A stretch of 64,000 bases of DNA from contig JAFDWZ010000018.1 in assembly GCA_018268195.1 (NCBI GenBank), forward strand, positions 1-64,000, read 5' to 3'. The notes beneath the pieces are model-generated. The model saw only the letters and a program-made list of their open reading frames with translations. It was not told where the DNA came from and ran no database searches. Of this stretch, positions 1 to 64,000 are shown in pieces. The position numbers and the translations under genes were made by a program. Origin of the DNA: Bacteroidota bacterium. Its GTDB lineage: Bacteria; Bacteroidota; Bacteroidia; AKYH767-A; OLB10. Position 1 is the first letter of the stretch. Every line of letters starts with the position of its first letter.

Positions 1-1
1 A

Positions 2-643
2 AGTGAGACACCTATAGCTGAGGCATTGCCTCCAGCACCCAATCAAACAATTGTTGTTTATTCAGCCACCCCACATCCGGCAGCACCTGTTTCTACTACC
101 GTAACACAAACAACTACTACCACCAGTGGTGACCCCAATGATAATGTAAATATGTCTGTTGGGGTTAATATGGGCGATATGGGAGGTGGAATTAATGTAA
201 ATGTTTCGGGAGGTGCCACACATACCACCACGCAAACTACTACCACAACAACTTCTGTAAGTCATTCGCATACTTATGATCAGCCGGTAACGCCACCACC
301 TCCACCACCATCATACCTTCCCGGTTACAATGGTCCTTATGGTTGTCCGGCTCCAATGGCACCTCAGGATTTTGAATCGTTAAAGCAATCAATTTCATCA
401 AAATCATTTGAAGACAGCAAGATGACCATTGCCAAACAAGTGTTGCAGAACAATTGTCTGTTAACATCACAGGTAAAACAAATTATGGGATTGTTTACCT
501 ATGAGCAAAGTAAACTCGATTTTGCTAAATACGCCTATGGCTATACTTATGATATAGGAAATTATTTCAAAGTAAATGATATGTTTACGTTTGAGTCATC
601 TATTGATGAATTGAATCAGTATATTTCATCACAAAGAAGATAA
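2..643 (+). CDS. DUF4476 domain protein, 5' end outside window
   Basis: The frame is open to the left edge, so this is the C-terminal 213 residues of a longer gene; the TTG near position 26 is probably not the true start. The visible N-terminal part is low complexity: Thr-rich runs, a Gly/Asn/Val-rich stretch (GVNMGDMGGG) and a proline run before residue 100. The last ~95 residues, from the FESLKQSI region to the end, resemble DUF4476, an all-helical domain common in secreted Bacteroidota proteins and of unknown function. The gene ends 10 nt before a large two-way terminator. Domain assignment is by recognition only; the signal peptide, if any, lies outside the window. Confidence 0.75.
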   Translation, partial: SETPIAEALPPAPNQTIVVYSATPHPAAPVSTTVTQTTTTTSGDPNDNVNMSVGVNMGDMGGGINVNVSGGATHTTTQTTTTTTSVSHSHTYDQPVTPPPPPPSYLPGYNGPYGCPAPMAPQDFESLKQSISSKSFEDSKMTIAKQVLQNNCLLTSQVKQIMGLFTYEQSKLDFAKYAYGYTYDIGNYFKVNDMFTFESSIDELNQYISSQRR

Positions 644-653
644 TACTATTACC

Positions 654-703
654 AATAAAACGAGAGCGGCAGCTGAAATTTCAGCTGCCGCTCTCGTTTT
701 ATT
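654..703. terminator. Two-way intrinsic terminator, 50-nt perfect palindrome
   Basis: A 25-bp perfect inverted repeat with no spacer is centred between 678 and 679. Its core is GCGGCAGCTGAAA facing TTTCAGCTGCCGC, with A-rich and T-rich outer ends. It lies between convergent genes (DUF4476 rightward, rhodanese-thioredoxin leftward), so each strand gives a GC stem followed by a U-rich tail. Confidence 0.9.
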
Positions 704-755
704 ATCTGTACCAATAATTTTTTATCCCGAATCTATCGGTGCAGAGCAGAATCTT

Positions 756-1445
756 TTATTTCACCAGTTCTGTCAATGCTGCTGCATCTTTATATCCGGC
801 CACTTTACGCACTAATTTTCCATCATTGAAAAAGTATAATGATGGCAATTCGGATACTTCAAGAGTTTTTGCTAATTGCTGATTATCGTCTTTATTAAAA
901 CGAAGAATTTTTACATCACCTTTCCATGCAGTTTCAAGAGAGTCAAGCATGGGTTTCATTTTTACACATGGAGCACACCAAGGTGCATTTATGTCAACCA
1001 AAACTTTCCCTTTTGCAGTAAGCTGATTAAACTGCTCCATATTAATACCTGTATTCAAAGTTTTACGATTTTCTACCGGAAGACTGGCATCGGTCCATGC
1101 ACTGTATCCGCCTTGCATATCATAAATAATCTTAAATCCCATTTTCTTAAAATACTCACAGGCTTTGGCACTGCGTCCGCCCATATAGCAATAAACAAAT
1201 AACGGTTTTTCCTTATCCAGATACGGGGCACGCTTTTCTAAATCGCTGCTGTTGACATTCATATTCAGCGCATTTTTAAGATGTCCTTTCTGAAATTCTT
1301 CAGGTGTACGCACATCTACCAATTGTGCATCCTTTGCTTCGCTCAGCCTTTTGGCAAATGCTTCCGGTGTCAAAAGTTCATTAGTTTGGCAGTTGGCAAT
1401 TCCACAACTTGCCATCAACAGTACTATTAAAATTAAATTCTTCAT
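756..1445 (-). CDS. Secreted rhodanese-thioredoxin fusion protein
   Basis: 229 residues. The N-terminal signal is followed by a rhodanese domain (about residues 25-122) with the active-site loop CYMGGRS, catalytic Cys86. A thioredoxin domain (about 130-229) follows, with the WCAPC motif, Cys157 and Cys160. The signal could be cleaved as a lipoprotein (MASC at residue 15) or by signal peptidase I after the Ala-Asn-Cys region; I cannot decide. Likely role: periplasmic sulfur or thiol-disulfide transfer. The upstream gene is an ABC ATPase whose stop lies 4 nt before this start, so the two are probably cotranscribed. The domain order is clear; the physiological substrate is unknown. Confidence 0.88.
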   Translation of the reverse strand: MKNLILIVLLMASCGIANCQTNELLTPEAFAKRLSEAKDAQLVDVRTPEEFQKGHLKNALNMNVNSSDLEKRAPYLDKEKPLFVYCYMGGRSAKACEYFKKMGFKIIYDMQGGYSAWTDASLPVENRKTLNTGINMEQFNQLTAKGKVLVDINAPWCAPCVKMKPMLDSLETAWKGDVKILRFNKDDNQQLAKTLEVSELPSLYFFNDGKLVRKVAGYKDAAALTELVK

Positions 1446-1449
1446 CTTA

Positions 1450-2166
1450 CTATATTAAGGTGTTTACTTTAATGATTTCATTGTTAACAGCATCATTTTC
1501 TATCAACCCGTCTTTTATTCTGACAATACGATGAGCATATCTTGCAATATCTTCTTCGTGAGTTACTACGATAATGGTGTTACCGTTGCTATGAATTTCT
1601 TCAAACAGAGCCATTATTTCTACAGATGTTTTTGAGTCGAGATTTCCTGTAGGTTCATCAGCAAGGATGATGGAAGGATTATTAACCAATGCTCTGGCCA
1701 CAGCTACACGTTGCCTTTGACCTCCTGATAATTCATTGGGTTTGTGATGTATTCTGTCGCCAAGGCCAACATTTCTTAGAGCTTTTTCAGCACGTTCTAA
1801 TCTTTCTTCTTTAGGTACTCCGGCATATACCAAAGGTAATGCTACGTTTTCGAGAGCGGTACTCCTGGGTAGCAGGTTGAATGTTTGAAACACAAACCCG
1901 ATTTGTTTATTACGCACTTCTGCAAGTTCATTGTCTGTCATTCCCGAAACGGCAGTGCCGTTTAATTCATATTGCCCTGATGATGGGGTGTCAAGACATC
2001 CGAGAATATTCATGAGTGTAGATTTTCCCGACCCCGAACTTCCCATTAATGCCACATACTCATTCTTAGAGATATCCATTGTAATGGAACGCAAAGCATG
2101 AATCGTTTCAGTTCCTACTTTATATTCTCTCGAAATTTTTTCTAATCGGATGATGACCGGTTGCAT
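1450..2166 (-). CDS. ABC transporter ATPase, LolD/MacB type
   Basis: 238 residues, a complete nucleotide-binding domain: Walker [10 protein letters not shown] at 42-50, Q-loop Gln94, signature LSGGQ at 146-150, Walker B IILADE at 166-171 and the switch His in VVTHEED. The sequence is of the LolD/FtsE/MacB type, which works with FtsX-fold permeases in lipoprotein release, mechanotransmission or macrolide/peptide export. No permease is adjacent; the partner here is the rhodanese-thioredoxin gene. The only MacB-type permease in the window is at 55630-56862, more than 53 kb away, and it has no ATPase of its own. That pairing is an inference. Confidence 0.9.
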
Positions 2167-2226
2167 ATCTAAATTTTATGACGTAAAAATAGTTAATTAA
2201 CCCTAAAGTAATATGTTATTCAAGTG

Positions 2227-2997
2227 TTAATAGCGAAGTAGAAAATCCTGCTTGCTTAAATCGGGGTCAAAAAAGACGATTCCCATCATAAACAAATCTA
2301 TAGATACTGACACTTTTGGATGTTGTCTGATATCATCCCATGCTTGTTTCATCCCTGTACTCCAGTTAATGTCATCAAAAATAAAAACACTTTGTGCATG
2401 TGCTTTTCCCAAACAATGATTGAAATAATTCATAGTAGGTTCGTAATGATGATTGCCATCAAAAAAAACAAAGTCAACCTCTGTCAATTCTGATAACACC
2501 TTGGGTAACGTATCATCAAACATTCCTTGCACTGATTCAATACGGTTGCCAAATTCTGTTTTGTCAAATTGTTTACGTGCATGTTGCAATAAAATGTCAT
2601 TACCTTCCAGCGTGATAACTTTACCTTTGGTAGCTGCAGCAAGATAGAGGGTGCTGATGCCAAGTGAAGTTCCGATTTCTATGCACACTCGTGGCTTAAA
2701 ATGTGTTGCCAGCCGATACAATAATCGGGCATAGCGTTTTCCTTTAAGCGTATTTCGCGCAATTTGTGAAATACTTTTTTCCGTTGTTCCGTCAGAGGTG
2801 TTGATGACAGGAATTTTGGTTTCGTCTTTCAGAAAATTGTTGCGAATTGTTTCTATCTCCTGAAAAACATGTTGTTTTTTGTCAGGTGAGATAACCTTTG
2901 TGTAAAGCTGGTAAACAAATGGCGAGTGAATGTAATGAGCATTATGCGAGGAAAAATAATATCCTGCATAACGCATTGCCATCAGCAGTTTATTCAT
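2227..2997 (-). CDS. Class I SAM-dependent methyltransferase
   Basis: 256 residues. The SAM-binding motif I is visible as CIEIGTSLGISTLYLA near residue 105, followed by the acidic strand-2 residue in VITLEGND and a motif IV-like VDFVFFDGNHHYEPT. This pattern resembles the Methyltransf_24 / O-methyltransferase group. The substrate cannot be told. The N-terminal ~85 residues precede the Rossmann core and look like a helical cap. Its start overlaps by 8 nt the end of the interrupted gene upstream, so they probably share a transcript. Confidence 0.8.
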   Translation of the reverse strand: MNKLLMAMRYAGYYFSSHNAHYIHSPFVYQLYTKVISPDKKQHVFQEIETIRNNFLKDETKIPVINTSDGTTEKSISQIARNTLKGKRYARLLYRLATHFKPRVCIEIGTSLGISTLYLAAATKGKVITLEGNDILLQHARKQFDKTEFGNRIESVQGMFDDTLPKVLSELTEVDFVFFDGNHHYEPTMNYFNHCLGKAHAQSVFIFDDINWSTGMKQAWDDIRQHPKVSVSIDLFMMGIVFFDPDLSKQDFLLRY

Positions 2998-4492
2998 TAA
3001 ATAAAAATTTTGCCATCAACAGTTTTTTTCTGTTCCAGCAGGGTACAACAAGTTCATCAGCACTTATCTGCCTGGCGGCAAAAGGTATCAGCATAATTCT
3101 ATCTTCGGGCTGAATAATTTCTTTGGTATCAGAAGTGCCGTTATTGTTAATCCTGAAAATAGCTACAGAATTATTTCTATCAATGCGGGTGTTGTAAATG
3201 AGGTTAATCTCGCTTTCGGTTTGCGCAATCGTGAACGAAGAGTATTTGCCAAAATCATTGGTAGAAACCTGATCTTTTCGCAACACAGCATCCCAATCTA
3301 TGCTTCCGTCCGCATTAACTGAGAGTGCCACTGCATTATTAAAATGATATTCATAGCTACGGATATAATTCTGAGTGAAATAATCGTAATAGGAGTAATC
3401 GGTTACATACGACATTTCCGTAATAAGGACAGCACCGCCATCATTACGTAAAATAATTTTTTCGATATTCAGATTTTCCATTCCCGACTTGCTCTTGTCA
3501 ATAGTCAAACCGGAAAACATACGTGCTTGGGTGCTTTCACCAATTGGCTGCCTGAATATTTTCAATGAATCATTACTAGTTGTTTTAAGAGTTGCATAAA
3601 TGATTCCTGATTAATTTGTTGTTTTATCGTTATAGAAGCCTGCCAATACCAACTGCTTATTTGTAATATCATAAGCAATGGCGCTACCGTTGAGTTCTAC
3701 CTCACTTCTGTTTACTGCATATTCCACAGCTCCCTCATTGCCATTTAATGAAACAAAAAGTTTATAGGCATCCCAGCGTTTGCGTTTCTCATTGTTTTCT
3801 TTTGAATAAAAACTTCCCTCAAGAATAAAATCACCTGCTTCTGTCAGTAGCCAGTTCTCATAGCTGAAGTTTTTTTCAGGATAAGGCACATCAAACTGAA
3901 GTTGCCGAACAGGTTGTATTTCGGTGTTGATAACAATGCAATGCAGTTTCTGCATTCCATTTTGTTTTTTTTCATTCTGAATAATACCGAAAAGATTATT
4001 TCGCTGCGAGGCTATGATTTTAATTTTATCTAAGTTGCTTGTTTTGTCAAAAACTATACTTCCCAGAGGTATGGCAGTTTCTGGTTCTTTGCCATTATCG
4101 TCAAGTACTGATGCAAATACATTTAACTTGTTTTCTTTATCGGCAAAGGCTGATTTAATTAGCACTACCTTGCCATTGATGACAGCCATGGTTTCTGTCT
4201 TTTCGTTTTCATTACCGGGATTAATTTTTTTTGACCATTTAACAGTAAGGTTATTATTATAGCAGGTTACCTGATATTTTCTAGACTTAAAACCAATTCG
4301 GTCACGGTCATTTTCAAAGGGTAGATTGCTCTGAAAAAGAAAAAATTCGTTGTCGTTATAGCCGGCAATTTTTATATAATCATAGTTATAAGCGTCAATT
4401 TCCTGCTTGGAGTAAATAACTTTCTGAGATGCAGCAAATAAGGGTATCAGCAGGAGTAAAAAAGGATAAAATATTCGATGTTGAACTGACAT
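2990..4492 (-). pseudogene. Secreted protein interrupted by an in-frame TAA
   Basis: Two same-frame reading segments (3611-4492 and 2990-3610) are separated only by one TAA codon at 3611-3613. Reading through gives a continuous ~500-residue protein: ...YNDKTTN-stop-SGIIYATLKTTSND... and on to KFLFNE. No ATG or GTG lies just after the stop, and the text on both sides has the same Asn/Lys-rich, beta-strand-like character. The ATG at 4492 is preferred because it begins a signal peptide (MSVQHRIFYPFLLLL...AASQ); a TTG upstream is inside the -7 box. Family not recognised. Either a recent nonsense mutation, a sequencing error or stop readthrough. Confidence 0.75.
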
Positions 4493-4504
4493 GTAATTTT
4501 TCTT

Positions 4505-4512
4505 CAAAAGTA
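4505..4512 (-). promoter_or_regulatory. -7 element TACTTTTG
   Basis: On the minus strand, TACTTTTG matches TAnnTTTG. It ends 12 nt before the ATG at 4492 of the interrupted secreted protein, predicting a leader of only a few nucleotides. Confidence 0.5.
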
Positions 4513-4566
4513 ACTATTCAACGCTTCAATCCGGAAATTATGATGAAACAACAAATAAAAATTTAG

Positions 4567-5073
4567 TCAAACTTTAGTTTTAACGTGACTCCATTTTTTT
4601 ATCTGCCATTCAACACGGCTGGTACTGATGTGGTTTTTGTCTGTATCAAAAGCTTCCACTTCCATGTGTAAAAGTGCAGCACCTGTTTCTTCGGGTATGC
4701 CGGCAAGTATTTCGTTAAAGCTGTTTTTATCCATTTCATGTTGAATGAAAATATCTTTCTTGCCCTGAAAAAAATACTCGGTATTAAGGCTTTTCAGTAT
4801 CAGACGATATTCTTTCTCCGGCAGCAATGTGGTAAGGCAAAATCCTGAAGCATATTCCGAAGCTGTGGCTAATGCACAGGCATGAATACTGTTAATGTGA
4901 TTGAGGTTACTTCTGCGAAAGGGTATTTTAATTTCAATTTTTCCGGGACTGATTTTTGTGATTTTGAAACGATGCGGTGCATTAAATGGAATTTTTTGCC
5001 ATAACATGATATTTAATAAACGCAGATAAATTCCTGAACTGCCAGCTTTGTTTATCAGTTGTTGCAATGTCAT
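4567..5073 (-). CDS. DUF4442 hotdog-fold protein
   Basis: 168 residues with the features of DUF4442 (YiiD-C-like hotdog fold related to acyl-CoA thioesterases). Visible features are the APHRFKITKISPGKIEIKIPFRRSN-type strand region, the central helix segment NSIHACALATASEYASG and the strands that follow. Hotdog proteins often hydrolyse or bind acyl thioesters, but no substrate can be inferred. Its ATG shares one base with the stop of the nitronate monooxygenase gene (TAATG), so translation is probably coupled. A nearby acyl-CoA synthetase (6540) makes a lipid link possible but unproven. Confidence 0.75.
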   Translation of the reverse strand: MTLQQLINKAGSSGIYLRLLNIMLWQKIPFNAPHRFKITKISPGKIEIKIPFRRSNLNHINSIHACALATASEYASGFCLTTLLPEKEYRLILKSLNTEYFFQGKKDIFIQHEMDKNSFNEILAGIPEETGAALLHMEVEAFDTDKNHISTSRVEWQIKKWSHVKTKV

Positions 5074-6074
5074 TAATGAAAAATTTTGTCGAGTTCGGTT
5101 TTTGCCTGAAGGGTTTCGTCTTTCAGCCTTTTGATTATTTCATCACACGTTAGGATATCATCAATAAGTTCCACAGTTTGTCCCGCGCACCACAGGTTGT
5201 TGTAATTACCCGGTTTTACCGCATCTTCCAGTTTTTTCAACCCACGAAACTGAATCAGCATTTTAAAATATCTTTTTGTAGTAGCGTTATTGCTTAACCA
5301 GCGTTCTAAGAAGTTTTGATGGTAACCAATTTTTTTGGCATAAGGAGTATTGATGATATTACATGGAGTACCCGATAACCGTTCTGTAAGCACCACATCT
5401 TTCATTCCTGAATTCAGCACACTGTTTTTGTACGCTTCTGTAACAGTAGCTTCTTTAGATGCAATAAATCTTGTTCCAATGCTTATGCCTGCTGCTCCCA
5501 ATGATAACATACTTAAAATTCCACTTCCCGTAGTAACGGTTCCTGCTGCTATTACCGGCATCTCAGGAAATTGCTTTTTAAGAGTAGGGATTAGCAGCGA
5601 ATTGGGGTAGGGACCTGCATGACCTCCCGCACCCTGACCTACTGCTATAAAACCATCACATCCAGCTTCAGCTGCTTTTGCAGCATGCTCAGTATTGGTT
5701 ACATCACAATACACTTTTGCACCGTAGCGGTGAGCTTCTTTTACAACCTGTTTGGGGCTGCCAAGCGAAGTGATATAAAATGGCACTTTATGCATCACAC
5801 ATACTTCCAGATGTTTTTCATAAAGCGGATTGGTTTTTTGCACAATGAGATTTACACCATACGTGCCGGAAGTATTATTTTTATAACTGTTCAGTCGTTT
5901 TAATAAATCTCCCAACTCATTTTCTTTACGATAATTGAGTGATGGAAATACTCCTGCAATACCACTGCGCATGGCTGATTCTATCATTGCTTCATTACTC
6001 ACCAAAAACATTGGCGCCATAATAACCGGAAACTCCAGATTCAGTTGTTGTGTAAACTCGGTTTTTATTATCAT
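5073..6074 (-). CDS. Nitronate monooxygenase family FMN enzyme
   Basis: 333 residues, TIM-barrel FMN protein of the 2-nitropropane dioxygenase / nitronate monooxygenase family. Recognisable parts are the N-terminal barrel strand PVIMAPMFLVSN, the phosphate/FMN-loop region VGQGAGGHAGPYP, the strand PVIAAGTVTTGSG and GAAGISIGTRFIASKEA. Members oxidise alkyl nitronates, and relatives include FabK enoyl-ACP reductase. The gene sits between a DCC thiol-oxidoreductase (4-nt ATGA overlap at its start) and a DUF4442 protein (1-nt overlap at its end), a tightly coupled cassette. Family sure; the actual substrate is not. Confidence 0.85.
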   Translation of the reverse strand: MIIKTEFTQQLNLEFPVIMAPMFLVSNEAMIESAMRSGIAGVFPSLNYRKENELGDLLKRLNSYKNNTSGTYGVNLIVQKTNPLYEKHLEVCVMHKVPFYITSLGSPKQVVKEAHRYGAKVYCDVTNTEHAAKAAEAGCDGFIAVGQGAGGHAGPYPNSLLIPTLKKQFPEMPVIAAGTVTTGSGILSMLSLGAAGISIGTRFIASKEATVTEAYKNSVLNSGMKDVVLTERLSGTPCNIINTPYAKKIGYHQNFLERWLSNNATTKRYFKMLIQFRGLKKLEDAVKPGNYNNLWCAGQTVELIDDILTCDEIIKRLKDETLQAKTELDKIFH

Positions 6075-6451
6075 TTAACATGACAGGTATTACCGAATAA
6101 ATATCGGTTGTTAGCAATCAGACTATAAATTCCGTTACGGATAAATGGAGGAATAATTTTTAAAATATAGAAAACTTTATTTAATCCTCCCAATGTAAAC
6201 AATGCCTGAAGTACAGCATCACTTTTAGTAAATACTTTTCCTTCTGAGATGTAAATTACAGAGTTCAGCTTTTTGGGCGATAAACGGTCATCATTCCGGA
6301 TATCGTTGCTAACTAATGTTATTTTCTGTTGTTTATCAAGTGCATGTAAGAGCAATACGCAATGTGTACAGAAAGAGCAATCACCGTCAAAAATCAAGGT
6401 ATTGTTCTTCACTGATTGGGCGTATAAATTCGTATCATGCATGTTGTTCAA
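6071..6451 (-). CDS. DCC family thiol-disulfide oxidoreductase (DUF393)
   Basis: 126 residues with the family motif near the N-terminus: IFDGDCSFCTHCVLLLHALDK, in which DGDCxFC carries the redox cysteine pair, and a helical C-terminal part (FYILKIIPPFIRNGIYSLIANNRYLFG) typical of DUF393. The family is predicted to have thioredoxin-like activity. First gene of a three-gene overlapping cassette running leftward. Met4 is an alternative start, but the first Met is retained because the -7 box lies ~22 nt upstream of it. Confidence 0.85.
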   Translation of the reverse strand: MNNMHDTNLYAQSVKNNTLIFDGDCSFCTHCVLLLHALDKQQKITLVSNDIRNDDRLSPKKLNSVIYISEGKVFTKSDAVLQALFTLGGLNKVFYILKIIPPFIRNGIYSLIANNRYLFGNTCHVK

Positions 6452-6473
6452 AACCTTCAGTATTTTCAGTATG

Positions 6474-6481
6474 CAAAATTA
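6474..6481 (-). promoter_or_regulatory. -7 element TAATTTTG for DCC cassette
   Basis: Minus-strand TAATTTTG matches TAnnTTTG and lies 22 nt before the DCC gene start. The whole divergent space to the acyl-CoA synthetase is 88 bp. Confidence 0.5.
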
Positions 6482-6539
6482 CCAAATGTTTCTTTCAATT
6501 AGTTATTTTTAGCGTGCATTAAAAAAGATTTTCAGAGTT

Positions 6540-8309
6540 ATGGATGTAACAAGGCTAGTAGATTTATTCCCGTATCAGTTAGAAAAATTTCCAAAGGAAG
6601 ATGCTCTTGCAGCAAAGGAAAATGGTGTATGGAAGAAGTATAGCACCTCGGAGGTTGTTGATATAGTCAATAAACTGAGTTATGGATTGCTGAATTCAGG
6701 TATTAAACCCGGAGATAAAATAGGCATCATTTCTAACAATCGCCCGGAGTGGAATTTTGTTGATCATGCCTGCCTGCAAATTGCCGTTGCCGATGTTCCT
6801 CTTTATCCGACTATCAGCGAGCATGACCTGAAATTCACACTGCATCAATCCCAGGTGCGTTATATGTTTGTGTCAGATAAGATTATTTATGATAAAATCA
6901 ATGTATTAAAATCAGAACTTCCTTTTCTTGAAAAAATATTTACCTTTAATAAGGTTGAAGGTGCAGCACACTGGAGTGAATTAACAAATGCTGGCACGCA
7001 ATCTCCGGCTGCTGAAAAGGTTAAAGCCATTCGCGACAGCATCAAGCCATCCGATTTGGCGACCATTATTTATACTTCCGGAACCACCGGAAATCCAAAG
7101 GGTGTAATGCTTTCGCATGATAATTTGGTAAGTAATTTTAAAGCCTGCAAAGTGTTGTGTCCGTTTAACAATAAGTGGCGCGCATTGAGTTTTTTACCTC
7201 TCAACCATGTGTATGAGCGCATGTTGACATATCTGTATGTGTATTATGGGGTTTCTATTTATTATGCTGAAAGTCTTGATACCATAGCAGATAATCTGAA
7301 AGAAATAAAACCTGAAATATTTGTTACGGTACCACGGCTACTCGAAAAAGTTTATGATAAAATTGTTAGCAAAGGCGCTGAACTGACAGGAATAAAAAAA
7401 GCAATGTTTTATTGGGCATTAAATCTCGGGTTGCGTTATGAATTACATGGTGCAAACGGATGGTGGTATGAGTTTCAACTTAAAATTGCCAATAAATTAG
7501 TCTTCAGCAAATGGCGTGAGGCACTGGGAAATAATATCGTTGCCATAGCTTCAGGTGGTGCAGCCCTACAACCTCGATTGGCCAGGGTGTTTCATGCTGC
7601 GCGTATTCCTGTTCTTGAAGGTTATGGACTTACCGAAACAAGCCCTGTTATTGCAGTAAATAATTTTCAGCCCGATTGTATAAAATTCGGAACCGTAGGC
7701 ACCGTGATTGAAAATGTGAAAGTAAAAATTGCAGATGATGGAGAGATATTGTGTAAGGGCCCAAACGTGATGCTGGGATATTTTCAAAGCCCGGAGCAAA
7801 CTGCTGAAATGATTGATACCGATGGTTGGTTTCATACAGGTGATATTGGCGTTATTGAAGATGGAAAATTTCTTAAAATCACAGACAGAAAAAAGGAAAT
7901 TTTCAAGACTTCAGGAGGTAAATACATCGTGCCGCAGATGATTGAAAACAAACTTAAAGAGTCGCGCTTTATTGAGCAGGCAATGGTAATTGGAGAGAAT
8001 CAGAAATTTGCATCTGCTTTTATTGTCCCGAATTTTGCTTTTCTACGCGATTGGGCAAGCCGTAAAAATATTCAGCTTGGCAGCAATGAAGAAATAGCTG
8101 CCAATGCAGATGTGAAAAAACGTATTTCAGAAGAAGTTGAAACAATCAATTCAACACTTGGGCACTTTGAAACCATCAAGCGTTTTGAATTGCTCAGTCG
8201 CGAATTCAGTGTGGAGCGCAATGAATTGACTCCTAAGTTAAGCCTCCGGAGAAAAATAATACTTGATAATTTCAAAGAGCAATACGACAAGATTTATGCT
8301 GTGGAGTAA
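6540..8309 (+). CDS. Long-chain acyl-CoA synthetase (AMP-forming)
   Basis: 589 residues of the adenylate-forming superfamily. The P-loop-like motif TIIYTSGTTGNPKGVMLSHD is near residue 175. Later come the GYGLTETSPVIA motif (A5-type), GWFHTGDIG and the hinge plus catalytic-lysine region KITDRKKEIFKTSGGKYIVP. Length and the QLKIANKLVFSKWREALGNN insertion fit the FadD15/long-chain type, which activates fatty acids to acyl-CoA through an acyl-AMP. The alpha/beta hydrolase starts 20 nt after its stop, so the two probably form an operon. The start ATG is the first in frame, at the end of the divergent spacer. Confidence 0.93.
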   Translation: MDVTRLVDLFPYQLEKFPKEDALAAKENGVWKKYSTSEVVDIVNKLSYGLLNSGIKPGDKIGIISNNRPEWNFVDHACLQIAVADVPLYPTISEHDLKFTLHQSQVRYMFVSDKIIYDKINVLKSELPFLEKIFTFNKVEGAAHWSELTNAGTQSPAAEKVKAIRDSIKPSDLATIIYTSGTTGNPKGVMLSHDNLVSNFKACKVLCPFNNKWRALSFLPLNHVYERMLTYLYVYYGVSIYYAESLDTIADNLKEIKPEIFVTVPRLLEKVYDKIVSKGAELTGIKKAMFYWALNLGLRYELHGANGWWYEFQLKIANKLVFSKWREALGNNIVAIASGGAALQPRLARVFHAARIPVLEGYGLTETSPVIAVNNFQPDCIKFGTVGTVIENVKVKIADDGEILCKGPNVMLGYFQSPEQTAEMIDTDGWFHTGDIGVIEDGKFLKITDRKKEIFKTSGGKYIVPQMIENKLKESRFIEQAMVIGENQKFASAFIVPNFAFLRDWASRKNIQLGSNEEIAANADVKKRISEEVETINSTLGHFETIKRFELLSREFSVERNELTPKLSLRRKIILDNFKEQYDKIYAVE

Positions 8310-8329
8310 TTAGGTAATACGGGAAGGCA

Positions 8330-9169
8330 ATGATTTACAGAAAGAAAAAACAAGGAGATTTAACAACACGTCAGCTCTTACTTTCAGGAGAAAAAGTAGT
8401 TTCTTATACCGATAGCGAATATGGAGATGTAACCTTATTGTTTATTCATGGATTTCCTTTTAATAAAGATTTGTGGCAACCCCAACTTAGTTATTTTTCT
8501 GCTTATTGCAGAGTGATTGCCTATGATGTAAGAGGTTATGGATGTAGTTCATTGGTTGCAAAGGATTATACTCTCGATGATTTAGGGGATGATTTGGTGC
8601 AGTTGATAAATACATTACAGTTGAATAACGTAATCCTTTGTGGATTGTCTATGGGTGGATACATTTCCTTGAATGTTGTGAGCCGCTATCCCGAAAAAGT
8701 AGCAGGAATTATTCTTTGCGACACACAATGTAACGCTGATACTGATGAAGCCAGAGAGAAAAGATTTCATGCCATTGACATTTTGCAAAAGGGAGGCAAG
8801 AGTGCCTATATTCAGACCTCAATTAATAATTTATTCTCACAGCACACATTCCATAGTCATCCTGAAACAGTGGAATATGTCCGCCACATGATGCAAAAGG
8901 CCGAATCGGAAATTATTTGTAACACACTAAGAGCGCTGGCATCACGCCATGAAACCTGTTCGTCACTTTCGCAAATTAAAGTACCTGCACTCATTATCTG
9001 CGGTATGGAAGATACCATGACTCCGGTAGCTAAAGCCGAATATATGCATCAGCAAATTGAAGGAAGTACATTGCAGTTAATCCCACAATCAGGTCATGTG
9101 AGCAACCTTGAAGCAACAGAAGTGTTCAATAGTTGTGTGGCGGATTTTATTCAGAAAAATTTCGAATAA
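8330..9169 (+). CDS. Alpha/beta hydrolase
   Basis: 279 residues. The fold is shown by the oxyanion segment FIHGFPFNKDLW, the nucleophile elbow CGLSMGGYIS (Ser in GLSMGG), the acid in CGMEDTMTPVAKA and the catalytic His in IPQSGHVSNLE. The order and spacing fit the 3-oxoadipate enol-lactonase / BioH-like esterase group. No signal peptide, so probably cytoplasmic. Sits directly after the acyl-CoA synthetase gene; the substrate is not identifiable from sequence. Confidence 0.88.
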   Translation: MIYRKKKQGDLTTRQLLLSGEKVVSYTDSEYGDVTLLFIHGFPFNKDLWQPQLSYFSAYCRVIAYDVRGYGCSSLVAKDYTLDDLGDDLVQLINTLQLNNVILCGLSMGGYISLNVVSRYPEKVAGIILCDTQCNADTDEAREKRFHAIDILQKGGKSAYIQTSINNLFSQHTFHSHPETVEYVRHMMQKAESEIICNTLRALASRHETCSSLSQIKVPALIICGMEDTMTPVAKAEYMHQQIEGSTLQLIPQSGHVSNLEATEVFNSCVADFIQKNFE

Positions 9170-9204
9170 AAATTTGTTTGACAGAGGTTATTTCAGCAGC
9201 AATT

Positions 9205-10464
9205 TCAGGTTTTTTGTTTTTTCTTTTTAGCTGCAGGAAAAAGCACATTGTTCAGTATAAGTCTATAGCCCGGACTGTTGGGATGCAGGTTCAAATCGGT
9301 AGGAGGGTCACCAACTAAGTGCTGATAATCTTCGGGGTCGTGGCCACCATAAAATGTCCATGTACCTTTACCAAAATCACCGTGAATGTATTTCGCTTCA
9401 TTGGCGGCTTTGTTTTCGCCCATGATTACCACATCGGGCTTAATGAGATTTTTATTGAATGCTGTGGTTTGACCCATGAATCCTTTAATTACCTGCATAT
9501 GATTTTGACATAACATAGTTGGAACAGGATCCCATTTTGCTGAAAAATCAAATAAAGTAAAAACATCTTCATCACGAGGGACTCTTCTCGTAGTAGTTAC
9601 ATCAATGTTTGAGAAACGATATTCAAGAGGATTGGTACTTAAAACATAATCTCTGAAAGCAAAAGTTTTAGAAAAATCGAGTTTTGAATTGTAGTTGGGT
9701 GTAGTGCCGTCACCATCATACATGCTTTCGCAAATGTCTAATCCTTCGGCTGACAGAGCGATATCATAAGTGTCCGTACCGGAGCACATCGTAAATAGGA
9801 AACCTCCACCTGAAACAAATTCTTTAATGCTTTTGGCAACAGCAAGTTTCATCTGCGACACTTTTGTAAATCCTAATTTATGTGCCATGCTTTCCATACT
9901 GTGTTGTTGTTCCTGATACCAAGGAGCATTTCTGTACATGCTGTAAAATTTCCCATATTGCCCTGTAAAGTCCTCATGGTGCAGGTGCATCCAGTCGTAA
10001 AGATTCAGTTTGCCTTGTAAAATTTCTTCGTCATAAATTACATCATACGGAATCTCGGCATACGTAAGTGCCAACGTTACCGCATCATCCCAGGGGCGTT
10101 TATCTTTTGGGGAATACACACATATTTTAGGGACTTTTTCCAGTTTTACTACATCCTGATTTACCTGTGGGTCCAGAATATCGTTCACAATCTGGCCTGC
10201 TTGTGCTTCAGAAATTACAGTATAACTTACTCCGCGTATTTTCATTTCCGACTCAAATTTTGGGCTTTGAGGAAACATAAAACTTCCGCCCCTATAGTTG
10301 AGCAACCAGTTTATCTCAATGCCACCCTGCAATACCCAGTAAGCAATACCATACGCTTTCAGATGATTGGTTTGTGTATCATCCATTGGTATGAGTATTT
10401 GAGCTGACTGTGCAGGTCGTTGAATCAACAGCACGAACAGTAGTAATGAGAGGATGCGTTTCAT
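9205..10464 (-). CDS. Conserved secreted Bacteroidota protein, amidotransferase-like fold
   Basis: 419 residues with a signal peptide (MKRILSLLLFVLLIQRPAQSA). I recall that close relatives in Bacteroidota are often labelled asparagine synthetase B. I do not support that function: there is no N-terminal catalytic Cys and no AsnB synthetase domain, and the protein is exported. The segment EFVSGGGFLFTMCSGTDTYDIALSAEG resembles the core of class-I glutamine-amidotransferase-like or LD-carboxypeptidase-like folds. The C-terminus KKKKQKT follows a GTWTFYGGHDPEDY segment. It lies 19 nt downstream of the M1 peptidase gene on the same strand. Role unknown, probably periplasmic. Confidence 0.65.
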   Translation of the reverse strand: MKRILSLLLFVLLIQRPAQSAQILIPMDDTQTNHLKAYGIAYWVLQGGIEINWLLNYRGGSFMFPQSPKFESEMKIRGVSYTVISEAQAGQIVNDILDPQVNQDVVKLEKVPKICVYSPKDKRPWDDAVTLALTYAEIPYDVIYDEEILQGKLNLYDWMHLHHEDFTGQYGKFYSMYRNAPWYQEQQHSMESMAHKLGFTKVSQMKLAVAKSIKEFVSGGGFLFTMCSGTDTYDIALSAEGLDICESMYDGDGTTPNYNSKLDFSKTFAFRDYVLSTNPLEYRFSNIDVTTTRRVPRDEDVFTLFDFSAKWDPVPTMLCQNHMQVIKGFMGQTTAFNKNLIKPDVVIMGENKAANEAKYIHGDFGKGTWTFYGGHDPEDYQHLVGDPPTDLNLHPNSPGYRLILNNVLFPAAKKKKQKT

Positions 10465-10483
10465 GTTTCTGTTTTATTATTCG

Positions 10484-12391
10484 TTATTCAATAACTACAG
10501 GTTTGCTATCGTATTTTCCTTCGGCATACCAAGATATGATGTAGGTGCCCTTTTTCCAATCACTCACTCTTATAGTTTTTGTTTTTTCATTCATCACTTC
10601 TTCTTTAAGTACAATTTTTCCGGCAGCATCCGTAATTAATAACTTTCCTTTAGACGGATAAAGTATGCTTACTGTAATATTTTCCCCTGCCGGATTAGGT
10701 GAAATGCTCAGGTTGCTCGCAGTATTGCGCTTTAGTGAAGCTATGCCCGTAGTTACCTGATTGTTTGCCGACAGAATCCATAAATCAGGATCAAAATCAA
10801 CAGTTGACACCTGCCATGGGATTGTCGCAGTAAACAATTGTCCTGAGAAAGTATGATTAAACACCAATGTAGTGTCATAACCTGCTCCGCTAAAATGAAT
10901 AGGCACAGGCATCTCAAAAAATGTTACTGATGGATCGGATGTAGTTTGATTAATTTGCACATAAACCTGCTGATTGTTCTGCGACCAGCTAACCTGATAG
11001 GAGGGAAAGCCTTGTTTGTAATACCATTGATTAAAAAACACACTCAGGTTTTGTCCGCTCGCTGTTTGCAAATGTTGTATGAGGTCAGGCGTTTTGGCAT
11101 AACCGAATTTAAGTGCAGGATCATTCAGATAATTTCTGATGGCATTAAAAAAAATATTATCGCCCAACTGCCACCGAAGCATGTGAAGTAAATAGCTACC
11201 CTTGTCATAAGTAAGTCGGCCATTAAAAATTCTGCTTACATCAGTAGTGTCTGTACATTTCACAGAGCCATTGGGTTGGGATGTGATATTGCTTATTTTC
11301 TGTTGTTTCCAACTGTACCATTGTGCCGGGAAATATCGCTCCTTGGTTAATCCTTCAAAATAAGTAGCAAAGCCTTCATTCAGCCAAATATCTTCCCAAC
11401 TTCCACAAGTTACCAAATCACCAAACCACTGATGAGCACATTCATGAGCTATTAAACTCTGCCCAAAATTTATCACAAAACTCATGGTCTGATGTTCCAT
11501 ACCGCCACCCCAGTTAAACTGTGCGTGACCATACTTTTCATTTTTAAAAGGATATTCAATAGCCAGGCTGTCGTAGAGTTGAATGATAGGAATAATTTGT
11601 GTTGTTTGTAATTGTGCCGTAGTTAAATTTTCAGGATAAACATAGTTAAGTACCTGCAAACTGTCGCCACCTGCCAAAGGCACGTAATCGGAGTAAACTG
11701 CATAATTGGTAACAGCAATTGCTACGAGATATGATGAAATAGGATAAGTACTTTTCCAGTGAACGGTTTTATGTGCACCATTAAATATTTCATTAATAAG
11801 TTTGCCATTGGATGCTACACGATAAATTGTATCCGTTGTTACAAACACATCCAAACTATCAGCTTTATCAGTAAGAGAATTTTTACATGGCCACCAGTCG
11901 CTGGCAAAAAATGGCTCTGACAATGTCCATAAAACGGGAGAGCCGTTGTGCGTACTGATGTTGAAAGAGCCAAAACCTGAACCCGGAGGTACACCATGAT
12001 AAAATACTTCAACACTATCGTGAATTCCATTGCTGATGGTAGCAGGAAGCATCACTGTTAAAATATCGTTAGTGTGCGAAAAAGTTGTGTTAGCAGAATG
12101 ATAAATAACGGAATCTACCGTTAAGGCGGATACCAGATCAAACTGAATTTGACTGAGTGTGCTTTTTGGTTCAAATAATGTCATCACCGAACCGGATATG
12201 TATAACTGTGTTGGGTCAATCTGCCAGTTACAGCGAAAATATTTTATATCAAAATCGCTTCCTGTAGTAAGTATTTTATGCGGATTGTTCAGCAAAAAAG
12301 CAGCAGCATGGCTTCGTTTGCACAATTCATTTTGTGCATTTGTTTTGACGAAACCAAAAACAGCAAGTAATATCAAGGCTGTTTTTTTCAT
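10484..12391 (-). CDS. M1 family aminopeptidase with T9SS sorting domain
   Basis: 635 residues. After a signal peptide ending in TNAQ, a beta-rich N-domain is followed by the gluzincin catalytic domain. The exopeptidase motif is GGGMEHQ (296-301; GAMEN in most members), zinc ligands are His316 and His320 in HECAHQW, catalytic Glu317, and the third ligand Glu339 is in LNEGFATYFE. The C-terminal ~80 residues (SNLSISPNPAGENITV to KPVVIE) form a type A T9SS sorting domain, so the enzyme should be secreted or attached to the cell surface. Probable role: extracellular peptide breakdown. Only the usual Asn of GAMEN is replaced (His). Confidence 0.92.
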   Translation of the reverse strand: MKKTALILLAVFGFVKTNAQNELCKRSHAAAFLLNNPHKILTTGSDFDIKYFRCNWQIDPTQLYISGSVMTLFEPKSTLSQIQFDLVSALTVDSVIYHSANTTFSHTNDILTVMLPATISNGIHDSVEVFYHGVPPGSGFGSFNISTHNGSPVLWTLSEPFFASDWWPCKNSLTDKADSLDVFVTTDTIYRVASNGKLINEIFNGAHKTVHWKSTYPISSYLVAIAVTNYAVYSDYVPLAGGDSLQVLNYVYPENLTTAQLQTTQIIPIIQLYDSLAIEYPFKNEKYGHAQFNWGGGMEHQTMSFVINFGQSLIAHECAHQWFGDLVTCGSWEDIWLNEGFATYFEGLTKERYFPAQWYSWKQQKISNITSQPNGSVKCTDTTDVSRIFNGRLTYDKGSYLLHMLRWQLGDNIFFNAIRNYLNDPALKFGYAKTPDLIQHLQTASGQNLSVFFNQWYYKQGFPSYQVSWSQNNQQVYVQINQTTSDPSVTFFEMPVPIHFSGAGYDTTLVFNHTFSGQLFTATIPWQVSTVDFDPDLWILSANNQVTTGIASLKRNTASNLSISPNPAGENITVSILYPSKGKLLITDAAGKIVLKEEVMNEKTKTIRVSDWKKGTYIISWYAEGKYDSKPVVIE

Positions 12392-12402
12392 TAATAAAAA
12401 TT

Positions 12403-13059
12403 TTATTTGTTTTCCTGTAATAATAAATCAATATCAGTCAACAATCGGCTAACATCTGTTGAGTCTGTACCATCATAGTAACCTCTTAATCTTTTTTCTT
12501 TATCTACTAAAGCAAAATTCTGTGTATGAATAAAGTCGTCAGGCCCTCCATCGCCTTTGGAAGCAATGGAAAGATAGGAGGTGCGTGCCAGATCGTAAAT
12601 TTGTTTCTTATCTCCCGTAACAAAAAACCATTTTCCTGAAACTGCATGATGCATATTGGCATATTCTTTCAGTACGGCAGGAGTATCGTATTCCGGATTT
12701 ACCGAATGTGAAATAATAAGTACATTGGGGTTGTTGGCATATTTTGCAGCCACTCTTTCCATTTGTGTTGACATCACCGGGCAAATACTGCGACAGGTGG
12801 TAAAGAAAAAATCGGCCACATAAATTTTTCCGTCAAAAGTATGATTGGTAATGGTGTCGCCATTCTGGTCAATCAGGCTGAATGGTGACACATGATGTGA
12901 TGCTTTGGTTTCTTCATTGGTTGGGCCATAAATTGGTAAAGTGCGCAACGGACCATCGTTGCAGGAAGTCCATAAAAATGAAAGCGCGAGAAGAAATAAA
13001 ATGATTACCCACTCCATAGCGGGCACAGCCCATAATCGTTTGCAGGAAATACAACTCAT
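12403..13059 (-). CDS. SCO1/SenC-type copper chaperone
   Basis: 218 residues, thioredoxin-fold SCO family. The copper site is visible as TTCRSICP (Cys89 and Cys93) plus the distal His178 in FIHTQNFALVD. A membrane segment (about 15-32) ends in WTSC, so it may be a lipoprotein. If so, translation from Met15 (13017) would give a normal lipoprotein signal, while the annotated start at 13059 overlaps the stop of the YHS gene by 4 nt (ATGA) and suggests coupling. SCO proteins load copper into cytochrome oxidase CuA or act as thiol oxidoreductases. The YHS neighbour supports a copper role. Confidence 0.88.
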   Translation of the reverse strand: MSCISCKRLWAVPAMEWVIILFLLALSFLWTSCNDGPLRTLPIYGPTNEETKASHHVSPFSLIDQNGDTITNHTFDGKIYVADFFFTTCRSICPVMSTQMERVAAKYANNPNVLIISHSVNPEYDTPAVLKEYANMHHAVSGKWFFVTGDKKQIYDLARTSYLSIASKGDGGPDDFIHTQNFALVDKEKRLRGYYDGTDSTDVSRLLTDIDLLLQENK

Positions 13060-13334
13060 TTATCTTTCAGATATTCTGATGGATTTTTTAAAAAATCTTC
13101 TTTACAGGACGCACCACAGAAAGCATATATTTTTCCATCAACCATTGCCGTATCTGCATATTCTTCTTTTACCGACATCATGCAAACAGGGTCAATATCT
13201 GAAGCAAGTACAATCTGAGGTTTTTCGGATTCTGCTTTTTGCTCCAAAGCGGGTGCCGTCAAAACCTGAGGTTCCTGTGGTTTGTTTTGGCACGCAGCTG
13301 CAACAAAGAGTAAAGGAAGAATTAACTTTTTCAT
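13056..13334 (-). CDS. YHS domain lipoprotein
   Basis: 92 residues. Signal peptide MKKLILPLLFVAAAC gives lipidated Cys15. A linker follows, then a YHS domain from about residue 48: DPVCMMSV, then YAFCGASCKEDFLKNPSEYL, with Cys51, Cys73 and Cys77 as likely metal ligands. YHS domains occur in copper-handling proteins and near copper ATPases. The downstream SCO1 gene overlaps by 4 nt, so these two form a compact envelope copper pair. Metal identity is inferred from context. Confidence 0.85.
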   Translation of the reverse strand: MKKLILPLLFVAAACQNKPQEPQVLTAPALEQKAESEKPQIVLASDIDPVCMMSVKEEYADTAMVDGKIYAFCGASCKEDFLKNPSEYLKDK

Positions 13335-13466
13335 ACATTCTTTATTTCAGTGTAAAAGTAGGTAATACATGTTTTACTTTTACTGATTTAAGTTATATTT
13401 TTAACCCCTGAAATCTCATTTGGTTATTACTGAACATTTAAAAAGAGATGATTAAAAGATACAAGT

Positions 13467-13961
13467 ATGAAATTTAATAGACTTTTCATTATAGCGATAT
13501 TTTTTTTCGCTGCCAACGGTGCATTTGCGCAGGCAAAGTTTGCTGTATATAATCCCGAAGCGGATGCAAAACAGCAAGTATCTGACGCTGTATCAAAAGC
13601 GGCAGCTGAGCATAAAAATGTGTTTCTGTTTATCGGAGGGAACTGGTGCGGATGGTGTCGGAAATTTTACAATTTCAGCAAAGAAGATTATCAGATTGAT
13701 TCTCTGATGAAGGCTGATTTTGTTGTAGAACATATTAATTTCAGCAAAGAAAACCGAAATTTACCGGTGATGAAAGATCTGGATTTTCCTCAACGTTTTG
13801 GCTTCCCTGTATTCGTTATTCTGGATGAAAATGGAAAACGCATCCATACTCAAAATTCAGGATATTTGGAATCAGGTGACGGTTATAGCAAACAAAAAGT
13901 TATGGAGTTTCTGTTGCAGTGGAGTCCTGCAGCTATGGAGCCATCACAGTACGAGAAGTAA
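13467..13961 (+). CDS. Secreted thioredoxin-like protein
   Basis: 164 residues with a signal peptide (cleavage after GAFAQA). The redox motif is WCGWC (Cys61, Cys64) after the strand NVFLFIGGN, and the cis-Pro region is in RFGFPVFVILDENGK. This looks like the thioredoxin_7/DUF255-like group found in Bacteroidota envelopes. It diverges from the YHS-SCO pair across a 132-bp spacer and ends one base before the stop codon of the convergent lytic transglycosylase gene. Probable role: periplasmic thiol reduction; partner unknown. Confidence 0.85.
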   Translation: MKFNRLFIIAIFFFAANGAFAQAKFAVYNPEADAKQQVSDAVSKAAAEHKNVFLFIGGNWCGWCRKFYNFSKEDYQIDSLMKADFVVEHINFSKENRNLPVMKDLDFPQRFGFPVFVILDENGKRIHTQNSGYLESGDGYSKQKVMEFLLQWSPAAMEPSQYEK

Positions 13962-13962
13962 A

Positions 13963-15324
13963 TTAATAAACGGGGTTTTTAATAGCAGCACCTTTTTGAG
14001 TGTACAGAAGCGACATTTGCTTGTCACCTTTTTGCTTATAAATTCTGCTAAGGCTGTCGTAAGCAGTTACACAGTTGGGGTAGTGGGTGATGTTTAACTT
14101 CAAAATTTTAATAGCATCATCCAACTGACGTTTACGGATTAGATTGTTGCCAACAGCAAGAAGTTTATTCATGCTTACTCCTGTATCTTCTTCAGGTTTT
14201 TTAACTCGCATTGCAGTAATTTCTTTCTGTATTTTTTCCATTCTTGAAATAAAGAAATCTGCGGGTATAGTACCATCCATTAAATCATCGCTGTACGATT
14301 CCATACATTGTTTAAGGGCATTGATATCAGAGCTGTTGCCTTTCTTGTTTTTCTTGTACTCTGAAAAAAGTTTTTCTCCCTGTACCAGCCACATGGTGTC
14401 TTTGTCTGCGTTCAGGAAGTTTTCGAAAATTACGATGTTGGCTAATGCTATCTGAGAATAATTCTGTGATTCATTCTTAAAACCGCCACATTCCGTTTGC
14501 CAGATTTTTGTAAATAAATCAATGCCTCCTTTTTTAGGCTTAAGTTCATTGATGACACATGCCACATTGCCGGGTCCTGCATGGTAAGCATGCAACACTA
14601 ATAATCTAAACCAAAGGTCTTCCTCATTATAAGCAATGTTGTTAGATTCAAGTAATGCTTTAATTTTGGGAATACAGGCATACTTCAGCAGTTGCGAAGC
14701 TGCCATTGCGGCCTTGTTCAAATCTGTACGCTCGTCAATTTTAGAGTTTACTTTCAAACCATATTTGAGTGCAACACTCTTCATGAGTTGAAAGGGACCG
14801 TTAGCACCTACATAAGATTTGTTGTGATTTTTCCCCGGATTTTCTATCAGCAATATTGTTTGTGCATACCAAGGGTCAACAGAATTGGCGTTAAACACTC
14901 TTATTGCAGTGTTGATGGTTGGAATTACCCTTTTATATTCATAAAACTCTTTCTTTCCAAAAGTTACATAGAGCGAAGTGTTGGTGTCAATACCATTAGC
15001 CAGATTAATAAACTTTTTATAATCAGATTTTTCTGCTTCACTCTGGCATGACCAGTCTGCAAAAGGTATTTTGTGTAAAATCTGACGATTAGCGGCTATA
15101 TTTATAAGTGCGGTATCGGCATTGAGGTTGATTACCTGTTGCCAGAATTTCACTTGCTGGAGTGTATCCCATCTTTCTTTAAATAAAATAGAATTAGACA
15201 CAAAACTCATTTTTGAAGTGTCGCTCAGGCCGCAAACAGTTCGGCTAACCAATGGGGTGGAAGCAGTTAAACTGCTATAGGCCCCTGCCAAAAGAAGTAT
15301 GGTGTTTATTGCTTTTAATTTCAT
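13963..15324 (-). CDS. Lytic transglycosylase with C-terminal TPR segment
   Basis: 453 residues with an N-terminal signal (MKLKAINTILLLAGAYSSLTAS). The SLT-like core is in the middle: TILLIENPGKNHNKS with the likely catalytic Glu, then GANGPFQLMKSVALKYGL, the ADxxxAA-like DLNKAAMAASQLLKY and LHAYHAGPGNVA. These match the GxxGxxQxM and AYNAGxGxV motifs of soluble lytic transglycosylases. The last ~70 residues contain a helix pair like a tetratricopeptide repeat (AIKILKLNITHYPNCVTAY). It would cut peptidoglycan glycan strands in the periplasm. The spacer to pyrR is 283 bp and also holds the pyrR promoter. Confidence 0.82.
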   Translation of the reverse strand: MKLKAINTILLLAGAYSSLTASTPLVSRTVCGLSDTSKMSFVSNSILFKERWDTLQQVKFWQQVINLNADTALINIAANRQILHKIPFADWSCQSEAEKSDYKKFINLANGIDTNTSLYVTFGKKEFYEYKRVIPTINTAIRVFNANSVDPWYAQTILLIENPGKNHNKSYVGANGPFQLMKSVALKYGLKVNSKIDERTDLNKAAMAASQLLKYACIPKIKALLESNNIAYNEEDLWFRLLVLHAYHAGPGNVACVINELKPKKGGIDLFTKIWQTECGGFKNESQNYSQIALANIVIFENFLNADKDTMWLVQGEKLFSEYKKNKKGNSSDINALKQCMESYSDDLMDGTIPADFFISRMEKIQKEITAMRVKKPEEDTGVSMNKLLAVGNNLIRKRQLDDAIKILKLNITHYPNCVTAYDSLSRIYKQKGDKQMSLLYTQKGAAIKNPVY

Positions 15325-15593
15325 AATCTCTACCTAACAACGTAAAAATACCAACGCAGTTTCGTTATTTTTATTTAAAAACTTACAATCTACAAAACTA
15401 TCTCCTGAAATTCATAAATTAATTATGATGCTAAGATATTATAAAATCTTTATTAACACAACAGAAGTTTGATGAGTGAAAAATGAGGGCTTTGCAATTG
15501 AAAAAATGAATTGAGGCTTTTGTACATCTTTTAATGTGGATAAAAATCAATATAAAAGTCAGCTAATAAATTTTAAGACAGCAATTCAAGTAT

Positions 15594-15601
15594 TACATTT
15601 G
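15594..15601 (+). promoter_or_regulatory. -7 element TACATTTG, pyrR (leaderless)
   Basis: TACATTTG is a full match to TAnnTTTG and ends 6 nt before the pyrR ATG at 15608. Transcription should begin at or next to the ATG. The rest of the 15325-15593 spacer is AT-rich and shows no further clear feature. Confidence 0.6.
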
Positions 15602-15607
15602 CGCACT

Positions 15608-16174
15608 ATGACACGGTTAATTCTCTCCGAAAAACAAATGGGCATTACCATACAGCGTATGTGTCATCAATTAGTTGAGAATCACGATGATTTTTCGAAC
15701 AGTTGCATAATTGGTTTGCAACCCAGAGGGGTTTTCCTGTCCAATCGCATCGTTAAGCAATTGCATCAGTGGATGCCAAAGAAAAAACTGTTACACGGTG
15801 CATTGGATATTACCTTTTACCGTGATGATTACAGGCGAAACGAAAAACTGATTGTACCCTCACGCACTGAAATTGATTTTGTGGTGGAAGGGAAAAACGT
15901 AATTCTGGTTGATGATGTGCTTTTTACGGGACGTACCATACGTGCAGCAATGGATGCATTACTGGCTTTTGGTCGTCCTGCAAAGGTGGAGTTGTTGGTG
16001 TTGATAGACAGAAAATTCAGTAGGGAACTTCCTATTGAACCTGATTATACAGGCGATGCGATTGACTCGATAGACAGTGATAAAGTAAATGTGGAATGGG
16101 AAGAAAATGGTAAAGAAGATGGTGTGTGGTTAGTTTCAAAAACAAAATCCAATGCAAAGAAAACTAAGCGTTAA
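15608..16174 (+). CDS. pyrR: PyrR-type bifunctional regulator / uracil phosphoribosyltransferase
   Basis: 188 residues from the ATG at 15608. A longer reading from GTG 15536 would start upstream of the promoter box, and the family is about 180 residues. The PRPP-binding motif is VILVDDVLFTGRT at 98-110; IIGLQPRG and DITFYRDDYRR are conserved PyrR segments. PyrR binds UMP and pyr mRNA in many bacteria and may have uracil phosphoribosyltransferase activity. Here a leaderless transcript would leave no room for a leader attenuator in front of pyrR itself, so regulation may differ. It overlaps pyrB by 23 nt. Confidence 0.9.
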   Translation: MTRLILSEKQMGITIQRMCHQLVENHDDFSNSCIIGLQPRGVFLSNRIVKQLHQWMPKKKLLHGALDITFYRDDYRRNEKLIVPSRTEIDFVVEGKNVILVDDVLFTGRTIRAAMDALLAFGRPAKVELLVLIDRKFSRELPIEPDYTGDAIDSIDSDKVNVEWEENGKEDGVWLVSKTKSNAKKTKR

Positions 16175-17084
16175 ACATCTGATAGGAATAAAAGGACTTT
16201 TGCCTTCTGATATCGAAATGATATTTGAAACAGCTCAAACCTTTAAAGAAGTCATCAACCGCCCCATAAAAAAAGTGCCATCCATGCGTGATGTAACGGT
16301 GGTGAATCTGTTTTTCGAAAACTCTACACGCACAAGGTTATCATTTGAACTGGCAGAAAAACGATTGTCTGCTGATGTGCTCAATTTCACAGCATCTTCT
16401 TCATCTGTAAGCAAAGGCGAAACACTCATTGATACGGTAAACAACATACTTGCCATGAAGGTGGACATGGTGATTATGCGACACCCCAAACCCGGTGCAG
16501 CATTATTTCTCTCTCAGAAAGTGGATTCCATCATTGTAAACGCAGGTGATGGCACACATGAGCACCCTACACAGGCATTGCTGGATGCATTTTCCATACG
16601 CGAAGCATTAGGAGCTTTAAAAGGTAAAAAAGTAGTCATCGTAGGCGATATACTGCATTCACGCGTTGCTCTTTCAAATATTTATTGCCTGCAGAAAATG
16701 GGTGCAGAGGTTATGGTATGCGGTCCACCTACACTCATTCCTAAATTTATTGAGCAACTGGGTGTGAAAGTAGAAACCAATTTGCTGAAAGCACTATCAT
16801 GGTGTGATGTAGCCAACGTTTTGCGCATTCAATTAGAAAGACAGGACATACGTTATTTCCCTTCTGTGAGAGATTACGTACTGCAGTATGGGATTAATGC
16901 CGAAATCCTTAATAAACTCAATAAGAAAATTACCATAATGCATCCCGGTCCAATCAACCGCGGAGTTGAAATTACCAGCGATGTGGCAGACGGAAAACAG
17001 TCTATTATCCTCGATCAGGTTGAAAACGGGGTAGCCGTCAGAATGGCTGTTTTATATTTACTTGGCGGACAACAAAACAATTGA
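16152..17084 (+). CDS. pyrB: Aspartate carbamoyltransferase catalytic subunit
   Basis: 310 residues, full length. Carbamoyl-phosphate site FFENSTRTRLSFE (near residue 55), the 80s-loop Ser-Lys region SSVSKGET, HEHPTQALLDAFSI and the C-terminal HPGPINRGVEI are all present. It catalyses carbamoyl phosphate plus L-aspartate to N-carbamoyl-aspartate, the first committed step of pyrimidine synthesis. No regulatory subunit gene (pyrI) is nearby. Its start lies inside the end of pyrR, so translation is coupled. Confidence 0.96.
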   Translation: MQRKLSVKHLIGIKGLLPSDIEMIFETAQTFKEVINRPIKKVPSMRDVTVVNLFFENSTRTRLSFELAEKRLSADVLNFTASSSSVSKGETLIDTVNNILAMKVDMVIMRHPKPGAALFLSQKVDSIIVNAGDGTHEHPTQALLDAFSIREALGALKGKKVVIVGDILHSRVALSNIYCLQKMGAEVMVCGPPTLIPKFIEQLGVKVETNLLKALSWCDVANVLRIQLERQDIRYFPSVRDYVLQYGINAEILNKLNKKITIMHPGPINRGVEITSDVADGKQSIILDQVENGVAVRMAVLYLLGGQQNN

Positions 17085-17117
17085 TTTGCAATATTCAAAA
17101 CAAGTTCTTTATATTTG
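17085..17117 (+). promoter_or_regulatory. Promoter TTTG-N21-TATATTTG
   Basis: -33 TTTG at 17085-17088 and -7 TATATTTG at 17110-17117, 21 nt apart, in the short space between pyrB and the STAS gene. It gives the STAS-sorting domain-rnz group its own promoter. Confidence 0.6.
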
Positions 17118-17138
17118 TTATAACTTTAAATCACTGAT

Positions 17139-17495
17139 ATGCATTACACCTTAGACATGAAAGAAAAATACGCTGTATTGAAACTGCATGAACAAAAACT
17201 CAATACACTCATTTCCGCAGAACTGAAGTCTGAATTATTAATCCTGAACAGTCAGGGTTATGTGAATATTTTGCTTGACCTATCTGACACGAATTATTGC
17301 GATTCGTCAGGGTTGAGTGCCATATTGGTAGGTAACCGCATTTGCCGTAATGCCAATGGCAATTTTATAGTTACAGAAATCAGTGAGCCTGTAAAAAAGC
17401 TCATTTCCATTTCGCAACTCGATTCAGTACTGAATATTGTTCCTGCACTGGATGATGCAATGGAACAAATTGTAAAATCGGCATCTGTTAGTTAA
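17139..17495 (+). CDS. STAS domain protein, anti-sigma factor antagonist type
   Basis: 118 residues, a single STAS domain of the SpoIIAA/RsbV kind. The phosphorylation loop is visible as YCDSSGLSAIL (residues 53-63), after the strand NILLDLSD. In relatives the Ser of the DSSG loop is phosphorylated by a HPK-like anti-sigma kinase and dephosphorylated by a PP2C phosphatase. Neither is encoded nearby, so its partner is elsewhere or the role differs. It has its own promoter and is followed by the sorting-domain protein 22 nt later. Confidence 0.85.
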   Translation: MHYTLDMKEKYAVLKLHEQKLNTLISAELKSELLILNSQGYVNILLDLSDTNYCDSSGLSAILVGNRICRNANGNFIVTEISEPVKKLISISQLDSVLNIVPALDDAMEQIVKSASVS

Positions 17496-17517
17496 TTGAA
17501 TTTTAAAAAGAAATTAT

Positions 17518-18279
17518 ATGCTTAAAAAACTACTTATTACTGCTTCAATCGATGTTGCCGGCTTTTATGCTCAGGCGCAATGCACCCCCGATCCGAGTAT
17601 TATTGACCCCGGAGTTTACCCTGACAGTGCTACAGGACTTGCTGTTGGAACGGTTGGTGTTCCCTATAATCAGGTTATTCAGGTTCGAACCTTTATGGAT
17701 ACTGTGGTAACTATTGCACCATTTGGTACAGTAACTTTCCATTTAGATTCAATTACCATTAACGGTGTTAGCGGTTTACCTCCCGGGTTAACTTATGCCT
17801 GCAACCCCGGTACTTGTAAGTTTTTAACAAGTAGCAATGGATGCCTGCTTTTATCAGGTACACCTGTTACTGCCGGCATTTACCCAATCACTGTAGATGT
17901 TACTGCTAAAGGAAAATTATCCAGTTTAGGCAACATTCCATTCTCACAACCTCAATCGGTAACTTACTATACCATAACCATTGACACCAATTCAGGAATT
18001 ATGGAGCTCCTGCCGAAGGATAAGTTAAGCATGTCGCAGAATTTGCCTAACCCGTTTCATGATAAATCGGTGATATATTTTAACACTCCTTCAGGAGGGA
18101 AATTAGATTTCAAAGTGTACAATATTCTTGGTAAAGTGGTGTATGGCGAAACAATTAATTCGAAAAGAGGAGTGAATACTTATACCCTCGATGCAACTAA
18201 ATTTGCTTCAGGTATTTATATGTATTCCTTAACTTCGGGTAATGCCACAGTAACGCGTAGAATGGTTGTTGCTAAATAA
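17518..18279 (+). CDS. Secreted T9SS cargo protein with putative Ig-like domain
   Basis: 253 residues. N-terminal signal peptide ends near AQAQC. The middle (about residues 45-150) has a beta-sandwich look, with GLPPGLTYACNP and CLLLSGTPVTAGIYPITVDV resembling putative Ig (He_PIG/cadherin-like) repeats. The final ~80 residues are a type A T9SS sorting domain (SQNLPNPFHDKS, FKVYNILGKVVY, GIYMYSLTSG, MVVAK). Function unknown. Its stop codon overlaps the ATG of RNase Z by one base (TAATG), an odd pairing of a surface protein with a tRNA-processing enzyme. Confidence 0.8.
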   Translation: MLKKLLITASIDVAGFYAQAQCTPDPSIIDPGVYPDSATGLAVGTVGVPYNQVIQVRTFMDTVVTIAPFGTVTFHLDSITINGVSGLPPGLTYACNPGTCKFLTSSNGCLLLSGTPVTAGIYPITVDVTAKGKLSSLGNIPFSQPQSVTYYTITIDTNSGIMELLPKDKLSMSQNLPNPFHDKSVIYFNTPSGGKLDFKVYNILGKVVYGETINSKRGVNTYTLDATKFASGIYMYSLTSGNATVTRRMVVAK

Positions 18280-19193
18280 TGAATTTTGAAGTAACGATTT
18301 TAGGAAGCAGTTCAGCTACTCCTATCTTTCAACGACATCCCACCGCTCAGGTATTAAACATACGTGAGCGGTTTTTTTTAATTGATTGCGGTGAAGGCAC
18401 ACAGTCGCAGTTTTTGAAATACAAAGTCCGTCTTAGTAAAATCACACACATTTTTATTTCGCACCTGCATGGCGACCATTACCTGGGGCTGGTGGGTTTG
18501 TTGTCAACAATGCATCTACAGGGACGCACAACAGAGATTCATATCTACGGACAGGCCGAACTTATGGATGTGATTGAACTGCAACTAAGGCTTTCAATGA
18601 CACGACTGCGCTATCAGATAATTTTTTACCCCGTCAAACACTTTGCGCCTGCCATTATCATGGAGGATGAAGATATGATAGTTAAAACCATCATTCTCAA
18701 TCATCGTGTTCCGTGTACCGGATTTATATTTAAAGAAAAACCTAAACCCCGAAAATTATTAGTCAACAAACTTCAGCAGTATAACATACCGTTTTCGTAT
18801 TATGGAAAGTTGAAAGATGGATTTGATTTTAAGGATGTGGACGGAAATGTAATTGCCAATACCGAACTCACAATTGCAGCACGTTCTCCACGCTCTTATG
18901 CTTTTTGTAGCGACACCATCTACGATGAATCTATTATTGAAGATATCAAAGGAGTGAACTTGCTTTATCATGAAGCTACTTTTATGCACGATATGGCAGA
19001 TCGGGCACAAGCCACATATCATACTACCAGCATACAAGCAGCAACTATTGCCAAGAAAGCAGAAGTACAAAAACTCATCATCGGTCATTTTTCTGCACGT
19101 TACCGTGAGTTGCAACCATTGCTTGATGAAGCAAAAACTGTCTTCGAAAACACGGAACTGGCAATTGAAGGCACCAGATTTTCGTTAGATTAA
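18279..19193 (+). CDS. rnz: Ribonuclease Z
   Basis: 304 residues of the metallo-beta-lactamase tRNase Z family. The metal motif HLHGDH (62-67) is complete, preceded by FLIDCGEGTQSQ. Downstream are NHRVPCTGFIF, the metal-ligand region AFCSDTIYDE, LYHEATF and the C-terminal IIGHFSARY. It removes the 3' trailer from tRNA precursors; the tRNA-Lys in this window has no encoded CCA, consistent with the need for such processing. Translation is coupled to the upstream sorting-domain protein by a 1-nt overlap. Ends 9 nt before the convergent lptD. Confidence 0.95.
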   Translation: MNFEVTILGSSSATPIFQRHPTAQVLNIRERFFLIDCGEGTQSQFLKYKVRLSKITHIFISHLHGDHYLGLVGLLSTMHLQGRTTEIHIYGQAELMDVIELQLRLSMTRLRYQIIFYPVKHFAPAIIMEDEDMIVKTIILNHRVPCTGFIFKEKPKPRKLLVNKLQQYNIPFSYYGKLKDGFDFKDVDGNVIANTELTIAARSPRSYAFCSDTIYDESIIEDIKGVNLLYHEATFMHDMADRAQATYHTTSIQAATIAKKAEVQKLIIGHFSARYRELQPLLDEAKTVFENTELAIEGTRFSLD

Positions 19194-19202
19194 TTCCTTG
19201 TT

Positions 19203-21752
19203 TTAATAATTGTCGTATCGGTCATTCTTGCGTGTAAGTTTCAGATCTTGCAGAATGCTTGACTTTACATTAATCTGGAAATAGTAATTGGCCTGATAGC
19301 CGAAAGGTACCCAGTTAAGTCGCATCTCCCAACAATGCAAATCACGATAAAATCCCAGTGAAGTGTATGACAATTTCTTACTCTGAAAATCATATCCCGA
19401 GTTGAAAGTAACTTTCCAGTTTTGAGTAAGTGAAACATCGCCATTAAATCCTAAAATCTGTGTGATAATACCTTTGGTCAGTCCGGGGCGTGAATAATTT
19501 ATACTGTAATTTACTGCCAGATTATAAGGAATAGTGAAGTCAACATAATCCTCGGGGTGGTCATTTATTGCTTTGAGCTGATCCGGTGTTCCTTTCAGGC
19601 TTTTTTTCTTCCCTTTATTCTGATTCAGATTGAAACTTACACTGCTGCTTGCTGAAGACAAACGTGCAAGTTTGCCGTTTGCAGACAGCAAATATTCCTT
19701 GGTACGGATTCCTGATTCATTGATATAATAAGGATCGAAAGTTCCTGATGCGGTAAGATTAATTTTATCAAATAGAGTAGTGCGGGCACTCATTCCTATT
19801 GGCGAAAGATTGAAAGAATCCACAGCCATATTATATGAGGCAGCAATGCTGAAACTCTCCAAAAGTTTTATTTTTTTCAGATTGGTAGCAGTATCAGTGT
19901 ACTGTCTAACTTTCATTTCCAGATTATTGTCTAAGCTGAAAGAAAGAATACTTGATTTCCCTTGACCGGGACCACCGTACAGCGTATTGTCGTAGATGGA
20001 ATATTTTCTGGTATTTCCAATAGAATCTACCTGAACAGTTTTATAGTAACCATATTTATTTTCAGAAAAATCTGGCCTCCATGAGTAGCTCAGGTTAGGG
20101 GTAAGCACATGCCTGAATGCGGCAATTTTCCCTTTTTTGAACTGAAAGGTTCCGTAAATACGTGTATTGAGTGAAGCCGAAGTGCTGTATTCATGAGCTG
20201 CACTAAAGGTTTTTACCGTGTCTGTTACAAGCCAGTTATTGGCAGCATCGTAATGTAGGCGATAAGTTTGCAGATACCATCTCTCGCTGAAATTTGCTGA
20301 AGGTGTGAGGTTGAAAAATTTCAGTATGCGAAAGGAAGTACTAATCGGGATATTATGTTGCATACCGTTTTTCATTTGTCTGACCGTTGAATTGGTGAAG
20401 AACACACTGTCAGGATTTTGAAGCTGATTTTGAAGTGTACTACTGTAGCCAACACCAATTTTCTCATACCAAAGAGGAGTGCCTTCCGCATCTTTTCTAC
20501 GGAAAGGATACCAGGTTGCCATGCTCATATTTACGGTAGGAGCGGTGAGGTAAACCATCCTGGTTTGGGTGTTCTGCGAGTGTGTAATAGCTGATGAAAC
20601 ATTGAACTTCTTGTTGAACAATGATGTGGAGTATGAAATGGATGAATTAAAAGTATTGGTAAGGTAGTTGGATGCTGAAGAAATATTGCGGGTGTAATAA
20701 TCATTGGATCCTGCTCTTACCGATGCTGAAAAAATTCCGTTGGGGCGTGCTTTGGCATCCTGCTGATGCGACCAGTTAATGAAAAACTCTTTTGACCTGC
20801 TGTAGTCAGGCAAATCTTTTTCACTGACTTTGATAATAGAATATAGAAAGGATAAATTTCCGGTATAATGATATCGGTTGTTATAACGTGATGCCGCTCT
20901 TACAGCCCAACTTCCAAGGGTATAAATATCGCCCGTAAGCGATAAGTCAACATGGTCGCTGATGCCGAAATAATATCCTCCGTTTTTGAAGAAAAATCCA
21001 AGAGTGTTACTTTCTCCGTAAGCCGGAAACAGTATTCCTGAACTGCGTCCTTTGGTGTTTGGGAAAAGCCCGAAAGGTATAGCTGCAGGTGTTGGCATAT
21101 CAGCAATTACCAGGTAGGCAGGTCCGGTAATAATTTTATTATTAGGAATTACTTTAAGCTTATTGGCGGCAATGTAATAATGTGGGGTGTCCAGATTACA
21201 AGTAGTGTAGCGCCCGTGGCTTATATAACTGCTCTCGTCAGCCTTCTTTACAATTTCACCATGAATATATCCTTCGCCTTGCTGTGTAGTCACATTATAA
21301 ACCTTGCCTTTTTTCGAATCGAAGTTGTAACGCATGGTGTCAGCTTTAAATTCATCACTTCCTTCCTTGAAAACGGGTTTGTCATAAATTTTCCCGCTGC
21401 TGTCACGCAGTCCTGACGAAAACACATTTTTAGAGTTCCAATCAACGGTGATGTAGGCGGCTTTTAATTCAATGTTTTCATAGTTTACCTGAGCTTTCTT
21501 ATACAGATAAACTTTTTCGTCCGAAATATCAAATTCAATGGTGTCATCAGCAGTATAATGCACTTTAGACTTTATTTCATTGCTGATTCCAGCATGAATA
21601 GAATCCGTCTTCAACGAATCGTTTTGCACGGTCAAAGTAGAATCTGTAGAGGTAACAGGCTTGTTTTGAGCATGAACAAAAAGTGATGAAAAAACGAATA
21701 CCGCTATATACATCAGGAAAACAGGCGTTAATAAGTTTTTAAAAACGGTCAT
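19203..21752 (-). CDS. lptD: LPS-assembly protein LptD, Bacteroidota type
   Basis: 849 residues. Signal peptide near residues 10-30 (VFVFSSLFVHAQ). An OstA/LptA-like beta-jellyroll follows (about 65-210: TIEFDISDEKVYLYKKAQVNYENIEL, with DKPVFKEGSDEFKADTM). Then comes a long beta-barrel with alternating Tyr/Ser-rich strands; the LptD hallmark IPFGLFPNTKGRSSGILFPAYGES is at about 225. It inserts LPS into the outer leaflet with LptE. The C-terminal barrel end RKNDRYDNY lacks a strong terminal aromatic. It diverges from the amidase-mlaD pair through overlapping promoters. Confidence 0.9.
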   Translation of the reverse strand: MTVFKNLLTPVFLMYIAVFVFSSLFVHAQNKPVTSTDSTLTVQNDSLKTDSIHAGISNEIKSKVHYTADDTIEFDISDEKVYLYKKAQVNYENIELKAAYITVDWNSKNVFSSGLRDSSGKIYDKPVFKEGSDEFKADTMRYNFDSKKGKVYNVTTQQGEGYIHGEIVKKADESSYISHGRYTTCNLDTPHYYIAANKLKVIPNNKIITGPAYLVIADMPTPAAIPFGLFPNTKGRSSGILFPAYGESNTLGFFFKNGGYYFGISDHVDLSLTGDIYTLGSWAVRAASRYNNRYHYTGNLSFLYSIIKVSEKDLPDYSRSKEFFINWSHQQDAKARPNGIFSASVRAGSNDYYTRNISSASNYLTNTFNSSISYSTSLFNKKFNVSSAITHSQNTQTRMVYLTAPTVNMSMATWYPFRRKDAEGTPLWYEKIGVGYSSTLQNQLQNPDSVFFTNSTVRQMKNGMQHNIPISTSFRILKFFNLTPSANFSERWYLQTYRLHYDAANNWLVTDTVKTFSAAHEYSTSASLNTRIYGTFQFKKGKIAAFRHVLTPNLSYSWRPDFSENKYGYYKTVQVDSIGNTRKYSIYDNTLYGGPGQGKSSILSFSLDNNLEMKVRQYTDTATNLKKIKLLESFSIAASYNMAVDSFNLSPIGMSARTTLFDKINLTASGTFDPYYINESGIRTKEYLLSANGKLARLSSASSSVSFNLNQNKGKKKSLKGTPDQLKAINDHPEDYVDFTIPYNLAVNYSINYSRPGLTKGIITQILGFNGDVSLTQNWKVTFNSGYDFQSKKLSYTSLGFYRDLHCWEMRLNWVPFGYQANYYFQINVKSSILQDLKLTRKNDRYDNY

Positions 21753-21782
21753 TCGAATTGTTATACTTGGAGAGAAAACCTA

Positions 21783-21803
21783 TATTTTTGAGCCGCAAAG
21801 GTA
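21783..21803. promoter_or_regulatory. Overlapping divergent -7 elements, lptD / amidase
   Basis: Plus strand TATTTTTG at 21783-21790 points to the amidase gene; minus strand TACCTTTG (21803-21796) points to lptD. The boxes are only 5 bp apart, so RNA polymerase should not be able to occupy both at once. Leaders of ~50 and ~40 nt are predicted. Confidence 0.55.
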
Positions 21804-21845
21804 ATTGAACAGAAACATACCACATTAACGAATTTACTGAAACAG

Positions 21846-23246
21846 ATGTTGTTTTCTACTAAGCTTTCGGGTGCCGGAGGATTTATTGTACTTTTAATGC
21901 TAACTTTCCTCTGTACATCAGCTACTTTAGGTACATATAAGGAACCCTACCGCGTAAAAACTGTTGTCATTGACCCCGGTCATGGAGGTCATGATTCCGG
22001 CTGCCTTGGTTCATCTTCCAAAGAAAAGCAAATTGCCCTTGAGGTAGCTCTTAAACTTGGAGATTTGATTTCTAAGAAATATCCAGATGTGAATGTTATT
22101 TACACCCGCAAAACGGACGAATTTATTGAATTGCATGAACGTGCCGCTATTGCCAACCGCAACCATGCTGATCTTTTTATATGTATTCATTGTAACTCAG
22201 GCGCTCCCGCTGCTTTTGGTGCTGAAACCTACGTCATGGGTTTGCATAAAACCGAAGATAACCTCAACGTAGCAAAACGTGAAAACTCTTCCGTGCTCTA
22301 TGAAAAGGATTACAAACAGAAATATGATGGTTTTGACCCCAACTCACCCGAAGCAAATATCATTTTTACACTTTACCAGAACGCTTATCTTACTCAAAGT
22401 CTGAAGTTTGCTTCGGCCGTACAGAGGCAGTTTGAGGAATATGCAGGACGATATAATCGTGGTGTTAAGCAGGCAGGTTTTCTGGTGCTTTATCGTACTG
22501 CCATGCCCAGTGTTTTGATTGAAACCGGTTTTCTGACTAATAAGACAGATGAAAAATATTTATTATCCGAAAAAGGACAACAAGCCGTTGCCGGCAGTAT
22601 TTTCAGAGCTTTTATGGCTTATAAAATTGATATGGAACATCCCGGCAGTAAAGAAAAGGAAAATGCAACTGCCGATATTGACTTGAAAAAAGAACAACCG
22701 ATAGCTATAACCCCGGACGATAATGATAATACTAAAACCAAATCACAGGAAACTAAAAATGATACCCCATCCGGCACACCTGTAAACAATAAAAATTCTG
22801 AAAAAAGTAATCCTATTGCTAAGGACAGCGCTAAAAATGGTAGTTCAAGTGTTATTAAAAAGGAAACAGAACCTAAAATACAACCGGTTAAGGCTGCCGA
22901 TGTGAAGAATACAACACCAAAAACTGAAGTAAAAACAGAACAGCCGCCAACACCTGAGAAATCAAGTGTGAAAAGTTATCCTGATTTGTTTTATACCGTT
23001 CAGGTTGCAGCCGTTCAGCCTGAGGTTTTGGAGAGTGAAATTAAAAAATTCAGCATGCTTGATGTGCAAACATTCAAAGCAGAAAATGGTATGATAAGAA
23101 TTTGTAATGGTGTTTACACCAATTATAATAAAGCTATAGAGGCTCAAATGGCTGTGAGGAAAAAGGGCTTTTCAGATGCTTTTGTTACACCCTACTATAA
23201 AGGAAAAAGAATATCTGTAAAGGAAGCAACAACAATTAAAAAGTAA
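21846..23246 (+). CDS. N-acetylmuramoyl-L-alanine amidase with SPOR-like C-terminus
   Basis: 466 residues. N-terminal signal/anchor, then an Amidase_3 domain (about 38-260): VVIDPGHGGHDSG with zinc His47, the Glu-containing SSSKEKQIALEVAL, DLFICIHCNSG and SVLIETGFLTNK with the catalytic Glu. A ~110-residue Lys/Thr/Pro-rich linker (about 265-375) joins a C-terminal ~75-residue SPOR-like domain (YTVQVAAVQPE to KGFSDAFVTPYYKG), which would bind denuded septal glycans. It splits the amide bond between peptide stem and glycan during cell separation. mlaD starts 6 nt after it. Confidence 0.9.
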   Translation: MLFSTKLSGAGGFIVLLMLTFLCTSATLGTYKEPYRVKTVVIDPGHGGHDSGCLGSSSKEKQIALEVALKLGDLISKKYPDVNVIYTRKTDEFIELHERAAIANRNHADLFICIHCNSGAPAAFGAETYVMGLHKTEDNLNVAKRENSSVLYEKDYKQKYDGFDPNSPEANIIFTLYQNAYLTQSLKFASAVQRQFEEYAGRYNRGVKQAGFLVLYRTAMPSVLIETGFLTNKTDEKYLLSEKGQQAVAGSIFRAFMAYKIDMEHPGSKEKENATADIDLKKEQPIAITPDDNDNTKTKSQETKNDTPSGTPVNNKNSEKSNPIAKDSAKNGSSSVIKKETEPKIQPVKAADVKNTTPKTEVKTEQPPTPEKSSVKSYPDLFYTVQVAAVQPEVLESEIKKFSMLDVQTFKAENGMIRICNGVYTNYNKAIEAQMAVRKKGFSDAFVTPYYKGKRISVKEATTIKK

Positions 23247-23252
23247 CACAAC

Positions 23253-24182
23253 GTGAAAATATCTAATGAAGTTAAAGTTGGCATAGCTGTTATTGTTACG
23301 ATAGCAGGTTTTATCTGGGGGCTCAATTACCTGAAAGGTACAGATTTGTTTGCATCTACCAATAAATACTATGTTGTTTATAGCGATATTAATGGAATCG
23401 TTAAAACAAACCCCGTTATCATGAATGGTTTTAAAATAGGGAAGGTTGATAACATTGTTTACACAGCAGATAAAAGCGGTAAATTAATTGTGACACTGAA
23501 AATAGATGCAGATATTTTTGTGCCAAGGTCAAGCAGTGCAGTTATTGTTTCAAGTGATTTGCTGGGTTCAAAAGCTATTGAACTGGAGTTTGGAGAAGGC
23601 AGCGCTCCTGCAAAAAATGGCGATACCCTGATGGGTAATGTAGAGTCGGGATTAACCGAACAAATCAAACCACTAAAGAATAAAGCCGAAGGATTGGTGA
23701 CCTCTCTTGATTCTTTGTCGCTTGCTCTTTCACAATTACTCAATGATAATTCGCGCAACAGCCTTAATAAAACATTTACAAATCTTGAACGGATTTCATC
23801 CGGTTTGGATCAGTTGGTAAATGCAGACAACAGTCGTTTGCGTTCATTAATTTCCAATGCCGATGGTGTTGCAGCCAACCTTAATAACAACAAAGGAAAC
23901 ATTAATGAAATTTTGGGGAATGTAAATTCTCTAAGCGATTCATTAAACAAGTTGCAGCTTAATGCAACTGTTGAAAGATTGAACAAAGCAATTACTGAAC
24001 TGAACAGTGTCTTGACAAAAATTGATAACGGACAGGGAAGCCTTGGAAAACTGGTTAATAACGATAGTCTCTACATGAACCTTAATAATGCCTCTGCCAA
24101 TCTCGACAAGTTATTAATTGACCTGAAGGCAAATCCAAAACGCTATGTAAGCATATCGGTATTTGGTCGTAAGAATAAATAA
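23253..24182 (+). CDS. MlaD/MCE family lipid transport protein
   Basis: 309 residues with GTG start. An N-terminal membrane anchor (KVGIAVIVTIAGFIWGLNYL) is followed by one MCE domain (about 35-120: YYVVYSDINGIVKTNPVIMNGFKIGKV; SSDLLGSKAIELEFGEG). The C-terminal half is helical, with repeated leucine/asparagine patterns. Proteins of this family form rings that shuttle phospholipids between inner and outer membranes with an ABC transporter (MlaEF-type). No mlaE or mlaF gene is adjacent; the amidase lies directly upstream (6 nt), so they share a transcript. Confidence 0.88.
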   Translation: MKISNEVKVGIAVIVTIAGFIWGLNYLKGTDLFASTNKYYVVYSDINGIVKTNPVIMNGFKIGKVDNIVYTADKSGKLIVTLKIDADIFVPRSSSAVIVSSDLLGSKAIELEFGEGSAPAKNGDTLMGNVESGLTEQIKPLKNKAEGLVTSLDSLSLALSQLLNDNSRNSLNKTFTNLERISSGLDQLVNADNSRLRSLISNADGVAANLNNNKGNINEILGNVNSLSDSLNKLQLNATVERLNKAITELNSVLTKIDNGQGSLGKLVNNDSLYMNLNNASANLDKLLIDLKANPKRYVSISVFGRKNK

Positions 24183-24273
24183 TCTTCTTCCGGATTACAT
24201 TTTTATTCTGAAAACTTTTTGCCCCGCAAGAGGTTATTTGTTGTGTGGTTTTTACTGTCAGTGTTATAATGAC

Positions 24274-24281
24274 TATATTCG
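24274..24281 (+). promoter_or_regulatory. -7 element TATATTCG
   Basis: TATATTCG is a one-mismatch match to TAnnTTTG, 24 nt before the ATG at 24306 of the lipoprotein gene. Confidence 0.4.
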
Positions 24282-24305
24282 TTGCTCACCTATAAATCAG
24301 TCATT

Positions 24306-25436
24306 ATGAATATTCAGTCATTTTTATTTAGTGTTATAGTAGTCTCCGGGTTTAGTGCATGCAGTGGAATTGAAAATAACGATTCAGAAAATGCGATGGA
24401 GTTCACAGCAGATGAAGAAGAGTTAATAAAGCACAAAAAATCTTCGTCTGTATCTGTTTCCAATGGAAATTACTGGCAAAAAATGATGATGCATGAAGTT
24501 CGTGATAATAAAGGAACAATACTTTTCTGGCAACCGTTGCCTTCCGACTGGAAGTTTAATTCGCATCCGGCTGATGGTGTTACTATAAGAGGGCCTCATG
24601 GAATCAAAGTAACCGATTATCCTTTACAGAGTTACATGCATGATTATTCCGGTATGTTTGGACAGAGCAGTATGCCTAACCGTGCAATGCCTCACATTGA
24701 CGAATTGATACAGCAAGATGTTATTCCTTCGGCTGCAAGTATTGGGCTTCGCTACATCAAAAACTATGAGTTGCCTGAAGTTTCAAAAATGGACAAATGG
24801 TATTCCGATCAGCTTTATAGCATCACACCGCTTACTAAATACATTAAAGTTTTCGGTATTGATTGGCAAGATAATAATGGGAATGAAGTGTTTTCAGTTT
24901 TACATGTTTCATCTTCCAAAGGGCAGTATTCTGAAGTGTGGAGTTATAGGGTATCTCTTCTGGAAGCTGAACCATCTGTGTTTAAGCTTGCCAGGAAACA
25001 ATATGTTTTTTCATTGGCGAACATGAGATATAATTTAGAACCCATTATGGCATACAATCAGGCCGAGGCGCAACGCATTGGTCAAAGTTGGGATGCGTTT
25101 AATAAAAGGATGGCAGCCAATCAAGCTGCGTTTGAAGCAAGTCAAAGAGCGCATATCAACAGAACCAATGCCATTAATGATGCCATTATGAGCAACTGGC
25201 GATCATCCAATGCAGCAAGCGACAAAAATCAGGAACAGTTTATTGACTATGTTTATGAAAACCAAAATGTGGTAAACGAGGAAACTGGTAAAGCATACAA
25301 GGTGCAACAAGGTTACAATCAGTACTGGATGAATAACGATGGTGAATACATAGGTACACCTTCCAACACATATAACCCCAATCTTGACGAAAACCTGAAT
25401 GAACAAAACTGGCAGAAGTTGAATCAAGTAAAATAA
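24306..25436 (+). CDS. Lipoprotein of unknown function
   Basis: 376 residues from ATG 24306; an earlier TTG overlaps the -7 box region and is less likely. The signal peptide ends in the lipobox FSAC (Cys near residue 19). No family recognised. Visible: an acidic stretch after the lipid anchor (AMEFTADEEELIKHKK), a globular mixed domain with many aromatic residues (WKFNSHPADGVTIRGPHG), an Ala/Gln-rich helix (QAEAQRIGQSWDAFNKRMAANQAAFEASQ) and a Tyr/Asn-rich tail (GYNQYWMNNDGEYI). Probably attached to the periplasmic or outer membrane. The LLM flavin enzyme follows after 4 nt. Confidence 0.75.
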   Translation: MNIQSFLFSVIVVSGFSACSGIENNDSENAMEFTADEEELIKHKKSSSVSVSNGNYWQKMMMHEVRDNKGTILFWQPLPSDWKFNSHPADGVTIRGPHGIKVTDYPLQSYMHDYSGMFGQSSMPNRAMPHIDELIQQDVIPSAASIGLRYIKNYELPEVSKMDKWYSDQLYSITPLTKYIKVFGIDWQDNNGNEVFSVLHVSSSKGQYSEVWSYRVSLLEAEPSVFKLARKQYVFSLANMRYNLEPIMAYNQAEAQRIGQSWDAFNKRMAANQAAFEASQRAHINRTNAINDAIMSNWRSSNAASDKNQEQFIDYVYENQNVVNEETGKAYKVQQGYNQYWMNNDGEYIGTPSNTYNPNLDENLNEQNWQKLNQVK

Positions 25437-25440
25437 AGAT

Positions 25441-26487
25441 ATGAAATTTGGAATTGGGTTATTCGGTGACTCAGGCTTTGATATTGAAAAAAACAAATAC
25501 AGAAGCGCTGACCTGCGGTTAAAAGAAATTGTTGAAGAAGTAAAGCTGGCAGATGAAGTGGGAATAGATTTGTTGGCAATGGGCGAACATCATCGGGAGG
25601 ATTATGTGGTTTCTGCTCCTGAAATTATGTTGGCAGCATTAGCAACGGTAACTAAAAACATTATTTTATCAAGTGGGGTAAACGTTATCAGCTCCGCTGA
25701 TGCTGTAAAGCTCTATCAGGACTTTGCAATGATTGATTTACTTTCGGGTGAGCGTGCAGAGATTATGGCAGGCAGAGGCAGCTTTATTGAATCGTTTCCA
25801 TTGTTTGGTCAGGATTTAAGAGATTACGATTCGTTGTTTGAAGAAAAGTTGAAGTTGCTCTTGCAGCTAAACAAGGAGGAAGTAATAAACTGGAAAGGAA
25901 AATATCGTCCTGCCTTGGAAGATCAAACAGTTTACCCTCGACCCAAACGAAAAATACCGGTATGGATAGCCGTAGGCGGTACACCCGAATCTGTGGAACG
26001 TGCCGCTCATCTGGGTTTGCCTGTGATGTTTGCAATAATCGGTGGCGATATTCGTCAGTTTAAACCCTTATTTGATTTTTATAAAGAAGAATTTACTGCT
26101 TCTGGTCATGATGTAAGTAAGATGGAAGTGGGTGTACATTCACATACGTATATTGCTCCGACAAGAACCACCGTGATTGAAGAGTATTTTCCGGTTTATG
26201 CCCGACAAATGGATAAGCTGGCTATAGAAAGAAACTGGCGCGTTGGAAAATTCACACAGTCGAGATTTGAAGACGGAATGATTAAAAACGGTGCACTTTT
26301 TATGGGCGATGCGAACGAAGTTGCAGAAAAAATTATTCATGCAATAGAATTATTCGGACTAAAACGTTTTGTTGCGCACCTGGATGTAGGAGGTCCATCG
26401 CACATGCAACTGATGCGAACCATTGAACTGTATGGAACAAAAGTAATTCCAATGGTAAAAAAGCATTTTGAAAAACTGAAATCCTGA
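25441..26487 (+). CDS. LLM class flavin-dependent oxidoreductase
   Basis: 348 residues, bacterial luciferase-like TIM barrel. Typical segments: AVEEAD-like KLADEVGIDLLAMGEHHREDYVVSAP, TKNIILSSGVNVISSADAVKLYQDFAMIDLLSGERAEIMAGRGSF and the C-terminal ELFGLKRFVAHLDVGGPSHMQLMRTIELYGTKVIP. These proteins use reduced flavin (FMNH2 or F420) to oxidise small molecules. A putative NADPH-dependent FMN reductase gene follows after 255 nt and could supply reduced flavin; that link is an inference from position. Confidence 0.88.
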   Translation: MKFGIGLFGDSGFDIEKNKYRSADLRLKEIVEEVKLADEVGIDLLAMGEHHREDYVVSAPEIMLAALATVTKNIILSSGVNVISSADAVKLYQDFAMIDLLSGERAEIMAGRGSFIESFPLFGQDLRDYDSLFEEKLKLLLQLNKEEVINWKGKYRPALEDQTVYPRPKRKIPVWIAVGGTPESVERAAHLGLPVMFAIIGGDIRQFKPLFDFYKEEFTASGHDVSKMEVGVHSHTYIAPTRTTVIEEYFPVYARQMDKLAIERNWRVGKFTQSRFEDGMIKNGALFMGDANEVAEKIIHAIELFGLKRFVAHLDVGGPSHMQLMRTIELYGTKVIPMVKKHFEKLKS

Positions 26488-26637
26488 GCAGTTGTGTGCT
26501 TTAATTTCTTCTAAAAAAATCATGTTCAATTATAACAACCTACAGTAAACATTGTAGGGGAGAGGATTGTAGTTTTAAATTTTATTTGTACCAACAGCGG
26601 ATTGATTCTTTTGAACATTAACATCATAAAATGCCGA

Positions 26638-26666
26638 TTTGTAAATGTTACAGAAACGTATCTTCG
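26638..26666 (+). promoter_or_regulatory. Putative promoter TTTG-N17-TATCTTCG
   Basis: TTTG at 26638-26641 and TATCTTCG at 26659-26666, one mismatch to the -7 consensus, 76 nt before the FMN reductase gene. The rest of the 255-nt spacer has a weak 6-bp hairpin near 26539-26558 and nothing else clear. Confidence 0.45.
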
Positions 26667-26742
26667 CGCATCAAATGAGATGTGAATTAAAAGAGGTATT
26701 CGCAAAATAACTCAAAGCAGTTTGGATTAATAGTGAACAATA

Positions 26743-27300
26743 ATGAAAGTAGTTATATTTAACGGCTCCATGGAAGCAGGAGCTCACTCAATAGGAAAAT
26801 TGATTTCGGGTTTTATTGAGGAGAAATTAAGAAAACAAAAAGCAGATGTTAAAATTTTTGATGTAGGGAAGGCTGATATTCCATTGCTACATCCTGCAAA
26901 AATGAGAAATGTTCCACCGGAGGTGAAAGAGATGTGCAGCGTTTTGCAAGATGCAGATTTGCATTTCTGGCTTGCTCCATTGTACCATGGCAGCATTCCG
27001 GGTATTATGAAAAACTGCCTCGACTGGCTGGAAATAACTTCAAAATCATCTACTCCTTATCTCACCGATAAAATTGTTGGTATGGTGTGTTGGGCCGATG
27101 GTTCGCATGCAATAAACGGAATACATACCATGAATGTCATAGCTCATTCATTACGTGCATGGACAGTACCTTATAATGTTCCTGTAAGTACACCTTTCCT
27201 GTTTGAATCCGACTCGAGAGAGAAAATTTCAAATTATTATCAGGACAAATTGAACATGCTGGTAGATTTGACCGTATCACGAAAAATCGAATTAAGATAA
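26743..27300 (+). CDS. NADPH-dependent FMN reductase family protein
   Basis: 185 residues, flavodoxin-like fold. The N-terminal FMN phosphate loop is FNGSMEAGAHS (consensus GSxRxxS-like), then DADLHFWLAPLYHGSIPGIMKNCLDWL, matching the PxYxxxxxGxxKNxxDW pattern of the NADPH_dep_FMN_red family. It would transfer electrons from NAD(P)H to FMN or another acceptor. Likely cytoplasmic. Convergent with the GNAT gene, whose stop is 47 nt away. Confidence 0.85.
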   Translation: MKVVIFNGSMEAGAHSIGKLISGFIEEKLRKQKADVKIFDVGKADIPLLHPAKMRNVPPEVKEMCSVLQDADLHFWLAPLYHGSIPGIMKNCLDWLEITSKSSTPYLTDKIVGMVCWADGSHAINGIHTMNVIAHSLRAWTVPYNVPVSTPFLFESDSREKISNYYQDKLNMLVDLTVSRKIELR

Positions 27301-27347
27301 ATAGTGCGTTTTAATTACACCTGATGAAATGTTGTTCAGGGTAAATA

Positions 27348-27845
27348 TTATCTCCTCACCGCATAAATTAATTCATCTTCGTAAATCCCGTTTTTGAAAA
27401 TCACTTTTTCTAATCTTGCTTCGAGTTTAAACCCCGATTTTTCCAGCACTTTTTGTGAGGCTAAATTACTTCCGAAAGGTCGCGCATAAATACGGTTTAT
27501 AGGGAATTGATTAAAGCCATATTCTAACATTTCTTTTATACAAGCAGAAACAATCCCTTTCCCCCAAAAATTCTCTGACAACCAATATCCCAATTCTGCA
27601 TTTCTCTCCATGATATCCGCCTGCGGATGAATGCCAATAGCACCAATGCACTCGCCCTGATGATCAATGGCAAAAACCTGTGCCGGTTGCATTTTTGAAA
27701 TACGAAAAATAAATTCTTTGGCATGTTGTTCCGTATAAGGATAAGGAAACTGATTAGTCATGAATTTCGCAATAGCAGGATTGTTGGCATGCTGCTGCAG
27801 GCTCTTCCAGTCTTCACTTGTGAATTCTCTTAAAGTGCTTTTCAA
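27348..27845 (-). CDS. GNAT family N-acetyltransferase (RimJ/RimL-like)
   Basis: 165 residues, complete GNAT fold. N-terminal STLREFTSEDWKSLQQHANNPAIAKFM matches the RimJ/RimL/Acetyltransf_3 group. The acetyl-CoA-binding region is around NAELGYWLSENFWGKGIVSACIKEM (GKGI loop), followed by the NxxSxxVLEKxGF pattern SNLASQKVLEKSGFKLEARLEK. Substrate unknown (protein N-terminus or small molecule). It starts 5 nt after the large PKD protein gene and is probably on the same transcript. Confidence 0.88.
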   Translation of the reverse strand: MKSTLREFTSEDWKSLQQHANNPAIAKFMTNQFPYPYTEQHAKEFIFRISKMQPAQVFAIDHQGECIGAIGIHPQADIMERNAELGYWLSENFWGKGIVSACIKEMLEYGFNQFPINRIYARPFGSNLASQKVLEKSGFKLEARLEKVIFKNGIYEDELIYAVRR

Positions 27846-27850
27846 AATAT

Positions 27851-30800
27851 TTATTTTATCACAACAAGTTGTTTCACAAATTTATCTTTGTTGGTAATCA
27901 GATGTACGTGATAAATATCTTTTGCCAGAAGTGATATGTCAGTTATCAGTTGATTATAACCGGCTTCCAGGAATTTACTTTTACTTAATACAATTTGCCC
28001 CAGATTATTATAAACCTGTAATTGAACCTCTGAACTTTCAGGAAGATAAATTTCACTGATAAATTCATTTGCGGCAGGATTTGGAAACAAGTTGAAGTCT
28101 GTAACCAAAGGATTCTTGTTGTCACAAGTTACACTGGCCATTGGTAACACTTTGTAACTGCCGTCATAATCATACTGAACAAGTCTGAAAAAGTTGAATT
28201 CATTTTCAATATCGGAAGTAAACGTGTATAGGCTTTGCGAAGTAGTAGTTCCGTTACCTTTTACTTTTCCCACAGTATTAAACTCTATTCCATCTGACGA
28301 TTGCTGTACATCAAAATGGTCATTATTTACCTCCGATGCAGTAATCCAGGTGAGTGTAGCTTTAGCATGATGACATTTAGCATTAAAAGATAACAGCTCT
28401 ACCGGAAGCGGATTGGATTGTGGTGCAATATTGAAATTTTCAGTAGTAGTAAAATCGCTCCAGTTACCTCTCAAAATAGAACCTAACACAGGTGATACAG
28501 CAGCAGTAGGCACACCACCAATGTCTTCCCACCACACCGGAGGTGCTGAATGTCCCCATTGTGTGAGTTTGAGCAGCGCCCATGAAGTTATTATATCCTG
28601 TGCATCGTCAGCATAAAGTGAAAATTCAGCAAAGGAGCTTCCGGAAACATGATTTATTTTCTGATACCATCCCGGATTGATAGGCCCCAGTAACGGGTCA
28701 CGCAAAGCACGGTTGAACCCATCTACGTTAGGGTCGTTATTCACCATTCTTACTCCGAAAGTGTTAGGCGATGCTGAAAGTGGTTTAATGACTACCGGCC
28801 TGAAACGTGGAGTGATGATAGACGAACCTACAGGGAAAAGATAATTAGATACAGATGACATGTCGCGCCACAGTCGGCCATTGCCGGTGCTGCTTACAAA
28901 TCCTTGCACAGGAGTTGAATTGAGTCCACCTGTTCGCGTGATTGCTCCCGGAGCCGTATTGGTTACATACATTACGTTGCCTTGTGTTGCAAGCTCTCGG
29001 TCATTAAGGTTGAGGAATCCAAGAACACGTGCATCAACATTTTGAGTTTTTATTCCGGTGCCTGTGAGATTAAGTGTATAGAAGTAAGTAGGAGTTGTAC
29101 CTCTGATAGTTTGGTTAGCTCCGAAGAGTTCCACAACGCCCGGACTGGAATTTATAAATGCATTGCCTGATGAATTGTTAGTCCAGTCGCCCTGTATGCT
29201 TACTTGTCCTCTGTTGTCCCATGTGCCTATATTACTCATGTTATCCTGATTGATAACACCTCCTTGAACATGTATTAAAGCCCCGGGCTGAGTAAAAATT
29301 AATGAACCATCATTTACTATTAATCCTGTACCTGCTGAAGGGCATGTAACAACGTTGATGTAATTGGTACGCGTAAAAGAATTACTGCCGAAAGCATTTC
29401 CTGCAGTGAGCGAAACGGTGTAGGTTCCTGCAGTTGCATAACTCACTATAGGATTTTGCAAAGCTGAAGCAGCAGGTGTTCCTCCTGTAAATGTCCACGA
29501 CCATGATGAGGGTACATTGGTGGACAGATCAACAAAGGTCACAGATTGACCGGCACACACGGTGGTAGGGTATCCCGCAAAAGTAACTGTTGGTGCTGAG
29601 CATAGGTTTACAGTGATGTAACCTGAAATAGTAATTGTATTAGACCCGCCACTGTTTATTGCAGTAAGCGATACTGCGTAAGTGCCGGGTGTGTTATAAA
29701 CTACAGTTGGATTTTGTAATACGGATGATAATGGTGTTCCCCCGGTAAATGTCCACGACCATGAGGTTGGGCTATTGGTAGATAAATCGGTAAATGCAAC
29801 AGAATTGCCGGCACAAAGCGTTGTTGGTGTAGCTGAAAATGCAGCTACCGGAGCAGGCGGACAAGCATTTACAGTGATGTAATTATTTTTAGTAATGGTA
29901 TTATTCCCATAAGCGTTGGTAGCTGTTAACGTTACGTTATACACACCACCTGTAGCATAAGCCACTACCGGGTTTTGTGCGGTGGATGTTGCAGGTGTTC
30001 CTCCCGGAAAAGTCCAGCTCCAACTTGTAGGCGTATTCGTACTCATATCTACAAACTGTACCGTACTACCTTCGCAAACGGTTAAAGGATTTGCAGAAAA
30101 ATCTGCTACCGGAGGAGGGCAGTTGTTTACAGTAATATAATTGGTTTTGGTAATGCTATTGGAACCAAATGCATTTGATACCGTGAGTGTAACCGAATAA
30201 GTACCCGGAGCGCCATAAAAAATTGCTGGTGGTGATGCACCGGAAAAAGTATTGGGCGTACCACCCGGAAAAGACCAGGTCCATGATGTAGGAGCATTAA
30301 GTGATGCGTCAGTAAAAGTTACATTTAAAGTGTTACATCCTGTAAGAGGTGTTCCGGTAAAATCAGCAATAGGTGCATTGATGGCACAGTTCGATGCATT
30401 GAGCGCTACCATTGCTGTAGGTCCACATGCATTTGTTATAATACTGCGGCTCATGATGTCGTTACCTCCTGCAGTTTCACTCACAGGTGTAAGCGTTCTT
30501 CTGTCAGTGTTTGGTCCTATTGCATAATTCATGACAGTTACCGGCAATATGGTATGACCTAACTGATGACTGTGTCCCAACTCATGCAGACATACGGATT
30601 CAAAATCGAACAATCCGCCTGTAGTAGCACCGGGTCCATAATTCCAGTTGATTCCTCCGGTGCCGTTTGTACGAAACTTTAAATCGTTTTCGTTGAGATA
30701 CCAAACGCCTGCAGCACATGCACTGTAGTAGCTATACGAAATTCCTAATACACCTGACGGGAGTGCACATGAGCCATCGAAGGTTACAATGTTAGCACCA

Positions 30801-31885
30801 TCAAGCGCCTGACAGGAAGTTCCTGTTGTTCCCGATCTGTTAAAATTCACAAAGGTTCCACAACGCCATGTTTGCAAAGCACGCTCAAATGCTGCTACTG
30901 CCGCTGCATTACCATTGAAAGTGGTGTTGTACTTCCATGTGTAGCCATTGGTTCCGTTATTATTTATTAAATCAGGTTGATAATAAACTCCACCTGAAAC
31001 AACATTCGATTCATTGTAATTGACGGTTATTGCAATTGCAGAAGTGGTTGTTTCTCCCAGATTATTGGTTATACGAATATTTCCGCTTCCGCCCTGCGAA
31101 GGAACCCACACTTGTATTTGTGTATTGTTCCATGAAACAATATGGTTAGCAGGTGCTGAAAGATAACTTGCACCGCCACTATTGGCATCAGGAAATTCAA
31201 CATTACTTATACCGCTGACATAACTTGCACCAAAATTGCTACCGTTAATGGTGATGGTTGAAAAAGTTCCTGCAGTAGTTGTTGTGGGAGCAATGGATGA
31301 AATAGTTGGTGGTACCATCATCTTTAGAGTAGAAGAGGGCAGAGGTTGTGTAAGTATAGCTTTTCTCTGAATGCTTCCGGTTAAATTTTCTATCAGACCT
31401 CGCAGTTGATTGATATCGCTGTACTGATTAAATGGATCACTTGCTTTGTTATTCTTAAAATCGAAACGGATAAAACTTTGGGCAGAAGCATACCCTTCAA
31501 AAGCATCAGACAATTTAACTGCAAAATAATTTCCTGCAGGGATTAAGAAATATATTCCTGTTTCATTTTGTTTAACATCCAATGAAGGTTCAGCAATTAT
31601 TTTTGTATTCCCGATAGTGCCACCTTCTGTTATCAGATTTATATAACTGGTATTGACGGTTCCTTTGTAAACCGATAATACTTCTAATGAGGAGGAGGTA
31701 TAAATGAAATCGTTGCTGCTGTTCCAGAAGGAATTTTGCTGAATAACTTTCGCTTCAACTACTACTGATGAATTACTCACTCTATCCTGTAAGGATATGG
31801 GAAACATCATACATTGGGAGAAGGAATCGGAGGATAATATGAGAAGCAAAAAAAACAATATTCGGTTTAACTTTTTCATAAGCAA
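27851..31885 (-). CDS. Secreted metalloprotease with IPT/TIG, four PKD repeats and T9SS domain
   Basis: 1344 residues. Signal peptide, then an N-terminal region ending near 190. An IPT/TIG domain follows (ISSIAPTTTTAGTFSTITINGSNFG). A zinc protease domain has the extended motif HELGHSHQLGH and Met-turn VMNY, a matrixin-like metzincin in which the usual Gly at position 8 is Gln. Four PKD repeats of ~86 residues (from IADFTGTP to VVTCPSAG) are nearly identical in pattern (SWSWTFxGGTP). A beta-rich region and a type A T9SS sorting domain end the protein (FNLFPNPAANEFISEI ... VVIK). Likely a surface or secreted protease or adhesin. Confidence 0.88.
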   Translation of the reverse strand: MLMKKLNRILFFLLLILSSDSFSQCMMFPISLQDRVSNSSVVVEAKVIQQNSFWNSSNDFIYTSSSLEVLSVYKGTVNTSYINLITEGGTIGNTKIIAEPSLDVKQNETGIYFLIPAGNYFAVKLSDAFEGYASAQSFIRFDFKNNKASDPFNQYSDINQLRGLIENLTGSIQRKAILTQPLPSSTLKMMVPPTISSIAPTTTTAGTFSTITINGSNFGASYVSGISNVEFPDANSGGASYLSAPANHIVSWNNTQIQVWVPSQGGSGNIRITNNLGETTTSAIAITVNYNESNVVSGGVYYQPDLINNNGTNGYTWKYNTTFNGNAAAVAAFERALQTWRCGTFVNFNRSGTTGTSCQALDGANIVTFDGSCALPSGVLGISYSYYSACAAGVWYLNENDLKFRTNGTGGINWNYGPGATTGGLFDFESVCLHELGHSHQLGHTILPVTVMNYAIGPNTDRRTLTPVSETAGGNDIMSRSIITNACGPTAMVALNASNCAINAPIADFTGTPLTGCNTLNVTFTDASLNAPTSWTWSFPGGTPNTFSGASPPAIFYGAPGTYSVTLTVSNAFGSNSITKTNYITVNNCPPPVADFSANPLTVCEGSTVQFVDMSTNTPTSWSWTFPGGTPATSTAQNPVVAYATGGVYNVTLTATNAYGNNTITKNNYITVNACPPAPVAAFSATPTTLCAGNSVAFTDLSTNSPTSWSWTFTGGTPLSSVLQNPTVVYNTPGTYAVSLTAINSGGSNTITISGYITVNLCSAPTVTFAGYPTTVCAGQSVTFVDLSTNVPSSWSWTFTGGTPAASALQNPIVSYATAGTYTVSLTAGNAFGSNSFTRTNYINVVTCPSAGTGLIVNDGSLIFTQPGALIHVQGGVINQDNMSNIGTWDNRGQVSIQGDWTNNSSGNAFINSSPGVVELFGANQTIRGTTPTYFYTLNLTGTGIKTQNVDARVLGFLNLNDRELATQGNVMYVTNTAPGAITRTGGLNSTPVQGFVSSTGNGRLWRDMSSVSNYLFPVGSSIITPRFRPVVIKPLSASPNTFGVRMVNNDPNVDGFNRALRDPLLGPINPGWYQKINHVSGSSFAEFSLYADDAQDIITSWALLKLTQWGHSAPPVWWEDIGGVPTAAVSPVLGSILRGNWSDFTTTENFNIAPQSNPLPVELLSFNAKCHHAKATLTWITASEVNNDHFDVQQSSDGIEFNTVGKVKGNGTTTSQSLYTFTSDIENEFNFFRLVQYDYDGSYKVLPMASVTCDNKNPLVTDFNLFPNPAANEFISEIYLPESSEVQLQVYNNLGQIVLSKSKFLEAGYNQLITDISLLAKDIYHVHLITNKDKFVKQLVVIK
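29342..30376 (-). repeat. Four tandem PKD domain repeats
   Basis: Four consecutive coding units of about 259 bp, each giving a Cys-bracketed PKD domain with SWTW/SWSW, GGTP, TYSVTLT-like and NYITVN motifs. Similarity is visible at protein level and, in the W-S-W-T-F-G-G-T-P core, at DNA level. Confidence 0.85.
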
Positions 31886-31924
31886 GATTTTATAATGTCA
31901 GAAATTCAATTTTGAAAATTACCG

Positions 31925-33457
31925 TTAATCATTGCTATGCAATTTAGGTTTAGTTCCATCAATAGGTTCAGCGCCTGAATCTCTTAAAATTGTTGTTTTC
32001 TTATTCATGCCTTGAGCACCGGGTGCCGGTACAAAACGGTTATTGGCATTAATAGAAACAATGTTCCCATTTGCATCTTTTTCATCTGCACGATTTGCTA
32101 CTATGCTCCACGAAAACTTTGCATTGGAACTTCCGTTGGCAAGTTCTTTAACTTTGAATCCATTAATAGTTTTTTGAGTTACAAAAACTCCGTTGCAATC
32201 ATCTTCGAGTTGGATAAAAACTCGTAGTGGATGTTGTGAGTCAACTAGAATATTTTTTACGAGAATAGGGTCGAGGGTTATATAGGTTTCTCCATTGCTT
32301 AATTGTCCTGAACCATAATCCTGAAATAAAATTTCAGGTGCTTCAGGACATACCATAATACGATACTGGTCATTCAAATCTTTCACAAAAGTTCCAGCGG
32401 AACCTGTGCCGGTTACCTTATAATTTGTTCCACTGATTCTGGCACCCACATAAGCGAAAGCACTGTTATTGCAATAGAAATACCCTCCAGCTGACGGTGT
32501 AGCACTGTTAATTGTTGAATCTTTACCAACAAATCCGCATACTCCATTTTTATTTCCTGAAAAAGCTCCTCCTTGCCCGTTGTTTAATGCATATATGCCA
32601 CCGTTTCCGGAAGCACCTAATACTCCTATGCCTGTTGTTGAGCTATTAAAACCTACTACACCACTACTAGAAAAATTAAGGCTATTTCCTCCCCATGCGG
32701 CCTGCCCGTAAATACCATCTCCGGCACCTGCTGTTGTTTGTGTATTATATCCTCTAACACCATCGCCAGTTGTGGATGCTTGTCCCTGAACTCCTGCTTG
32801 AACAGAGGTAAATCCAATAACGCCAATACCTCCTGAGGCATTGGTTGCTTGCCCACGCACACCAGCGCCTGTACCGCTGTTAATACCTGCAACCCCATTC
32901 CCCAATCCAGAGTTTATGCCTAATACACCATGAGAGTTAATATTGGTAGGCTCTGCATTTTCGCCATAAACACCGGCTCCAATTTGGCCTACATAACCGT
33001 TTACTGCATAATTTCCTAATGAGTTGGTTGCACCTACTAATCCACTCCCGAAAACAGTAAACACATCACCTGTAAGAGGCGTAGCCCGATTAATTAGTAT
33101 TTGACCGGTACTCATTATTCGCATCCTTTCATTGGCAGCGGCATTACCGTTAGTTTTAAATATTACAGGTCGCGAATTCAATGTTCCCAGAAAGTTTTTT
33201 GTCGAATCAATGGAACTATTACCCAAAGTAAGCCATGCCACAGAATCCAAAAGTCCTGAGGTAGTAACATTGAGCGTTCCTGTAGGATCGGCCATTACCA
33301 GCCTGTTGCCTACACCGGTAAGAGTGGAGGAACGGATATTGCCTATGACATCTAATTTCTGTATTGGAGTAGATGTGCCAATTCCAACATTTTGAGCTTC
33401 GGCAATCATGCCGGTCAATAAGAGGATTAATAATGAAATCTTTTTTCTTGTAAACAT
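31925..33457 (-). CDS. Secreted fibre-like protein with glycine-rich repeats
   Basis: 510 residues from the ATG at 33457, which begins a signal peptide (MFTRKKISLLILLLTGMIAEAQ); earlier starts add non-signal residues and lie over a -7 box. It opens with NVGIGTSTPIQKLDV, the VGIGTxxP motif common at the N-terminus of Bacteroidota fibre-like and S74 proteins. The central ~170 residues repeat GVxG units (GVLGINSG, GVAGINSG, GVRGQA, GVIGF, GVQGQA, GVRGY), suggesting a beta-solenoid or trimeric shaft. The C-terminal ~180 residues are a mixed globular domain; no S74 chaperone is seen. Function unknown, likely surface fibre. Confidence 0.78.
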   Translation of the reverse strand: MFTRKKISLLILLLTGMIAEAQNVGIGTSTPIQKLDVIGNIRSSTLTGVGNRLVMADPTGTLNVTTSGLLDSVAWLTLGNSSIDSTKNFLGTLNSRPVIFKTNGNAAANERMRIMSTGQILINRATPLTGDVFTVFGSGLVGATNSLGNYAVNGYVGQIGAGVYGENAEPTNINSHGVLGINSGLGNGVAGINSGTGAGVRGQATNASGGIGVIGFTSVQAGVQGQASTTGDGVRGYNTQTTAGAGDGIYGQAAWGGNSLNFSSSGVVGFNSSTTGIGVLGASGNGGIYALNNGQGGAFSGNKNGVCGFVGKDSTINSATPSAGGYFYCNNSAFAYVGARISGTNYKVTGTGSAGTFVKDLNDQYRIMVCPEAPEILFQDYGSGQLSNGETYITLDPILVKNILVDSQHPLRVFIQLEDDCNGVFVTQKTINGFKVKELANGSSNAKFSWSIVANRADEKDANGNIVSINANNRFVPAPGAQGMNKKTTILRDSGAEPIDGTKPKLHSND

Positions 33458-33486
33458 TTTAAAATTTATTATCATATTAAATATTT

Positions 33487-33494
33487 CGAAATTA
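33487..33494 (-). promoter_or_regulatory. -7 element TAATTTCG
   Basis: Minus-strand TAATTTCG, one mismatch to TAnnTTTG, 29 nt before the start of the glycine-repeat fibre protein. Confidence 0.4.
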
Positions 33495-33561
33495 CGAATT
33501 AAATTTATAGATACTGATTGAATAGACATTGAAATGAATATTAATACTACATTCTCTTTAA

Positions 33562-34671
33562 TTATTTAACTAATTTTTCCAATTGGTTCACTTTCGTTTT
33601 TAACTGTTCTATCTGTGCCTGTTGTTCTTTTATTGCTTCTACAAGAACCGGAATTACATCAGCATAGGAAACTGCTTTTACACTATATGAACCACTTCTA
33701 CCTTCTTTTTCTGTAGTCACCGGATCTATGTCGTAAGGTATTGCTGTATTTCTCACAGCAGAAGGAAGAACTTTTTCCAATTCCTGAGCAATAAAACCTG
33801 TTTGAGTTGTTGCACTTAAATTTAAGGGTTTGTATTCTTCTGTGCGATAGTTATAAAAAACTCCACGCATTTTCTGAACCATTTGTAATGCATTAGGAAT
33901 GGTCTTGATATTTGTTTTTAATTTTTCATCTGAAACATTTAACCAGTTAGTTAAACCTCCTGCCCAACCACTGCCATAAACAGCCCAGCCAATAGCCGTT
34001 GGTTGATTACCTCCTACAAATGCACCGTAAACGCCAATCCCTGCTGTGCTGTTAGAGTGTCCTCTTACACCTTCAGCACCGGCTAAAGTGGGAGCTGTAT
34101 TTGTATTGTTCAAAGCTATACCTATCACAGCAGAAGCATTATAGCCTGTTCCGCTGAAATTTGTTGCACCCATGAGCACACGGTTGTTATTACTCGCACT
34201 TGAATTTTGAAATCGTGCAGGTGCATCGCTGGTCAATAAATTGTCCCATTTAAATTGCCAGTCATTGATTAAAGTACGCGGTATAGCATGCAGCCATGTA
34301 GTTACCGGATTGTTGGTCCAAAGACCAATGCTGCCGGTATTCTTTATGGTTATTTGTTCTGAATTATTCGTTCTGAATCTTAAATCAATATTGTCGGTTG
34401 TTCCCAAAAAATCAAGAGTACTGCTGAGTCCGGCATTGCCTCTGGTAAGCCAAACATCTGATGGAGTACCCGGGGTGGTAGTAAGGTCACCAAAATTGTT
34501 GACATAAACATTTCGGGTGGCTACTCCTGATAATCCGTCAATACGAATTGTCTGACCGGAACCGGCAACATGTAATTTCTGTAAAGGTGCTGATGTGCCA
34601 ATACCGACATTCTGCGCATGGGAGCTTAAGTACGGTAAAATTAAAAAAAGTAGAGATAAAAACTTTTTCAT
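33562..34671 (-). CDS. Fibre-like protein with S74 intramolecular chaperone domain
   Basis: 369 residues from ATG 34671, which starts the signal peptide MKKFLSLLFLILPYLSSHAQ; 38 residues further upstream in frame look like spacer. VGIGTSAP follows, as in the neighbouring gene. From about 243 comes the endosialidase chaperone (Peptidase_S74): NVSDEKLKTNIKTI, with Ser247 and Lys252 in the spacing of the catalytic dyad, then TGFIAQELEKVLPSAV. The end is a coiled coil (VEAIKEQQAQIEQLKTKVNQLEKL). In phage tailspikes this domain trimerises the fibre and cuts itself off before the Ser. Here it is on an exported bacterial protein. Confidence 0.88.
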   Translation of the reverse strand: MKKFLSLLFLILPYLSSHAQNVGIGTSAPLQKLHVAGSGQTIRIDGLSGVATRNVYVNNFGDLTTTPGTPSDVWLTRGNAGLSSTLDFLGTTDNIDLRFRTNNSEQITIKNTGSIGLWTNNPVTTWLHAIPRTLINDWQFKWDNLLTSDAPARFQNSSASNNNRVLMGATNFSGTGYNASAVIGIALNNTNTAPTLAGAEGVRGHSNSTAGIGVYGAFVGGNQPTAIGWAVYGSGWAGGLTNWLNVSDEKLKTNIKTIPNALQMVQKMRGVFYNYRTEEYKPLNLSATTQTGFIAQELEKVLPSAVRNTAIPYDIDPVTTEKEGRSGSYSVKAVSYADVIPVLVEAIKEQQAQIEQLKTKVNQLEKLVK

Positions 34672-34695
34672 ATATTTTAATTTTATTCGTTTTTT

Positions 34696-34703
34696 CAAAA
34701 TTA
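34696..34703 (-). promoter_or_regulatory. -7 element TAATTTTG
   Basis: Minus-strand TAATTTTG, full match to TAnnTTTG, 24 nt before the S74 fibre gene start. Confidence 0.5.
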
Positions 34704-34825
34704 TACATATTAATCGTAAAAAAGAACTATTTCGTAGAAATTTGTCGAAAGTGAACATTTGTAATGATTTTGTCATAATGGACATCAGATGAGGTTTCTC
34801 ACCCTTTGAATAGGGTAGGAAAGAA

Positions 34826-34833
34826 TAATTTCG
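34826..34833 (+). promoter_or_regulatory. -7 element TAATTTCG
   Basis: One-mismatch -7 box, 14 nt before ATG 34848 of the PD40 protein, predicting a short leader. Confidence 0.45.
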
Positions 34834-34847
34834 CAGAAAATTTTGTT

Positions 34848-35903
34848 ATGCGTCATATTTTCATTCTTGCTATAGCTGTAGGTTTAAGTTACCACAGTCA
34901 GGCTCAAACTACCGATTCAATCGAAAGCCGACATTTAAGCAACATCCGTCAATTAACTTTTGGTGGTGATAATGCTGAAGCTTATTTCAGTTTCGACAAT
35001 AAACATTTGGTGTTTCAGTCCAACTACAAACAGTGGGGTGTAGGCTGCGATCAGATTTTTTATATGGATGTGAACGAAGGTACAGCAAAGCAAAAGCCTC
35101 CTATGTTAAGTACCGGTAAAGGACGAACTACCTGCGCCTATTTTATGCCGGGAAATAAGCAGATTTTATATGCCAGCACTCATAAAGGTGGCGACAATTG
35201 CCCTGAAACAGGAGACCTGCATAAAGACGGAAAATATCTATGGCCTGTATTCAGCTCTTACGACATTTATGTTGCCGATCTCAATGGTAAAATTGTAAAA
35301 CAGTTGACTAATTCACCGGGTTACGATGCAGAAGCCACCGTTTCGCCTGACGGAAAGAAAATAGTTTTTACCAGCGACCGTACAGGTGATTTGGAATTAT
35401 GGACTATGAATATTGATGGCTCTGATCAGAAGCAAATAACTTTTGGTTTAGGGTATGACGGGGGAGCGTTTTTCTCACCAGATAGCAAGAAGTTAGTATT
35501 TAGAGCTTCACGTCCGCAGACACCTGAAGATATTGCCGAATACAAACAGTTGCTGAAGAACGGACTTGTGGCACCTACCAACATGGAAATTTATACCTGC
35601 AATGTTGATGGCAGTGATTTAAAACAAATAACACATCTTGGAAAAGCCAACTGGGCTCCATTTTTCCTTCCTTCAGGAAACAAAATTATTTTCTCTTCTA
35701 ATCATGCTTCCAAGTCAGGATTTTATTTTCAGTTGTATATGATAAATCTGGACGGAACAGGATTGGAACAAATTACCAATGAAAGCGTGTTTAATGCTTT
35801 TCCAATGTTTTCACCTGATGGTAAAAAATTGGTGTTTTCCAGTAATCGCAATAATGGAGGCACGCATGATACCAATGTGTTTATTGCCGACTGGAAAGAT
35901 TGA
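34848..35903 (+). CDS. Secreted PD40/TolB-like beta-propeller protein
   Basis: 351 residues from ATG 34848, which begins the signal peptide MRHIFILAIAVGLSYHSQAQ. WD40-like PD40 repeats recur every 45-60 residues: AYFSFDNKHLVFQS, ATVSPDGKKIVFTSDRTGDLELWTMN, AFFSPDSKKLVFRAS, FFLPSGNKIIFSSN and MFSPDGKKLVFSSNRNNG. This is a TolB-like propeller. Unlike TolB it lacks an obvious N-terminal alpha/beta domain. Likely a periplasmic binding or scaffold protein. The Sua5-type gene begins 30 nt later but has its own -7 box. Confidence 0.85.
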   Translation: MRHIFILAIAVGLSYHSQAQTTDSIESRHLSNIRQLTFGGDNAEAYFSFDNKHLVFQSNYKQWGVGCDQIFYMDVNEGTAKQKPPMLSTGKGRTTCAYFMPGNKQILYASTHKGGDNCPETGDLHKDGKYLWPVFSSYDIYVADLNGKIVKQLTNSPGYDAEATVSPDGKKIVFTSDRTGDLELWTMNIDGSDQKQITFGLGYDGGAFFSPDSKKLVFRASRPQTPEDIAEYKQLLKNGLVAPTNMEIYTCNVDGSDLKQITHLGKANWAPFFLPSGNKIIFSSNHASKSGFYFQLYMINLDGTGLEQITNESVFNAFPMFSPDGKKLVFSSNRNNGGTHDTNVFIADWKD

Positions 35904-35921
35904 TATTAGCCCTTCAGTGCA

Positions 35922-35929
35922 TACCTTTG
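35922..35929 (+). promoter_or_regulatory. -7 element TACCTTTG, Sua5-type gene (leaderless)
   Basis: TACCTTTG ends 4 nt before the ATG at 35934, so transcription is expected to begin at the ATG. Confidence 0.6.
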
Positions 35930-35933
35930 CAGG

Positions 35934-36548
35934 ATGCAATTCGAAATCAATCCCGATAATATTGACGACAGAAAAACAGATGCTGTTGTAAGAATTCTGA
36001 AACAGGATGGAGTAATTATTCTTCCTACAGATACAGTTTATGCATTTGCTTGCAGCATTTATAGCGAAAAGGCTATTGAAAAAATCTGCAGGTTTAAACA
36101 AGTAAAAGTTGAAAAAGCCAACCTTTCTTTTCTGTTTAATAATCTCAAGAATATTTCGGAATACACCAAACCATTTGACAGAAGCGTTTATAAACTTCTG
36201 AATCGTTCCTTGCCCGGTCCTTTCACATTTATTCTCGAGGCATCATCCAAAATTCCTGCTATTTTTCGCTCCAGGAAAAAAACAATCGGTATTCGTATTC
36301 CCGATCATCCGGTAGCACTTGCAATTATTGAAAAAATCGGACATCCACTTATTGCTGCTTCTCTGCACGATTCCGATGACCCAATTATGGAATATCTTAC
36401 TGATCCGAATGAGATTTTCGAAAAATTTGAAAGCATTACGGATGCATTTGTTGATTGTGGAGTAGGAGGCAACAAGGCCAGTACGGTGGTGGATCTTACA
36501 GGGAATGAGGTTGTGGTGTTGAGAGAAGGAAAAGGTATTCTCAGTTAA
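35934..36548 (+). CDS. Sua5/YciO/YrdC family protein, likely L-threonylcarbamoyladenylate synthase
   Basis: 204 residues of the YrdC fold. The N-terminal VILPTDTVYAFACSIYSEKAIEKICRFKQ matches the lysine/threonine pocket (PTDTVYG; here PTDTVYA). LPGPFTFILEA, KTIGIRIPDHPVALAIIE and the end DCGVGGNKASTVVDLTG complete the domain. The family makes threonylcarbamoyl-AMP for the t6A tRNA modification; YciO-like members are less certain. No C-terminal Sua5 extension. Its end overlaps the convergent nth by 4 nt. Confidence 0.85.
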   Translation: MQFEINPDNIDDRKTDAVVRILKQDGVIILPTDTVYAFACSIYSEKAIEKICRFKQVKVEKANLSFLFNNLKNISEYTKPFDRSVYKLLNRSLPGPFTFILEASSKIPAIFRSRKKTIGIRIPDHPVALAIIEKIGHPLIAASLHDSDDPIMEYLTDPNEIFEKFESITDAFVDCGVGGNKASTVVDLTGNEVVVLREGKGILS

Positions 36549-37186
36549 CGTACATTTTTTTTGAAATAAATACAGCAATGCTGCAAACCACACTCGGAGC
36601 ATTTAGGTTTGCGTGCAACACAAGTATATCGGCCATGGAGAATCAGCCAATGATGAGCTTTTGGAATTAATTCTTCCGGGATATGTTTTATCAATTGTTT
36701 TTCTGCAGCTAATGGAGTTTTTGCATTGCGTGTAAGTCCTATGCGGGCAGCTACACGAAACACATGGGTGTCAACAGCCATGGTTGCCTTATTGTACACA
36801 ACGGATGCTATTACATTAGCTGTTTTGCGTCCCACTCCGGGCAATTTTATCAAATCATCAACTTCAGAAGGAACCTTTCCTTTAAAATCTTCTGTCAGCA
36901 TTTTGGCCATTGCAGTCAGATGTTTTGCCTTATTGTTGGGATAACTTATACTTCGGATATAAGTAAACACTTCGTCACTCGATGCAGCTGCAAGCGCTTT
37001 GGCATTGGGAAATGCTTTAAACAAGGCAGGTGTTGTCAGGTTTACGCGTTTATCCGTGCATTGTGCTGAAAGAATAACTGCCACCAGCAACTGATACGGA
37101 TTCTTGTAGTGTAGTTCAGTTTCAGCAACAGGCATTTTTTCGCTGAAATAATCCAATACAGCTTTGTATCGTTCTGCTATGGTCAT
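36545..37186 (-). CDS. nth: Endonuclease III
   Basis: 213 residues from ATG 37186 (MTIAERYKAVLDYF); a longer reading upstream would run into dapB and is not needed. It has the helix-hairpin-helix LPGVGRKTANVI with catalytic Lys, the catalytic Asp in VDTHVFRVAARIGL, and the 4Fe-4S motif C-X6-C-X2-C-X5-C at the C-terminus (CVARKPKCSECGLQHCC). It excises oxidised pyrimidines and nicks AP sites. Placed 10 nt after dapB on the same strand. Confidence 0.93.
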   Translation of the reverse strand: MTIAERYKAVLDYFSEKMPVAETELHYKNPYQLLVAVILSAQCTDKRVNLTTPALFKAFPNAKALAAASSDEVFTYIRSISYPNNKAKHLTAMAKMLTEDFKGKVPSEVDDLIKLPGVGRKTANVIASVVYNKATMAVDTHVFRVAARIGLTRNAKTPLAAEKQLIKHIPEELIPKAHHWLILHGRYTCVARKPKCSECGLQHCCIYFKKNVR

Positions 37187-37196
37187 GCCGATAAAA

Positions 37197-37910
37197 TTAA
37201 AGCTCCTTTCGGAGAATATCTCTGAACTCGAAAAATCCCGTCTTACCCACAATCCATTCAGCTGCAGTAACTGCTCCTGCAGCAAAACCTCTTCGGTTGA
37301 ATGCATGATGCATGATTTCAATAGTATCTTCTTCGCTGCGGTAATTTACAAGATGGGTTCCTGTTACTTCGTCAATGCGTTCACAGTAGATAGGTAATTT
37401 ATTTTCTTTTTCCTCCAATGACCATCCGTCATAATTTTTATTGTATTTCAGAATATCGCCTGCAAGAGTGAGAGCAGTACCACTGGGTTTATCCTTCTTT
37501 TGCGTATGATGTGTTTCTTCAAGCCACACACTGTAAGGTTTATTTGCCATTAACTTTGCAAGGAGTTCATTTACCAGAAAAAATGCATTCACCCCAATGC
37601 TGAAGTTGGAGCCGAAAATTACGGAAGCATTTTTTTCTTCGGAATATGCTTTGAGGCTGGTGAGTTTATCGTACCAACCTGTGGTTCCAATCACTACAGG
37701 AACTCCGGCATCAATACAATGTTTTGCATTTATCAGTGCACAGTCGGGTTTTGAAAATTCTATGGCAACATCAGCTTGCTGTAGTAATTCCCTGTTGAGC
37801 TGAGCAATATTTTCAGAGGTAATGCGTAATACAATTTCATGGTTGCGGATTAAAGCGGCAGCTTCAATTTCTTTTCCCATTTTCCCATAACCCAACAGTG
37901 CTATTTTCAT
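37197..37910 (-). CDS. dapB: 4-hydroxy-tetrahydrodipicolinate reductase
   Basis: 237 residues. The N-terminal dinucleotide motif is ALLGYGKMGKEIE; GTTGWYDKL and NFSIGVNAFF follow; and the catalytic signature EETHHTQKKDKPSGTA, with the His pair and Lys, is intact. It reduces 4-hydroxy-tetrahydrodipicolinate in lysine and meso-diaminopimelate synthesis. Part of the leftward run UPF0173-parA-parB-DUF5683-dapB-nth. Confidence 0.95.
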   Translation of the reverse strand: MKIALLGYGKMGKEIEAAALIRNHEIVLRITSENIAQLNRELLQQADVAIEFSKPDCALINAKHCIDAGVPVVIGTTGWYDKLTSLKAYSEEKNASVIFGSNFSIGVNAFFLVNELLAKLMANKPYSVWLEETHHTQKKDKPSGTALTLAGDILKYNKNYDGWSLEEKENKLPIYCERIDEVTGTHLVNYRSEEDTIEIMHHAFNRRGFAAGAVTAAEWIVGKTGFFEFRDILRKEL

Positions 37911-37918
37911 TCGGAAAA

Positions 37919-38536
37919 CTATTTTATTTGTAAGGTTAAACGCACGCCAGCAAATGCTGTATTATGAATCGGTGCCACTGCGGGTTCTGCTTTGAGGGTT
38001 AAATCATCACTCACATCAAAGTAAAATAAATGAGCATCCACAGCAGCGTCAATAATGTTCAAAATATAAGTGACTCCCATTCCAATATATGCAAGGTCAC
38101 GATTTCTTCGATAATAGTTTTTTAAAACCCGCAGGTCGTCATCAGAATAAATATTTACATATGGGTCAACCGTAGAAGGGTCCCCGTCCAATCGGTCTTT
38201 AAAAGCATTTTTATAAATCACATACTGTTTGTTGTTATCCACAACAAAGTAGGTCAGTAATCCGCCCAAACCATAAATAACCGGTATCTTCCAGTATTTG
38301 CGATTATAAGCTTGGCCGAGTCCGGGAAGTATAGCGGAATAAATAGTTGCTTTTCTGGGTGAGTGAATAATTGAAAGTGTATCCTTCACTGCAACCGAAA
38401 CGGTGGTGTCAGTTACTATCACCGGTGCTTCAACCAGTTTATCTGCCAGTTTTTTTTTCGTGCTGTCAGTTTGAGCCAAAGCCCAGTGTACACAGCAAAT
38501 AAAAAGCAGAAGGAAACTGATTATTTTATACTTCAT
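37919..38536 (-). CDS. DUF5683 domain membrane protein
   Basis: 205 residues with a signal-like N-terminus (IISFLLLFICCVHWALAQ). The DUF5683 core starts near residue 60: PRKATIYSAILPGLGQAYNRKYWKIPVIYGLGGLLTYFVVDNNKQY, then a charged stretch and a second membrane segment (LAYIGMGVTYILNIIDAAVDAHLF). Function unknown. It lies 8-9 nt from both dapB and parB, a persistent-looking association with the parAB operon. Confidence 0.8.
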   Translation of the reverse strand: MKYKIISFLLLFICCVHWALAQTDSTKKKLADKLVEAPVIVTDTTVSVAVKDTLSIIHSPRKATIYSAILPGLGQAYNRKYWKIPVIYGLGGLLTYFVVDNNKQYVIYKNAFKDRLDGDPSTVDPYVNIYSDDDLRVLKNYYRRNRDLAYIGMGVTYILNIIDAAVDAHLFYFDVSDDLTLKAEPAVAPIHNTAFAGVRLTLQIK

Positions 38537-38545
38537 ACCATTGTA

Positions 38546-39433
38546 TCAGGCATCCAGCAAATCGAGCAAACGGTTAAGGTCGTCAGTAGAAAAATAAGTA
38601 AAGTGAATTTGTCCTGATCCGTTTTTTCTATGTTTTACTTCTATTTTAGTTTCAAACTTATCTTCCAGTCGTTTCTGAATTTGCTTGAACTCAAGCCCTT
38701 TCAAAAATTTTTCGCTGATGGAACTTTCTTTCTTTGCAGGTTTCACTGAGCCTCTTGCAATCTCTTCAACAGAGCGCACACTTAAATCATTTTCTACAAT
38801 ATCGTTGAAAATTTTCAATTGCATCATAGGGTCGCTGATGTTGATAATGGCACGTGCATGTCCCATGCTGATTTTATCATCGCGCAATGCAGCTTGTATT
38901 TGCGGTGGCAATTTCAATAACCGCAGATAGTTGTTTACTGTTGAGCGGTCTTTGCCTACACGCAGTCCAAGGTCCTCTTGTGTAAGTTTACATTCGTCAA
39001 TCAAACGTTTGTAACTGATGGCAATTTCAATGGCGTTGAGATTTTCGCGTTGAATATTTTCTACCAGAGCCATCTCCAGCATGCTTTGGTCGTTAGCCAC
39101 ACGAATGTAAACAGGTACACTTTTTAATCCTGCTAACTGCGAAGCCCTGAATCGTCTTTCGCCTGAAATGATTTGGTATCGTTCAGCATTTACTTTTCTT
39201 ACGGTGATAGGTTGAATAATGCCATGTACACGAATGGAGTCAGCGAGGTTTAAAAGCTCTTCTTCCTTAAATTCATTTCGTGGTTGAAATGGATTGGGTT
39301 CAATCATTTCCACGGTAAGTGTAGTAATGTTTCCGGGTTGTATGGATGTAAATTCTTTTGGCTCTGTTACCGGCACACTGTTGTCAAGCAATGCACTCAG
39401 ACCTTTGCCAAGTCCTGATTTCTTTTGTGTCAT
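38546..39433 (-). CDS. parB: Chromosome partitioning protein ParB
   Basis: 295 residues. It starts with KKSGLGKGLSALLDN, then the CTPase/ParB-N domain (EPNPFQPRNEF, ISGERRFRASQLAGLKSVPVYIR, ENIQRENLNAIE). The helix-turn-helix DNA-binding domain follows (LTQEDLGLRVGKDRSTVNNYLRLLKLP), and a C-terminal dimerisation segment ends the protein. It binds parS and loads condensin. parA is 43 nt upstream. I find no good parS site in this window. Confidence 0.94.
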   Translation of the reverse strand: MTQKKSGLGKGLSALLDNSVPVTEPKEFTSIQPGNITTLTVEMIEPNPFQPRNEFKEEELLNLADSIRVHGIIQPITVRKVNAERYQIISGERRFRASQLAGLKSVPVYIRVANDQSMLEMALVENIQRENLNAIEIAISYKRLIDECKLTQEDLGLRVGKDRSTVNNYLRLLKLPPQIQAALRDDKISMGHARAIINISDPMMQLKIFNDIVENDLSVRSVEEIARGSVKPAKKESSISEKFLKGLEFKQIQKRLEDKFETKIEVKHRKNGSGQIHFTYFSTDDLNRLLDLLDA

Positions 39434-39476
39434 TCGAAAATTGATTTTAATCCGGTAGGTTTAGCTCCGGCAGGTT

Positions 39477-40304
39477 TTAATTCATTTTTATTTTAGTGTC
39501 GTCAGACTTGAACACTTTGTCACGAGGAGGAACACCGGTAATATTATTTTTCTGAAGAATTTCGCGTGCAAGGTTCAAATAATTGATTGCCCCCTTGCTG
39601 TTGGCATCATGCATGATTATGGTTTCACCAAAACTTGGAGCTTCACCTAACTTGGTATTTCGTTGTATGATGGTGTTAAATACCATTTGCTGAAAATGTG
39701 TTTTTACTTCTTCCACCACTTGATTACTCAAACGGAGGCGTGAATCATACATGGTAAGCAGAATACCTTCAATGTTCAACTCAGGATTCAGGCGTGTTTG
39801 AACGATATTGATAGTGTTAAGCAATTTGCCTAAACCTTCTAATGCGAAATACTCACATTGCACGGGAATAATTACACTATCGGCAGCACAAAGAGCATTG
39901 ATAGTAATTAGACCCAATGAAGGAGAACAGTCAATAATGATGAAGTCATAATCAGCTTCAATTTTCTTGATGGCCTGTTTCATCATATACTCTCTGTTGG
40001 AGAGGTTTATCATTTCAATTTCGGCACCTACAAGGTCTATATGGGCAGGCAGCAAATTCAGATAAGGAGTTTTTGTTTCCAGAATCACATCAGCAGGATT
40101 TTCCTCATTGATGATACATTCGTAAATACTGCTTTTAATAATTCGTGGGTCGAAGCCTACGCCACTGGTGCTGTTAGCCTGAGGGTCGGCATCTATTAAA
40201 AGGGTTTTATATTCCAGTACTGCCAGACTTGCAGCCAGATTGATGGCAGTAGTTGTTTTTCCAACTCCGCCTTTCTGATTCGCTATTGCAATAGTTTTTG
40301 CCAT
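39477..40304 (-). CDS. parA: Chromosome partitioning ATPase ParA/Soj
   Basis: 275 residues. Deviant Walker A KGGVGKTTTAINLAASL near the N-terminus, A' motif region DADPQANSTSGVG, and Walker B-like YDFIIIDCSPSLG. The length fits chromosomal Soj-type ParA rather than plasmid types with an N-terminal HTH. It works with ParB in origin segregation. Second gene in the operon after UPF0173. Confidence 0.94.
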   Translation of the reverse strand: MAKTIAIANQKGGVGKTTTAINLAASLAVLEYKTLLIDADPQANSTSGVGFDPRIIKSSIYECIINEENPADVILETKTPYLNLLPAHIDLVGAEIEMINLSNREYMMKQAIKKIEADYDFIIIDCSPSLGLITINALCAADSVIIPVQCEYFALEGLGKLLNTINIVQTRLNPELNIEGILLTMYDSRLRLSNQVVEEVKTHFQQMVFNTIIQRNTKLGEAPSFGETIIMHDANSKGAINYLNLAREILQKNNITGVPPRDKVFKSDDTKIKMN

Positions 40305-40329
40305 TTTCTGATTGTTTTTGAGAAAGCTG

Positions 40330-41013
40330 TTAAATGGTTATAGATTCTCCGATATTCATTAATAATAATTCTTTTCCTGCATTGGTAAATTTTTCTTTTG
40401 CCTCTTGATGGTCAATTTTGATAGGAGGGAAGGTGTCGTAATGCATACCAATAACCTTGTCGCAATTTACAAACTCAGAGGCAATAATTGCATTATCAAT
40501 CCCCATAGTGAAATTACTTCCTATCGGTAACATGCAGATGTCAATTCGCTTGTAATCACCAATCAGTTTCATGTCATAGGTAAGAGCTGTGTCACCGGAG
40601 TAATAAACGTTCCGGTGAGAAGTTTCGATTAAAAATCCCATTGCACTGCCGCCATACGAGCCATCAGGCATGGAACTGCTGTGAATGGCATTTACACACT
40701 TCAGCTTACCGAAATCGAAAAAATAATGTCCGCCAATATTCATAGCATGCACACGGTTGATACCCTTTTCCTGCACCCAGTTACAAATTTCGAAGTTGCT
40801 GACAACAAGCGCATTGGTTTGATGTGCCAGAGCAACTGCATCGGCCGTATGATCTTCATGTCCATGAGATATTAGGATATAATCAGCTTTAATGTTCTTT
40901 AGCTGTATATCTTTTGCCAGCGGATTTCCGGTTATAAACGGGTCAAAAACAATGGTTTTGCCATTAACTTCAACGGCAAAACATGCATGTCCGTAATATG
41001 TAATCTTCATCAC
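40330..41013 (-). CDS. UPF0173 metal-dependent hydrolase
   Basis: 227 residues of the small metallo-beta-lactamase UPF0173/YtkL-like group: ITYYGHACFAVEVNGKTIVFDPFITGNPL at the N-terminus, the metal motif SHGHEDHTAD (HxHxDH) and YYSGDTALTYDM, followed by GMHYDTFPPI near the end. Substrate unknown. First gene of the parAB run, with a clear promoter 27 nt upstream. Confidence 0.9.
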   Translation of the reverse strand: MMKITYYGHACFAVEVNGKTIVFDPFITGNPLAKDIQLKNIKADYILISHGHEDHTADAVALAHQTNALVVSNFEICNWVQEKGINRVHAMNIGGHYFFDFGKLKCVNAIHSSSMPDGSYGGSAMGFLIETSHRNVYYSGDTALTYDMKLIGDYKRIDICMLPIGSNFTMGIDNAIIASEFVNCDKVIGMHYDTFPPIKIDHQEAKEKFTNAGKELLLMNIGESITI

Positions 41014-41039
41014 CTTTCCTACAAAAATTTAACAAAACG

Positions 41040-41068
41040 CAAAGGTAACATGCGTTAAGGTTCACAAA
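41040..41068 (-). promoter_or_regulatory. Promoter of UPF0173-parAB operon
   Basis: Minus strand: TTTG at 41068-41065, 17-nt spacer, TACCTTTG at 41047-41040; both are full matches. Leader of ~20 nt. Confidence 0.65.
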
Positions 41069-41213
41069 GAATAAAATTATAAACAAACCCATGTCTTTGT
41101 GAGAGGAAAATGCAGAGTTATTAACAATTTCATATTAATTGTTCATAAGTGCTTACGCTGAAAGAACAAAGTACAAATTCATAAAATCTTCGTTTCGTAT
41201 CCGCCAGGAAAAT

Positions 41214-41221
41214 TATCTTTG
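41214..41221 (+). promoter_or_regulatory. -7 element TATCTTTG, FKBP gene
   Basis: Full match to TAnnTTTG, 23 nt before the FKBP ATG. A TTTC at 41193 is the nearest -33 candidate. The 231-bp divergent spacer shows no other clear feature. Confidence 0.55.
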
Positions 41222-41244
41222 CGCGAATTTTCAAAAAAGTTAAA

Positions 41245-41952
41245 ATGAACAAAAGTAAATTGGCAGTTTTATGTTTTCTGGCATCTGCATTCAGTGCATG
41301 TGGGCAAAAAAACAAAGGTGGCTCTGCAATTAAAACCACCGTTGACTCGGTAAGCTACGGCATTGGGGTTTCCATAGGCGAAAACTTCAAGAAAGAAGGG
41401 CTTACAGACATGAACATTGATGTAATGGCACGCGGAATTTCTGAAGCTATGAAAGGTGAAAAAACGGAACTGAGCATGGAGCAGATAAAATCCGTAATTG
41501 ATTCTTACATGGGTGAGAAGCAAAAGGTGAAAGATGCCGAAGCTCAGGCTAAAGGCGCTGCAAACCTTGAAAAAGGTAAAAAATTCCTTGAAGAAAATGG
41601 TAAACGCCAAGGTGTAGTTACTTTACCAAGCGGATTGGAGTATGAAATCATCAAAGAAGGTAACGGTCCAAAACCTAAAGCTGATGACATGGTGACTACT
41701 CACTATCACGGAACGCTAATTGACGGTAAAGTGTTCGACAGTTCAGTTGAGCGTGGTCAGCCGGCTCAGTTTGCTTTAAATCAGGTTATCCCCGCATGGA
41801 CAGAAGCACTGCAACTTATGCCTGTTGGGTCGAAATGGAAATTATTTGTTCCCGCAAATCTTGCTTATGGCGAGCATGGTGCCGGTGGCGTAATAGGACC
41901 TAATGAAACATTGATTTTTGAAGTGGAACTTCTTTCAATAGATAAAAAGTAA
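41245..41952 (+). CDS. FKBP-type peptidyl-prolyl isomerase, lipoprotein
   Basis: 235 residues. Lipobox FSAC (Cys near residue 19) predicts a lipoprotein. An FkpA/Mip-like N-terminal helical dimerisation domain (about 35-115; SYGIGVSIGENFKKEG, then a Lys/Ala-rich long helix) precedes the FKBP domain (about 125-232: THYHGTLIDGKVFDSSVERGQPAQFALNQVIPAWTEALQLMPVGSKW). Catalyses cis-trans prolyl isomerisation and helps fold envelope proteins. Followed by a two-way terminator. Confidence 0.93.
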   Translation: MNKSKLAVLCFLASAFSACGQKNKGGSAIKTTVDSVSYGIGVSIGENFKKEGLTDMNIDVMARGISEAMKGEKTELSMEQIKSVIDSYMGEKQKVKDAEAQAKGAANLEKGKKFLEENGKRQGVVTLPSGLEYEIIKEGNGPKPKADDMVTTHYHGTLIDGKVFDSSVERGQPAQFALNQVIPAWTEALQLMPVGSKWKLFVPANLAYGEHGAGGVIGPNETLIFEVELLSIDKK

Positions 41953-41970
41953 TCACAGATTTTTAAGTGA

Positions 41971-42004
41971 AAAAAAAAGCTGCCCATCAAAGGCAGCTTT
42001 TTTT
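41971..42004. terminator. Two-way intrinsic terminator
   Basis: An A8 run, stem AAGCTGCC, 7-nt loop, stem GGCAGCTT and a T-run. It lies between the convergent FKBP gene and the TPR membrane protein gene and overlaps the latter's stop by 2 nt. Confidence 0.9.
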
Positions 42005-43946
42005 ATTTAGCCGAGCCGAATTTCTCCGGATCAAGTTGTGAGGCTTTTGCCAGATAAGATTGGGCATTGTTTTCGTCTCCCTTGAAACGATAGGTTAATC
42101 CGATATAATAGTAGGCTTGAGCAAGATTTGGGTTCAGCTTAATTGCTTTAAAAAAATAATTCAATGCCGTATCGTATTGTTGAAGCATGCCATACGTACT
42201 GCCTAAGTTCATATAAGCTTCCGGATAATTTGGATTGTATTTAATAGCTTTTTGATAAACATCCTGTGCTTCCTTAACTTTTCCGGAATTGAAATATAGC
42301 GAACCCAAATTGTTGTACACCACTGCATCCGAAGGATTGGCTTCAATAGCTTTCTGATAACTCTCTAAAGAGTTTTTGTAATCTTTTCTTTTGTCGTAGA
42401 TAATTCCCATCTGATTATAGGCATCACCGAATGGATAGATGGCAACAGATTTCTTAAGTTCACTTAAAGCAAGCAGTTGTAATGAATCTATTTCCTTCGG
42501 GCTTTTGCCTTTTGTGTTTTCACTTTTCGATAAATAATTTCCAAGGTAATAATGAGTTCGTGTACTGTTTGGCGCCAACAACACATCATTGGAATAAAGA
42601 CTGTAATTACTTTTCCAAACGGTATTTCTTGCTATGGTTTTAATACTGAATAACAGGATGATGATTAACAGTGGTAGGAGTACTTTACTATTCTTACTCA
42701 TAAACTCTTTGAGAGAAACACTCCATGATGATGATACCAACATAGTGCCTACATAACCTGCAACAATGCAAATACCAAAAACTGCTGTGTATAGAAAGCG
42801 TTCGCCAAAAGAAGAACCTATGATGTAGAATATATTTGAATAAAGACTCATTGAAATCAGGTAGAAAAGAATTCCGAAAGCAATCAATTTGTTTTTTCTG
42901 AATGCCCATATTGCATAAATCAGCATGGCAGCATAAATCAAAAAGGAAATAATAAAACGAAAATCGGATAAATCAGTAAGAGGAATCTGATTGTAGGAGT
43001 AATCAAAAATTAAAGGATGTGGAAGGAATATCAGCTTAAGGTACATGCCTAAGATGAGCACTGCTGTTGCAAAACGCTGATCAAATGATTTAGCTGCCAT
43101 CAGCAGATTATCGGCTACGGAAGGGTCTCCATGTGGAATTTTGCTGAGGATGGAATATCGTACAAGGAGAAAAAACAATGTAACACCCAGAAACAAGGCA
43201 ATGCTTAATCCGGAAGATGGTTTTTTAGCCTGTCCGGAATTTTCCGGTTTAAATGAAATTATGAGCAGTGGAAAAACAGCCAGAAAGGTGATGGAAGATT
43301 CTTTGCTGAAAAAAGCAATCAGAAAAGAAAGTGCTCCTGACAACAAAGTCGTGATGTTGCCATTGCTGAAATACCTGAGCAATTGTTGCGCTGCAATAAT
43401 GCAGAATAAAAATGATAAAATCTCATCCATACTCTTGATATTGGCAACCACTTCGGTGTGGATGGGATGCGCAATAAACAACAAGGAGGTAACGAATGCA
43501 AAAAGTTGATTATTGAATAGCAGCATACAAAATCTGAACAGCAGGAAACCTGTTAAAGCATATAACAATATGTTCAACAAGTGCAGCGGCATCGGATTGT
43601 CGCCAAACAGCTGCCATGACAATGCAAATATGGATTTAGGCAGTGGACGATATAATTCATCCGTTGAAAGAGTGTATCCACTTCTGTAGGAGCTTGTGAA
43701 AATTTCAGGAATAGCTTTAACTCCTTGTTTGGTAACATTGTTTTCGAGTATTACTGAATAATCATCCAATACAAAACCATGATTTAAAGTATTAGCATAA
43801 AGTACCAATCCTACCAATGCTACAATACAAGCAAGCAAGGTATTGGTTCTGACAATGGAAGCCTTCTTCTCTTTTTCGGCTTTAATCTGTTGTTGCGCCT
43901 GACGGCTTTCGGCAATTTTCTTGTCTTTCTTTCCGGCTCCTGCCAT
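42003..43946 (-). CDS. Polytopic membrane protein with C-terminal TPRs (TMTC-like)
   Basis: 647 residues. A Lys/Gln-rich cytoplasmic N-terminus, then about ten membrane segments in the first ~440 residues. The first loop has the acidic pair and motif LDDYSVILEN and later YRPLPKSIF, as in GT-C glycosyltransferases of the TMTC/O-mannosyl type. The C-terminal ~170 residues hold at least four TPR units (YNNLGSLYFNSGKVKEAQDVYQKAIKYNPN and similar). It may glycosylate exported proteins, but the donor and acceptor are unknown. The YbgF-like lipoprotein gene lies 5 nt upstream. Confidence 0.78.
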   Translation of the reverse strand: MAGAGKKDKKIAESRQAQQQIKAEKEKKASIVRTNTLLACIVALVGLVLYANTLNHGFVLDDYSVILENNVTKQGVKAIPEIFTSSYRSGYTLSTDELYRPLPKSIFALSWQLFGDNPMPLHLLNILLYALTGFLLFRFCMLLFNNQLFAFVTSLLFIAHPIHTEVVANIKSMDEILSFLFCIIAAQQLLRYFSNGNITTLLSGALSFLIAFFSKESSITFLAVFPLLIISFKPENSGQAKKPSSGLSIALFLGVTLFFLLVRYSILSKIPHGDPSVADNLLMAAKSFDQRFATAVLILGMYLKLIFLPHPLIFDYSYNQIPLTDLSDFRFIISFLIYAAMLIYAIWAFRKNKLIAFGILFYLISMSLYSNIFYIIGSSFGERFLYTAVFGICIVAGYVGTMLVSSSWSVSLKEFMSKNSKVLLPLLIIILLFSIKTIARNTVWKSNYSLYSNDVLLAPNSTRTHYYLGNYLSKSENTKGKSPKEIDSLQLLALSELKKSVAIYPFGDAYNQMGIIYDKRKDYKNSLESYQKAIEANPSDAVVYNNLGSLYFNSGKVKEAQDVYQKAIKYNPNYPEAYMNLGSTYGMLQQYDTALNYFFKAIKLNPNLAQAYYYIGLTYRFKGDENNAQSYLAKASQLDPEKFGSAK

Positions 43947-43951
43947 ATCCG

Positions 43952-44491
43952 TTATTTGCTTGAAGAAGTTTTTGAGCTATCTGGTTCCACAGACACATCT
44001 TTTATAATATCTTCTGCACTTTTTCCCAAATGCTGAAGTGAAAACAGGGCACTTTCTTTCATCTCATGATTAGGATATCGTTGAATGAATTCTTCATAAT
44101 ATTTTCTTGCACTTGCAGTATCTCCCAGGCTGTTTTCATTAATAAATCCTTGCAGAAACAAAGCATATCCTGCACGGCTGCTATTCGGATATTTTTCAGA
44201 AACAATATGGAAAAATTCAAGTGAATTTTGAAAGGCATTGATACCGGAAGAAACATCACCCGCTTTGAAAAGATAGTCAGCAGAAATGGTGTCGTCAGGA
44301 AATTTCTCAGCGTAATACCGATACAGCGTAATTACTTCCCTTGCTTTATTAGGATTTATCGAATGATCTTTTTCAGCGAAGAGTGCATTTTCTTTATCAT
44401 TGATTTCTGATTTTAATTTCTCTTTGGTGTTAACACAGGAAGAAATGGCAATAACCATTGCAATAAGAAATGTAATTTTTTTTATGTTCAT
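43952..44491 (-). CDS. TPR lipoprotein (YbgF/BamD-like)
   Basis: 179 residues from ATG 44491; an upstream TTG overlaps the SDR stop but would put nine extra residues before the signal. The signal peptide ends in the lipobox ISSC. Tandem helical repeats follow (AREVITLYRYYAEKFPDDTISADYLFKAGDV; FHIVSEKYPNSSRAGYALFLQG; ARKYYEEFIQRYPNHEMKESA), the Outer_membrane lipoprotein TPR pattern of YbgF and BamD. Likely an outer-membrane scaffold. In a run with the SDR gene upstream and the TMTC-like gene downstream. Confidence 0.82.
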   Translation of the reverse strand: MNIKKITFLIAMVIAISSCVNTKEKLKSEINDKENALFAEKDHSINPNKAREVITLYRYYAEKFPDDTISADYLFKAGDVSSGINAFQNSLEFFHIVSEKYPNSSRAGYALFLQGFINENSLGDTASARKYYEEFIQRYPNHEMKESALFSLQHLGKSAEDIIKDVSVEPDSSKTSSSK

Positions 44492-44514
44492 GATAATTTG
44501 ATTGAATGTTTCTG

Positions 44515-45321
44515 TCAAGTAAAGGGCGAGTCAGGTTCACGTGCTACAAAGTTATATACAATTTTATCCATCCACGATGGGAATAATTTATTCAGCATAA
44601 CGGTAAGCTTTCCGTTTGTTGTAAGTATAAGGTCGCGTTTACGTTTCAAAACGGCATTATAAATGTGAAAGGCAACTTCTTCAGCTTTCATCAGTTTAGA
44701 TTCATCTAATGGAGTTTCCTGCTGAGATTTCCCGTCTTTATTTAAGGCAGTTTTTCGTATGTTACTCGAAGTATATCCGGGACAGGCAACCAGCACGTGC
44801 AAATTGTTTTTCCTGTTTTCAGTACGAAGAGTTTCCAAAAAACCTTCCATTGCAAATTTGCTTGCACTGTAAGCACAACGTCCGGGAAGACCTTTTTTTC
44901 CCGCAATGGATGATACTCCTACCACCGAGCCATGAGATTTCAAGAGGTAGGGTAGTGCATATTTTGTACAGTAAACTGTACCCCAGAAATTTATATTCAT
45001 CACCTGATGCATTACCTCAAGAGAAAGATCGTGAAACAATGCCCGCATAGAGATGCCTGCATTATTTATCAGCACATCAATGTTTCCATAGGCTTCAATG
45101 GTTGCATCAATAAGATGTTTACAATCTGATTCTAAGGACACATCAGTAGGTATGGCTATGCAATTTCCGTAATGTTGTTTTAATTCATCTGCTATTGCCT
45201 GTAGCTGCTCCTTATTACGGGCGGCAATCGCTATTTTACATCCTTGCTGTGCAAAATATTTTGCGCATGCTTTTCCTATTCCTGATGATGCACCGGTGAT
45301 GATTACAACTTTGTCTTTCAA
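44515..45321 (-). CDS. Short-chain dehydrogenase/reductase
   Basis: 268 residues, classical SDR. Cofactor motif TGASSGIGKACAKYFAQQG at the N-terminus, NNAGISM, catalytic Ser in GVSSIAGKKG and the YxxxK pair in YSASKFAMEG. The C-terminal ~60 residues (FHIYNAVLKRKRDLILTTNGKLTVMLNKLFPSWMDKIVYNFVARE) resemble the membrane-associated SDRs related to DHRS7. NAD(P)H-dependent; substrate unknown. Confidence 0.9.
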   Translation of the reverse strand: MKDKVVIITGASSGIGKACAKYFAQQGCKIAIAARNKEQLQAIADELKQHYGNCIAIPTDVSLESDCKHLIDATIEAYGNIDVLINNAGISMRALFHDLSLEVMHQVMNINFWGTVYCTKYALPYLLKSHGSVVGVSSIAGKKGLPGRCAYSASKFAMEGFLETLRTENRKNNLHVLVACPGYTSSNIRKTALNKDGKSQQETPLDESKLMKAEEVAFHIYNAVLKRKRDLILTTNGKLTVMLNKLFPSWMDKIVYNFVAREPDSPFT

Positions 45322-45352
45322 CTTATTGATTTTATTAGAAAAATGCTCTCGG

Positions 45353-45370
45353 CAAAATTAAATAGTTTTG
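45353..45370. promoter_or_regulatory. Back-to-back -7 elements, SDR / GNAT-like gene
   Basis: Minus TAATTTTG (45360-45353) for the SDR gene and plus TAGTTTTG (45363-45370) for the GNAT-like gene, separated by 2 bp. The plus box ends 6 nt before its ATG (leaderless). Confidence 0.55.
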
Positions 45371-45376
45371 TAGCCT

Positions 45377-46540
45377 ATGCAAGTTATTGAAGTTAATACA
45401 CCTCAGCACAAAAAGGCTTTTCTTGAATTGCCTCTCACAATTTATGCTGATGATCCGAACTGGATACGACCACTTGATGCTGATATTGAGTCTGTATTTG
45501 AGCCATCAAAAAATAAGTTTTTCAGACATGGCGAGTGTGTCCGATGGATTGTAAAAGATGAAACAGGAAAGGTTGTTGGAAGAGTAGCTGCTTTTGTTGA
45601 CAAGCGTACGGCAACTAAAAACAACGACCAGCCAACAGGTGGTATGGGTTTTTTCGAATGTATCAACAGTGAGTCAGTAGCATTTCTGTTGTTTGATACT
45701 GCCAAAGAGTGGTTGAAGCAGAAAGGTATGGAAGCAATGGATGGTCCGGTGAATTTTGGCGAGCGCGACAGTTGGTGGGGGCTTATGGTAGAAGGGTTTA
45801 CTCCTCCGGTATATAAGATGAATTATAATCCGCGTTATTATCAGCAGTTTTTTGAAGATTATGGATTTAAAATTTATTTCCAACAATTCTGTTATGGATT
45901 GAAAGTGCATGCTAAACTTCAGGATAAATTTTATGAGCGACACGCCATTGTTGCAGCAGATAAGAACTACACTAGTTGTCATATTGAAAAAAGCCGTTTG
46001 GAAAAATATGCTGAAGATTTCAGAACCGTATATAATAAAGCCTGGGTAAAGCACGGAAGCGGAAAAGAACTGGAGCAAAAGCAGACTTTACAGTTTTTTA
46101 AAAAAATGAAAACGGTTATTGATGAAAAATTGATTTGGTATGTTTATTATAAAGGGGAACCAGTTGCCTGTTGGGTCAATTTGCCTGATATAAACCAGAT
46201 TTTTAAACGATTTAACGGCAAATTCGGATGGATTCAAAAGTTAAGGTTTTTATTGCTGTTGCATACTTTAAAAGTCAATCGATTTATCGGACTCGTATTC
46301 GGTGTCATTCCTGAGCATCAAGGTAAAGGGATAGATAGCTATATGATTGTAGAGGGAGCCGATTTAATTAAGAAGAAAACTTCTTATAAAGATTTTGAAA
46401 TGCAATGGATTGGCGATTTTAATCCTAAAATGATTAGCGTTGCCGAAGGGCTTGGCACCTGGAAAAGTAGGACACTGGTAACATACCGCAAACTATTTGA
46501 TTCTGATAAGGAATTTAAGCGACATCCGGTGTTGGGTTGA
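45377..46540 (+). CDS. GNAT-like acyltransferase family protein, two-domain
   Basis: 387 residues. An N-terminal part (FLELPLTIYADDPNWIRPLDADIESVFEPSKNKFFRHGE; GRVAAFVDKR; GGMGFFECINSESVAFLLFDTAKEWLKQKG) looks like a GNAT core. A C-terminal half contains FGVIPEHQGKGIDSYMIVEGADLI, an acetyl-CoA loop pattern (QGKG). Conserved segments such as MDGPVNFGERDSWWGLMVEGF I recognise from uncharacterised Bacteroidota proteins. Substrate unknown. Strong leaderless promoter. Confidence 0.72.
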   Translation: MQVIEVNTPQHKKAFLELPLTIYADDPNWIRPLDADIESVFEPSKNKFFRHGECVRWIVKDETGKVVGRVAAFVDKRTATKNNDQPTGGMGFFECINSESVAFLLFDTAKEWLKQKGMEAMDGPVNFGERDSWWGLMVEGFTPPVYKMNYNPRYYQQFFEDYGFKIYFQQFCYGLKVHAKLQDKFYERHAIVAADKNYTSCHIEKSRLEKYAEDFRTVYNKAWVKHGSGKELEQKQTLQFFKKMKTVIDEKLIWYVYYKGEPVACWVNLPDINQIFKRFNGKFGWIQKLRFLLLLHTLKVNRFIGLVFGVIPEHQGKGIDSYMIVEGADLIKKKTSYKDFEMQWIGDFNPKMISVAEGLGTWKSRTLVTYRKLFDSDKEFKRHPVLG

Positions 46541-46566
46541 TTTTGTTAATAAAAAAGCAAAATAGT

Positions 46567-46597
46567 TTTGTTAATTAAAATCAGAAGTATAATTTTG
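46567..46597 (+). promoter_or_regulatory. tRNA-Lys promoter TTTG-N19-TAATTTTG
   Basis: -33 TTTG at 46567-46570, 19-nt spacer, -7 TAATTTTG at 46590-46597, full consensus. The mature tRNA starts 27 nt downstream. Confidence 0.7.
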
Positions 46598-46623
46598 CGC
46601 CCTCGTTTTAAGAAAAGTATTTC

Positions 46624-46696
46624 GATTCCGTAGCTCAGTTGGTAGAGCATTACACTTTTAATGTAGGGGTCCTGGGTTCGAGCCCCAGCGGGATCA
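46624..46696 (+). tRNA. tRNA-Lys(UUU)
   Basis: 73 nt. Acceptor GATTCCG pairs with CGGGATC, D arm GCTC-AGTTGGTA-GAGC, anticodon stem TTACA/TGTAG with loop CTTTTAA (anticodon TTT), T arm CTGGG-TTCGAGC-CCCAG, discriminator A at 46696. CCA is not encoded (next bases CAA), so it must be added enzymatically. Confidence 0.97.
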
Positions 46697-46710
46697 CAAA
46701 ACGAAAACAG

Positions 46711-46747
46711 AGACCACAAGTTTTAAATCCTTGTGGTCTTTTATTTT
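46711..46747 (+). terminator. Intrinsic terminator after tRNA-Lys
   Basis: 10-bp stem AGACCACAAG / CTTGTGGTCT with a 9-nt loop, then TTTTATTTT. It lies 15 nt after the tRNA. The 77 nt from here to the universal stress gene stop hold nothing clear. Confidence 0.88.
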
Positions 46748-46824
46748 CAGTTAATTTTTTTTTGTGGTGATTGGCTTCGTACCAATGAAAGCTACGCTGT
46801 GTAGCCAGGCAATACTAATAAATT

Positions 46825-47625
46825 TTACATGGGATATGCCAATAACGGCAGCGACAAATTTCCTACCCGCGCTAGGGTGAGGCTTTTATTGTAAAACGAT
46901 TCAAAAAATTTTCTTCTCTTAGTAAACATAATCAGCATATCGGCCTGATGTTTCTGCAGAAAATGATCTAATCCCTGATTAAAGTCTTTAAAACTGCTTA
47001 CGAACATTTTTACATCAGGGTAGCTGAATCTTTTCTTTACATTACCTGGCAAATCACTCAACTGAAACTCAGTCTGAGTGGATATATCACTTTCTTTATT
47101 CAAATGCAGGATATACACTTCTGGATGTAAACCGGTGAAAAAACGCATAGACTCATCCAATAATTTTAACGAATTCGAATGCATATCGGTGCTGATTACT
47201 ATTTTATTAATCGGCTTGTATGGATGACCGCAGGGAATTGCCAGCACAGGACATTCAGCCTGCTGAATGATATTAAGCGTATTTGTGCCAAAGAATTTAC
47301 GACTCAGATTATTTACTCCTTGAGTACCCATGATAATTAAGTTACTCTTATGGCGCTTATGGAACTTGTAAATTTCTTTTACACGATCTCCTTTACATAC
47401 ATTTAATGTGAATGGGAAGTTGTTGATATTTGCGTCTTTGTCAATTATATCGGCCAACCGTTCTTTGTAGTCTTTTTGTATTTTAGCTTCACTATCCTTT
47501 TCTTTAACATGCAACAATTCCAATTGCGCCCCGTTGGTTTCCGTAATCGCTTTAGCGTATAAAAGCGTATTTAAGGTGCAATCCGAAAAGTCAAGAGGCA
47601 TCAGGATTTTATCCTGTTTTATCAT
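46825..47625 (-). CDS. Universal stress protein, tandem UspA domains
   Basis: 266 residues with two UspA halves. The first (about 5-145) begins KILMPLDFSDCTLNTLLYAKAIT and has the nucleotide-binding segment IIMGTQGVNNLSRKFFGTNTLNIIQQAECPVLAIP. The second (about 150-266) is degenerate (INKIVISTDMHSNSLKLLDESMRFF; ADMLIMFTKRRKFFESFYNKSLT), with its Gly-rich loop lost. Likely an ATP/AMP-binding stress protein. The 224-bp divergent space to clpB carries the clpB promoter; no strong box was found for this gene. Confidence 0.88.
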   Translation of the reverse strand: MIKQDKILMPLDFSDCTLNTLLYAKAITETNGAQLELLHVKEKDSEAKIQKDYKERLADIIDKDANINNFPFTLNVCKGDRVKEIYKFHKRHKSNLIIMGTQGVNNLSRKFFGTNTLNIIQQAECPVLAIPCGHPYKPINKIVISTDMHSNSLKLLDESMRFFTGLHPEVYILHLNKESDISTQTEFQLSDLPGNVKKRFSYPDVKMFVSSFKDFNQGLDHFLQKHQADMLIMFTKRRKFFESFYNKSLTLARVGNLSLPLLAYPM

Positions 47626-47780
47626 GGAATAATATTTAAGGTTAATAAATTTAATTTGTTTTCACTGCTAAAATCGAAACACATAAAGAACTATTGTTTG
47701 CTATTTTTCTACGGAAAAATTGTCGTATAGTTTTAAACTTTACTGATAATATGTCTGTTTAAATTTAGTTGTTATGACTA

Positions 47781-47807
47781 TTTGACGCTAAAATACATAT
47801 ATTTTTG
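47781..47807 (+). promoter_or_regulatory. clpB promoter TTTG-N15-TATTTTTG
   Basis: TTTG at 47781-47784 and TATTTTTG at 47800-47807, 43 nt before the clpB ATG. Spacing is shorter than usual. No heat-shock operator repeat (CIRCE) is seen. Confidence 0.5.
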
Positions 47808-47849
47808 AATGGTAAAATTTATGATAGATAAAGTTCTAAAAGAAAAACG

Positions 47850-50465
47850 ATGGACTTAAATAAATTAACAATTAAATCGCAGGAAACACTCCAGCAAGCA
47901 CAGTTTCTGGCTACCTCTGCAGGTCAACAATCAGTTGAAACAGGACATATCCTTAGTGCACTTTTGGAAGTGGACGAGAATGTGGTTCCCTTTTTATTGA
48001 AAAAGTTAAATGTCAACATAAATACCTTGACTACAAAACTCAAGGATTTGACAAGCCGATATCCTAAAGTATCAGGAGGGCAGGTGTATTTCTCTAACGA
48101 TGCCAATGCAGCATTACAAAAGGCATTCAGCTATCTGAAATTATACAAGGATGATTTTGTTTCTATCGAACATATTTTGCTTGGTTTGCTTGCCGGCAAG
48201 GATGCAACAGCACAACTTCTCAAAGAGCAAGGTTGCAATGAGAAAGACTTGAAAGAGGCTATTGCCGAATTACGTAAAGGTGAAAAGGTAACATCAGCAA
48301 GTGCTGAAGAAACGTACAACTCACTAAATAAGTATGCACGCAACTTAAACGAGCTTGCACGCAACGGAAAGTTGGACCCCGTTATTGGTCGCGATGAGGA
48401 AATACGAAGGGTGTTACAGATTTTATCAAGAAGAACGAAAAATAATCCTATACTGATAGGTGAACCCGGTGTGGGAAAAACAGCCATTGCGGAAGGACTT
48501 GCACACAGGATTGTCAATGGTGACGTTCCTGAAAATCTCAAGTCGAAAATAATTTATTCGCTTGATATGGGAGCTTTGATTGCAGGAGCAAAGTACAAAG
48601 GTGAATTTGAAGAGCGACTGAAAAGCGTAGTGAAAGAGGTGATAGCAGGCGAAGGAGAAATAGTGTTGTTTATTGACGAGATACATACCCTTGTAGGTGC
48701 AGGTGCCGGTGAAGGTGCCATGGATGCTGCCAATATTTTAAAACCCGCTCTTGCACGTGGTGAACTGAGAGCTATTGGAGCAACCACATTGAATGAATAT
48801 CAGAAATATATAGAGAAAGACAAAGCTCTTGAAAGACGTTTTCAGAAGGTAATGGTTGAAGAGCCGGATGCTGAATCTGCAATTTCAATTCTTCGCGGAT
48901 TGAAAGAACGATATGAAACACACCACAAAGTGCGTATTAAGGATGATGCCATCATTGCAGCTGTTGAATTATCGCAGCGTTATATCAATGACCGCTATCT
49001 TCCTGACAAAGCTATTGACCTGATTGATGAGGCTTCTTCTAAACTCAGACTTGAAATGGATTCTGTGCCCGAAGAGTTAGACGAACTGAATCGTAAAATC
49101 ATGCAGCTCGAAATTGAGCGTGAAGCTATCAAACGTGAAAATGACGAAAAGAAAGTGAATGAACTTTCAGAAGAACTGGCTCAGCTTAACGAACAAAGAA
49201 ATCAGGTGAAGGCAAAATGGCAGAGTGAAAAGGAAGTAGTTGAAAAAATTCAGTCAACCAAAGAGCAGATTGAAAATCTTAAACTGGAAGCTGAGCAGGC
49301 TGAACGTTCCGGTGACTATGGCAAGGTAGCAGAAATAAGATATGGCAGAATAAAAGATACGGAGCAAAAACTTGAGACTTTGATGTCAACACTAAACGAG
49401 ATGCACGATAAAGGTGCTATGATGAAAGAGGAAGTGGACAGTGAAGATATTGCAGAAGTTGTTTCGCGATGGACAGGAATTCCCGTGACGCGAATGTTGC
49501 AGAGCGAACGTGAAAAATTGCTCCACCTTGAAGATGAATTGCACAAACGTGTAGTAGGGCAGGAGGATGCCATTGAAGCAGTGGCAGATGCCGTAAGACG
49601 AAGCAGGGCCGGCTTGCAGGATATGCGAAAACCAATTGGCTCCTTTATATTTCTTGGCTCAACAGGAGTAGGTAAAACCGAACTTGCCAAAGCACTGGCT
49701 GCATATTTATTCAATGACGAGAACAATATGACTCGTATTGACATGAGTGAGTATCAGGAAAAACATACCGTATCGAGGCTGATAGGTGCGCCTCCGGGAT
49801 ATGTGGGTTATGACGAAGGTGGTCAACTTACCGAAGCAGTGAGAAGAAGACCTTATTCTGTAGTGTTGCTGGATGAAATTGAAAAAGCACATCCTGATGT
49901 GTTTAATATTTTACTTCAGGTACTTGATGACGGACGTTTGACAGATAATAAAGGTAGAACAGCAAATTTCAAAAACACCATTATCATTATGACTTCCAAT
50001 ATCGGAGCACATCTGATTCAGGAGAATTTTGAAAATATAAATGAAGGAAACCGCGAAGACGTTATTGCAAAAACAAAAACTGAAGTGTATGACCTGCTGA
50101 AAAAATCCATTCGTCCGGAGTTTCTCAACCGTATTGACGAAGTGATTATGTTCAACCCGCTTACACGCGAACAGATTGAAGATATTGTTCGCATACAGTT
50201 TAATCAGGCCAAAGAAATGCTTGCTAAAAATGACATACACCTTAGCATAACCGAAAAGGCTATTGCATGGCTGTCGGAATTAGGCTACGATCCGCAATTT
50301 GGTGCACGACCATTGAAGAGAGTACTGCAGAAGAAAATTTTCAATGAGCTTTCAAAGCAAATTCTTGCAGGAACTGTTAATAAGGAAGATGCAATATGCA
50401 TTGATATAGACAAGAAAAAGAACTTTGTTTTTATCAATGAGAAAATTGCTGAAGAAGTGAAATAA
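47850..50465 (+). CDS. clpB: ATP-dependent disaggregase ClpB
   Basis: 871 residues, full length. A Clp N domain (1-140), AAA1 with Walker [14 protein letters not shown] near 205 and Walker [14 protein letters not shown], the coiled-coil middle domain (about 405-530, Glu/Lys/Gln-rich) and AAA2 with [14 protein letters not shown] near 605 and [16 protein letters not shown]. The C-terminal D2-small domain follows ([18 protein letters not shown]). It resolubilises protein aggregates with DnaK. Ends with a two-way terminator shared with the DivIC-like gene. Confidence 0.97.
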
Positions 50466-50480
50466 TAATGTTTAATGACT

Positions 50481-50511
50481 AAAAAAGGGCTGCTAAGCAG
50501 CCCTTTTTTTT
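50481..50511. terminator. Two-way intrinsic terminator
   Basis: A6, stem GGGCTGC, loop TAA, stem GCAGCCC, T8. It lies between convergent clpB and the DivIC-like gene and overlaps the latter's stop. Confidence 0.92.
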
Positions 50512-50809
50512 ATTCGTTTATGAAAACAAAAATGTCTTCATCATCTTTTTTCATCATATATTTTTCTCTGGCAAATTTTTCGAGATTAGCAGGTGACGAA
50601 ATCAGTTCGTTCAGGTCGTTTTCTGTTTTTGCCAACTCCTGAGTATAAAAGGCTTTATCCTTCTGCAATGTTTTAAGTTGCTGCCTGAAGCGGTATTGAG
50701 CATAAAAATCATTTCTGTCAAAAAATGCTACCCATACCACAAAAGCAATAATGCATACAGCATATTTGTTTTTGAGCCAATGAGGTACTTTGTCCCAGAA
50801 TTTTTTCAT
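50510..50809 (-). CDS. Septum formation initiator family protein (FtsB/DivIC-like)
   Basis: 99 residues. One membrane segment (about 17-29, YAVCIIAFVVWVAFF), then a coiled coil (about 40-70: RFRQQLKTLQKDKAFYTQELAKTENDL) and the family's C-terminal motif LEKFAREKYMMKKDDEDIFVF. FtsB/DivIC proteins bridge FtsL and FtsQ in the divisome. 89 nt from tgt on the same strand, so it may have its own promoter. Confidence 0.88.
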   Translation of the reverse strand: MKKFWDKVPHWLKNKYAVCIIAFVVWVAFFDRNDFYAQYRFRQQLKTLQKDKAFYTQELAKTENDLNELISSPANLEKFAREKYMMKKDDEDIFVFINE

Positions 50810-50898
50810 GATATAAAAATATAAAGTTACTTTATGGGAATTTATTGTGTTGTTTCGGTTTTATGAATAGTAGTTTGTGAATAACCTCCAAACATCGG

Positions 50899-52029
50899 TT
50901 ATAGACGTACCATTAGTTTCTTCACCATCCTATTTTTCCATTCACTGAAAGTGCCATCTATGATTTTTTCGCGTGCTTCGCCCACAAGCCATAGATAGAA
51001 TGACAGATTATGAAGCGTAGCAATTTGTGCCGCAAGCATTTCTTTGCTTATAAAAAGGTGCCTTAGATAGGCTTTTGAATAATTGCTGTCAACAAAACAT
51101 TTTCCATTAGGGTCAACAGGAGAGAAGTCAGCTTTCCATTTTTCATTGCGCATATTTATAATTCCTTCGGAAGTAAACAACATGCCATTGCGAGCATTAC
51201 GTGTAGGCATTACGCAGTCAAACATGTCAATTCCCAAAGCAATACATTCAAGTATATTGGCCGGTGTGCCTACACCCATCAGATAACGAGGTTTGTCAAG
51301 CGGCAATACTGCAGTCACTGCATCCGTAATTTCATACATTACATCAGCCGGCTCGCCAACAGATAGTCCGCCAATGGCATTTCCTTCGGCTCCGGCAGCA
51401 GCAATTACTTCAGCACTTAGTATTCGGAGGTCTTTATATACCGAACCCTGCACAATTGGAAACAACGTTTGTTCATAACCATATTTTGCAGGTGATTTTT
51501 TCAGATGATCAACACAGCGTTTTAGCCAGCGATGTGTCATCTCCATGGATTTTTTAGCAGTTTTATATTCACATGGGTAGGGCGTACATTCGTCAAAAGC
51601 CATAATGATATCGGCTCCAATGCTGCGTTGAATGTCCATACTTATTTCAGGCGAAATAAAATGTCTGCTTCCATCAATGTGTGATTGAAATTTAACACCT
51701 TCTTCGGTAAGTTTTCTTACATCGGTCAGTGAATAAACCTGATAACCACCACTATCAGTAAGAATTGGACCATCCCAGTTCATAAACTTATGAAGGCCTC
51801 CAGCCTGTTCAAGTATGGAAGTTCCGGGTCGCAGATTCAAATGATAAGTGTTACCAAGAATAATTTGAGCTTTTACATCGTTTTTTAAATCACGCTGATT
51901 GACACTTTTTACCGTTCCGGCAGTGCCTACAGGCATAAATATGGGGGTTTTTATAGTGCCGTGAGCAGTAGAAACTTCTCCTGCTCTGGCTTTTGACTGT
52001 TTATCAATAGCGTGTACTGCAAATTGCAT
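50899..52029 (-). CDS. tgt: tRNA-guanine transglycosylase
   Basis: 376 residues from ATG 52029 (MQFAVHAIDKQ), the family's normal length; upstream in-frame residues lie beyond the -7 box. Catalytic Asp92 in TDSGGYQVYS, the nucleophile Asp in GIDMFDCVMPTRNARNG. It exchanges guanine-34 for preQ1 in tRNAs with GUN anticodons. In the zinc-binding region DPNGKCFVDSNYSKAYLRHL, two of three Cys ligands of the E. coli pattern DPECDCYTC are Gly and Asp, while the His in TLHNL is kept. The zinc site therefore looks lost or altered. Confidence 0.93.
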   Translation of the reverse strand: MQFAVHAIDKQSKARAGEVSTAHGTIKTPIFMPVGTAGTVKSVNQRDLKNDVKAQIILGNTYHLNLRPGTSILEQAGGLHKFMNWDGPILTDSGGYQVYSLTDVRKLTEEGVKFQSHIDGSRHFISPEISMDIQRSIGADIIMAFDECTPYPCEYKTAKKSMEMTHRWLKRCVDHLKKSPAKYGYEQTLFPIVQGSVYKDLRILSAEVIAAAGAEGNAIGGLSVGEPADVMYEITDAVTAVLPLDKPRYLMGVGTPANILECIALGIDMFDCVMPTRNARNGMLFTSEGIINMRNEKWKADFSPVDPNGKCFVDSNYSKAYLRHLFISKEMLAAQIATLHNLSFYLWLVGEAREKIIDGTFSEWKNRMVKKLMVRL

Positions 52030-52074
52030 GTGCTGAAAAATATATTTGTGAAAAAAGAATGTTAATATTTTGTG

Positions 52075-52082
52075 CAAAGATA
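52075..52082 (-). promoter_or_regulatory. -7 element TATCTTTG, tgt
   Basis: Minus-strand full match to TAnnTTTG, 45 nt before the tgt ATG. Confidence 0.5.
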
Positions 52083-52108
52083 GAAATAGAGGTAGCATAA
52101 CTACTTCA

Positions 52109-52116
52109 TACATTTG
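52109..52116 (+). promoter_or_regulatory. -7 element TACATTTG, GT2 gene
   Basis: Full match to TAnnTTTG. It ends 7 nt before ATG 52124, which is out of frame with the main GT2 reading frame. It covers the TTG at 52114, so that TTG cannot be the start. Confidence 0.55.
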
Positions 52117-52140
52117 CCGACTGATGACAGAAATTTTTTT

Positions 52141-53280
52141 GTGGACCGGATACTGAGTTACCTTACAGCTGAAAATGTTTGCTGGACCCTACTAGGATTA
52201 TTCGCACTTATAGTAGTGATTCAGATAATCTATTACCTATTTGTTTTTTCAAGGTTATCATTCCATAAACCTTCAGATACAGATTCTGCAGAACCTTCGG
52301 TTTCAGTAATCATTTGTGCACGCAACGAACTGAAAAATCTTAAAGCAAACCTTGTTTCCATTCTCGAGCAGGATTATCGCACGTTTCAGGTTATTGTGGT
52401 AAACGACTGTTCATGGGACGAATCCGAAAAGTACCTCGAAGAATTAGCTGAAAAATACAGCCATCTGAAGATTGTTTCTATTAAGGAACAGGAACGCTAT
52501 GAGCATGGCAAAAAGTTCGCACTTACCATAGGAATTAAGTCAGCCCAATATGAACATCTCCTTCTTACAGATGCCGACTGTTACCCTGCGACCAACCAAT
52601 GGATTAGAAAAATGATGAATAAGTACGACCGCGACATAAAAATTGTAGTTGGTTACGGGGCTTATATCAGAGAAAAATCTTTTATCAACAGTTGGATTCG
52701 TTTTGATACCGCTTTCAATGCCATGCAATATTTATCGTATGCATTAGGCCGAAATACATACATGGGTGTTGGCCGCAATTTATCTTATCTGCGTTCGTTA
52801 TTTTTTGCCAATAAAGGATTTGCAAGCCATCAGCATATTATGTCGGGCGATGATGATTTATTTGTTAATGAAACTGCAAGAGCCTCCAATACGGCAGTGC
52901 AACTTCATCCGGATGCTTTTACTTACTCAAAGCCTAAGACTAATTTTACAGATTGGTTCAGGCAGAAAAAACGACATGTAAGTGCATCAGGTTTATATCG
53001 TTTCAAACATAAAATGAGTCTTGGTTTATTTATACTTTCAACTATTCTTTTTTATGCTTTGCTCATCGCATTGTTAATAAGTAAGTTTAAAATTGTGTGG
53101 GTAGCTTCAGCCTTTGGACTACGTTTGGTTATACAAATGGCTATATTTGGCTCATGCTTAAAAAAACTGAAGGAAACCGATCTGATACCGTTAATACCCG
53201 TTTACGATGTTTTTGTAGCTTTTATATATCCGTTAGTAGCATTATCAAACCTTTTCGTTAAAAACAAAACATGGAAGTAA
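52141..53280 (+). CDS. GT2 family membrane glycosyltransferase
   Basis: About 379 residues from GTG 52141 (start uncertain). N-terminal membrane segment (CWTLLGLFALIVVIQIIYYLFVF), GT2 domain (from about 55: SVSVIICARNELKNLKANLVSILEQDY; DxD-like LLTDADCYP; MSGDDDLFVNE; QxxRW-like WFRQKKRHVSASG), and C-terminal membrane segments. It resembles poly-N-acetylglucosamine or ceramide-type synthases. In-frame TTG 52114 is part of the -7 box. ATG 52124 would fit a leaderless mRNA but is one base out of frame across a T7 run. Overlaps the sigma factor gene by 10 nt. Confidence 0.85.
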   Translation: MDRILSYLTAENVCWTLLGLFALIVVIQIIYYLFVFSRLSFHKPSDTDSAEPSVSVIICARNELKNLKANLVSILEQDYRTFQVIVVNDCSWDESEKYLEELAEKYSHLKIVSIKEQERYEHGKKFALTIGIKSAQYEHLLLTDADCYPATNQWIRKMMNKYDRDIKIVVGYGAYIREKSFINSWIRFDTAFNAMQYLSYALGRNTYMGVGRNLSYLRSLFFANKGFASHQHIMSGDDDLFVNETARASNTAVQLHPDAFTYSKPKTNFTDWFRQKKRHVSASGLYRFKHKMSLGLFILSTILFYALLIALLISKFKIVWVASAFGLRLVIQMAIFGSCLKKLKETDLIPLIPVYDVFVAFIYPLVALSNLFVKNKTWK

Positions 53281-53924
53281 AGAGTGCCCAAAAAAAACTG
53301 TCAAATTCTGAAGTTAGCGTAATGAATCCCAATCTGAGTGATAAAGCAGTTAAAGACTACTACCTGGTGAGAGAAGCCGTTGACAAAGGCAACCAGAAGG
53401 CTTATGCTGAATTGATGGCTCGCTACAAGGATTCTATCTATTTTATGTTGCTGAAAATGGTTAATAATCGTGATGATGCTGATGATTTAACTATTGAAGC
53501 CTTCGGTAAAGCATTTAAAAATATTCATCAGTACACTCCCGATTACGCTTTCAGCACCTGGCTTTTCAAGATTGCTACCAACAACTGTATTGATTATATC
53601 CGCAAGAAGAGAAAAAACACCTTAAGTATAGATAAAGGTTTTGAAAACGATAATGGTGAAGACATTGCATTGGAAGTTAAATCTGATGGAATAGATCCGG
53701 AAGAACGCATGATGAAAAAGCAAAAAATGGAAACCATGCGTGAAGTTGTGGATAAACTGAAACCACGTTATAAAACTTTGGTGGAGTTGCGCTACTTCCG
53801 TGAGTTGAGTTATGAAGAAATATCTGAAGAAATGTCGCTCCCATTAGGAACTGTTAAGGCACAATTGTTTCGTGCCCGTGAGTTCTTATATCAGATAATG
53901 AAAAGTTCTGAACATCGTCCTTAA
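53271..53924 (+). CDS. ECF-type RNA polymerase sigma factor
   Basis: 217 residues. Sigma-2 region (DSIYFMLLKMVNNRDDADDLTIEAFGKAFKNIHQYTPDYAFSTWLFKIATNNCIDYIRKKRK) and sigma-4 region with helix-turn-helix (LVELRYFRELSYEEISEEMSLPLGTVKAQLFRAREFLY). There is no anti-sigma gene next to it. Its start lies in the last codons of the GT2 gene, and rsmG follows after 7 nt, so the three are probably one transcript. Met18 (53322) is an alternative start. Confidence 0.9.
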   Translation: MEVKSAQKKLSNSEVSVMNPNLSDKAVKDYYLVREAVDKGNQKAYAELMARYKDSIYFMLLKMVNNRDDADDLTIEAFGKAFKNIHQYTPDYAFSTWLFKIATNNCIDYIRKKRKNTLSIDKGFENDNGEDIALEVKSDGIDPEERMMKKQKMETMREVVDKLKPRYKTLVELRYFRELSYEEISEEMSLPLGTVKAQLFRAREFLYQIMKSSEHRP

Positions 53925-53931
53925 TAGCGAC

Positions 53932-54570
53932 ATGAAAGATTCAATTGCTGTTATTCAGCATTATTTTCCCGAAATTTCCGCTCAGCAGACTGAATTGTTT
54001 TCAAAGTTTGCCGAATTGTTTTGTCAATGGAATGAAAAAATAAACCTTGTTTCGCGTAAGGACATTGAAAATTTTTATGTCAACCATCTGCTGCATTCAC
54101 TTTCAATAGCACGTTTTATTTCTTTTCCTACAGCTACCAAGGTTATGGATATAGGCACCGGTGGAGGTCTTCCGGGATTGCCACTGGCAATTTATTTTCC
54201 CGAAACCGATTTTTATCTGGTGGATTCTATCCGCAAAAAAACAGAAGCAGTGAAACAAATGGCTCTCGATCTGGGGCTTCAGAACGTGGCTGTATTGAAT
54301 GAACGAGCAGAGAAAACTTCCGTACAGGTAGATTTTGTAGTGTCAAGAGCCACAGCACCTCTTGCCGATTTGGTGAAATGGAGCCAAGCACATATTAACA
54401 AAACCGGCAAGGCTACCATCCCTAACGGTATCATCTGCCTTAAAGGAGGTGATTTGGCAGAAGAGCTCAAACCCTTTGGAAATAAGGTGTTTACGGAACC
54501 TGTAAGAGCATTTATTGACCATGAAGCCTTTAATGAAAAAAAAATAGTTTACCTGCCTTTTGGTAAGTAA
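53932..54570 (+). CDS. rsmG: 16S rRNA (guanine-527 N7)-methyltransferase
   Basis: 212 residues. GidB/RsmG pattern: FAELFCQWNEKINLVSRKDIENFYVNHLLHSLSI, SAM motif VMDIGTGGGLPGLPLAIYFP, DFYLVDSIRKKTEAVKQM and VVSRATAPLADLVKW. It methylates G527 of 16S rRNA. Encoded just before rpmH, which has its own promoter. Confidence 0.94.
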   Translation: MKDSIAVIQHYFPEISAQQTELFSKFAELFCQWNEKINLVSRKDIENFYVNHLLHSLSIARFISFPTATKVMDIGTGGGLPGLPLAIYFPETDFYLVDSIRKKTEAVKQMALDLGLQNVAVLNERAEKTSVQVDFVVSRATAPLADLVKWSQAHINKTGKATIPNGIICLKGGDLAEELKPFGNKVFTEPVRAFIDHEAFNEKKIVYLPFGK

Positions 54571-54578
54571 AAATATTC

Positions 54579-54586
54579 TATATTTG
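54579..54586 (+). promoter_or_regulatory. -7 element TATATTTG, rpmH
   Basis: Full match, with TTTG at 54559-54562 as -33 (16-nt spacer). 43 nt before the rpmH ATG. Confidence 0.55.
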
Positions 54587-54629
54587 CCGCCTCTAAAAGT
54601 GAGAGCTATTTAATTAAAAACGCATTATT

Positions 54630-54791
54630 ATGGTAAGGACATATCAACCGTCAAAACGTAAAAGAAAAAATAAGCATGGATTTCGTGAGCGTATGGCTAC
54701 TGCTAATGGACGCAGAGTATTAGCTGCTCGCAGACGCAAGGGTCGTAAAAAATTAACCGTTTCTGACGAAGGCAGAACCAGAGGGAAATAA
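54630..54791 (+). CDS. rpmH: 50S ribosomal protein L34
   Basis: 53 residues, below the usual length cut-off for gene callers. [20 protein letters not shown], then [20 protein letters not shown], is diagnostic for L34. A short acidic/basic tail ([11 protein letters not shown]) extends past the ~46 residues of E. coli L34. Own promoter upstream and terminator 22 nt after the stop, so it is a monocistronic unit. rnpA, yidC and dnaA, often next to rpmH in other phyla, are absent here. Confidence 0.96.
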
Positions 54792-54813
54792 TATCTAAGC
54801 ATATAAAAACGTT

Positions 54814-54843
54814 AAAAGCTGCTCTTAATCGGGCAGCTTTTTT
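54814..54843 (+). terminator. Intrinsic terminator after rpmH
   Basis: Stem AAAAGCTGC / GCAGCTTTT with a 10-nt loop, followed by T residues. It uses the same GCTGC/GCAGC core as other terminators in this window. Confidence 0.88.
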
Positions 54844-54868
54844 AATTTAGCACCCTTAATACTTGCAC

Positions 54869-55432
54869 ATGTTTTCAATTATTAAAAAAATATTTCCTGT
54901 ATCATTCCTGTTTCTATTCCTTCTAAGTATGTATTCATGCCAGAAAGATTACAATGATCCGGGAGCTGCCGAGTCGCAATACTACGGAAGCCGGTCAGGA
55001 GTAGCCGTTCGTGCCATCATACTTGCTCAGATGCCGCATACAGATCCTGCAGGTCAACCATGGGATGTTGCCGACACTATTGACACTTTAGGGTTACCTG
55101 ATGTTTTCTATCGCATGTCAGACAATGACTCCAGCGACTATCCTGTGTTTGCACAGCCATTCCATTTTGAAAATCTGAATGCCGATAGTTTGCCTGTACC
55201 TTATTTTCTTACTACACCTTACAAAGTACGCGCCTTTGGAAGCAACCTTAAATTAGACATCTACGATTTCGAGAAAAGTCCCGACAGCTCATTTGTGGAT
55301 TCTACACTTATGAAATCTTTCATTGTGAATATTCATCCGGGTGACTCACTGGTGGAGAATCCTTATCCGGATAGTTTACTTCTGAATGAAGATGGATACG
55401 CTGTATTTTTGTTTTTTAACTGGATCAAATAA
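54869..55432 (+). CDS. Lipoprotein of unknown function
   Basis: 187 residues from ATG 54869 (an upstream TTG is part of a TAATACTTG -7-like element and is rejected). Signal peptide FPVSFLFLFLLSMYSC gives lipidated Cys near residue 24. The mature part is rich in Asp, Pro and Ser (SDNDSSDYPVF; FEKSPDSSFVDSTLMK; HPGDSLVENPYPDSLLLNEDGYAVF), with no recognised family; probably beta-rich. Likely outer-membrane or periplasmic. Followed by a weak hairpin. Confidence 0.72.
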   Translation: MFSIIKKIFPVSFLFLFLLSMYSCQKDYNDPGAAESQYYGSRSGVAVRAIILAQMPHTDPAGQPWDVADTIDTLGLPDVFYRMSDNDSSDYPVFAQPFHFENLNADSLPVPYFLTTPYKVRAFGSNLKLDIYDFEKSPDSSFVDSTLMKSFIVNIHPGDSLVENPYPDSLLLNEDGYAVFLFFNWIK

Positions 55433-55495
55433 ACCGACATTTTTTTCCTTTCTTATGGTTTTTCTGAGCGTAATTATTCAGCGCGCATCAGCTTT

Positions 55496-55524
55496 CTATT
55501 GACTTTAAAACTTTTCGTCAATAG
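55496..55524. other. 8-bp inverted repeat, possible terminator or operator
   Basis: CTATTGAC and GTCAATAG, perfect, 13 nt apart, followed by TTATTTT. It could end the lipoprotein transcript or be an operator for the permease gene. AT-rich stem makes it a weak terminator. The rest of the 197-nt spacer is AT-rich with no other signal except the -7 box at 55618. Confidence 0.35.
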
Positions 55525-55617
55525 TTATTTTGTGACCGATATATTTTTTATCCGCAAAAATCCGTTACTTTAACAGAACAACAACATTCATACGGTCTCT
55601 TTTAATCTTAAGAATAG

Positions 55618-55625
55618 TAATTTCG
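55618..55625 (+). promoter_or_regulatory. -7 element TAATTTCG, permease (leaderless)
   Basis: One mismatch to TAnnTTTG, ends 4 nt before the ATG at 55630. Confidence 0.5.
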
Positions 55626-55629
55626 CACC

Positions 55630-56862
55630 ATGCCATTACTAGAAAATCTGCGTATAGCATTTCACGCCATCAAAGGTCAGATGCTGCGTACTATATTAAC
55701 GGTGCTTATCATCGCAATCGGTATCATGGCATTAGTGGGCATTCTTACGGCAATTGAAGGATTGAAAGCTTCAATCAACAATAATTTCACCAGTATGGGT
55801 GCCAATACATTTACAATACGTAACTCAGGAATTGGAATCAGAATTGGCAACACAGGAAAAAAACCAAAACGTTTTCAACCCATCACTTTGCAGCAGGCTA
55901 TCAAGTTTAAGGAAAGAATGATATATCCCGGAACAATATCGCTGTCAACTTTTTGTAATGGAGTAGCAGTTTGTCGTTACGGTTCAGAAAAAACCAATCC
56001 GAATATTATGGTTACAGGAGTAGATGAGAACTATCTGCTCACAGGTGGTTATGAAATTGCTTCAGGAAGAAATATGACACAAACCGAAGCTATGCGTGGA
56101 GACAATGTGGTAGTGATTGGGAAAGAAATCAAAGACAAATTATTTAAAAATGCTGATGCCGTTGAAAAAGATATTTCAATTGACAACAGAAGATACCGCA
56201 TAATAGGTGTACTCAAAGAGAAAGGCAGCAGTATGGGTTTTGGTGGCGATAAAGTTTGTTTGATACCACTGATAAACGGCAAACAGAATTATGGCAATGA
56301 CGGGCGTTCATGGACCATTAGTGTAAAAGTTGGTAACGTAGCACAACTTGAAACGGCAGTGGAGGAAGCAATAGGCATTTTCAGAATTATAAGAAACGAT
56401 AAAATAGGTGAGGATAAGTCTTTTGAAATTATCAAGAGCGATAGCATTGCTGCTATAGTTATTGACCAGTTGAAAAATGTGAGCTATGCTGCAACTATTA
56501 TTGGTATAATCACATTGCTTGGTGCAGCCATAGCGCTGATGAACATCATGCTGGTTTCGGTAACTGAACGAACTCGCGAAATTGGAATCAGGAAATCACT
56601 CGGTGCCACCAGCCTTGTAATACTGAAACAGTTTTTAATTGAAGCAATAGTAATTTGTCTTTTCGGTGGAATATGTGGAGTGATACTCGGTGTTGCTGTC
56701 GGAAATTTAATGGGTATGGCTATGAATGCCGTGTTTGTAATACCATGGAACTGGATGGGAGCAGGATTGACATTGTGTTTTATTATTGGAGTTATTTCAG
56801 GATTTTATCCTGCCATGAAAGCATCTAAACTTGACCCGATAGAAGCTTTGCGATATGAGTAG
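55630..56862 (+). CDS. MacB/FtsX-type ABC transporter permease
   Basis: 410 residues. N-terminal membrane segment (ILTVLIIAIGIMALVGILTAI), a long periplasmic MacB_PCD domain (about 45-270: GANTFTIRNSGIGI; VTGVDENYLLTGGYEIASGRN; VVIGKEIKDKLF) and a C-terminal FtsX domain with three membrane segments (about 280-400; LNIMLVSVTERTREIGIRKSLGATSL is the coupling motif). Needs an ATPase of the LolD/MacB type. None is adjacent; one is at 1450-2166. Leaderless promoter. Confidence 0.92.
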   Translation: MPLLENLRIAFHAIKGQMLRTILTVLIIAIGIMALVGILTAIEGLKASINNNFTSMGANTFTIRNSGIGIRIGNTGKKPKRFQPITLQQAIKFKERMIYPGTISLSTFCNGVAVCRYGSEKTNPNIMVTGVDENYLLTGGYEIASGRNMTQTEAMRGDNVVVIGKEIKDKLFKNADAVEKDISIDNRRYRIIGVLKEKGSSMGFGGDKVCLIPLINGKQNYGNDGRSWTISVKVGNVAQLETAVEEAIGIFRIIRNDKIGEDKSFEIIKSDSIAAIVIDQLKNVSYAATIIGIITLLGAAIALMNIMLVSVTERTREIGIRKSLGATSLVILKQFLIEAIVICLFGGICGVILGVAVGNLMGMAMNAVFVIPWNWMGAGLTLCFIIGVISGFYPAMKASKLDPIEALRYE

Positions 56863-56895
56863 TCTGTCGAAGACAATTATATATGCAACTATAAC

Positions 56896-57720
56896 ATGCT
56901 TTTTAATACAAAGAAAACTCTCATCATCGGTCATCGCGGCTGCCGTGGCTTAATGCCGGAAAATACCGTACCTTCATTCATAAAAGCTATACAATTACAA
57001 GTTGATGCAATAGAACTCGATGTGGTTATTACTCACGACAAAAAAGTACTCATTTCGCATGAACCTTGGCTCAATCATCAAATTTGCTATGATGAAAACG
57101 GTAATGAACTGACAGAAGCACAGGCAGAGAAAGTTAACTTGTATCTATTGGATTATGAGAAAATAAAAAAGTTCGATTGTGGAACAAAAGCTCATCCTGA
57201 ATTTGCGGAGCAACAGAAATTGAAAGCCGAAAAACCTTTGCTTGACGAAATGATTATTCAGGTAAAAAATTACTGTAAGCAACATCAACTCAATATGCCG
57301 TTTTTTTGTATTGAGATAAAAAGTGATGAAACACTGTATGGAATCTCGCAGCCTGAACCTGATGAATTTGTAGCTCTCGTGATGCAGGTTTTAAAGCAAC
57401 ATCTCAACGCCTCACAGTATTTGATACAGTCGTTCGATTTGAATATTCTGAAAGCAGTAGATCAAAAATTTCCTGAAGTGGTTTTATCTGCATTGAATGA
57501 AACGATTGAGGATGCTTCAGCGTTTTTTACTAAGTTGGGATTTCATACACCATGCTATAGTCCTTATTTCGGATTTATTAATGATGAGATGATGCAATAC
57601 TGTAAAGAAAGAAAAATGGAAGTATTGGCATGGACAGTAAATAATGAATCCGAAGCAAGAAAACTTAAAGCAATAGGTGTAAAGGGAATTATTACCGATT
57701 ATCCTGACAGGATTGGGTAG
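56896..57720 (+). CDS. Glycerophosphodiester phosphodiesterase
   Basis: 274 residues. TIM-barrel GDPD signature: IIGHRGCRGLMPENTVPSF (catalytic His and the HRG..PENT motif), AIELDVVITHDKKVLISHEPWLN, FCIEIKSDE and LAWTVNNESEARKLKAIGVKGIITDYPD. It hydrolyses glycerophosphodiesters to glycerol-3-phosphate and an alcohol. No signal peptide. The 178-nt space to the convergent exporter permease holds no clear terminator. Confidence 0.93.
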   Translation: MLFNTKKTLIIGHRGCRGLMPENTVPSFIKAIQLQVDAIELDVVITHDKKVLISHEPWLNHQICYDENGNELTEAQAEKVNLYLLDYEKIKKFDCGTKAHPEFAEQQKLKAEKPLLDEMIIQVKNYCKQHQLNMPFFCIEIKSDETLYGISQPEPDEFVALVMQVLKQHLNASQYLIQSFDLNILKAVDQKFPEVVLSALNETIEDASAFFTKLGFHTPCYSPYFGFINDEMMQYCKERKMEVLAWTVNNESEARKLKAIGVKGIITDYPDRIG

Positions 57721-57898
57721 TAGTAAAAATGATATGTTTTGTAAAAAGCAAACAAAAGAAGCATCGCAAAAAAAATGGAATAAATGATATGACTATGTTA
57801 TCAATCAATGCTCTGATTTTAAAATAGGAATAGGGCAGACAGTACGCAGTTGTTTCTAACGATTAAAATTTGCAAAATATTGGATGAAATAATTATTT

Positions 57899-59020
57899 TC
57901 AACTCGTTTTCCTATAATTCCAAATCGCCAATCCATTCAGTAATCCGGCAAAACCTATCATAATTAAAAAGTGATTTTTAATATCGGAAAAACCACTTCC
58001 TTTTAAAATTACCATACGCACTACTTCAATGAAATAGGTAACAGGATTACTTCTGGCAATAATATAAGCCCAACGAGGCATTCCGTCAAGTGAAGTAAAT
58101 AATCCACTCATCAACATAAAAATCATAATAAAGAAAAATGCTACAGACATTGCCTGTTGTTGTGTTTCGGCAAAAGTGGAGATGAGTAAACCTAATCCTA
58201 ATATTGCAATAAGAAAAATGCTTAAGAATGCATACAGCACCCATAAACTACCGGCAGGTACAATTCCGTAAATAAATCGAGCTACCACAAAAAGCCCGAC
58301 ACTGAAAACAAACATTCCGATAATCCAAAACGGAATGAGTTTTCCTAAAATGAAATGATATTTTTTAATTGGTGTTACATTTATTTGCTCTATCGTGCCC
58401 ACTTCTTTTTCCTTCACAATATTTAAAGCACATAAATAAGAGCCAACCATGGCAACTAATGCCACTAAAATACCAGGAACAATAAAGTAATGATAATTTA
58501 ATAGTTGATTAAACCAATATGACGAAGTTATCTCAATGCTTGGAACAGTATTGTATTTTGGTGGTTGTATCCATTTTAACCTAATTTCGTTATTGTACGC
58601 TGCAATAATCTGGTTGAGGTAAACTCCACCCAAACTCGCTTTCACACCATTGATGGCATTTACTGCAATAAATAATTCGTTTGCGTTTTCACGAATAAGG
58701 TTTTCTTCAAACCGGTCAGGTATTTCCAAAATTATATCGGATTTGTCTTTCTCAATTTGCTCCAATGCCTGTTGAAAGGAGTTACCGTAGTCAGCTAATT
58801 GAAAATACCCTGAAGCTGTAATTTTTGAAATCAGTTGTTGAGAGTAGGTGGAGTGGTCGTGATCAACAATGGAAATATTGATATTCTTTACTTCGTAATC
58901 TGCAGCTAACGGCAATATCAGCAACTGCAAAATAGGTGCAATAAAAATCATTGGCAATAATGCTTTGTTACGGAATATCTGCTTAAACTCTTTTTGCAAT
59001 AAAAATTTTAGTGTTCTCAT
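57899..59020 (-). CDS. ABC-2 type permease (YbhR-like)
   Basis: 373 residues. N-terminal membrane segment (LLPMIFIAPILQLLILPLA), a periplasmic loop with the ABC2_membrane_3 pattern, and five C-terminal membrane segments containing IVKEKEVGTIEQINVTPIKKYHFILGKLIPF. This IVxEKExGTxE motif is the coupling region. Last gene of the exporter operon, 72 nt after the other permease. Confidence 0.9.
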   Translation of the reverse strand: MRTLKFLLQKEFKQIFRNKALLPMIFIAPILQLLILPLAADYEVKNINISIVDHDHSTYSQQLISKITASGYFQLADYGNSFQQALEQIEKDKSDIILEIPDRFEENLIRENANELFIAVNAINGVKASLGGVYLNQIIAAYNNEIRLKWIQPPKYNTVPSIEITSSYWFNQLLNYHYFIVPGILVALVAMVGSYLCALNIVKEKEVGTIEQINVTPIKKYHFILGKLIPFWIIGMFVFSVGLFVVARFIYGIVPAGSLWVLYAFLSIFLIAILGLGLLISTFAETQQQAMSVAFFFIMIFMLMSGLFTSLDGMPRWAYIIARSNPVTYFIEVVRMVILKGSGFSDIKNHFLIMIGFAGLLNGLAIWNYRKTS

Positions 59021-59092
59021 ATTATATCAGTTGAGACTGTTAGTCATTCTTTAGCTTTTAACTACAAGCTTTTGGTTGTTAGAAGATACTCA

Positions 59093-60199
59093 TTATTCAA
59101 GTCTTTTTTTAAATGTTTTAAGGCTTAATATTAATAATAACGCTGTAGTTCCTAAAAGGATGAGTGTTTCTTTCCAAATTGCAGAGAACCCTAAGCCTTT
59201 TATCATGATTGATTTTATAATAATGTAATACCATTTAGAAGGGAAAATATTTGCTATAACTTGTAATGGAACAGGCATGTTTTCCAATGGGAACATAAAA
59301 CCCGTGAACAGCATTGTGGGTAACATCATTCCCATCATAGATAAGAGCATGGCTGTTTGCTGCGATTTAGTGTTGTTTGAAATAAGTAAGCCTAATGACA
59401 AAGCACAAATAATCAATAAAGTGCTTTCCGCGACTAATAACAAGATACTCCCTTTTATTGGCGTATCCAGCAGGGTAACACTAAGGACGAGAATTATTGC
59501 GAGATTTATTAGGGATAAAATCAGAAATGGAAGTGCCTTGGAGATGATAACTAAAAATGGATTGAATGGCGAAACTAACAGAACCTCCATAGTGCCATTC
59601 TCTTTTTCTCTAACTATGGAAACTGCCGTCATTAACACACAGACTAACAAAAGTACCAACGCCATTATTCCCGGCACAAAGTTGGTTGCACCTTTAAGCT
59701 CCGGATTGTACAGCATACGAATTTCAGGATTTATATTATAAGGCAAATTGCTGTTTAACGTAAGTTGCTTCTGGTAATCCATGATTATTGCTGTTGCTCG
59801 GTTAATGAGCGTAGTTGCTGTGTTAGGGTCGGATGCATCGGCAATGATTTGTATCTGTGCCTTATTTAGGTGTAATAAGTCTTCATTAAAATTTGTAGGA
59901 AAAACGATTGCTAATTTGATATTCTCTTTTTTAAATTCCTCCTCAATTTGAGAATGGTTAAGCAGCGCCTTTTTGAGATGAAAAGATTTATTGACCGACA
60001 GTTTATTGATGATTTCCTGTGATGCAGGATCTTTGGCATAATCACAAACTACAATTTGTGCATTCTTAATTTCATTGGTCACAGCGAACCCAAACAATAG
60101 AATCAAAACTATGGGCATTCCGAATAACATTAACAGTGTTTTATCGTCACGGAACACATGGTAAAATTCCTTTTTTACAAATGATATGAATCGTTTCAT
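59093..60199 (-). CDS. ABC-2 type permease (YbhS-like)
   Basis: 368 residues with the same architecture: FGMPIVLILLFGFAVTN at the N-terminus, a ~150-residue external loop, then segments with IVREKENGTMEVLLVSPFNPFLVIISKALPF. It pairs with the permease at 57899 to form a heterodimer in YbhGFSR-like exporters. Located 46 nt after the ATPase gene. Confidence 0.9.
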   Translation of the reverse strand: MKRFISFVKKEFYHVFRDDKTLLMLFGMPIVLILLFGFAVTNEIKNAQIVVCDYAKDPASQEIINKLSVNKSFHLKKALLNHSQIEEEFKKENIKLAIVFPTNFNEDLLHLNKAQIQIIADASDPNTATTLINRATAIIMDYQKQLTLNSNLPYNINPEIRMLYNPELKGATNFVPGIMALVLLLVCVLMTAVSIVREKENGTMEVLLVSPFNPFLVIISKALPFLILSLINLAIILVLSVTLLDTPIKGSILLLVAESTLLIICALSLGLLISNNTKSQQTAMLLSMMGMMLPTMLFTGFMFPLENMPVPLQVIANIFPSKWYYIIIKSIMIKGLGFSAIWKETLILLGTTALLLILSLKTFKKRLE

Positions 60200-60245
60200 T
60201 TAAATTGTTGAATAAGCTTTGTTGTTAGTCGCTTCTTTAAAATTA

Positions 60246-60998
60246 TTATTTTAAATTTTCTGTTCTTTTTGCTCTTCTTGCTAATTTGTAAAATACTTCA
60301 TCAATTGTTGATGTTGTAAATTGCTGTTTTAAATTAATAGGTGAATCCAATGCTTCAATTACCCCATCCACCATTATTGAAATACGGTTGCAGTATTCGG
60401 CTTCGTCCATATAATGAGTGGTTACAAAAATGGTAATACCTTTATCAGCAGCTTGGTAAATCAAATCCCAAAATTGACGTCTTATTATCGGGTCAACACC
60501 TCCCGTAGGTTCATCTAAAAAAACTATTTTGGGTTCATGTAATACTGCTACAGAAAAAGCTAGTTTCTGTTTCCACCCCAATGGTAATGAAGCTACTAAT
60601 TTTTTTGACTCTTTTTGCAATCCTAAAATATCTATTAGTTCATTGCTTTTTTTCTTCAACTGTTTGTCGGATAAGCCATAAATACCTCCAAAGAATTGTA
60701 TGTTCTCCAGAACAGTCAAATCTTCATACAGTGAAAATTTTTGGCTCATATAACCGATATTTCTTTTTATCTGTTCGGTTTGTTTGTAAATGTCAAACCC
60801 TGCAATGGTAGCATTGCCTGATGAAGGTCTGGAAAGCCCACATAACATTTTCATGGCTGTTGTTTTACCAGCACCGTTTGCACCTAAGAAGCCAAATATT
60901 TCTCCTGCATATACTTCAAACGTTATTTCATTTGTAGCAATGAAATCACCAAAACGCTTGGTCAATTTATCGGTCTTAATTACTACTTCTTTTATCAT
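60246..60998 (-). CDS. ABC transporter ATPase (YbhF second half-like)
   Basis: 250 residues. Walker A GANGAGKTTAMKML, Q-loop in IGYMSQKFSLYEDL, a signature that reads SLPLGWKQKLAFS rather than LSGGxxQ, Walker B IVFLDEPTGGVDPIIRRQF and H-loop TTHYMDEAEYCN. The SLPLGWKQ signature is typical of the second domain of YbhF-like proteins. Separated by 1 nt from the upstream ATPase gene; the two together match the two halves of E. coli YbhF. Confidence 0.9.
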   Translation of the reverse strand: MIKEVVIKTDKLTKRFGDFIATNEITFEVYAGEIFGFLGANGAGKTTAMKMLCGLSRPSSGNATIAGFDIYKQTEQIKRNIGYMSQKFSLYEDLTVLENIQFFGGIYGLSDKQLKKKSNELIDILGLQKESKKLVASLPLGWKQKLAFSVAVLHEPKIVFLDEPTGGVDPIIRRQFWDLIYQAADKGITIFVTTHYMDEAEYCNRISIMVDGVIEALDSPINLKQQFTTSTIDEVFYKLARRAKRTENLK

Positions 60999-60999
60999 A

Positions 61000-61914
61000 T
61001 TAGTTCATGAGATTTATAAAACAATCTTCAATACTTGGTGTGATATGTTTTATTTCTATGTCTTTTAAATTGGCCGATTGTAATGTTTGTATCAGTTCAT
61101 TTTGTGAATACGCTATGTCATCTTGAAATGTGATATGATGATAGTCGCCAAAAGAAAAGCAACTTTTTATTTGTTGGTTGTTTCGCAGAATATGCTGCAA
61201 CTTACTCATGTTATCTGCTCTTACTGCATAAAGTGAATCAGGAAATTGTTTTACTATATTATCTGGAGTATCAATGGTCATTAAACGACCGTTTTGGATT
61301 AATGCTATTCGTTCGCAAAGTGTAGCTTCGTCCATGTAAGGTGTAGAAACCAAGATGGTAATACCTTGCTGTTTTAACCCTTTAAGCATTTCCCAAAATT
61401 CTTTTCTTGAAACAACATCAACGCCAGTTGTTGGCTCATCTAAAAACAAAACAGTGGGGCGGTGGATTAGTGCGCAACACAAGGCTAATTTTTGTTTCAT
61501 ACCGCCCGATAATTTTCCGGCTCTACGATTTTTAAATGGTTCTAATTGTATATAAATCTCTTTTATCAAATCGTAATTTTCTGATACGGTAGTGTTAAAA
61601 ACCGTTGCAAAAAAGTTGAGGTTTTCCGCTACAGATAAATCTTGATAGAGTGAGAATTTTCCCGGCATATAGCCTACATTTTTACGAATTAATTTATAAT
61701 CTTTAATTACGTCAGCGCCATTTACTGAAGCTGTGCCACTATCAGGTAATAACAATGTTGTGAGAATTCGGAATATGCTTGATTTACCTGCTCCATCAGC
61801 TCCAATCAATCCAAATAACTCGCCCTTGTCAACGGAAAAAGAAACATCATTTACCGCTTTTATTTCACCTTTGTTGTAGGTCTTAACTATGTTATTTAGT
61901 TCAACGTCTTTCAT
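61000..61914 (-). CDS. ABC transporter ATPase (YbhF first half-like)
   Basis: 304 residues. Walker A GADGAGKSSIFRIL, Q-loop in VGYMPGKFSLYQDL, canonical signature LSGGMKQKLALC, Walker B VLFLDEPTTGVDVVSR and H-loop-like STPYMDEATLCE (Pro-Tyr in place of His). The last ~85 residues form an accessory domain. The missing switch His in this half and the odd signature in the partner half suggest one canonical and one degenerate ATP site when paired. Confidence 0.9.
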   Translation of the reverse strand: MKDVELNNIVKTYNKGEIKAVNDVSFSVDKGELFGLIGADGAGKSSIFRILTTLLLPDSGTASVNGADVIKDYKLIRKNVGYMPGKFSLYQDLSVAENLNFFATVFNTTVSENYDLIKEIYIQLEPFKNRRAGKLSGGMKQKLALCCALIHRPTVLFLDEPTTGVDVVSRKEFWEMLKGLKQQGITILVSTPYMDEATLCERIALIQNGRLMTIDTPDNIVKQFPDSLYAVRADNMSKLQHILRNNQQIKSCFSFGDYHHITFQDDIAYSQNELIQTLQSANLKDIEIKHITPSIEDCFINLMN

Positions 61915-61942
61915 AATGGAAAAAGATTAATTGAATTTATTT

Positions 61943-62193
61943 TTATAAGCTCACCTTTGTACTTCTAACAATACTAATTAAAAGTTGCAATATTTCGGAA
62001 CATTCATTTTATTCAATAAATCAGCTTTTGATTGAGCGTGTTCAGCTTCTTTAATTAAAGCTCCGATTGCAGTTCCACTTCTCAACATTTGTTTGAAAAT
62101 GACAAATTCTTTTTCCTCAAGCAACAAATGTTTGTACAACTTCACAATTCTAATGGCAAAAGCATACGATTTAACTGCAACTACATTTTCCAT
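61943..62193 (-). pseudogene. Four-helix-bundle (S23-type) gene with internal deletion
   Basis: The open part (62193-61978) gives 71 residues: VVAVKSYAFAIRIVKLYKHL ... FKQMLRSGTAIGALIKEAEHAQSKADLLNKMN, the N-terminal half of the ~118-residue four-helix-bundle family. It then shifts to VPKYCNF and stops. In the next frame the DNA reads SEILQLLISIVRSTKVSL and stop at 61943, which looks like the family's C-terminal end. So about 40 codons of the middle appear deleted with a frameshift. Lies inside the exporter operon next to a heptamer repeat. Confidence 0.7.
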
Positions 62194-62218
62194 ATTATTT
62201 TAATGTTATACGATATCA

Positions 62219-62249
62219 CCATCCATTCTCCATTCTCCATTGTCAATTA
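62219..62249 (-). repeat. Heptamer repeat array A
   Basis: On the plus strand, units of CCATTCT/CCATTGT recur at 7-bp spacing (CC-ATTCTCC-ATTCTCC-ATTGTCA-ATT). The array runs up to and includes the stop codon of the HlyD gene. Confidence 0.8.
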
Positions 62250-63191
62250 AAACACAACTTCGCCATACATACCTATTTTGTAAGTGCCGTCATTTTTTAC
62301 TTTTATTTTTATTGCATAAACTAAATTTGCACGTTCGTCTTTGGTTTGAATGGTTTTTGGTGTAAACTCTGCCTTATCATTTATCCAGGTTATTATACCC
62401 TCGGATTCTTTATAGCCGCCTTTACTATCATCGGTAAGTACTTTTATTTTTTGGCCAAGTTTTACCATTGGTAGTTGGTTGTTTGTGATGTAAGCTCTTA
62501 AAATGATGTTTGATAGATCAGCAATTTTGTAAAGAGGTTTCCCTGTAGAAGTCATTTCATTTGTTTCGGCATATTTTGCAAGCACAGTTCCGTTGGTAGG
62601 GTTGATGATATTACATTTTGCAAGCTGATCGTTTAATTGCTCTATCTGTACTTGTAAGGGGACAGCATCTTTTCCTAAACCATTGCTCGAAATGTCTAAT
62701 GTTGATTTCTGTGCTTCTATCTGTTTTTTCAGTACTTCAATTTGTGAGTTAATGTCGTCTAATTGTTTAGCCGTAGCGGCATCGGCTTTTACCAAATTAG
62801 ATACTCTTGTTTTCTCTCTTTCGGCAGTTTTAAGTTGCTCCTGAAGTGCTGAAAGCTGAATAGGAATGTTGGGCTTTTTGCCTAATAAAGCAATGACTTG
62901 TGCTTCCAATTGCTTTTTCTTTAAATATAACTGCAAACTATCAATATAGCCGATGCTCTGACCTGATTTCAATATTTGCCCTTCTTCAACATCAAACATC
63001 TTGATTGTGCCGGTTGCTTCTGACGAGATAATTATTTCTTCTGCTTCAAAACTTCCTGAAGCGTCAAATGATGCATTGTTGTTATTGCAAGCTGATATAA
63101 TAATTGCGATAGCAATTAATATGAATGAGTAAATGTCAGTTAACAGCTGACAATTACTTTTCTTCTGTACTTTTTGTTGTTGCATATTCAT
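62247..63191 (-). CDS. HlyD family membrane fusion protein (YbhG-like)
   Basis: 314 residues. A signal/anchor segment ends in IISAC (lipobox). The first biotinyl-lipoyl half is EAEEIIISSEATGTIKMFDVEEGQILKSGQSIGYID, then a long coiled coil (about 75-165) and the second half INPTNGTVLAKYAETNEMTSTGKPLYKIADL, followed by a beta-barrel. It links the inner-membrane transporter to the TolC partner. The first ~20 residues (QQQKVQKKSNCQLLTDIYS) come from repeat-like DNA, so the true start may be nearer the signal. Met3 is also possible. Confidence 0.88.
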   Translation of the reverse strand: MNMQQQKVQKKSNCQLLTDIYSFILIAIAIIISACNNNNASFDASGSFEAEEIIISSEATGTIKMFDVEEGQILKSGQSIGYIDSLQLYLKKKQLEAQVIALLGKKPNIPIQLSALQEQLKTAEREKTRVSNLVKADAATAKQLDDINSQIEVLKKQIEAQKSTLDISSNGLGKDAVPLQVQIEQLNDQLAKCNIINPTNGTVLAKYAETNEMTSTGKPLYKIADLSNIILRAYITNNQLPMVKLGQKIKVLTDDSKGGYKESEGIITWINDKAEFTPKTIQTKDERANLVYAIKIKVKNDGTYKIGMYGEVVF

Positions 63192-63229
63192 TTATTTTAC
63201 TTTTTATTGTTTAAAATCATTATCGATAA

Positions 63230-63276
63230 TCCATTGTCCATTCTCCATTCTCCATTATCAATTGTCCATTGTCAAT
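63230..63276 (-). repeat. Heptamer repeat array B
   Basis: Plus-strand units ATTGTCC-ATTCTCC-ATTCTCC-ATTATCA-ATTGTCC-ATTGTCA-ATT, six 7-bp units. The left part is intergenic and the right part encodes the last residues (LTMDN) and TGA of the TolC gene. Confidence 0.85.
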
Positions 63277-64000
63277 TTCTTATTATACTCAGTCATTAAA
63301 AGTTGTATCTCATGAATTATCTTATTTTGTTTTGCCTGGTCTTCTGCATTTACTGCAATCAAATAATCGTTTGTTGTTGCTGTGCCATACATTAGTTGAT
63401 TTCGGGTTGAGTTCTTTACACTTTCACGAAGGGTTATTATGCTATTATCCGTTTCTATCAGATTCTGCATTTTACTTATGTCTGCGTTTTGCTGTTTTAC
63501 TGTGAGTTTGGTATTGAATAAAAATATTTCTCTTTGTGTATCTGTCATTCTTTGACTATTGGTAAGTAATTGTTTTTCGTTCCTATAGGTGTAAAAACCT
63601 GAAATATTCCAACTCAATCGTAAGCCATATATATAGTAACTTTCAAAATCAGGGCTCAGCATATTTAATGCAGGCTTACCCAAGCCTCCTTGAAAAAACA
63701 AGCTAAATCTTGGCATGTTCCTGTCAGTTATTATTTTTCGCTGTATGTCAAATGATTTTTTTTGCAAGTCAAATAATTTTAACTCCGGTCGGTTGATGGA
63801 ATCGGTAATAATTAGCATTCGCGGCTTTTCAAGTACGGTGTTTACATCAATAGGTTTATTGATAAACAATGCTAACATGTCTGAATAGCCTTCGCGTGTG
63901 GCTTTCTGTTCAATTACGCGTTGATCAGCTTTTATTAATTCAGCTTTTAAATTGTCAGCATTACTTTTTAATGCAACTCCGTTGGCAATAGCCACATTCG
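63258..64000 (-). CDS. TolC family outer membrane efflux protein, 5' end outside window
   Basis: The frame is open at the right edge, so this is the C-terminal ~247 residues. Long amphipathic helices rich in Gln/Lys/Asn (KLTVKQQNADISKMQNLIETDNSIITLRESVKNSTRNQLMYGTATTNDYLIAVNAEDQAKQNKIIHEIQLLMTEYNKKL) and the strand LRLSWNISGFYTYRNEKQ are typical of TolC. It is the first gene visible of the exporter operon and would supply the outer membrane channel. The last residues LTMDN come from a heptamer repeat. Confidence 0.88.
   Translation of the reverse strand, partial: NVAIANGVALKSNADNLKAELIKADQRVIEQKATREGYSDMLALFINKPIDVNTVLEKPRMLIITDSINRPELKLFDLQKKSFDIQRKIITDRNMPRFSLFFQGGLGKPALNMLSPDFESYYIYGLRLSWNISGFYTYRNEKQLLTNSQRMTDTQREIFLFNTKLTVKQQNADISKMQNLIETDNSIITLRESVKNSTRNQLMYGTATTNDYLIAVNAEDQAKQNKIIHEIQLLMTEYNKKLTMDN

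What the first reader, a model, noticed from the sequence alone, without database searches (positions are those of the whole stretch)
2990..4492. Secreted protein split by a single in-frame TAA
The reading frames on both sides of TAA 3611-3613 are in the same frame, with no restart codon nearby. Removing the stop yields one ~500-residue protein preceded by a signal peptide. This is a nonsense mutation, a base error (for example GAA to TAA) or a readthrough case in a gene that otherwise shows no decay.
Basis: seen in the sequence. Interest (0 to 1): 0.5.

Follow-up and report, generated by a model that had tools for sequence, protein, structure and literature searches.

The report
Recently broken ordinary bacterial gene
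A gene for an uncharacterised, probably exported bacterial protein carries one stop signal in its middle that none of the relatives aligned here has, most likely a recent knock-out mutation or a sequence error rather than a new way of reading genes.

Summary
On the minus strand a frame of 293 codons (4492-3614) ends at TAA 3613-3611 and continues in the same frame for 206 codons (3610-2993) to a second TAA. One copy was found in the own draft genome. Relatives encode one protein of about 500 residues: 0 of 29 aligned homologs have a stop in that column, and the 3 genus mates share one amino acid there. The part behind the stop is under strong purifying selection, without sign of decay. Among 54 ORFs of G001 matched over the first 57.7 kb of the window, this is the only gene truly interrupted, and no frameshift was flagged. 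The stop stands in the context UAA-U, described as the most efficient bacterial terminator (PMC5289835, abstract and passages). RF1 and RF2 genes are present, and an incomplete tRNA list holds no UAA-reading tRNA. Best reading: a recent nonsense mutation. A consensus base error is the main rival and cannot be excluded without reads. Readthrough and a working two-part gene are unlikely. Ordinary; low interest.

The parts
3614..4492 (-). First part of the gene: 293 codons from ATG 4492, N-terminus signal-peptide-like by eye
   Evidence: matched in 44 of 99 other genomes searched
3611..3613 (-). In-frame TAA, followed by T (UAA-U context); a sense codon in the 29 aligned homologs that reach it, or a neighbouring one-residue length difference
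2993..3610 (-). Second part of the same gene, 206 codons, the more conserved part against genus mates; no own signal-peptide-like start seen
   Evidence: matched in 63 of 99 other genomes searched
2990..2992 (-). Normal stop codon of the gene (TAA)
2227..2997 (-). Downstream ORF (256 aa, methyltransferase-like by eye) whose ATG overlaps the end of the gene by 8 nt; same overlap in G001 and G002, 1 nt in G003
   Evidence: no NCBIfam match at E <= 0.001

Best explanation
A recent nonsense mutation has cut a gene, found once in the draft genome, for an uncharacterised, probably exported and mostly beta Bacteroidota protein of about 500 residues. Translation starts normally, stops after 293 codons and yields a fragment without the more conserved part; the second part is most likely not made. 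Because the downstream gene starts inside the end of this one, the stop may also lower its translation. Shown: position, unity of the gene in aligned relatives, one copy found, absence of decay. Inferred: that the base is real, that it is young, that the product is non-functional, and the effect on the next gene.
For: One open frame crosses the site in 29 of 29 homologs aligned; these are the loci returned for 29 of the 45 matches outside the own genome. The 3 genus mates carry the same amino acid in the column. One match each in the own genome for the whole gene and for each part. Constraint continues behind the stop: NG86 dN/dS against G001 and G002 is 0.028 and 0.034 in the second part, 0.060 and 0.050 in the first; the whole gene ranks 19th lowest of 54 matched ORFs for pN/pS. 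On the own branch the second part shows 5 non-synonymous and 31 synonymous changes by parsimony against about 109 non-synonymous expected if the whole branch were neutral; by a hand estimate at most about a tenth of the branch could have been neutral. The upstream box TACTTTTG is kept in 4 of 4 genus members (its reading as a Bacteroidota -7 box is recalled). Isolated event: no other true internal stop and no flagged frameshift among 54 G001 ORFs matched.
Against: No reads were available, so a base error fits these results equally well. Lack of decay is also what retained function (readthrough) predicts. No second genome of this species was at hand, so polymorphism could not be tested. Synonymous sites are near saturation (dS 1.6-1.8 to G001 and G002, undefined between window and G003), so ratios and the age bound are rough.
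Confidence: 0.6

Rival explanations
1. The stop is a consensus base error in a draft assembly; the cells have an intact gene.
For: One isolated stop in an otherwise intact and constrained gene. 211 of 4482 possible single substitutions in the G001 homolog would create a stop, so a few nonsense errors in a 3-Mb draft of 71 contigs would not surprise (judgement). Draft relatives do show apparent lesions: G002 has 4 window ORFs split between frames and G003 has 1.
Against: The own window looks clean: no flagged frameshift and no other true internal stop among 54 G001 ORFs matched, so its consensus is not generally poor.
Confidence: 0.32
2. The TAA is read through, or decoded by a suppressor tRNA, and a full-length protein is made at some level.
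For: Strong constraint on both sides of the stop; the stop sits where homologs vary in residue and by one residue in length.
Against: The stop is absent in the 29 aligned homologs, 3 of 3 genus mates included. UAA is cited as having the least readthrough and UAAU is called the most efficient terminator in bacteria (PMC5289835, abstract and passages seen). RF1 and RF2 are encoded. None of the tRNA genes found has a tta anticodon, but that list lacks Ala, Ile, Thr, Tyr and Val tRNAs and so is incomplete.
Confidence: 0.05
3. A newly split gene: both parts are made separately and still work together.
For: Candidate starts TTG 3565 and ATG 3520 exist behind the stop.
Against: None of the 29 aligned homologs is split; a second part started there would have no signal-peptide-like start and so would be expected to stay in the cytoplasm (inference); in a low-confidence model of the G001 homolog the site is a turn between two strands (mean pLDDT 49.8).
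Confidence: 0.03

Closest known systems
Nonsense pseudogenes / premature-stop alleles of bacterial genes
   Same: One in-frame stop in a gene that is intact in its genus mates; one copy found; no further lesion seen, as in a young pseudogene
   Different: Nothing found; whether it is fixed, polymorphic or an error is open
Stop-codon readthrough genes in bacteria
   Same: One stop between two constrained in-frame parts
   Different: UAA-U context, stop not shared by the 29 aligned relatives, no suppressor tRNA seen in an incomplete list
Delta-60 repeat (TIGR02608) / DUF5122 (PF17164) beta-propeller repeats
   Same: Faint similarity over about 20 residues of the second part
   Different: Far below both curated cut-offs (15.4 against 76.5 bits; 10.6 against 27 bits)

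Membership tests
Young nonsense pseudogene | Homologs carry one uninterrupted gene over the site | tested here: met
   29 of 29 aligned homologs, out of 45 matches outside the own genome
Young nonsense pseudogene | The lesion is really present in the cells | not testable with these tools
   No reads and no second genome of the species at hand
Young nonsense pseudogene | Relaxed constraint behind the stop (expected only once some time has passed) | tested here: inconclusive
   No relaxation seen; expected of a very young lesion, of an error and of readthrough alike
Programmed stop-codon readthrough | The stop is conserved among relatives | tested here: not met
   0 of 29 aligned homologs
Programmed stop-codon readthrough | Leaky stop or leaky context | tested here: not met
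   UAA-U set against passages of PMC5289835; no expression data
Stop codon reassignment | Many in-frame TAA codons in conserved genes, and a matching tRNA | tested here: not met
   One gene of 54 matched ORFs over the first 57.7 kb of the window; no tta anticodon among the tRNAs found, list incomplete
Delta-60 repeat / DUF5122 beta-propeller | Score above the curated cut-off | tested here: not met
   in Pfam at E <= 0.1 no family matched more than 1 of the 25 homologs scanned (25 of 29)

The most novel reading that the evidence does not exclude
A UAA-U codon in a constrained gene for an exported protein is efficiently read as sense in this species, so that the strongest bacterial terminator signal is bypassed at one site.
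Probability: 0.03. Interest if true: 0.6.

Novelty: new member of a known kind. Interest (0 to 1): 0.08.

Why it matters
It matters little beyond annotation: the two ORFs should be treated as one interrupted gene of a Bacteroidota protein family without a curated model in the libraries searched, and not as two genes or as evidence for recoding.

Tried and rejected
Other interrupted genes as a sign of recoding or of a poor assembly: two further stop hits in the window (TGA 13349-13347 minus, TAG 45371-45373 plus) were rejected, because both lie in N-terminal over-extensions ahead of the likely true starts (judged from the alignments).

The reverse comparison, 61 window ORFs against the fetched stretches, matched 57, 55 and 18 in G001, G002 and G003. 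Five hits with a stop appeared in G001: 4 near the N-terminus of the window ORF and 1 in an ORF antisense to other genes; no frame split there. G002 showed 4 frame splits and G003 1, which I did not follow up.

One TGA inside a match in G015 was rejected as an internal stop: it is the end of its ORF of 492 codons. A short open frame in G019 and one in G063 lie next to contig ends.

Family assignment: no Pfam or NCBIfam match above a cut-off for either part, no solved relative by profile at E <= 1, a structure model too poor for a fold search (mean pLDDT 49.8, three sequences), so none was run. A literature search on premature stops in metagenome-assembled genomes found 0 papers with all four terms; one on readthrough listed 8 of 55 papers, of which one was looked into.

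Mended: scope of the window comparison, the G003 overlap, how relatives were named, and the lesions in G002 and G003.

Full report
What is there. The finding lies on the minus strand. ATG 4492 opens a frame of 293 codons that ends at TAA 3613-3611; the same frame goes on for 206 codons to TAA 2992-2990. The N-terminus looks like a signal peptide by eye. Behind the stop the first ATG/GTG/TTG codons in frame are TTG 3565 and ATG 3520. The next ORF (2997-2227, minus) starts 5 nt before the gene's final stop codon, an 8-nt overlap that G001 and G002 share; in G003 the overlap is 1 nt.

Relatives. The window lies in a genome of 3,005,802 bases in 71 contigs with one match for the gene. In a set of 100 genomes including the own one, the first part was matched in 45 and the second in 64, that is 44 and 63 of the 99 others. 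The 29 loci returned for the best of the 45 matches outside the own genome were aligned: none has a stop in the column; the 3 genus mates share one amino acid there, and more distant ones vary. One of the 29 (L022) runs off its contig at the far end, behind the site. In the aligned relatives it is one gene, not two.

State of the gene. Nei-Gojobori dN/dS of the second part against G001 and G002 is 0.028 and 0.034, of the first part 0.060 and 0.050, with overlapping bootstrap ranges. Synonymous sites are near saturation (dS 1.6-1.8; undefined between window and G003), so the ratios are rough. On the own branch, by parsimony with G003 as outgroup, the second part has 5 non-synonymous and 31 synonymous changes and the first 12 and 33; the parts do not differ significantly (Fisher p 0.18). 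A fully neutral branch would give about 109 non-synonymous changes in the second part. So the stop is young, false, or without effect. The whole gene ranks 19th lowest of 54 for pN/pS in the window.

Is it part of a pattern? ORFs of at least 80 codons from 60 kb each of G001 and G002 and 40 kb of G003 were matched to the window: 54 of 56, 53 of 59 and 16 of 35 matched. The G001 matches reach window base 57,714, so the last 6 kb were not covered by it. No frame split was flagged in the window. Three genes had an internal stop; two have it ahead of the likely true start, leaving this gene alone. For G001, 50 of the 54 best matches cover at least 95% of the query; one of the other four is cut by the window's edge. 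Stop codon reassignment is thereby very unlikely. In the reverse direction G001 shows no true lesion by my reading, G002 4 frame splits and G003 1, so draft relatives of this kind do carry apparent lesions.

Readthrough. The stop is UAA followed by U. A comparative study of 25 bacterial species calls UAAU the most efficient termination signal and cites readthrough as least at UAA (PMC5289835; abstract and passages seen). RF1 and RF2 genes are present. The tRNA genes read in 27 loci include no tta anticodon; Ala, Ile, Thr, Tyr and Val tRNAs are missing from that list, and 150 of 179 candidates were scored, so it is incomplete.

What the protein is. No curated family matches above cut-off, only single weak hits among the 25 of 29 homologs scanned, and no solved relative was found by profile at E <= 1. 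A model of the intact G001 homolog from three sequences is of low confidence (mean pLDDT 49.8) and mostly beta; the site falls in a turn between two strands. I take it as an uncharacterised, probably exported, mostly beta Bacteroidota protein (inference).

Verdict. A single, isolated stop, not seen in relatives, in a constrained gene: a recent nonsense mutation (0.6) or a consensus error (0.32), with readthrough (0.05) and a working split gene (0.03) as unlikely rivals. The weights between the first two are judgement, since no reads were at hand.

Noticed in passing
G000:C2:61230-62261 (locus L102): The prfB match holds one TGA, as expected for the well-known prfB programmed frameshift (recalled, not examined).
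   Followed up: no
window 2227-2997, minus: Start codon overlaps the end of the interrupted gene by 8 nt, in G001 and G002 too; the stop upstream might lower its translation.
   Followed up: partly
window 32048-33499, minus: Fastest-evolving matched ORF of the window against G001 (39% identity, pN/pS 0.49); part of it resembles a neighbouring stretch near 34327-34686.
   Followed up: no
G002 stretches L068-L070 against window ORFs at 12403-13059, 19203-21752, 33562-34785, 40330-41013: Four window ORFs are split between frames in the draft genome G002 (OLB10): possible assembly errors or pseudogenes there.
   Followed up: no
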